A DNA stretch of 22,844 nt, from the IMG/VR virus record IMGVR_UViG_3300042889_000940, positions 1 to 22,844 of that record; one strand, given 5' to 3'. This document shows, piece after piece, positions 1 through 22,844 of this stretch (positions within the stretch are counted from its first letter, which is position 1; each line of letters starts with the position of its first letter). A model generated the notes under the pieces. That model ran no database searches. It saw only the letters and a program-made list of their open reading frames with translations, and had not been told where the DNA came from. The DNA comes from a virus. Both the position numbers and the translations under genes were made by a program.

Positions 1-78
1 ATGTATTAAATGAGCTTCCAGCCAATTAGCCATAGTAGTTTTTCCACTACCAGGTTGTCCTGTAAACCAATATATCAT
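1..78 (-). CDS. Adenylylsulfate-kinase-like P-loop kinase (N-terminal fragment, 26 codons)
   Basis: The start codon is at 78 and the frame is open to the window edge, so only the first 26 residues are visible. They read MIYWFTGQPGSGKTT then MANWLEAHLIH. This is a beta strand followed directly by a Walker A loop (GxxGxGKT) and a helix. The layout strand-FTG-x-x-GSGKTT-x-A-x-x-L at the extreme N-terminus is that of adenylylsulfate (APS) kinase, which phosphorylates adenosine 5'-phosphosulfate using ATP. Other small P-loop kinases, such as polynucleotide or nucleoside kinases, begin in a similar way. The gene starts 6 nt after the stop of the 132-residue gene and probably shares its transcript. 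The P-loop is certain; the CysC-type assignment is tentative because the substrate-binding half lies outside the window. Confidence 0.6.
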   Translation of the reverse strand, partial: MIYWFTGQPGSGKTTMANWLEAHLIH

Positions 79-84
79 AACTAT

Positions 85-483
85 TTATTTTGTTAAATCT
101 ATCACATCAAATACTCTAGTGTATATTTTTTTTACACCTTCGGTATTTGTTACTAATATACAATTTCTATATTTTTCCCAATCTACTTCAAATTTATTAT
201 CTAATTGTCCACCGGTTGCTTCCATAATAACATTGTTTAATGCATTGATTGTGTATAATGTATTACTTTGTTTTTTTCTATGAACCAAAATAGTTTTCAT
301 TTCTAAGTTTGGTTGTGTATTTTCTACTACTACATTGTAAGTTATAAACAATTCATTTGGAATATTTTTGTTTTGAAGAACATAGATGTAGTTATAAGCC
401 AATGTATAATTGCTTTTAATTAATTCTAAGTGATTCTCTACATCTGTTTTTGTACTAAATGTACAAAGTAATTGTGTCTTCAT
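85..483 (-). CDS. Hypothetical protein, 132 aa
   Basis: I do not recognise this protein. It is small and mixed alpha/beta, begins MKTQLLCTFSTKTDVENHLE, has no signal peptide or membrane segment, and contains a single Cys near each end. The N-terminal strand followed by an amphipathic helix could be a ferredoxin-like fold, but that is only a guess from the pattern. It lies 18 nt downstream of the 771-residue gene and 6 nt upstream of the P-loop kinase, so it is probably co-transcribed with both. No Shine-Dalgarno sequence precedes the ATG. The start is supported by the compact spacing and the absence of an alternative upstream Met. Confidence 0.75.
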   Translation of the reverse strand: MKTQLLCTFSTKTDVENHLELIKSNYTLAYNYIYVLQNKNIPNELFITYNVVVENTQPNLEMKTILVHRKKQSNTLYTINALNNVIMEATGGQLDNKFEVDWEKYRNCILVTNTEGVKKIYTRVFDVIDLTK

Positions 484-501
484 TATTGGGGGATTACTCT
501 C

Positions 502-2817
502 TTATTTTTGTATTGGTTCAATGTGAGATGAATTTGCATTGTTTAGTGCTAAATATTTACATTCTTTGCCAGTTGCTGCAATACCTGGATCATAACTCCA
601 ACCCATTCCACTAACAGTATTTACACCATCAATTGTTTCGTGTTGAATTCCTTTCTTTGTATATTTAGTTCTTAGGTTACCAAATAATTGATAATCTATA
701 TCTGCATTATTAAGTGCTTCTGCTATTGCTCCCATCTTACACCACATACCACATTGTTGTTTGTATGTTTCATAATTTTTCTTTTGTTCTGGTAGGGTTT
801 TACCAAAACATGCGGCGTGTTTTTTAAATGGAACTTTGGATTCTATTTTTTTAGCCATCATCCCCGTTTGTCTCTCACCTTCTGCCATTGCTTCTTTTGC
901 AGTATTTTTATCTATTACACCATTTGCTACCGCTCTTTTTATAACATCGTTTAATTCTTTTTGTTTATTATTAACTTCTGCTGCTGATTTTACTCTTTTT
1001 TCTTTTGAACCAGGGGTGAATGCCCATTCGTATGTAGCGAACATTTTTGTTATTTCTTTTTTAGTATCAAATGCACTTCCCTGATGTTTATAAGAAGTCA
1101 TTGCTACTTTATCCATACCTGCACTAGCTCCTCCCTTTTCAAACTTAACACTTAATCCACCTTCTATTAATACATCAGATTTGAATGCTTGTAAATTCTT
1201 TGCAATTTCAGCTGATGGTTTTTGTCCTGCTTTTATTAAAAATGAAGGAGTTGGTTTATATGTTACAATATCAGTAACTTTCCAATTGGATGCCGCTGGC
1301 ATAAACCCAGCATATCCGTGTCCTAATTTAGTCATAAAATCAAATATTTCTTGCATATCAGGTACCCCCACTCTAAAATCAGGAGTATTTACCATAGAAG
1401 TTGCAATATCATCTATTTGTTTAGTATATTGTTCTACTTCACCTCTATTAGATTGATTTGGTGCTTTTAATACGCTCAACTTATCCATCACTACTTTTTG
1501 TTGTGGTGTGAATTTCTTTGCACCATTGTATTTGTATAACAATGCAGTTAGACGAGTATTCATCATTTGTTGCATATTATTCAAAACAGTAGTTCTACCT
1601 TCAGGTGTTGATGTATCACCACCAAAATCAATACTTTCAATCTTACCTTGCGCTGCAATAAAGTCAACCATTGCATTATGTCTTTTAATTGCAGAAACAA
1701 TTAATTCTGATTCCTTTTGATACTCTGGAATATTTTTGGCTTTTAATTCTTTGGCTAAATCTTGTGGTTTTGGAACTGATACCTTTTTTAATACGGTTTT
1801 TCCAATAGTAACTGCTGTTATTTTACCGCCTTCTTTTGTTATCTTAGCTTCTACATTATATCGTTTATCTGATAATTTGGATGCTACCATTGTCTTTTTT
1901 CCAACAGGTTGTCCTTTATCAAAAATTTCATTTGTTTCTGCATAACTATATAATGCTTGCTTAGTATTATCATCCATTGCCGGCAGCATTATTTTTGCTC
2001 TTACGTTAGATGCAAAACTACCTCTCTGTGATGTTATGTATAATTTATTTTCAGATGCAGCAGGTATTGTTATATATTCACTTGTTATTTTCTTTTCCTC
2101 TGCATTTAAATCTTCCCCAGTCATTATTTTCGCAACCGCTACTTTTAACTTTTGTTTTTCGGTTTTATCTGCATCCGGAATCTTATCAACAATTTTATTA
2201 ATTTCTGTTATTTTTTGAAGTTGCTTATCTTTTGGAAAAAATGCATCATCTTCTTGTTTCTTTGCTGTTGATAATGGCTTAGAACCCACAGGTTTAGTTA
2301 ATGTTGGTTGTGGTTTTGCTGCCGGCTTTGGTTGTGGTTTAACAACTGGCTTAGTTGTTGGGGCTATAACTGGCTTAGTTGTTGGTTTTGGTTGGGGTGC
2401 AACTGCCGTTTTTCCACTATCACCACGTTTTCTAGGTTGTGGTAATTTAATTAATTTACCATCTTTATTAATATGTGTAATTAAATCGTTTCCTGCTGGA
2501 CCGTATGATATACCACCCTTACCAATTAATCCTAATTTATGTGCCTGGTCAGCTGCTGAATTTTTATCTAGTTTAGATTTAGGAACCGCTCCCATTCGTT
2601 TAGTTGATGCTTCTAATGAAAATTTCTTAGGTGCTAAACTAATAGCTTCCATTAATTCAATATCGGTTAATGTTGCTGCACCAAATTGTTCTAATACTGA
2701 ACGTAAGTGTTCTAATTGTTCTTTGTTATCGAAATTTGGAATTGGATATGTAACACAGAACTCTCTTAATACATCATCTATAATTTCACTAAGGTTTTCT
2801 AAATTAAAGTTCATCAT
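502..2817 (-). CDS. Large multidomain protein, possible PD-(D/E)xK-like nuclease core, 771 aa
   Basis: There is no confident family match. The parts in order are: an acidic helical N-terminus (1-60); a basic, Gly-rich stretch (70-135); a Pro/Lys/Thr-rich linker (about 140-185) built on repeated TTKPV/PQPKP units; a long helical, charged middle (190-480); a block at about 485-570; and a Cys-containing C-terminus (C670, C689, C693, C753). The 485-570 block has W512-x-x-x-D516-I and then, after a predicted helical stretch, GGLSVK (K558) within a Gly-rich loop. That W..xDI ... (G)xSxK arrangement recalls some phage and restriction PD-(D/E)xK-type nucleases, but I could not test it. The gene starts 14 nt inside the end of the polymerase gene, so the two are probably translationally coupled. 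The start has tandem ATGs (2817 and 2814). It could equally be a virion-associated structural protein. Confidence 0.6.
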   Translation of the reverse strand: MMNFNLENLSEIIDDVLREFCVTYPIPNFDNKEQLEHLRSVLEQFGAATLTDIELMEAISLAPKKFSLEASTKRMGAVPKSKLDKNSAADQAHKLGLIGKGGISYGPAGNDLITHINKDGKLIKLPQPRKRGDSGKTAVAPQPKPTTKPVIAPTTKPVVKPQPKPAAKPQPTLTKPVGSKPLSTAKKQEDDAFFPKDKQLQKITEINKIVDKIPDADKTEKQKLKVAVAKIMTGEDLNAEEKKITSEYITIPAASENKLYITSQRGSFASNVRAKIMLPAMDDNTKQALYSYAETNEIFDKGQPVGKKTMVASKLSDKRYNVEAKITKEGGKITAVTIGKTVLKKVSVPKPQDLAKELKAKNIPEYQKESELIVSAIKRHNAMVDFIAAQGKIESIDFGGDTSTPEGRTTVLNNMQQMMNTRLTALLYKYNGAKKFTPQQKVVMDKLSVLKAPNQSNRGEVEQYTKQIDDIATSMVNTPDFRVGVPDMQEIFDFMTKLGHGYAGFMPAASNWKVTDIVTYKPTPSFLIKAGQKPSAEIAKNLQAFKSDVLIEGGLSVKFEKGGASAGMDKVAMTSYKHQGSAFDTKKEITKMFATYEWAFTPGSKEKRVKSAAEVNNKQKELNDVIKRAVANGVIDKNTAKEAMAEGERQTGMMAKKIESKVPFKKHAACFGKTLPEQKKNYETYKQQCGMWCKMGAIAEALNNADIDYQLFGNLRTKYTKKGIQHETIDGVNTVSGMGWSYDPGIAATGKECKYLALNNANSSHIEPIQK
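2344..2385. repeat. Two 18-bp direct repeats, 24-bp period, coding the Pro/Lys/Thr linker
   Basis: The 18-bp string beginning AACTGGCTTAG and ending TTGTTGG occurs at 2344-2361 and again, identically, at 2368-2385. The 24-bp period equals eight codons and encodes successive TTKPV-containing units in the linker of the 771-residue protein. This looks like recent in-frame tandem duplication within a flexible linker. Confidence 0.85.
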
Positions 2818-4150
2818 AATTTTTACCGATTGTTGTTTTTACTTTGTACCTACCATGCCCACCTTTTAATATAGGTATGATATCAGTATATAAATATTGT
2901 TTTTCTTGAGGATACACATCAAATACAAATGCATCGTATGTATATAATATCAATTTTGTACGTTTTCCTTCTAATTTCTCTTTAATTTTTAATATTTTCT
3001 TTATATTTCTTTCAGTTTCGTATGCCTGGATATAATAATTAAGAACTTTGGCAGGAGTTATAGGTTCTAATCTTTCAATACCAAACTGAATATGGTACAA
3101 ATGTGTAAATATTGCTTTGTTTTTTATTATTGTTTCCGATAATAAACCTGTAAGATGTTGTATTTCTTTAAAATATGGAATATGCAATAACTCACTTCTA
3201 ATCCCACCATATAAATTTTGGAATATTAAAGTTTTTACTTCATTTCTATCATCAATACCCATTTGATTTCCAATCCATGTGTAAAAATCTAAATCACTAC
3301 CATAGAAATCTTTAATCCATTGCATTTCTTTTACATCTACTTTTGAATTAAGTTTGGTTTGATAAATAATATCCATCAATAATCTTGGGTGATATGCTTC
3401 AAAATCTATACTCACCAATTCACCATCATCAAATCTACTTACAAATGCCTTTCTCTCACAGGTATCTTTTTTAAGTGCAGCGTAGTTTACACCCCCATAG
3501 CGGTTCGATGGTCGGAGTGTTGATGTCATTAGGTTGTATTGAGTGTAAACATAGTTATCCTTCGTTAAATGAACTGGATTGTAGTTTAAAACGTAATCCC
3601 CATCTACCTTTAATCCACTACTTTCAATATAACCAAATGCCGTTGTTACATCATCTACATATTTTATTGAATTTTTATCTATATTAATTGAAAACTTAGA
3701 AACATATTGTTTTATGAGTTCTAATTGTTTAACCATTGGGATACTATCATTCAAATATGGTTCACTTTTAAACTTTGATTTGTAAAATTGATTTAATTGA
3801 TTGTTATCCAATTCAATGCCATGATAACCATATTCAATAAATCTTGCTAAATCTGCATCATATCCTTTGGTAAAATTTAATATTTGTGAAATTGCTTTAT
3901 AATTAAAAATTAACTGAGGATGTTGTGTATTTAATAATTGTTGTAATGCTTCTACTTTAATTCCTAACCCATCTCCATTGTTTACATTTATAACCCATTC
4001 ATCTTTTTTTGATTTTACATAAATAAAAGATATACGATTGTTCATCACATGCTTTTCTTCATCTGATAATCTAACGTATATTAAATTAGTATGTTTTCTA
4101 TATTCTAATAGGAAGTTTTCAAATTCAAATTTATTTTCTACAAATGTCAT
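2804..4150 (-). CDS. Divergent family A (Pol I-like) DNA polymerase, 448 aa
   Basis: The polymerase core is visible from about residue 200. A T-x-x-LRPS block (209-215) matches the TGRLSS region. CERKAFVSR leads into motif A at SID249FEAYHPR. Motif B is R302-xxx-K306-xxx-F310-xxx-YG (314-315), with exactly the O-helix spacing of Pol I. Motif C is YTYD406AF. Both metal-binding Asp positions (249 and 406) and the O-helix Arg/Lys/Phe/Tyr are kept. Unusual changes: the motif A Glu (E710 of Pol I) aligns with His254, and motif C HDE reads YDA. The N-terminal 120 residues resemble the outline of a 3'-5' exonuclease domain, but its acidic catalytic residues appear lost. There is no 5' nuclease. At 448 residues it is shorter than a Klenow fragment (about 605). 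It follows a terminator, has its own host-type promoter and overlaps the 771-residue gene by 14 nt, so the pair may act together. Confidence 0.82.
   Translation of the reverse strand: MTFVENKFEFENFLLEYRKHTNLIYVRLSDEEKHVMNNRISFIYVKSKKDEWVINVNNGDGLGIKVEALQQLLNTQHPQLIFNYKAISQILNFTKGYDADLARFIEYGYHGIELDNNQLNQFYKSKFKSEPYLNDSIPMVKQLELIKQYVSKFSINIDKNSIKYVDDVTTAFGYIESSGLKVDGDYVLNYNPVHLTKDNYVYTQYNLMTSTLRPSNRYGGVNYAALKKDTCERKAFVSRFDDGELVSIDFEAYHPRLLMDIIYQTKLNSKVDVKEMQWIKDFYGSDLDFYTWIGNQMGIDDRNEVKTLIFQNLYGGIRSELLHIPYFKEIQHLTGLLSETIIKNKAIFTHLYHIQFGIERLEPITPAKVLNYYIQAYETERNIKKILKIKEKLEGKRTKLILYTYDAFVFDVYPQEKQYLYTDIIPILKGGHGRYKVKTTIGKNYDEL
2888..2896 (-). promoter_or_regulatory. Possible internal late-promoter motif (ATATTTATA)
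   Basis: This is an exact copy, in the transcribed direction, of the motif found before the tail genes. It lies inside the 3' part of the polymerase gene, about 70 nt upstream of the 771-residue gene start. It also encodes part of a YLYT stretch, so it may be chance. Confidence 0.3.
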
Positions 4151-4178
4151 GTAACAAAGATATTCTTTTTTTGTTACA
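4150..4178. promoter_or_regulatory. Palindromic operator candidate over the polymerase promoter
   Basis: TGTAACAAA (4150-4158) and TTTGTTACA (4170-4178) form a perfect 9-bp inverted repeat with an 11-bp centre. The palindrome spans the -7 element and most of the spacer of the predicted promoter, where a dimeric repressor would block RNA polymerase. Confidence 0.5.
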
Positions 4179-4185
4179 ATACAAA
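4155..4185 (-). promoter_or_regulatory. Bacteroidetes-type promoter (TTTG, 19-nt spacer, TATCTTTG)
   Basis: Read on the minus strand, TTTG at 4185-4182 is followed by 19 nt and then TATCTTTG at 4162-4155. This fits the known Bacteroidetes -33 TTTG / -7 TAnnTTTG consensus, including spacing. The predicted transcript start falls about 4 nt past the -7 element, at or next to the ATG at 4150. The polymerase mRNA would then be leaderless or nearly so. It lies just downstream of a terminator. Confidence 0.6.
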
Positions 4186-4189
4186 ATAA

Positions 4190-4215
4190 AAAGGAGAGTA
4201 ATTAAACTCTCCTTT
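4190..4215 (-). terminator. Rho-independent terminator after the PhyH-family gene
   Basis: A perfect 10-bp stem, AAAGGAGAGT / ACTCTCCTTT, closes a 6-nt loop. On the minus strand it is followed by TTTTATTTTG. It starts 6 nt past the stop of the oxygenase gene and separates it from the polymerase transcript. Confidence 0.85.
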
Positions 4216-4221
4216 GTAATT

Positions 4222-5004
4222 CTATTCACTCCAATGTTTGATTCGTAATTCTTTCATATCGATTGGCTCTCTTTTCATATGGCCACCTTTTGAAAAATTC
4301 GAACCTCTTTTTAAGTAACCACCTAATAGGTTTCTTCTCATTCTATTAGATGTATTTGTTTCAGAACCATGAACATTATGTGAATGTAATAACACCACTT
4401 GTCCTTTTTTTAATATTCCTTCTAACTTTCGGAAATCATGTCCTTCTGGCATAACACACGGTTTACCTCTTTCATTACTCCAAAATGCCGGGTTTGTTTT
4501 TGTTCTTTCATCATCAACTTCTATTGGTAAAATTGGTAATCTATGTGTACCTTCGTATACCCAGACTGAACCATTACCTGCATCGTGGTTATCTAATGCT
4601 AATGCGGTATTGATAATTTCATTGTGACCACATTTTGTATAAAATGCGTTTTGATGTTGATCTCTACCTAATTGTCCTGGTGGTTTGAAATAACACCAAT
4701 CTTGCATTCCATCAATTTCACCACCCATTAAATATTCAACTGCTTCCAAAATTTTTGGATGTGCAAAATATTTTTCTAATAATGGTGAAAGTTTATGTGG
4801 ATATGCAAATGGATCCCACTCTCCCCAAATTTTACCATCAGGTGCGGTTGTTCCTGTTCTTTCATTTCTCAAACGGTCTAACTCATTGTTAATTACATCA
4901 CACTCTTCTTCGGTAAGTAATTCTAATGTTGTAAATCCTTTGTATCGCCAATCAAACGTAATTTGTTGGACTTCTTCTTCGCTAAGATGTTTTAACTTTG
5001 CCAT
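4222..5004 (-). CDS. Phytanoyl-CoA dioxygenase (PhyH) family 2-oxoglutarate/Fe(II)-type oxygenase, 260 aa
   Basis: This matches the PhyH-type double-stranded beta-helix oxygenases, which couple 2-oxoglutarate decarboxylation to hydroxylation of a substrate. Visible landmarks are the N-terminal helical cap (LTEEECDVINNELDRLR), the proximal metal loop GRDQH117-Q-N119-AFY, the strand segment GNGSVWVYEGTHRLPILP, and the distal His in LLHSHNVH212GSETN, followed by NR221 for the 2-oxoglutarate carboxylate. The usual H-x-D ligand motif reads H-Q-N here, so one iron ligand is changed unless another residue (for example D115) substitutes. The substrate cannot be predicted; modification of a small metabolite or of virion or surface sugars is possible. 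It lies between baseplate and polymerase genes, follows a late-type motif at 5022-5030, and ends in a terminator, so it looks like a single-gene late unit. No Shine-Dalgarno sequence. Confidence 0.85.
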   Translation of the reverse strand: MAKLKHLSEEEVQQITFDWRYKGFTTLELLTEEECDVINNELDRLRNERTGTTAPDGKIWGEWDPFAYPHKLSPLLEKYFAHPKILEAVEYLMGGEIDGMQDWCYFKPPGQLGRDQHQNAFYTKCGHNEIINTALALDNHDAGNGSVWVYEGTHRLPILPIEVDDERTKTNPAFWSNERGKPCVMPEGHDFRKLEGILKKGQVVLLHSHNVHGSETNTSNRMRRNLLGGYLKRGSNFSKGGHMKREPIDMKELRIKHWSE

Positions 5005-5021
5005 ATAACTTGTTTATTTAT

Positions 5022-5030
5022 TATAAATAT
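5022..5030 (-). promoter_or_regulatory. Putative late promoter motif ATATTTATA (PhyH-family gene)
   Basis: Exact motif on the minus strand, with 17 nt between it and the ATG at 5004. It is one of eight gene-proximal copies in the window. Confidence 0.5.
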
Positions 5031-5072
5031 AATGTATTATTTTTTACTATCCAAATTAAAATATGACTTTTA

Positions 5073-5438
5073 TCACATTTTTGAAAACAATGTAAGATTT
5101 TTCAAATAGGTATCTAAATTAGAGATATCTAATTTTCCTAAATTAATTGATTTTCTATTTGCCGTTTCTATTTCGTATTTTTCTCCACTTACTTTCCATC
5201 TAATACGTGTTATCATAAATAGCGGATCGTTTTTATATTTGGTATGGGTATCTATGTTTATTTCAAATATAGTTCCATTTACTTCATTTCTTTTTCTAAT
5301 AAAATATCTATAAATAAATCCAATTTGATAATCTCTTTCTATTAACGTTGGTTCATGTGGCGATAATACTGGTTGCTTATATACCTTTTTTTTATTTATA
5401 GTATTATATCTATCAATTATAGTTTGATTAATTTGCAT
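5073..5438 (-). CDS. Hypothetical small baseplate-cluster protein, 121 aa
   Basis: No family is recognised. It is Lys/Ile/Tyr-rich, mainly beta in appearance after residue 40 (alternating GFIYRYFIRKR, GTIFEINIDTHTKY, MITRIRWKVSG), and soluble. Its ATG overlaps the TAA of the hub-like gene by one base (TAATG), with GGAGAATA just before the ATG, so it is translationally coupled and belongs to the baseplate operon. By position it could be a small wedge or hub accessory protein. That role is inferred from context only. Confidence 0.7.
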   Translation of the reverse strand: MQINQTIIDRYNTINKKKVYKQPVLSPHEPTLIERDYQIGFIYRYFIRKRNEVNGTIFEINIDTHTKYKNDPLFMITRIRWKVSGEKYEIETANRKSINLGKLDISNLDTYLKNLTLFSKM

Positions 5439-7555
5439 TATTCTCCGGCTCCTCTTTTAACCCTAAATCTTAATTCAACATCTATTTCCCATTTAGTATC
5501 ATCTACTCTGTGTGTAATATCCGTTATTTGCCAATACCCTTTATCTGCTGTCATCCAAGGTATTTCATATATTTTAACACTTTTACCAATTACAAACCCA
5601 CCTACTCCTAATGTTGTAAATGTTAATTTAGTTGGTAATAATACATCAGTTTTTTGTTCTTCATCATCTCCAAAATATAAATTTTTTACAATACCGGCAT
5701 CTTTTACTACTACAAAATAAGCACTTTCATTGCCACTATAATAAGGTGCTGCATTTAATTTAACTCTAAGTTCTCCTGGGGCGTTAAGCATTGATGCTAC
5801 GGCATTTTTTGCTATATCGTATACGAATGCCACACTATCTACTGCTGCCCCAACTGTTGCTTTTGCACCATCTATTATCGCGCCGGCACCTGCTTTGGTT
5901 TTATCCCATCCTATTTTTACAGCATCACCTAATGTTAATTTGGTTTCAATCGGTGGTGTTATTGTACCACTATTATCCGATGATGCTTTAGCCGCATCTG
6001 ACTTATATTTTGCTTGCACTATCGCAACTGCACCGACTACTGCATCTGGTTCTGTTGTTCTAAACAAAAAATCTCCAACTGGATGTGTAGATGATTGTAC
6101 TTTTTCTTTCTTAGCTTCTCCACCCAGTACCGCTTGCGCTGCTACTTCCTTTGGCATGTCGGCATTTATATCTATATTTGTAATAGTAGATTTTTCACTA
6201 AATAAATTTAAGGTTGGAATTGCATCATTTTCATTCGATAAATTGTAATCAACAATTGTATAATTCATCCATCCTTTTGAATTTTCAATATCTCGTAATG
6301 CCAAATTCCATAATCCTGCTCCCGCTACATTTAATTCTGTAATAATTTTTTCCAAAAATTCTTTGTTACTATCCATTCCTCTGGCTGCTTCTTTCAAAAA
6401 ATCTGCAGATATTAATAAATGTTTTAAATGTCCATGTTGATTTGCTTTCAATGTTACCGCCCCATCATATAATGTAGTATCAGTTGGTGTTGGAAATTGT
6501 ATTGGTTCTGCCAAATTAATCGGACCGAATGTTATTGGATTTGCGGTATCTAGCCTTACTGTTTTTACCGTAGTTTCACCAAATTTCACTGGAACTGAAT
6601 CATCTGTTTTTGGTATTAATGCAGATGGTATAATTACATTTTCCGATGCACTTATCATTTGCGGTCTACCACATGCTACTGCATCATTAATTTGTACATC
6701 CATTGGCATTCCGCCATTCATTGTAGTATCCTTTCCTTTGTTACATACCGTCTTTATAACATAACCAAGTTGAAGATATGCTGAATCTGTATTTCCGTAT
6801 GTCCAATCTATAATATCCGTATCAATGTTTATTGTATATCCTTTTAAAGCTTTGTAAATTGCTTCATTACCTGACGCCGGATCTATTTTTGCAGCTTGTG
6901 CTGCCATAATAGTTGCTTTCGCTTTTTTATCATCCGAACTATCTACTACCGATGTATTGGTACTACTTAATGCTAAGAATGCAGGAATATCAGATGGTGA
7001 TGATAATTCTATTTTAACATCTACCGTAAGATTTTCATTTATTTTAATATCGAAATTAGTTAATATTCCAGTAAAAATATCAAAATCATTTCCGGTTACA
7101 AATTCATTATGTTTTAATATGTTTACACCTTTAACTGCGGTTTTCATACCGGATTCTACATTTACTTGTTTTCCATTTCTACCTTTTGCCCATCCCCACA
7201 CTAATGATTGTGTTTTACCAATAAACATAAATCCATTATTTGCAGCCATATCATCCATATCTGAAAACTGAATAGTAACTGATGCCATTTTTATTGCACC
7301 CATATTACCAGTTGTTTTTACCTCAATTGATTTTAACATTGGAGGTATTTTTTTAACAAGATTATTTACATTATGTGAAATATTAAATTTTTGATATGAA
7401 CTATTACCGATTATACCACCTGGGACATTCCTACTACCCATAAAACATTCTAAAAATGCAAATGCTTTAGTACCCGAAAAGTTTGTTTTATTGGTATTAG
7501 TAATTGCGTTAATAATTTCTTTTTCTAATCCTGTTACAAATGGAAACCTACTCAT
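5438..7555 (-). CDS. Baseplate hub-like protein (gp27 / gpD-type), 705 aa
   Basis: This is a large beta-rich structural protein. The first 250 residues look like a tube-derived domain: MLKSIEVKTTGNMGAIKMASVTIQF, then GFMFIGKTQSLVWGWAKG, then IFTGILTNFDIKINENLTVDVKIEL. This alternation of a strand, a 'W-GW' loop and a 'TG-x-x-T-x-F' turn is common in gp27/gpD-type hub proteins. The C-terminus (about 600-705) has a second such domain ending KGYWQITDITHRVDD then WEIDVELRFRV, which fits the 'x-Y-x-V-x-x-x-x-H-x-x-x' ending of hub proteins. An amphipathic Ala/Gly helix lies at about 545-595. It is joined by 1-nt overlaps to the LysM/gp53-like gene upstream and the 121-residue gene downstream. Hub assignment is from fold pattern and position, not from a strong sequence match. 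Confidence 0.65.
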   Translation of the reverse strand: MSRFPFVTGLEKEIINAITNTNKTNFSGTKAFAFLECFMGSRNVPGGIIGNSSYQKFNISHNVNNLVKKIPPMLKSIEVKTTGNMGAIKMASVTIQFSDMDDMAANNGFMFIGKTQSLVWGWAKGRNGKQVNVESGMKTAVKGVNILKHNEFVTGNDFDIFTGILTNFDIKINENLTVDVKIELSSPSDIPAFLALSSTNTSVVDSSDDKKAKATIMAAQAAKIDPASGNEAIYKALKGYTINIDTDIIDWTYGNTDSAYLQLGYVIKTVCNKGKDTTMNGGMPMDVQINDAVACGRPQMISASENVIIPSALIPKTDDSVPVKFGETTVKTVRLDTANPITFGPINLAEPIQFPTPTDTTLYDGAVTLKANQHGHLKHLLISADFLKEAARGMDSNKEFLEKIITELNVAGAGLWNLALRDIENSKGWMNYTIVDYNLSNENDAIPTLNLFSEKSTITNIDINADMPKEVAAQAVLGGEAKKEKVQSSTHPVGDFLFRTTEPDAVVGAVAIVQAKYKSDAAKASSDNSGTITPPIETKLTLGDAVKIGWDKTKAGAGAIIDGAKATVGAAVDSVAFVYDIAKNAVASMLNAPGELRVKLNAAPYYSGNESAYFVVVKDAGIVKNLYFGDDEEQKTDVLLPTKLTFTTLGVGGFVIGKSVKIYEIPWMTADKGYWQITDITHRVDDTKWEIDVELRFRVKRGAGE

Positions 7556-7848
7556 TATTTCATTGAATTTTTAAGTTGTGCTGCTTCTTGTGTACTAGGT
7601 ATTCTAAGTTTAATACCACCTTGCATTGTTAAATCAATATCAGTTAGATTATTTTTCAATGCAATAACCCACCACATTGTACTATCACCGTAATATTCGT
7701 TTGCCAATAAATCTAATCTATCACCCATCGTAGTTAATATAACAATGTCAGTATCGGTTGGTTCTACATATGATAACAATGTAGAATCATATACTTTACC
7801 TTTGCCTGTTTTCAATATTGTTTTTATGTTTGAATATCTATTATCCAT
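7555..7848 (-). CDS. LysM-like baseplate wedge protein (gp53 / tail protein X type), 97 aa
   Basis: A single LysM-like module spans about residues 35-84: IVILTTMGDRLDLLANEYYG, then D-x-TMWWVIALKNNL, then GGIKLRIPS. The order 'GD-x-x-x-x-x-A-x-x-Y-Y-G-x-x-x-x-W-W' followed by a closing 'I-P' strand is shared by P2 tail protein X and the T4 gp53 wedge family, which connect the hub to the wedges. The length suits the short members of the family. It begins 2 nt after the 746-residue gene and overlaps the hub-like gene by 1 nt (TAATG), so all three are one operon. Assignment as a baseplate LysM protein is firm; equivalence to gp53 itself is an inference. Confidence 0.78.
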   Translation of the reverse strand: MDNRYSNIKTILKTGKGKVYDSTLLSYVEPTDTDIVILTTMGDRLDLLANEYYGDSTMWWVIALKNNLTDIDLTMQGGIKLRIPSTQEAAQLKNSMK

Positions 7849-7850
7849 TA

Positions 7851-10091
7851 TTATGCTTTTAATGTTTTATAAAATGAATAATCTATTTTGTTACCATTTG
7901 CATCTACGGATGCACCATTTGTAACAACTTTAAATGATACACTAATTGAACATATCATTGGTGCTTGTGTTTTTTTTGTAATTTCCCATGGTGTTGCATC
8001 ATCTACTGTCATTGTTATATCACTTACAAATCCCTGTACTGATATTAAATCCCCAAGTTGCAAACTAATGATTTGACCAAATACACCCTTTGCACTATCA
8101 GTTGCTCTTCCTTTTGTAAATAAAGATACCGCGTTTACTTTTTTCCAAATTTGGTCTAATTGTGTACTATTTTCTGCATACAATTTTAAATCAAATGATA
8201 TATCTCTTTCCCATACATTGAATAAATAGAAGTTAATACCTGCTCCAATTGGTTTTACACTATCCCAACTTGCTGCACTTTTATCTGATAAGTTTGTTAT
8301 AGTTGATAAAAAATTAATTCCACCTATATTAACTTTAACTATACCATCTTCGGCATTATCTTTTAATACATCTCGTTTTTTATGTAAATATGGATTTGTA
8401 TTTATACTAGTTGTGGTTTGTGTTTGAAGTGCTTTATTTAAAAATTTACTATCATTATCTGTTATTTTTTTTACATTATCACTAAACTTTGCATCTTTGG
8501 TATTCCATCTAGCAACAGTATCCAGTTGTCCTATTGTTCTAAACGGATATGTAAATTCTTCTGGTTTTTTGGTATCTATATCTACTGCAATAAATGCATC
8601 TCCAAATTGTTGTCCTACCTGTGTTTCTACATCTTTGTCACCTTTTCCTTTTATTAATTTGGATTCACCCAAATCAGCTATACCACCATCTATGAATCTA
8701 CTTTGTTCATCGGAAGTTAATGTATTGATTTTTACTTCACTATTGGTATATGAGTAATCTTCCCCTACGTGCATTGAGGTAATAAGCGTATCACTACCAT
8801 CATCTGTTTTTATATCAACCGTATAATCGTTTCCACCTTTAACTATTTTTATTAAATTAATAGGGGTATCAGGTGCACCATATATTTGTGATAAACTTGC
8901 ACCTTTATCTATAAGATTATCTTGTTGAAACCCATTCTCATCTTTTGGACCTGGATAAGTATACGCATTACCATCCTTATCTACTAATTTAGAATAATTT
9001 TGTACTTTATCATCTAATGCTCTACCACTTGCATCTGCCTTTTTGATTTGTTGATATTTTCCAGTATTATTGTTAATATCAATAGTTTCTAATCTTGCAA
9101 AAATAGGAAAACTATTTTTCTGTATATTCGCAGATACTATTACATTTCCTAAATTTGTTGTTTGTGGTGTGTTATTTTGAAATACACTAGAATAGTAATC
9201 ACTTAATGTGTGTTCACTATCTTTTCCAACTGATGGAATTTTCGAAGAATCTATTGTAGGTGAAAGGTATTGTATTATTTCATCTGAACTACTTTTTAAG
9301 TAGTCCATACCTGTAATTTTCATTTTGTGTGCACGTAATCTACTATAATTACGATACGATACGCCATCTTTAAATCCTGAATTTATTACTAAACTAGATG
9401 GGAAAAATGGTATTTTATTTTTATCGATTGTTGCAAATCCAGTTGCTGGTTTTACTTTTGGTTTCACTGGTGCTGGACCAGATTTTCCTTTCTTTTTTCC
9501 TTTTGAAAATAATTTACTTAATCCCAATCCAATTCCCACAACTGCTAATCCAACTGCTGCTGATTTTAATGAAGGAACAATTGCGTTTGCTGCCTGGTCT
9601 GGTGTTTTATTTCCCGTTAAGAAATTTCCTAATTTAGTTTTATTATTGTTATGATATGGATTATATCTTTTTCCAAATGCATAATCACCATTTATTAATC
9701 CTTTATAGAAATTCTTTTCCATTCCGGTTGGCGAACCATCTTCACCTACCGTCCAATCATCTGGAAATTTAGGATGAAATGCTGCAACTGCCGATATTGC
9801 TCCACCAACTAATAATCCTACACCACCTAATCCTGCTAATGCACCCCCAACTTTATCTGCTCCTTTTTTAATTGCTTTCTTTGTTTCATGTGGATCTGTT
9901 CTAGTTGTGATACGAACGATATCTGTACCATATATTCGTGGAGTTGCTTTAACAAAGTCTAATGCTTGTTTATTATCATTTGTAAATTTATTACTTGGAT
10001 CCGGCGTAAGCATATCGTTCTTTTGCTTATTTGGATTTAAAGTAGGTTCAAATGCAAATGTATCTAATAATTCTAATAATGTTTTTCCCAT
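7851..10091 (-). CDS. Baseplate / tail tube initiator-like structural protein with two hydrophobic segments, 746 aa
   Basis: The C-terminal 150 residues resemble a tail-tube-type beta sandwich: WERDISFDLKLYAENSTQL, then QIISLQLGDLISVQGFVSDI, then TPWEITKKTQAPMICSISVSF. This suits a protein capping or initiating the tube at the baseplate, comparable in role to T4 gp48/gp54; that comparison is inference. The N-terminal part is unusual. It has two Gly/Ala-rich hydrophobic segments (about 81-105 and 171-194), the second followed by a basic KGKKKGK stretch and a Pro/Lys linker (206-216), and then the beta-rich bulk. The start overlaps the tape measure stop by one base (TAATG) and has AGGAGG 12 nt upstream, inside the tape measure gene. 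Gene order (tape measure, this gene, LysM protein, hub) supports a baseplate role. Confidence 0.6.
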   Translation of the reverse strand: MGKTLLELLDTFAFEPTLNPNKQKNDMLTPDPSNKFTNDNKQALDFVKATPRIYGTDIVRITTRTDPHETKKAIKKGADKVGGALAGLGGVGLLVGGAISAVAAFHPKFPDDWTVGEDGSPTGMEKNFYKGLINGDYAFGKRYNPYHNNNKTKLGNFLTGNKTPDQAANAIVPSLKSAAVGLAVVGIGLGLSKLFSKGKKKGKSGPAPVKPKVKPATGFATIDKNKIPFFPSSLVINSGFKDGVSYRNYSRLRAHKMKITGMDYLKSSSDEIIQYLSPTIDSSKIPSVGKDSEHTLSDYYSSVFQNNTPQTTNLGNVIVSANIQKNSFPIFARLETIDINNNTGKYQQIKKADASGRALDDKVQNYSKLVDKDGNAYTYPGPKDENGFQQDNLIDKGASLSQIYGAPDTPINLIKIVKGGNDYTVDIKTDDGSDTLITSMHVGEDYSYTNSEVKINTLTSDEQSRFIDGGIADLGESKLIKGKGDKDVETQVGQQFGDAFIAVDIDTKKPEEFTYPFRTIGQLDTVARWNTKDAKFSDNVKKITDNDSKFLNKALQTQTTTSINTNPYLHKKRDVLKDNAEDGIVKVNIGGINFLSTITNLSDKSAASWDSVKPIGAGINFYLFNVWERDISFDLKLYAENSTQLDQIWKKVNAVSLFTKGRATDSAKGVFGQIISLQLGDLISVQGFVSDITMTVDDATPWEITKKTQAPMICSISVSFKVVTNGASVDANGNKIDYSFYKTLKA

Positions 10092-12979
10092 TAGTATTTA
10101 GTTCCTCCTGAGTCACCTCTACGTGCTGCTCCATCATTTGATGCAGTTGTAATTCGTTTACTATCCATATTAATTGCGGGTGTACCACCTACTTTACTAT
10201 CTATTGATTTTAAGATTGATATCATTTCATCATTACTACTACCACCGCCACCTTCTCCACCCCCAAATAATCCGCCGGCAACCGCTCCTAATGCACCCAA
10301 TGCCAATAATACTGGTAATGCTACCATACCCATTGTTCCTAACATCATCAATGATAATGATAAAGCCATAATTGCGGCTGCTAATCCAAATATAGGTAAT
10401 ATCATACCTATTAATGGTCCTAAATTTTCTGCTAATAATGGCATTACTGAAATTAATGAGGTAATACCATCCATTGCTAATTTAATACCTAATCCAATAA
10501 ACATAACCCCTGCTCCGAATATTGCAAATGCACTAGCTAATCCTAATAATATACCAACACCAATTGCGGCTACAGGTGCTGCTGCTCCCAATGACGTTAA
10601 TCCCGCCGTTATTGCTCCAAATCCCAACGTAATTAAAGGTGCCATGGCTCCCATTATTGCTAATACTGCCAATCCAGGTAACATCATTATAAGTGCAATT
10701 GATGTTAATGCTAACACACCTGCTCCTGCTAAGGCACTACCTGTTCCCAATGCTGATAATCCTAATGATAAATTTTCAAATCCTAATAGTACACTACCAA
10801 AATTCATTTTACCCATTAAATATAATGTAGGTAATCCAGGTAATAATCCCATTAATCCAATTCCAATTGGTATTAATGCTAATGCACCCATTACAACTTT
10901 ACCACTAGCTAATTCTTTTAAACCCGCTGACATATTTGTCATCTTATCTTTAAAACCAGATAAATCATCACCACCTGCTCCTGCTTTATCTGCATCCTCA
11001 GTTACTTTTTCTGGACTTATTTTATCTTTAATACTATCTACAACTGCATCTTTCTTTTCACCTACCATTTCTTCGGCCTTTCCACTAAAATCAACTTTAT
11101 CCATTAATTTATCTTTAAGCCCACCTGCCTTTTCTGCTATATAATCTTTTGCTTTTCCTGCTATTCCACCTATTGCTGAACCTACTTTTGTATTTGCGAT
11201 TGCACCACCGAATTGTTTTAGTTTAGATAATATTTTAGTAGGTGCTAACATTGCAAATAGATTTTTTAACATTTGCTTTGTTCCACGTGCCATTCCACCG
11301 ATTGAAGTTCCCATTCCTTGTAATCCTTTATTCAATTCACCTGCACCTATTACCAATCCACCCATTCCTTTTAATACTTTACCGGTTAGGCTGTTACCCA
11401 TATTCTGTAATATCTCAGCTGTTTGGCTGTATATTTGGTTACCCACACCGTGCATACCATTTAAGGTTTCTTCATGTGCTACCATTTGTTGCATTTCACC
11501 TGCCGATACACCCAATGCTTTTGCCGTTGCTTCTCTTTCATACCTAGTCATTCCATTCCACTTTGCAATTCCACCCACTGCTTTCAATCCTTCCTTCATA
11601 GCACCTGCAATATCATTATTATATGCCAATTCTCTTGCCTTACCCAAATTTAAATCTCTACCTAATAAAACAGATGCTTCCATTTCATCTTGTACGGATG
11701 ATTGGTAATCTAATAAATGATTAGCCATCTTTTCTGCTGTGCCTAATCCTACTCCCAATTTAGCAGCGGCTACTGCTGCATCACCAATATTTTTGCCACC
11801 ATCTTGACTATACAATGCAAAGAATTCTGTGTTATCTGCTACATCTTTCATTACCTGTGAAGGTGCTACTCCATTGGCCATTGCTAATTGCTTAACATAT
11901 TCGCCTGTATTTTTACCGGCTTCATAGCTTTTTCCACTTAATTCACCAAACGCCGTAGACATAAATGCCGCTTGTTTTGCACTTAGACCATAATTTGCTG
12001 CTAATAAGCCGGCATCTACTGCCATTGAAGTTGTTAAATGGTGCGAATCACCTAAATCTTTAGCTAAATCCATAGCTGCTTCACCTGCGGTATCACCTAA
12101 TATTGCACCTACTAATCCTACTTGTGTTTTAAGTCCTACCATTTGGGTCATTCCGACACCAATCTCCTTTCCCATCTCACCGAACTTCTCAGCTATTTCA
12201 CCTGCTCCAAATGCCAATAATGCAATCTTTCCTCTGGTAGAACCTAAAAATACTTCTACTGTTGTTGTAATTTTTTTAAAGAATTTATTTATTGAATGCA
12301 ATTCTTCACTTAATTCTGAATATATTTCTTTTACCTTTTCACTTTGACTTGCAAATTTGCCAGCTGCTGCTCTATTACTATTTAAATAACCGGTCATTGC
12401 ATCAAACGTACTTGCTAATTCTTTGGTTAAAATACCTGAATATGCTAATTCTTCTTTTTCTTTTTGAATTGCCGTTATATTATTATCAATTTCAAAATTC
12501 TTTTTTGCAATTTCGGCTACATCTTCTTTATTTAATTGTGCTAGTTCTGCAATTAAAGATGTTCCCGCTTCCAATGATTTTGCAACATTTAAAAATTTAT
12601 CTTGTGCCCATTCATTGTTAACATTTTTTGCAGAATTAAACATTTCATTTGCAAAAGATTGTGATGTTTTTAGTTCTTTAGATAATGATTCATATAATTT
12701 AGGCAAAGTTTTAACCGTACTCGCTAAACTAGACATACTATCCAATCTAGCTGATTCTAAATCATTCGTAGATTTTATAATACCTCTATTTGCAATTAAA
12801 TCTTTTCTTATTGCCGCTAACTTTTTTTGTTTTTCTTCAATTATTTCTTTTTGGACAGTATCTTCCTCTGTTAGATTTTGTTCTAATTTATAGATATCCT
12901 CTAAAAGATTTTTAATTCTTTTAACCGCATCTTCGTTTGGAAGAAATCCACTTGAATTATTAGATGTTGCTTTTGCCAT
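10091..12979 (-). CDS. Tail tape measure protein, 962 aa
   Basis: The length, composition and position are typical of a tape measure, which sets tail length and is threaded through the tube. Residues about 13-240 are a charged, heptad-rich coiled coil (KRIKNLLEDIYKLEQNL onward). The middle (245-560) is Ala/Gly-rich helical. A 212-residue, almost uninterrupted hydrophobic region (about 694-905; GIGLMGLLPGLP, LIMMLPGLAVLAIMGAMAPL and so on) could span a membrane several times. The end is a Gly-rich, charged tail. At about 0.15 nm per residue a simple ruler would predict a tail near 140 nm. It lies just after the chaperone genes and before the baseplate genes, the usual order. It starts 5 nt after the 71-residue gene and no Shine-Dalgarno is seen. 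Confidence 0.9.
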   Translation of the reverse strand: MAKATSNNSSGFLPNEDAVKRIKNLLEDIYKLEQNLTEEDTVQKEIIEEKQKKLAAIRKDLIANRGIIKSTNDLESARLDSMSSLASTVKTLPKLYESLSKELKTSQSFANEMFNSAKNVNNEWAQDKFLNVAKSLEAGTSLIAELAQLNKEDVAEIAKKNFEIDNNITAIQKEKEELAYSGILTKELASTFDAMTGYLNSNRAAAGKFASQSEKVKEIYSELSEELHSINKFFKKITTTVEVFLGSTRGKIALLAFGAGEIAEKFGEMGKEIGVGMTQMVGLKTQVGLVGAILGDTAGEAAMDLAKDLGDSHHLTTSMAVDAGLLAANYGLSAKQAAFMSTAFGELSGKSYEAGKNTGEYVKQLAMANGVAPSQVMKDVADNTEFFALYSQDGGKNIGDAAVAAAKLGVGLGTAEKMANHLLDYQSSVQDEMEASVLLGRDLNLGKARELAYNNDIAGAMKEGLKAVGGIAKWNGMTRYEREATAKALGVSAGEMQQMVAHEETLNGMHGVGNQIYSQTAEILQNMGNSLTGKVLKGMGGLVIGAGELNKGLQGMGTSIGGMARGTKQMLKNLFAMLAPTKILSKLKQFGGAIANTKVGSAIGGIAGKAKDYIAEKAGGLKDKLMDKVDFSGKAEEMVGEKKDAVVDSIKDKISPEKVTEDADKAGAGGDDLSGFKDKMTNMSAGLKELASGKVVMGALALIPIGIGLMGLLPGLPTLYLMGKMNFGSVLLGFENLSLGLSALGTGSALAGAGVLALTSIALIMMLPGLAVLAIMGAMAPLITLGFGAITAGLTSLGAAAPVAAIGVGILLGLASAFAIFGAGVMFIGLGIKLAMDGITSLISVMPLLAENLGPLIGMILPIFGLAAAIMALSLSLMMLGTMGMVALPVLLALGALGAVAGGLFGGGEGGGGSSNDEMISILKSIDSKVGGTPAINMDSKRITTASNDGAARRGDSGGTKY

Positions 12980-12984
12980 TTATA

Positions 12985-13200
12985 TTATAATAAGTGGTAT
13001 TTTCTTAATTTTGCATTAAGTTCTTCGGTTTCTTTTGCCACACGTTCCATGCTACTAACTACCTCAGGATGTACATCTGCCTTTTTTATTTTTGCCATAA
13101 AACTTGAAGATACACCTCTTTGTAATGATTTAAAAAAGTTATCAACAAATGATGTCAATATTCCTTCGTTTAATTTTGTATATTGTTTTTCCATATGCAT
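12985..13200 (-). CDS. Hypothetical small helical protein, 71 aa
   Basis: No family is recognised. The sequence is mostly helical and charged (SFVDNFFKSLQRGVSSSF, then SSMERVAKETEELNAKLRKY), with a probable coiled coil over the last 30 residues and no signal or membrane segment. It begins 8 nt after a late-type promoter motif that itself follows a terminator, so it is the first gene of the tape measure transcript. Two in-frame Met codons (M1 and M3) are possible starts, and M3 leaves slightly more leader. Position between chaperone and tape measure suggests a virion or tail assembly accessory role. This is only contextual. Confidence 0.65.
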   Translation of the reverse strand: MHMEKQYTKLNEGILTSFVDNFFKSLQRGVSSSFMAKIKKADVHPEVVSSMERVAKETEELNAKLRKYHLL

Positions 13201-13207
13201 GATTTTA

Positions 13208-13216
13208 TATAAATAT
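13208..13216 (-). promoter_or_regulatory. Putative late promoter motif ATATTTATA (71-aa gene / tape measure unit)
   Basis: Exact motif on the minus strand, 7 nt before the first ATG of the 71-residue gene and 12 nt downstream of a terminator stem. It is the closest to its start of all copies. Confidence 0.5.
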
Positions 13217-13228
13217 CATATAAAACAA

Positions 13229-13261
13229 AAAGTTAGGAGTTTTTTATCTTCTCCTAACTTT
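13229..13261 (-). terminator. Rho-independent terminator after the tail chaperone
   Basis: A perfect 11-bp stem, AAAGTTAGGAG / CTCCTAACTTT, closes an 11-nt loop. On the minus strand it runs into TTGTTTTATA. The upstream arm encodes the last codons of the chaperone extension, whose stop is at 13246-13244 in the loop. Confidence 0.82.
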
Positions 13262-13489
13262 ACTATTTGCTTTTTGTATTTGTTCGTTTTCTTTCTTTTT
13301 TATATCAACTAACATATTTGCATACATTCGTCTGATATGAAGTGGTAAATTGTATACATCACCAAATGTAAATCCGCCACCACCTTGAAATACCAAGAAA
13401 AATAATTCTTCGTATAATCCTTTTTTATAATCCGCTGGCAGGGTAAAAAAAGTTGATTCCAAAAGGAATATCAAGTGCCTCCGATTCAC
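13244..13489 (-). CDS. Tail assembly chaperone C-terminal extension, expressed by +1/-2 frameshift
   Basis: This frame overlaps the end of the 277-residue gene by 65 nt in the +1 frame. It would begin at a GTG (13489) with no ribosome-binding site, and its first 13 codons are an out-of-frame reading of the upstream gene. The protein-like part starts at the T7 run: FFTLPADYKKGLYEELFFLV, then FTFGDVYNLPLHIRRMYANML, then a charged helix. That pattern, an N-terminal helix, 'F-x-x-x-D-V-Y-N-x-P' and 'R-R-x-Y-x-x-x-L', is the one seen in the T domain of tail chaperones and in small T4-type gp26/gp51-neighbour proteins. Ribosomes slipping at 13445-13451 would make a fusion of about 337-338 residues, adding 66 from this frame. 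The G/GT pair normally lies directly before the tape measure gene, as here. Independent translation from GTG or a TTG cannot be excluded. Confidence 0.75.
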   Translation of the reverse strand: MNRRHLIFLLESTFFTLPADYKKGLYEELFFLVFQGGGGFTFGDVYNLPLHIRRMYANMLVDIKKKENEQIQKANSKVRRR

Positions 13490-14258
13490 CCGTCACATCC
13501 GATATGAACTCGAATTTCATATTTAAATCCGGAGATATACTTTTTACATATGCTCTAAATGCTTGAATATCTTTTGCTAAGAATTGATTGCTTACCCAAT
13601 TGTTTACATAACCTCTATCGGAATTATCATTTACAGAAAGTATCATATATTTTAAACGAGTAGTTACTTCACTACTTCCACCTTTACCTTTTGTTAATCT
13701 TGCTAATGCATTGATTTCATTGGTAATATCTTTTTCATCTTTGTGAGTTAATAACTTAAATATGATTTTAGTTTGAGATGGTAATAGAAATGCATATCTG
13801 TTTTCAGTATTTAATAAAGAATAATCAATATCTTTAGTTTGAATCTTTGTTAAATCAATTGATACTTTTTGTCTTTCACTACTAAAAGGGTCTGTAATTT
13901 CTACATCATATTCAGGACCATATCCTAATACTCTTGCTGCTAAGTAAACAGCGTTCTTATCACCTGTAACCAAATCATCTGCATTAACACCAACTTGAAC
14001 TACAACTGATTCTAATAGTTTATCTAATACCACACCTTTATTAATTAGGTTGCTATCTGCTAAAATATCTTCTTCTCTTGCAGTAAGGTATTTGATTTCT
14101 AATGTACCTTTACTAAGTGGATTGCTTTCCGCATATACCTTACCTTCTGATGGTAATGATATAACTTGTGTTGGAAAATTAAAGGTTGATGTTGTTTGTT
14201 GAGGTTGTTGTGTTTGAACAGGTGTTCCACCTCTTTGGATGTTTATGTTTTCTTCCAT
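13425..14258 (-). CDS. Tail assembly chaperone / T4-type baseplate-assembly protein (PF12322-like), 277 aa
   Basis: After a Gln/Thr-rich N-terminal tail (1-28), the body begins with VISLPSEGKVYAESNPLSKG then TLEIKYLTAREEDILADSNL, which fits the 'LPS-x-G-x-x-Y ... L-x-x-G-x-x-x-V/I-x-x-L-T-A-x-E-E' start of T4-type gp26-like baseplate assembly proteins (the T4_baseplate family). It continues as an alpha/beta protein with a conserved-looking helical LTHKDEKDITNEINALARL segment. Its location between the tube and tape measure genes indicates the G-type tail chaperone, which binds the tape measure while the tube polymerises. The final codons run into a T7 slippery tract in a 65-nt overlap with a second frame. 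It follows a motif resembling the late promoter (14280-14288) and has no Shine-Dalgarno sequence. Confidence 0.78.
   Translation of the reverse strand: MEENINIQRGGTPVQTQQPQQTTSTFNFPTQVISLPSEGKVYAESNPLSKGTLEIKYLTAREEDILADSNLINKGVVLDKLLESVVVQVGVNADDLVTGDKNAVYLAARVLGYGPEYDVEITDPFSSERQKVSIDLTKIQTKDIDYSLLNTENRYAFLLPSQTKIIFKLLTHKDEKDITNEINALARLTKGKGGSSEVTTRLKYMILSVNDNSDRGYVNNWVSNQFLAKDIQAFRAYVKSISPDLNMKFEFISDVTGESEALDIPFGINFFYPASGL
13445..13451 (-). promoter_or_regulatory. T7 slippery tract for +1 or -2 frameshifting
   Basis: On the minus strand the zero frame reads AAC TTT TTT TAC, seven codons before its TAA. Slipping +1 (or -2) on TTT re-pairs perfectly with TTT and enters the frame of the downstream extension. 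RNA polymerase slippage on the T run would have the same effect. Confidence 0.7.
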
Positions 14259-14279
14259 AATAACTTTTTGTTTGTTTTA

Positions 14280-14288
14280 TATAACTAT
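14280..14288 (-). promoter_or_regulatory. Putative late promoter motif, variant ATAGTTATA (tail chaperone)
   Basis: One mismatch from ATATTTATA, at the middle position that also varies at the tube gene. There are 21 nt between the motif and the ATG at 14258. Confidence 0.42.
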
Positions 14289-14303
14289 TTGTTTTTTAAA
14301 TTT

Positions 14304-14834
14304 TTATTCTTCACCACCTAAATCGATTTCATCTTCCCATTCTTTTACCGATTTTGCTTTTCTTTTTTTGAATTTATTTAGTTTTGTTGGTTTTTGTTTG
14401 TAATCATCTAATGTAGTTATCATCATCTCTTTAGCATTTTTTGGTGTAGTAGATGGCTGATTTGCTGTTGTATAACTCCATGCAGAACCGCTTGGGTATC
14501 CGTATGTAGTTGATGTTGATGGGTTATATGAACCACTACCAAATGATGCTATATTTGGATTGGAAATTGTAATAAATCCGGTAGTTCCTGGTGTAGCCGT
14601 TATCTTATATGGATTGTACGGGTCTACATAATGTGGGTGTTGCCATACGGTTGTAATTGGTGTAACATTAGGAGTTCCCCATCCACCTTCGTCAATTGGA
14701 GTTCCTATTTTTGGTTCATCTGTAACTTTATCTAATTCTTCTTTAATTACATCCCATTGTTTTGGAGTTGGGGAATACTCATTACATGCCGTTGTAAAAC
14801 CTTTTAACCAAAGTGTAAATTCTTTCGATGTCAT
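14304..14834 (-). CDS. Hypothetical tail-cluster protein, 176 aa
   Basis: No function is assigned. The first 38 residues form a compact helical domain (MTSKEFTLWLKGFTTACNEY, then SPTPKQWDVIKEELDKV). A low-complexity middle (45-130) is rich in Thr, Pro, Gly, Ser and aromatic residues (VWQHPHYVDPYNPYKITATP, SGSYNPSTSTTYGYPSG) and is probably disordered or extended. The end is basic then acidic (KKRKAKSVKEWEDEIDLGGEE). It lies between tube and tail chaperone, follows a terminator and a late-type motif, and may be a monocistronic transcript. A tail accessory or assembly role is inferred from context only. Confidence 0.7.
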   Translation of the reverse strand: MTSKEFTLWLKGFTTACNEYSPTPKQWDVIKEELDKVTDEPKIGTPIDEGGWGTPNVTPITTVWQHPHYVDPYNPYKITATPGTTGFITISNPNIASFGSGSYNPSTSTTYGYPSGSAWSYTTANQPSTTPKNAKEMMITTLDDYKQKPTKLNKFKKRKAKSVKEWEDEIDLGGEE

Positions 14835-14852
14835 AACCTATATATTTGTATA

Positions 14853-14861
14853 TATAAATAT
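14853..14861 (-). promoter_or_regulatory. Putative late promoter motif ATATTTATA (176-aa gene)
   Basis: Exact motif, 18 nt from the ATG at 14834 and about 9 nt downstream of the terminator stem at 14871-14893. Confidence 0.5.
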
Positions 14862-14870
14862 AATAAAAAA

Positions 14871-14893
14871 AGAGGAAACGTTTAATTTCCTCT
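14871..14893 (-). terminator. Rho-independent terminator after the tail tube gene
   Basis: An 8-bp stem, AGAGGAAA / TTTCCTCT, closes a 7-nt loop and is followed on the minus strand by TTTTTTATTATA. It lies 25 nt past the tube stop codon. Confidence 0.8.
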
Positions 14894-14918
14894 CTTTAAT
14901 TTTTTCTCGTTTGGTATA

Positions 14919-15407
14919 TTAGAACTCTAAGATAGCGTAATCGTAAGTTAAAGTTAATGATATCATAACTGGATCGTTTGAACTCCAATCTACATCACCA
15001 AATTCTGCCGAAGAAATCCAAGCACCAACAATTTTCCATTGTTCTACTTTATCACCCACTGGTCCTAACATATAGAAATCGATATTCTTTTTATAGAAAT
15101 CTGCGTATCCGTCTCTACCAGTGATAGATTCGTGTCCACTTCTAATCCATTCCATTACCGATTGTGCACCACTAGGTACAATTGGATCGTATAATGTAAT
15201 AGTAATATCCGTCCAGTTTGATTTACCTTTAATTTTTCTCTTTAAGTTGATATGATCTAATTCCACAACTTCACTTTCTAACTTAGGTCTGTTTGCTGTT
15301 TTAATCATGAAAGATGGAATACCATCAATTTCCATAATGAAACGGTTTGCTAACTTTGGTTCAAAGTTTGTATAAAATATCTTATCAAATGATAGTACGT
15401 CAGCCAT
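14919..15407 (-). CDS. 19: Tail tube protein, T4 gp19-like, 162 aa
   Basis: The length (T4 gp19 is 163 residues) and landmarks agree with the T4-type tube family: an N-terminal NFEPKLANRFIMEIDGIPSF, the SEVVELDHINLKRKIKGKSNW loop, the TDITITLYDPI strand, a helix with VMEWIRSGHES, and the C-terminal strands AEFGDVDWSSNDPVMISLTLTYDYA. Hexamers of this protein stack to form the inner tube through which DNA passes. It sits directly downstream of the sheath gene, as in T4. It has a clear Shine-Dalgarno (AAAGGAG at 15417-15423), a variant late motif, and a terminator behind it, as expected for an abundant virion protein. Confidence 0.93.
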   Translation of the reverse strand: MADVLSFDKIFYTNFEPKLANRFIMEIDGIPSFMIKTANRPKLESEVVELDHINLKRKIKGKSNWTDITITLYDPIVPSGAQSVMEWIRSGHESITGRDGYADFYKKNIDFYMLGPVGDKVEQWKIVGAWISSAEFGDVDWSSNDPVMISLTLTYDYAILEF

Positions 15408-15416
15408 TGTTTATTT

Positions 15417-15423
15417 CTCCTTT
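15417..15423 (-). promoter_or_regulatory. Strong Shine-Dalgarno AAAGGAG (tail tube)
   Basis: Nine bases before the ATG. Together with the sheath and Hint-protein sites it is unusual in a window where most starts have no such sequence. Confidence 0.75.
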
Positions 15424-15430
15424 ACTTAAA

Positions 15431-15439
15431 TATAAGTAT
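15431..15439 (-). promoter_or_regulatory. Putative late promoter motif, variant ATACTTATA (tail tube)
   Basis: One mismatch from ATATTTATA at the middle position; 23 nt separate it from the ATG at 15407. It overlaps a short palindrome, TACTTA-AATA-TAAGTA (15423-15438). Confidence 0.42.
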
Positions 15440-15451
15440 ATCTTTTTTAAT

Positions 15452-17764
15452 TTATGCGTTAAAAGTTGCCCCAGTTGGTAAAACATTGAAATCAATTTGA
15501 ATGAATTCAGCAGTTTTAGTTGGTTGTAAGAATATTGCACCTTTTAAGATGTTTCTATCGATTACGTCTGGAGTGTTGTTTGTTTCATCCATTACAACTT
15601 TGAATGCGTATAAACCTTGTCTTTGTTGAATGTTCTCTAAATAAGGATTAACCGTATTTAAAAATTTAGTTCTAGTATCCGTTGTATTTTGTTCGAATAT
15701 TAAGTATCTACTAGTTGAAGCAATATACTTCTTAACTGTGATAAGTAATCTTCTAACATTGATTCTATCTAATGCTGATGGTCTAGCTTGTAAGGTTTTT
15801 TGTCCGAATGCTACGATACCTTGTCCAGGGAACTGAGCGATTGGATTTACTTTTCCTTCATATAAAGTATCTCTATCAGAATGAGTTAATCTATCTAATA
15901 CTGCTACTGCTCCAGTGATACCACCTCTATTCAAACCTGCAGGTGCGAACCATTCAGCTGAAGTTGCATCGTTTGCTGCATATACTCTAGGTAATAATAC
16001 AGAAGGAGGAACAGTTATTAATTTGTTTGTGTTCGTGTCAATTGTTTTAACCCAAGGATAGTAAACTGCTGCATAGTTAGTATCTAATCCAGCTGCAATA
16101 TCTACTACGGTTGCAATACCAGCACCTTGTCCTGCTGCATCCATAATATAAAATGTATCTGAACGGTTTTCACACATATCCATCGCTGCTTGTGTTACAT
16201 TTCCGTGTTCGTTATGATTAACACCAGGTAATACTAATAAGTTAATATCCCACTCATCTACATTTGATAGTGCATTTAAACATTTTTTGTATGCTGCTGA
16301 ACCACTTGATGCAGAAGTTGATAAATCAAACCCTTGAACGTTTGCAGAAATAATATCTAATCCTTTGTTGATTGGAGTTGTTGGATTTACACCATCAAAT
16401 CCACCTTGAAAAGCTACTGTGAATGTTCTGTATGAAAGTTGTAATGCATTTGCATTTGAAGTTAATGGTAATGCCGCTTGTGAATCTAAACCAAATGCAA
16501 CGTTAGAACCGGTTGTTGCTGCATCAGGAGTTGGATTTAAATAAAATGTATTATCAGAATTTCCCTCTAAGTCAATACCACTACAATAAATTGAAGAACC
16601 ATTTGATGCTACTGAATAAGTAACAACTGGAACACTTAAATCACTTGCTGTTTTAATTGGTAATGTATATGCACCATGTCCAAATGGAACTGCTGCTACT
16701 GGAGCTGATTCATTTGCTACTACTCTAATATATTTAGATTTATTAGACCAGTCACCTAATGTAGTTACTTTACCATTTGAATCTATTGTACTTACTTCAT
16801 CACCGATTACTCTAGCGATATAGTTAGTTGATGTAGGATCTAAGTTTACATTATTGTATTGTTCTAAAATTGTTTTTCTCTTATCAGTATCATCGTATTT
16901 TCTAACATATACTGAGAACGTACCGTAATCAGAACCATTGATATCACCCGCTGCTTTAACGTTACCAATTGTAACTTTAAATCTTGTATTTTCAACATTA
17001 CCATCTGCTAATGTATAAAATTGGAATAAATCATATCTACTACCACCGATTAATTGAGATTGAATCATTGGAGTTGCTGCCCCAATTGCATCTTGTCCTA
17101 ATAAATCTTGGGTAGGTAAATTATCTGCAATTACACTTGCTGTCATATTGTTAGCAGTAGCGAAATCTAATAGTGCTTTTGATTTTGTAGTAAAGTTTGT
17201 ATATGCATATGCTCTTTTTGCACCTTTTACTGATTTTCCAAATACATTTTCGATTGAAGCTACACTTGAAGGATTTACTGATGCGAAAACTGATGCATCA
17301 GCTGGATCTAAAAGAGTTGCGTGTAATAAGAATGAACCATCTTTATAATCATTAACAATTTCTGCTGAATCAAATCCAGTTTCAGTATAATCTGCTCCAA
17401 TTGTTGTTGGATACAATGTACTTACGTATGATGATGTTACTCCGTTTGCTGAACTACTAATTTGTAATTTTAATCCTATTGCATTTTGTTGCTCATATCC
17501 ACCGATACCAGCTACTCTACAAATGGTTACTAAACCGGTCTCTCTTAAATAATTTTGAGCGGTTAATTCTGTGTAATATGTACCATCCGCTGCACCGAAG
17601 ATATCTTCTAACTCAGATGGTGATGTTACGATTGTTGGTTTAAACGCCGGTCCTTGTTTGAAAGGTCCTACAATTGCCCCACCAATAGCTCCAACTCCTT
17701 GTGCTATGAATGATAAATCGTTTTCTCTTGTAAATACGCCCGGCGATACTAATTTTTCAGCCAT
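15452..17764 (-). CDS. 18: Contractile tail sheath protein, T4 gp18-like, 770 aa
   Basis: The N-terminus (LVSPGVFTREND, then GAIGGAIVGPFKQGPAFKPT, then ELEDIFGAADG) and C-terminus (KTLQARPSALDRINVRRLLI, then GAIFLQPTKTAEFIQIDFNV) are the conserved inner-domain segments of T4-type sheath proteins, which contract to drive the tube into the host. At 770 residues it is longer than T4 gp18 (659), so the protruding middle domains (about 100-480) are enlarged; these are beta-rich and Ser/Thr/Asn-rich and may face outward. It has a good Shine-Dalgarno and an exact late motif. The tube gene follows after about 45 nt, with no terminator visible between them. Confidence 0.95.
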   Translation of the reverse strand: MAEKLVSPGVFTRENDLSFIAQGVGAIGGAIVGPFKQGPAFKPTIVTSPSELEDIFGAADGTYYTELTAQNYLRETGLVTICRVAGIGGYEQQNAIGLKLQISSSANGVTSSYVSTLYPTTIGADYTETGFDSAEIVNDYKDGSFLLHATLLDPADASVFASVNPSSVASIENVFGKSVKGAKRAYAYTNFTTKSKALLDFATANNMTASVIADNLPTQDLLGQDAIGAATPMIQSQLIGGSRYDLFQFYTLADGNVENTRFKVTIGNVKAAGDINGSDYGTFSVYVRKYDDTDKRKTILEQYNNVNLDPTSTNYIARVIGDEVSTIDSNGKVTTLGDWSNKSKYIRVVANESAPVAAVPFGHGAYTLPIKTASDLSVPVVTYSVASNGSSIYCSGIDLEGNSDNTFYLNPTPDAATTGSNVAFGLDSQAALPLTSNANALQLSYRTFTVAFQGGFDGVNPTTPINKGLDIISANVQGFDLSTSASSGSAAYKKCLNALSNVDEWDINLLVLPGVNHNEHGNVTQAAMDMCENRSDTFYIMDAAGQGAGIATVVDIAAGLDTNYAAVYYPWVKTIDTNTNKLITVPPSVLLPRVYAANDATSAEWFAPAGLNRGGITGAVAVLDRLTHSDRDTLYEGKVNPIAQFPGQGIVAFGQKTLQARPSALDRINVRRLLITVKKYIASTSRYLIFEQNTTDTRTKFLNTVNPYLENIQQRQGLYAFKVVMDETNNTPDVIDRNILKGAIFLQPTKTAEFIQIDFNVLPTGATFNA

Positions 17765-17774
17765 TTTATTTGTT

Positions 17775-17780
17775 CTCCTT
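17775..17780 (-). promoter_or_regulatory. Strong Shine-Dalgarno AAGGAG (sheath)
   Basis: Ten bases before the ATG at 17764. Confidence 0.75.
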
Positions 17781-17804
17781 ATGAATTATGTTATTATATT
17801 CTAA

Positions 17805-17813
17805 TATAAATAT
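17805..17813 (-). promoter_or_regulatory. Putative late promoter motif ATATTTATA (sheath)
   Basis: Exact motif, 40 nt upstream of the sheath ATG; the longer leader contains the Shine-Dalgarno sequence. Confidence 0.5.
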
Positions 17814-17836
17814 ACAAACTTTGTTGTAAAAATATA

Positions 17837-18088
17837 TTATTGTTGTTCTTTTGGTGTAAATTCTCCAGTTGTGGTATCTAAATCCCCATCTCCGTACTCT
17901 TTTTGTATTTCAGATAAGAAAGTTTGTTCTTCTACACCTAATTTTTCAAATTCTTCAAACATATTTTCTTCATCAAGTTTTAATTGTTTTTGTTGAATTT
18001 GATTTTGTCCTATAATGAAAGTTAATTCATTAAATTTTCCTTTTAGTTCTTTTACTTTTTGTAACTGCTCTGGTTTGATTTGTGCCAT
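17837..18088 (-). CDS. Small coiled-coil protein, 83 aa
   Basis: No family is recognised. Residues 5-65 are almost entirely helical, with hydrophobic residues at heptad spacing (LQKVKELKGKFNELTFIIGQ, then QKQLKLDEENMFEEFEKL), followed by an acidic, flexible tail rich in Asp, Gly and Gln. It is Gln/Glu/Lys-rich, soluble and has no signal peptide. Its own late-type motif lies 25 nt upstream and the start has no Shine-Dalgarno. It is placed between the Hint protein and the sheath, so a virion accessory or assembly role is possible but unproven. Confidence 0.75.
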   Translation of the reverse strand: MAQIKPEQLQKVKELKGKFNELTFIIGQNQIQQKQLKLDEENMFEEFEKLGVEEQTFLSEIQKEYGDGDLDTTTGEFTPKEQQ

Positions 18089-18113
18089 AGTTTTTTATTT
18101 ATTTTGTTCTATA

Positions 18114-18122
18114 TATAAATAT
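18114..18122 (-). promoter_or_regulatory. Putative late promoter motif ATATTTATA (83-aa gene)
   Basis: Exact motif, 25 nt from the ATG at 18088, within the 56-nt gap after the Hint protein. Confidence 0.5.
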
Positions 18123-18144
18123 ATATTTTTTTACTCAAACGATA

Positions 18145-19788
18145 TTATAATCCGTATCTACCTTTTAAATTGTTCCAAACATATCCTATTTCAGTTGCAG
18201 TTAACGCTCTTTGATAGAAAAAGAATGAACCTAAATTACCAGTATTATTTTGCATTAAATAAATATCAGCTACCGCATTTGTATTAGCTGCAGTTGATAC
18301 ACCATTTGAAACTAACGAACCATTATTATAAAATATTGTTTGAGCATTTCCAGATGTAACTGCCAACATATGCCAACCTGTTAATGTAGTTGGTGTTGAT
18401 GATTGGTTACCATGTGGTGTTGAATTTAAAGTCATTGTAGTTCCAGTTGCTGAGAAGGTCCAATCTGTACTTCTACTTAAAATGTTACCTGCACTATTTT
18501 GTACAAACGCAATAATAGTAAATCCGGTGTTTAAAGATGTATTGAAATTTGTATAGCCTGTACCACTTGCATTTGCTATTTGTTTAATACCATATTTACC
18601 ACTTGCAAATGTTAATGATTTTGGAGATGTTGCATTAAATGAAGGTGCTGCAATTGCTGGACTTGCATTTCCACCGGTTAAGTTAAAACCGGTTGAATAT
18701 CCTGCTACATCATTAAAATTAGTACCACTACCAGCATAAGATGCTGCAAATTGAGGTTCTAAATAACATACTAAATTTGTCCATGGAATTGGTGCAGTTG
18801 CTGCTCCTTTATTATGTGAAACAAATCCATTAGCTAAATAAGTATGTGCAGAATCTACTGTGATTGTTGCAATTTCTAATGTTTTATTGAAGAATTCTAT
18901 TTTCTCTACTAATACATCTTCGATTAATCCGGTTGTTGTGTTATATTTTACTAATTTGTCACCTTCTACAATATCCTCTGCTCTTGTAAATTGATATGTT
19001 TCGGTAATATCATCCCAAGCAAAGAACGGATGTGCACCTGTTACTTTTATTGATCCAAAATTAATATCAACATAATTATCAATAAATGAATAATATACAT
19101 TGCTAACTATTGCATCTACAATTTCACCATTAGAACCCGTTTCATTATACCACCAATACCACTCTGCTGGATCATTTTCAGGAAACCATTCTGGCATTCC
19201 CGTTGGTACAAATGTTTTAATTGTATCACCTATGTATAAATCACCTGCTTTTACAGTTGAACCATCTGCTAATAAAATATCAGTATCGGTACTTACACAT
19301 AAAACATCTGAATTAATTGAGTTATATGAATCTACTGAATAAATTGTTTTAGTTGATGCTACATTGTAATTCGTTGCGGTTGTATTATATCCGTCTGCAT
19401 ATGTTGCTGTTAATGTTGTTGCATTACTACCACTATACGTTGCTCCTGCCAATGAATTTGCAGTAATTGCAACCGATGCTCCTTTTGTACCAACACTAAA
19501 ATAAGTTGCATCACTTACTGTTACCGTATAATTTGCGGCCACCCCTTTGATTCTATTATCAAACGCAACACCCTGTGTACTAAACGCAAAAGTTACATTT
19601 TCTGCAGTAGCTTCTACTATATACGTAAATGGTTGTGTTATTGCCACACTATCAAACGCGAATGAACTCATAGATACGGCGGTGCCGGCTGATGCATTCA
19701 TTGCATTTAAAGAAACTGCTTGTGAAGTTCGTGCAGTACCTTGGGTTGCTCTATATAAATTACCTAAACTTAAACTTGTCTTTGCCAT
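18145..19788 (-). CDS. Virion surface-type protein with internal Hint (intein-like) domain and C-terminal LamG-like domain, 547 aa
   Basis: Three parts are visible. Residues 1-160 are a Ser/Thr/Ala-rich beta region with repeated strands. Residues 164-326 are a Hint domain: C164 starts it (VLC164VSTDTDILLADGSTV), T250-G-A-H253 is the TxxH block B motif, and VDSAHTYLANGFVSH325N326 is the C-terminal block. Residues 335-547 look like a LamG/concanavalin-type beta sandwich (CYLEPQFAASY, TGFTIIAFVQNS, GWHMLAVTSGNAQTIFYNNG, FFYQRALTATEI). The residue after N326 is Lys, not Cys/Ser/Thr, so ordinary protein splicing is not expected. Cleavage at either end, as in bacterial intein-like (BIL) domains, is more likely and would release the LamG-like part (about 221 residues). 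With no homing endonuclease (163 residues), it is not a selfish intein of the usual kind. It has a Shine-Dalgarno-like AAGGAA and a late motif, and lies after the glycosyltransferase. Confidence 0.82.
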   Translation of the reverse strand: MAKTSLSLGNLYRATQGTARTSQAVSLNAMNASAGTAVSMSSFAFDSVAITQPFTYIVEATAENVTFAFSTQGVAFDNRIKGVAANYTVTVSDATYFSVGTKGASVAITANSLAGATYSGSNATTLTATYADGYNTTATNYNVASTKTIYSVDSYNSINSDVLCVSTDTDILLADGSTVKAGDLYIGDTIKTFVPTGMPEWFPENDPAEWYWWYNETGSNGEIVDAIVSNVYYSFIDNYVDINFGSIKVTGAHPFFAWDDITETYQFTRAEDIVEGDKLVKYNTTTGLIEDVLVEKIEFFNKTLEIATITVDSAHTYLANGFVSHNKGAATAPIPWTNLVCYLEPQFAASYAGSGTNFNDVAGYSTGFNLTGGNASPAIAAPSFNATSPKSLTFASGKYGIKQIANASGTGYTNFNTSLNTGFTIIAFVQNSAGNILSRSTDWTFSATGTTMTLNSTPHGNQSSTPTTLTGWHMLAVTSGNAQTIFYNNGSLVSNGVSTAANTNAVADIYLMQNNTGNLGSFFFYQRALTATEIGYVWNNLKGRYGL

Positions 19789-19797
19789 ATTATTGTT

Positions 19798-19803
19798 TTC
19801 CTT
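19798..19803 (-). promoter_or_regulatory. Shine-Dalgarno-like AAGGAA (Hint protein)
   Basis: Nine bases before the ATG at 19788, within an A-rich leader. Confidence 0.6.
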
Positions 19804-20808
19804 TTAACTATTATAAATATCTAATAAATTATCAACCCATTTGTTTCTATCTGAGTACTCATACATATATTCTTTTAGTTTATTAAACCAATGTTTTTTG
19901 TATTCGTAATCACTATTTTTAATCAATTGTACCGTTTGTTCAAATTCTGTTTTAGTTTCTGCTCTAAACGGATAATTCCACTCTTTCATCCAATCTTTAC
20001 TCAATATAGGTAGTTTACCATAATCAACTGCTTGAAATATTGAATACCCAAATGGTTCATAATTAAAACAACTATGTGAAATTCCCCAATCTAAACGATA
20101 AAACCAATCTAATTTTTTATAATCAAAAATATATCGTTTAGCTCGTTTGAAATTCACCCCATATCCCCTTTCCCATACATTATTTAAAACTCTCAAAGCT
20201 GTAAATAAATAACAATCTATATTTTCCAAATACCAAACTCTTTTTCTAGTTTCTGTTCTTGCTGCAAATCCTACTTTCGTACTATCACTACATTCTAAAT
20301 TATGAGTAAAATCATAATAATTAGGAATATCAATGAACTCATACTCTGCATGCTTTGGAGTTTGAAATAAACCTATCCAAATTCTTTTCTTTGCCGATTT
20401 GATTATATTCGTTTCCCACTCCGAGTCTGCTCCATAATGTTGCATACCAGGTGCTTCTGAAAATAATCCAGCCTTTAGAGACATATCAATTGAATTATGC
20501 ATTACATAACTTTCAATCTTGTCCAAATTGTTAAGGATTGCTGAGTTAGGGTAGTAGTGTCCGTGTAGTATGTGTATTCGCCGAGCACTATTTATAAGTT
20601 CATCAAACTTATCTTTATCATCCACTTGCCAATAAATTTCGAGGGGGAATTTCACCCCCTCAAAATCATCGGGTTTCTTTCTATGTATAAGTAGGATAGG
20701 TTTTACTTTTAAGTGAGGAACAATGTATTCTACAAAGTTATTCACCCAAACATCACTACCAGCACCTACTTTATTTCCGAAACCTGTTGTATAATATACA
20801 TCATACAT
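19804..20808 (-). CDS. GT-B fold glycosyltransferase (GT4-like), 334 aa
   Basis: The C-terminal half has the nucleotide-sugar binding signature of GT4-type retaining transferases: CFNYE251PFGYSIFQAVDYGKLPI, equivalent to 'E-x-F-G-x-x-x-x-E-A-x-x-x-G-x-P-V'. The second Glu is Gln-Ala here. A strand-turn at 178-190 (KVGFAARTETRKR) fits the Arg and Lys that bind the donor phosphates. The N-terminus has a Gly-rich loop after the first strand (TTGFGNKVGAGSDVW). It probably transfers a sugar from a nucleotide donor to phage or host glycan or protein; the acceptor is not predictable. The gene begins 7 nt after the fibre gene and ends 15 nt before the Hint protein, so it is co-transcribed with surface proteins. 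It has no Shine-Dalgarno and no membrane segment. Confidence 0.82.
   Translation of the reverse strand: MYDVYYTTGFGNKVGAGSDVWVNNFVEYIVPHLKVKPILLIHRKKPDDFEGVKFPLEIYWQVDDKDKFDELINSARRIHILHGHYYPNSAILNNLDKIESYVMHNSIDMSLKAGLFSEAPGMQHYGADSEWETNIIKSAKKRIWIGLFQTPKHAEYEFIDIPNYYDFTHNLECSDSTKVGFAARTETRKRVWYLENIDCYLFTALRVLNNVWERGYGVNFKRAKRYIFDYKKLDWFYRLDWGISHSCFNYEPFGYSIFQAVDYGKLPILSKDWMKEWNYPFRAETKTEFEQTVQLIKNSDYEYKKHWFNKLKEYMYEYSDRNKWVDNLLDIYNS
19812..19820 (-). promoter_or_regulatory. Putative late promoter motif ATATTTATA (Hint protein)
   Basis: Exact motif, 23 nt before the ATG. It sits in the last codons of the glycosyltransferase gene (encoding part of DIYNS). Confidence 0.45.
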
Positions 20809-20815
20809 TTTTTTA

Positions 20816-22843
20816 TTATTTTTTTAGAGCTTCTACTTCTGCTTTTAATTCAGCTATTTGTGTTTGTTGCTCTTTAATTGCTTCTACTAATAAACCAACC
20901 ATCTTAGAGTAATCGATACCTAAATAGCCATCTTCTCTTTCGTTTACTACTTCTGGTAAAACTTCTAACACTTCCTGTGCGATTAAACCAGTTGTAGGTG
21001 CGGTTTTAGTTACTTCGTTTACATCATCATTCCATTTCCAAGTTACACCATTTAATTGTTTAACTTTATTTAATGCATTTGAAATGTTTACTATGTTATT
21101 TTTTAATCTTTTATCCGAACCTGAGTACGCTACGATATCACCTGTTGCAGATACACTTGCGAATGCTACTGCTGATGTTGTTGCAATTGATTGTGGTAAT
21201 GATAATGTTACACCGCCAGTTCCTGCACTTGCAATAACTTGACTCGTTGTACCTGTGATTGAAGTTACACCCGTATTTGTAATAACTGGAGTTGAACCTT
21301 CACCGGTTGCCGTACCTACTGTGATACCAGTACCAGCCGTCATAGTTGCTACATAATCACCGGTTGTATCAGTTCCTAATGCTACCGAATTAGCAGCGAT
21401 TGTAGTTGCAAATGATACGTTAGCTAAATCTGTTATTGTACCGGTACCTGTTACATCACCTGTTAAAGTAATTGAAATATCTTTTCCTTCTAATGTTGTT
21501 ACTCTACCACTTAATGTTGATATAGAAGTTGCGGTTGAGGCAGAGTATGCCGATGCACTTTGGAATGCTCCCCATGCCGATGCAGAAACAGTTGTCATAT
21601 TACTCCAACCTACTGAATATGTAATATTTGTTGAATATACACTTTGGCTTACTACGTTTAAACTAGATGAAACACTAGTAAGTGTAGAATCTTGATTAGC
21701 ATCTCTTGTAAATTGAGAAGCACTTACTGCGATTAGAGTTGAATTACTTCCTGATATAGATGCCGCTACACTTGCAGATACTGCCAATGTATCAGTTACT
21801 AATTTTACTGAAGCACTATATGCACTTGCACTTGCGAAAGCACCAGCTGCACTATTTACGTTAGTTACAATTCTACTATCTACTGATGTTGAATATGTAG
21901 TTACATTTCCAATACCGTTTATTGAAGATGCACTTATCGCTGAAGTTACGTTTATAGAACCAGTAACTTGTAAGTCGCTACTTACAATTAATGAACCACT
22001 TACATATACTTGAGTTGCACTTGCAGAAATGATTGAATTTCCAATGTGGTCATCACCTACTGCTACCGGAACTTGTCCTACTGTCAATCCAACTTCACTT
22101 CCCAATGAACCACTATTTTTAGGTCCACTTATTAATTTTGCAGATGCATATCCTTCACCTTCTGGGTTTTGATAAACCCAAACGTTGTTAGTTGAATCCC
22201 ATAGTAAAGAACCAGTTGTTGATGATGAACCTTGATCTATTACAGAAATACCACCGAATCTAACGGATGGTGAATCCGTATTTAAAATCACTGTGTTTGT
22301 ACCAATTGATACTGCACTTGCTGTAATATTTTGTAAAGATGAAGAACCTTGAACAATGAAATCACCACTTATATACATTGAACCAGTTACTACTTGTGTT
22401 CCAGTGAATATATTTGATGCATTTAATTTAGCGTATCCTTCCGATGCAATTGAACCACTTAAAGTTGAGATAGAATTTGCAGTTGCAGTTGCTACTGAAG
22501 AGCTAATTGAGATTGGCCCCCAAATATTTTCATAAATACTTTGGCTTACCGAAGCACTTAATTGTGAAATTGAAGAACTTACCGAACCGCTAAATCCACT
22601 ATCAAATGGTCCGTTGCCATATATAGTATTATGTATACTAGAACTTAATGATGCACTTAAACCTGTAACCGGATAAAATAAACTATTAGATACAGATGCA
22701 CTTAATTCTGCAATTGAAGCACTTAATGCAATTGCTACACTTGCACTTAATGAATTTGGCCCCCATTGTACTGCGTTATATACACTACCACTAAGTATAT
22801 CAATTGAAGCACTTAATGCAGTTGCTGCACTAGCACTTAAACC
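20816..22843 (-). CDS. Tail fibre / receptor-binding type protein with S74 self-cleaving chaperone domain (5' end outside window)
   Basis: The first Met in this frame (22378) is not the true start: the frame stays open for 155 further codons to the window edge with the same repeated composition, giving at least 675 residues. The visible N-terminal region is a stalk of about 30-residue units such as LSASVAIALSASIAELSASV plus an aromatic or Pro turn, then SASAYSAS-type and Gly/Thr-rich beta repeats. The last 100 residues are a Peptidase_S74 intramolecular chaperone. The motif GSDKRLK supplies the Ser-Lys dyad (Ser about 576 of the visible 675), followed by NGVTWKWN, TGLIAQEVLEVLPEVV and a final coiled coil. 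In this family the domain helps trimerise the fibre and then cuts itself off before the Ser. The glycosyltransferase follows after 7 nt. Confidence 0.92.
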   Translation of the reverse strand, partial: GLSASAATALSASIDILSGSVYNAVQWGPNSLSASVAIALSASIAELSASVSNSLFYPVTGLSASLSSSIHNTIYGNGPFDSGFSGSVSSSISQLSASVSQSIYENIWGPISISSSVATATANSISTLSGSIASEGYAKLNASNIFTGTQVVTGSMYISGDFIVQGSSSLQNITASAVSIGTNTVILNTDSPSVRFGGISVIDQGSSSTTGSLLWDSTNNVWVYQNPEGEGYASAKLISGPKNSGSLGSEVGLTVGQVPVAVGDDHIGNSIISASATQVYVSGSLIVSSDLQVTGSINVTSAISASSINGIGNVTTYSTSVDSRIVTNVNSAAGAFASASAYSASVKLVTDTLAVSASVAASISGSNSTLIAVSASQFTRDANQDSTLTSVSSSLNVVSQSVYSTNITYSVGWSNMTTVSASAWGAFQSASAYSASTATSISTLSGRVTTLEGKDISITLTGDVTGTGTITDLANVSFATTIAANSVALGTDTTGDYVATMTAGTGITVGTATGEGSTPVITNTGVTSITGTTSQVIASAGTGGVTLSLPQSIATTSAVAFASVSATGDIVAYSGSDKRLKNNIVNISNALNKVKQLNGVTWKWNDDVNEVTKTAPTTGLIAQEVLEVLPEVVNEREDGYLGIDYSKMVGLLVEAIKEQQTQIAELKAEVEALKK
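22711..22840. repeat. 90-bp period repeat in the fibre stalk coding region
   Basis: The 40-bp stretches at 22711-22750 and 22801-22840 agree at 37 positions. The 90-bp period is 30 codons and encodes successive LSAS-A-x-x-LSAS-I/V stalk units. Shorter, more diverged copies continue to about 22400. Confidence 0.8.
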
Positions 22844-22844
22844 C

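Follow-up and report, generated by a model that had tools for sequence, protein, structure and literature searches.

A small divPolA1-type DNA polymerase with a conserved, altered active site beside the replication genes of T4-like phages

The polymerase gene and its neighbourhood

The stretch of DNA analysed here, referred to as the window, is a viral fragment of 22.8 kb (22,844 nucleotides; IMG/VR record IMGVR_UViG_3300042889_000940). On its minus strand, an open reading frame with an ATG start encodes a family A polymerase of 448 aa (Table 1). This frame and the motif residues quoted for it in a first-pass annotation are all in place. The position of the gene is between the tail module and a gp32-UvsX-5'-exonuclease-gp41 cluster, as established by a census of 158 relatives in which counts were taken from loci with enough flank (75 upstream; 66 with more than 6 kb downstream). 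Two neighbours are constant: a gene for a gp53-like baseplate wedge protein upstream and one for a 132-aa protein downstream. The latter matches no Pfam or PHROGs family above chance, and its homologue immediately follows the polymerase gene in Microcystis phage Mel-JY01 and Flavobacterium phage immuto. Further downstream on the same strand are genes for a gp32-type SSB (64/66 loci), UvsX (62/66), a Pol I-type 5'-exonuclease (55/66; 5_3_exonuc_N match, E 1e-29), and the gp41 helicase (45/66). The T4-like context proposed at first pass is supported. A 771-aa protein, whose gene overlaps the polymerase stop by 14 bp in the window, has no family in Pfam or PHROGs and is encoded in only part of the family.

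Table 1. Positions of the polymerase, its motifs and domains, and neighbouring genes in the window
Feature	Position	Strand	Basis or remark
divPolA1-type small family A DNA polymerase, 448 aa	2804..4150	-	ORF, fold, profile match, homology to immuto gp001
Vestigial 3'-5' exonuclease-like domain, residues 1-130	3761..4150	-	AF2 secondary structure, superposition; limit approximate
Reduced thumb region, residues 131-200	3551..3760	-	Length vs Klenow, AF2 model; limits approximate
Motif TxTxRPS, residues 209-215	3506..3526	-	R213 = Pol I R668, 80/80
Motif A DFEAYH, residues 249-254	3389..3406	-	D249 = D705, 80/80; H254 at E710, 80/80
Motif B, residues 302-315	3206..3247	-	K306, F310, Y314, G315 invariant; R302 not conserved
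KxxNYxxQxxETExN motif, K368-N382	3005..3049	-	N371/Q375 = Pol I N845/Q849
Motif C YD[AS]F, residues 405-408	2927..2938	-	D406 = D882, 80/80
132-aa protein	85..483	-	Conserved downstream neighbour, same strand, 66/66 loci
771-aa protein	502..2817	-	29/66 loci; present in part of family only
gp53-like baseplate wedge protein	7555..7848	-	phrog_7145, E 1e-14; constant upstream neighbour, 75/75 loci

Three other features of the window were recorded in passing. A phytanoyl-CoA dioxygenase-like gene (4222-5004, minus strand; PhyH, E 1e-18) has tail genes on one side and the polymerase on the other, and it occupies the same place in 26 of 75 relatives. In the tail region, a 547-aa structural-type protein (18145-19788, minus strand) contains a Hint/intein-like domain, ending in ..VSHNKG, that is possibly self-splicing or self-cleaving; it matches PT-HINT (E 4e-5) and Intein_splicing (E 1e-3), best over residues 244-328. 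At 13244-14258, also on the minus strand, a gp26-like baseplate ORF (277 aa, PF12322) overlaps an 81-aa ORF in another frame; the overlap holds a run of seven T (AACTTTTTTTACC), a programmed frameshift between the two is possible, and Mel-JY01 has a similar overlapping pair.

Family membership, fold, and active site

Why might such a gene be overlooked? The 448-aa sequence by itself matches nothing in Pfam, PHROGs, or PDB sequences, and profiles were required to detect its kinship. PF00476 is matched individually by 9 of 20 relatives (best 1.4e-10), the alignment built from these 20 finds Klenow among the PDB entries (E 7.6e-6), and the alignment of 80 non-redundant relatives matches a canonical Pol I/T7 polymerase profile of five sequences in hhalign (98.6%, E 1.1e-15). 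We detected at least 583 relatives in IMG/VR. A scan of genome contigs with the single sequence found nothing, while the profile retrieved five MAG contigs, of which three bear the labels Winogradskyella, Flavobacteriales, and Flavobacteriaceae; all five are probably binned phage DNA.

The AlphaFold2 model (pLDDT 85.8, pTM 0.88) has the palm and fingers of Pol I. Superposition with VIA-align places residues 1..448 on 301..875 of the Bst Pol I large fragment (Z 25.8, rmsd 3.6 Å, 409 residues), and the best Foldseek matches are apicoplast and bacterial Pol I structures, headed by the apicoplast DNA polymerase apPol (E 8.9e-18). The family A fold postulated at first pass is thereby upheld by both structure and profile, and the lack of a palm/fingers fold, which would have told against it, is not what the model gives. 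Full-size apPol differs in having an exonuclease domain and is only about 15% identical to the window polymerase. The closer yardstick, the Pol I large fragment of Bacillus or E. coli (PF00476), shares the fold and the positions of motifs 1, A, B, and C, but it is about 580-605 aa long and has a fuller thumb.

Homology places the window polymerase in a family already published. Yutin et al. (2024, Virol J 21:200; PMC11348598) named divPolA1 and reported it in 14 phages, including Flavobacterium phage vB_FspM_immuto; we found no mention of it in the later literature searched. That paper describes a polymerase additional to a regular one of family A, B, or C, with an intact palm, a truncated thumb, and an inactivated exonuclease, and with replication genes around it that vary less than the surroundings of the regular polymerase. 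Immuto gp001 is homologous to the window polymerase (tblastn E 4e-24, 88% query coverage). Both have an intact palm, a truncated thumb, and probably an inactive exonuclease-like domain, and immuto gp001 is likewise additional to a regular polymerase and has replication genes downstream. At 27% identity, however, the window member represents a diverged branch, and unlike most relatives it has Arg at the R754 position. The same paper describes divPolA2 of barbaviruses, likewise a second divergent PolA in PolB-bearing phages and likewise without exonuclease; by that description it differs in having an unrelated N-terminal domain and a variable gene neighbourhood. To the published picture we add at least 583 relatives, the ever-present 132-aa gene, the linkage of PolB to the clamp loader, and an invariant His/Tyr/Ala-Ser signature that the sections of PMC11348598 drawn on here do not contain.

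This signature emerges from column counts over the 80 non-redundant relatives at aligned positions, which were used instead of motif regex counts because the latter gave a few odd motif C strings from elsewhere in the protein. Residues R213, D249, H254, K306, F310, Y314, G315, Q375, E378, Y405, D406, and F408 are invariant in 80/80. In the window member, motif TxTxRPS reads TSTLRPS and motif C reads YDAF. Profile-profile alignment pairs D249 with D705, H254 with E710, R302 with R754, K306 with K758, F310 with F762, Y314 with Y766, G315 with G767, N371 with N845, Q375 with Q849, and Y405-D406-A407 with H881-D882-E883. It confirms two substitutions that the first-pass annotation had read from the sequence, His254 at the E710 position and YDA for HDE: Tyr stands at H881, and Ala or Ser at E883 (position 407), in all 80. 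E710, R754, and H881 are each invariant in the five canonical sequences, whereas the family has His, a variable residue (mostly Tyr), and Tyr. The annotation had also called motif B perfect. This holds for its invariant Lys, Phe, Tyr, and Gly, but the R302 of the window member is a chance match, the column containing Tyr in 51/80 and Arg in only 7/80.

Free variation of D249 and D406 among homologues, which would have told against the first-pass reading, is not seen, and the profile alignment called for at first pass finds K306 and Y314 equally fixed. Together with the Z score of 25.8, the 80/80 invariance of D249, H254, K306, F310, Y314, G315, Y405, and D406 is far beyond chance. Among close relatives, omega is ~0.13-0.22 in the polymerase part and ~0.12-0.38 in the exonuclease-like part, values that indicate purifying selection on both. 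The deviations are invariant and under such selection, so that the His in place of E710 and the Tyr in place of H881 are signatures of the family and not decay. Judged by its sequence, the enzyme is a divergent subfamily of family A outside the canonical Pol I-like subgroup. With its catalytic core strictly conserved, it is probably active; catalysis could be weak or altered, because most members lack the R754 contact to the dNTP phosphates and other residues stand at H881 and E883.

The N-terminus superposes on the exonuclease-like domain of Bst Pol I, which is itself already inactive. Over the first 140 residues, column counts show no conserved acidic triad, with only E5, E51, D60, and D98 mostly acidic. 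The first-pass statement that the exonuclease region had lost its acids therefore stands in kind, the triad being absent and the exonuclease-like region probably inactive; the replaced residues are not placed by a significant sequence alignment, the comparison with exonuclease domains for motifs I-III falling short of significance. Klenow has about 150 residues between its exonuclease domain and motif 1 and is 605 aa long in total; the window polymerase has about 80, counted from approximate domain limits, in 448 aa. Residues 131-200 are not alignable by profile, and the model indicates a truncated thumb. In the published structural alignment, all three exonuclease Asp of divPolA1 are replaced (PMC11348598).

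Replicase and primase in relatives

Which polymerase replicates these genomes? The window is a fragment without the replicase region, and the evidence comes from relatives that cover it. An 88%-identical relative lies on a 126-kb contig that encodes a gp43-like PolB of 841 aa near homologues of the gp44 and gp62 clamp-loader proteins. Seven other contigs (G002, G003, G004, G005, G013, G016, and G019) also have a PolB gene, with the clamp loader checked for G002 and G016, and the gene recurs in Mel-JY01 and the 484-kb record LR756508. In the last, PolB appears divided between two open frames with several kb between them (260623-266900, loci L140 and L141), as an intron or intein or a split gene would give. 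In immuto we found no PolB and instead a canonical PolA of 777 aa. The linkage of PolB to clamp-loader genes favours PolB as the replicase of the relatives that have it.

Three long contigs (G015, G017, and G018) gave no PolB match. They were considered as phages possessing the small polymerase alone, an idea that was rejected: these contigs stop just past the gp41 helicase, and PolB begins beyond the helicase in relatives, so the missing gene likely reflects contig ends. All three complete genomes and three long contigs encode a DnaG-type primase, and replacement of the primase by the small polymerase was rejected for that reason. The search for a separate replicative polymerase urged by the first-pass annotation thus yielded a PolB or a full PolA in relatives covering the region, and its suggestion of an extra enzyme holds. 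With a replicase encoded by relatives as well, and a primase too in the complete genomes, the small polymerase is a supernumerary enzyme.

Possible roles of a second polymerase

What would such an enzyme do? With a little better than even confidence, and on the strength of sequence and model, we take it to be an active, non-proofreading, low-processivity divPolA1 polymerase, additional to the replicase and expressed with the replication/recombination cluster. It would add short stretches to DNA 3' ends with no proofreading, working distributively beside the replicase, and might fill gaps that the neighbouring 5'-exonuclease leaves at Okazaki fragments or recombination intermediates; the two genes together would be a phage counterpart of the repair function of Pol I, divided. 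Lesion bypass is an alternative short-patch task, and sequence alone does not separate it from gap filling. Such an accessory role is supported by co-occurrence with genes for the replicase, primase, SSB, UvsX, 5'-exonuclease, and helicase, and the published analysis reached the same structural conclusions independently (PMC11348598). The gene also starts the replication cluster, however, which would suit a replicative function too.

That the small enzyme is the main or a second replicative polymerase, leaving some other task to the regular one, seems rather unlikely to us, although Yutin et al. suggest a part in replication and its SSB, UvsX, 5'-exonuclease, and gp41 helicase neighbourhood varies less than the surroundings of the regular polymerase (PMC11348598). 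An enzyme with no proofreading triad and a reduced thumb is ill-suited to copying a genome of 155-190 kb, in relatives PolB is a complete gp43-like protein encoded near clamp-loader genes, and the replicase alternates between families while the small polymerase stays. Because it is retained through these exchanges of A for B, it must have a task that the replicase does not perform. A further reading seems unlikely to us: that the rebuilt active site, with its invariant His at the steric gate, serves a function foreign to canonical family A polymerases, for instance tolerance of ribonucleotides or modified nucleotides or templates, with the 132-aa protein as partner.

Exchange of the steric-gate Glu for an invariant His and a motif C ending in Ala/Ser might point to a PolA-derived RNA polymerase or primase that makes RNA or mixed primers or transcripts, and Yutin et al. 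consider that divPolA2 might act as an RNA polymerase (PMC11348598). This is quite improbable: DNA polymerases are the best structural matches, and the complete genomes already have their DnaG-type primase. Kinship with T7 RNA polymerase was rejected, the family profile giving no match (hhalign probability 0.6%). Nor should an opened gate be assumed, as the E710 site holds a bulky His and not a small residue. Very improbable is a polymerase turned into a non-catalytic DNA-binding or structural protein, an option left open at first pass. Several motif positions do differ from canonical PolA, and the exonuclease-like part is probably dead, judging by our column counts and by PMC11348598; the two catalytic Asp, like the Lys, Phe, Tyr, and Gly of motif B, nonetheless never change in the 80 sequences, and the low omega of the polymerase part tells against a mere DNA-binding protein.

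Its many relatives show that the gene is a common one among aquatic phages. The His/Tyr/Ala-Ser signature offers a sharp handle on the ways in which a family A active site may be rebuilt. Large T4-like phages retain this second polymerase, free of proofreading, whether their main replicase belongs to family A or to family B.

Follow-up and report, generated by a model that had tools for sequence, protein, structure and literature searches.

The window, by which we mean the whole stretch of 22,844 nucleotides analysed here, carries on its minus strand a gene whose product contains a Hint domain with an Ig-like part on its N-terminal side and a LamG-like part on its C-terminal side, within a run of phage tail genes (Table 1). 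The open reading frame was confirmed from ATG to stop (547 residues), and the plus strand is rich in stop codons in the frame read. A tail sheath gene lies downstream, and an earlier note on this DNA was correct in proposing a phage tail setting. The S74 fibre named in that note as the neighbour is real and close by; it is not directly adjacent, as a gene of 334 residues lies between the two. This intervening gene has no Pfam, NCBIfam or PDB match, and it is putatively glycosyltransferase-like, on the strength of the family 4 (GT4-like) motif EPFGYSIFQAVDYGKLPIL. No Rfam matches were found in the window.

Table 1. Coordinates within the window of the Hint-bearing gene, its parts and the neighbouring tail genes.
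Feature	Position	Strand	Basis
Whole Hint-bearing gene, 547 aa: N-terminal part, Hint domain and LamG-like domain	18145-19788	-	
Residues 1-44, helical, low-confidence	19657-19788	-	pLDDT mostly <50
Residues 45-152, Ig-like (BIG2-type) domain	19333-19656	-	Structure matches
Hint domain, residues 164-326, 163 aa, without endonuclease	18811-19299	-	Sequence and fold
Cys164 codon, first Hint residue, predicted thioester cysteine	19297-19299	-	155/156 distinct proteins
T250-x-x-H253, block B	19030-19041	-	T and H each in 156/156
H325-N326, final Hint residues (predicted Asn cyclisation)	18811-18816	-	156/156 each
Lys327 codon, +1 residue, proposed acyl acceptor	18808-18810	-	156/156
C-terminal part, residues 327-547: linker, then LamG-like domain (about 339-546)	18148-18810	-	Fold; Laminin_G_3 in relatives
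Glycosyltransferase-like gene, 334 aa, directly before the Hint gene	19804-20808	-	80/80 loci (best 80 of 411)
Tail fibre with C-terminal S74 (endosialidase chaperone) autopeptidase	20816-22378	-	PF13884, E = 4.5e-18; tail fibre PHROGs
Tail sheath, downstream, same order in relatives	15452-17764	-	Pfam/PHROGs; 78/78 loci

The window protein carries a complete Hint domain. The NCBIfam model intein_Cterm matches it with 17.5 bits, above the cut-off of 15.6, over model positions 5-23 of 24 and with N326 as the last residue, and the match to intein_Nterm starts exactly at C164, with 20.5 bits and thus under the cut-off of 24.5. The best Pfam match is PT-HINT (PF07591, E = 4.1e-5), which scores 24.3 bits against a gathering score of 27.7 in the window protein and exceeds that cut-off in 2 of 11 related records; Intein_splicing (E = 1e-3) also falls under its gathering score in the window protein. 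An AlphaFold2 model has a mean pLDDT of 67, with values mostly between 65 and 90 in the Hint part, and its residues ~158-328 match Hint structures with Z scores of 16 to 18.6. The top structural match is BIL2 of the Tetrahymena BUBL1 polyubiquitin locus (PDB 6y75, 6tmm; Z 18.6, rmsd 1.8, 138 residues aligned), a rank that is not decisive, as the next dozen entries are tied with it within 1-1.5 Z units, the Mtu RecA mini-intein and Hedgehog among them within one unit. When a profile of 34 family members was used, the first match was Clostridium thermocellum BIL4 (E 5e-4) and the next four were BIL2 chains. Model confidence is low (pLDDT <50) at both junctions, residues 154-162 and 328-333, as expected of flexible, accessible cleavage sites. 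The residues C164, T250-G-A-H253, H325-N326, K327 and G328 are all in place, so that the motif set of the earlier note, intact and followed by Lys, is present at the positions it gave, and its description of a complete Hint domain with bacterial-intein-like traits is borne out by the NCBIfam match and by the fold. The fragment masses it predicted, about 16, 17 and 22 kDa, are too low; those computed for the N-terminal part, Hint domain and C-terminal part are 16.8, 18.4 and 23.1 kDa.

Residues 1-44 contain a pattern, 'SLSL...SLNAMN...SMSSF', that is reminiscent of the anchor motifs in T4-like tail proteins, and this segment is possibly the site of virion attachment. For residues 45-152 the best fold matches are the S-layer protein SbsB (Z 8.3) and the Ig domain of the lambda tail tube protein V (Z 8.0), values near 8 being borderline by the yardstick of the tool; many phage BIG2/Ig proteins are also found among the viral models (BFVD) that match this segment. 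Residues ~330-546 match LamG-type folds with Z scores of 16-18, including the pilus adhesin PilC, the binding domain of a GH43 enzyme (AbnA domain 4) and the lectin domain of a sialidase (NanB). While the window protein itself has no Pfam LamG match, Laminin_G_3 (PF13385) is matched in two relatives, L380 and L075 (E 1.4e-17 and 3.4e-15), so that the fold in the one and the sequence profile in the others agree with the LamG-like module described earlier. The C-terminal part is LamG-like and 220-257 residues long in freshwater members, and about 100 residues long in marine members, where a weak fn3 match (E 0.005, L382) and, in L402, a Tissue_fac match (E 0.06) were found. No PHROGs name was obtained for the whole protein at E 0.01, and the LamG part alone gave weak matches to phrog_8510 and phrog_24074. 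Judged by fold and position, the LamG-like or FN3-like head would act as an adhesin, and the Hint-bearing protein is probably a tail adhesin. A comparable LamG domain (27% identity, E 2e-3) occurs in gp86 of Synechococcus phage S-CREM2, which likewise adjoins a long tail fibre gene; unlike the window protein, gp86 is without a Hint domain and has a different N-terminal part. Several other structural matches were set aside: trans-sialidase and botulinum complex chains matched solely through the common concanavalin/LamG fold, long Foldseek alignments to sialidases had rmsd values above 20 and are meaningless, and matches to human lysozyme (E 0.04 and worse, residues 126-157) are due to chance.

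In order to assess conservation, IMG/VR was searched with the whole protein, with its three parts and with alignments, which yielded 31 to 80 loci each; the alignment searches returned 388, 321 and 323 related stretches, and the best 80 of each were examined. The pooled set comprised 156 distinct proteins of at least 380 residues, forming 25 clusters at 70% identity over the Hint domain, with a lowest pairwise identity of 28% between clusters in this domain. T250, H253, H325, N326 and K327 are each kept in all 156 proteins, and C164 in 155, the sole gap being a protein cut by a contig end (L025). Hence the loss of C164 or N326 from homologues that retain the domain, which the earlier note named as a result that would count against it, was looked for and not seen. 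These relatives also rule out a sequencing artefact, and the lack of an endonuclease, and of empty sites among the loci examined, rules out a mobile intein. Homologues without the Hint domain, which the note had suggested for comparison, were sought, and the N-terminal part was seen without it in none of the loci examined (best 80 per search of several hundred). In one locus, L389 (~3834-5200), a frame change splits the Hint gene into two open reading frames, which may be a sequencing error.

The 27 columns that are invariant among the 25 clusters include only one after N326, that of K327, which makes this lysine the sole invariant residue of a C-terminal part whose heads are LamG-like in some members and FN3-like, by a weak match, in others. 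The residue that follows it is Gly in 154 proteins and Ser in 2; one protein, L104, has an extra Ile after the Lys (HNKIGG), which was aligned as an insertion, so that it counts among those with Gly at +2. Arg is found at +1 in none of the 156, although K/R exchange occurs elsewhere in the protein (K3, K390), and charge alone therefore seems insufficient. Among 34 representatives, identity to the window protein is 53-81% in the N-terminal part, 33-90% in the Hint domain and 23-78% in the C-terminal part, which suggests that the head diverges or is exchanged while the anchor persists. The codons of T250, H253, S324, H325, N326 and G328 vary synonymously in these representatives, which for the first five argues for selection on the protein; C164 (TGT) and K327 (AAA) each have a single codon throughout, so that synonymous change lends these two residues no support. 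Two further invariant residues of the 25 clusters, W210 and E305, lie in the Hint domain and, as we understand it, outside the usual Hint motifs; they are candidates for positioning Lys327.

The surroundings of the gene were sampled independently of the Hint domain by searching with the neighbouring gene of 334 residues, which gave 411 related stretches, of which the best 80 were examined. The Hint gene lies on the same strand in all 80 of these loci, 13-34 bp downstream of the glycosyltransferase-like gene, and is followed by the tail sheath in all 78 that are long enough. An S74 fibre ends no more than 1.6 kb upstream in 47 of 61 loci of this sample, and in marine members an extra open reading frame can separate the fibre from the partner gene. 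The glycosyltransferase-like gene is thus the constant partner of the Hint gene, and the S74 fibre is a frequent neighbour. In Microcystis phage Mel-JY01 and Flavobacterium phage immuto, whose sheaths are the closest relatives, the 20 kb around the sheath contain neither a Hint gene nor the partner. No isolate with the same protein was found among 50,697 phage records, which gave only partial or distant matches, and neither the Hint alignment nor the glycosyltransferase-like gene had a relative in bacterial genome contigs; the phages with this Hint-bearing tail protein are an uncultured, water-dwelling family. A second Hint gene was sought in 11 larger records, and each held at most one match (10 with a match).

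Comparison with known Hint proteins places the domain closest to the A-type bacterial intein-like (BIL) domains. It has the Hint fold, Cys at position 1, T-x-x-H, a His-Asn end and no Cys, Ser or Thr at +1, and it shares all of these with BIL4 of Clostridium thermocellum (PDB 2lwy; Z 17.5, rmsd 1.7, 132 residues aligned), together with the absence of an endonuclease and perhaps a variable surface protein as host. Unlike BIL4, the window Hint domain lies in a phage tail protein, with a constant Lys at +1 and a constant position in the genome. BIL domains are reported from non-conserved bacterial proteins (PMC5874633, in excerpt); in the present family the downstream domain is variable, whereas the place of the gene and the N-terminal part are conserved. 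The sequence thus appears to agree with the description of A-type BIL domains except for this fixed genomic place. The classification as a class 1 intein does not apply, because the +1 residue is Lys in all 156 proteins and no empty sites occur among the loci examined. Pretoxin HINT domains of polymorphic toxins (PF07591) belong to the same superfamily and likewise precede a variable C-terminal module, but the module here is a LamG-like or FN3-like binding domain, and since no toxin domain lies downstream the window protein is not of this class. On these grounds we describe the domain, provisionally, as BIL-like, marked by Lys at +1 and domesticated in the tail adhesins of phages.

The structural resemblance to BIL2 bears on the role of the lysine. 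BIL2 is reported to splice through an isopeptide bond, formed with the amino group of a lysine, that links its two flanks, and can also hand its N-terminal flank to other substrates (PMC8616854, section 2.4). It is eukaryotic, with ubiquitin-like flanks and a zinc-linked switch, whereas the window domain stands between Ig-like and LamG-like flanks and lacks ubiquitin-like ones; a lysine at the junction is present in the form of the invariant K327, the acceptor role of which is putative. The nucleophilic lysine of BIL2 lies in the downstream ubiquitin-like domain and, within that section, is not stated to be the +1 residue (PMC8616854), so that the parallel would be one of chemistry and not of detail.

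Hint domains also occur in tail or virion proteins of jumbo phages (NCTB, Y3, Yoloswag, Alexandra, AD1 and fHe-Yen9-02), some records of which are already annotated as 'contains intein domain'. In these the domain lies at the end of the protein, with 1-12 residues after the HN, and without a LamG or FN3 head. Ten phage tail Hint domains outside the family were compared, three from NCTB and one each from Alexandra, Yoloswag, Y3, SNUABM_32, AD1, fHe-Yen9-02 and the uncultured LR756508; their +1 residue is T in five, A in two, K in two and V in one, in contrast to the constant Lys of the window family. The two with +1 Lys are LR756508 (HNKH, then stop) and NCTB gp135 (HNKVD, then stop), and both show motif defects in the alignment, LR756508 having its block-B His replaced and NCTB gp135, a small protein, apparently lacking Cys1. 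LR756508 (L349, 3116-5504) encodes a virion-type protein with a terminal Hint domain, followed directly by a copy of the partner gene with 40% identity; here the gene order is reversed, and the partnership therefore reaches beyond the family. No adjoining glycosyltransferase-like gene was present in the stretches examined from NCTB and from the Erwinia, Dickeya and Yersinia jumbo phages. The NCTB locus (L049, 5420-12679) holds three Hint-bearing genes in one tail region, and the Erwinia, Dickeya and Yersinia phages (L345-L348, L350, L351) have a conserved tail of 10-12 residues after the HN, for example TDIVAKAEKK.

The retention of the complete Cys1, TxxH and His-Asn set over a range of identity that extends down to 28% argues for an active domain, and we consider the Hint domain very probably active, which would make this a phage tail protein that processes itself. 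The earlier note had concluded from the +1 Lys that the domain would cleave and not splice. This does not follow: a +1 nucleophile is often missing from A-type BIL domains, which mostly cleave but can also splice (PMC5874633 and PMC7664689, both in excerpt), and the lysine is invariant in all 156 proteins. Given this invariance and the isopeptide precedent of BIL2, Lys+1 could equally well be the acceptor or mark the loss of a nucleophile, and, so far as the alignments indicate, it belongs among the conserved elements of the reaction or of the junction and should not be taken for a replacement. We tentatively favor a model in which a domesticated, A-type-BIL-like Hint domain excises itself from the tail protein of a T4-like contractile-tailed phage and the +1 Lys serves as acyl acceptor, so that anchor and adhesin are rejoined, although we hold this with somewhat less than even confidence. 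In this model Cys164 would take over the Leu163-Cys164 bond as a thioester; Asn326 would then cyclise, breaking the 326-327 bond and releasing the Hint domain; and an amine of Lys327, most likely that of the side chain, would take the thioester from the N-terminal Ig-like anchor. Anchor and LamG-like head would as a result be covalently rejoined, within one chain or across neighbouring ones, and would no longer contain the Hint domain.

That Lys327 is the acceptor is a serious possibility that stops just short of being probable. An invariant +1 Lys that is never Arg, in front of exchangeable heads, is best explained by its amine acting as acyl acceptor. On the other side, the lysine could be kept for the rate of Asn cyclisation or for the fold of the junction, and two other lysines are similarly conserved, K147 and K402 in all 34 representatives and K147 in the 25 clusters as well. 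The two outside proteins with an HNK junction, LR756508 and NCTB gp135, have just H or VD after the Lys, where joining makes little sense, and BIL domains give mostly cleaved products (PMC7664689, in excerpt). It is possible, if rather doubtful, that the outcome is an intein-derived isopeptide formed in the tail without ATP, in which the C-terminus of the anchor is attached to the side chain of the Lys+1 of the head, perhaps that of a neighbouring subunit, to give a stapled adhesin with an exchangeable head, and that the partner enzyme modifies the same assembly.

The chief alternative is plain double cleavage, in which the Hint domain cuts at both of its ends, water resolves the thioester, and the head is separated or held non-covalently. 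This is the usual outcome of BIL domains without Cys, Ser or Thr at +1 (PMC7664689 and PMC5874633, in excerpt), and the flexible stretches beside both junctions (pLDDT <50) suit it; but it leaves the Lys at +1 in 156 of 156 proteins unexplained while the downstream domain is exchanged, and it would be strange for an adhesin to part with its head for good. We regard plain cleavage as unlikely, if to be taken seriously. Conjugation, in which the anchor thioester is passed to an amine or hydroxyl on another virion protein or on a sugar from the partner enzyme and Lys+1 merely aids release, appears improbable. Hedgehog conjugates to cholesterol in like manner. The constant adjacency of the glycosyltransferase-like gene (80 of 80 loci among the best 80 of 411) would suit such a reaction, as would the partner copy that accompanies the tail Hint gene of the distant LR756508 in reversed order and the transfer by BIL2 to other substrates (PMC8616854), and in the jumbo phages the Hint domain lies at the extreme C-terminus, so that the N-terminal reaction alone can matter. 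Against this, the acceptor is hypothetical, the activity of the partner enzyme is putative, and the partner is absent from the NCTB, Erwinia, Dickeya and Yersinia stretches examined. An inactive or purely structural Hint domain, serving as a spacer or folding unit, would accord with Pfam scores under the gathering score in the window protein, but a spacer would have lost some of the catalytic residues, all of which are retained down to 28% identity, and we consider this highly improbable. Least credible is that Lys+1 acts as a degradation signal or stability tag at the N-terminus of the released head: in bacteria an N-terminal Lys counts as a secondary destabilising residue, yet Arg would serve equally and occurs in 0 of 156, and a part of the virion should not be marked for degradation.

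A search of literature that was largely outside subscription journals gave no publication on the present phage family, nor any on phage Hint domains with Lys at +1. What is already known is the 'intein domain' annotation of jumbo phage tail proteins; what appears new, judging from the alignments, is a Lys+1 BIL-like domain in tail adhesins, where the Hint domain belongs permanently to a virion protein and the lysine is conserved as strictly as the catalytic asparagine. If the preferred reading, with Lys327 as acceptor, is true, the range of isopeptide-forming protein splicing would widen beyond a single ciliate locus to take in a large group of phages, and protein engineering would gain a new ligation chemistry with a Lys acceptor and no +1 Cys. 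How phages exchange the LamG and FN3 heads of the adhesin while one anchor stays conserved also becomes testable. Even if the domain only cleaves, it would represent an intein-like maturation step in phage tails, one that hundreds of contigs have kept (388, 321 and 411 related stretches). Elsewhere in the window, a gene of the phytanoyl-CoA dioxygenase family (PF05721, E 1e-18) lies at 4222-5004 on the minus strand, within the phage structural region.
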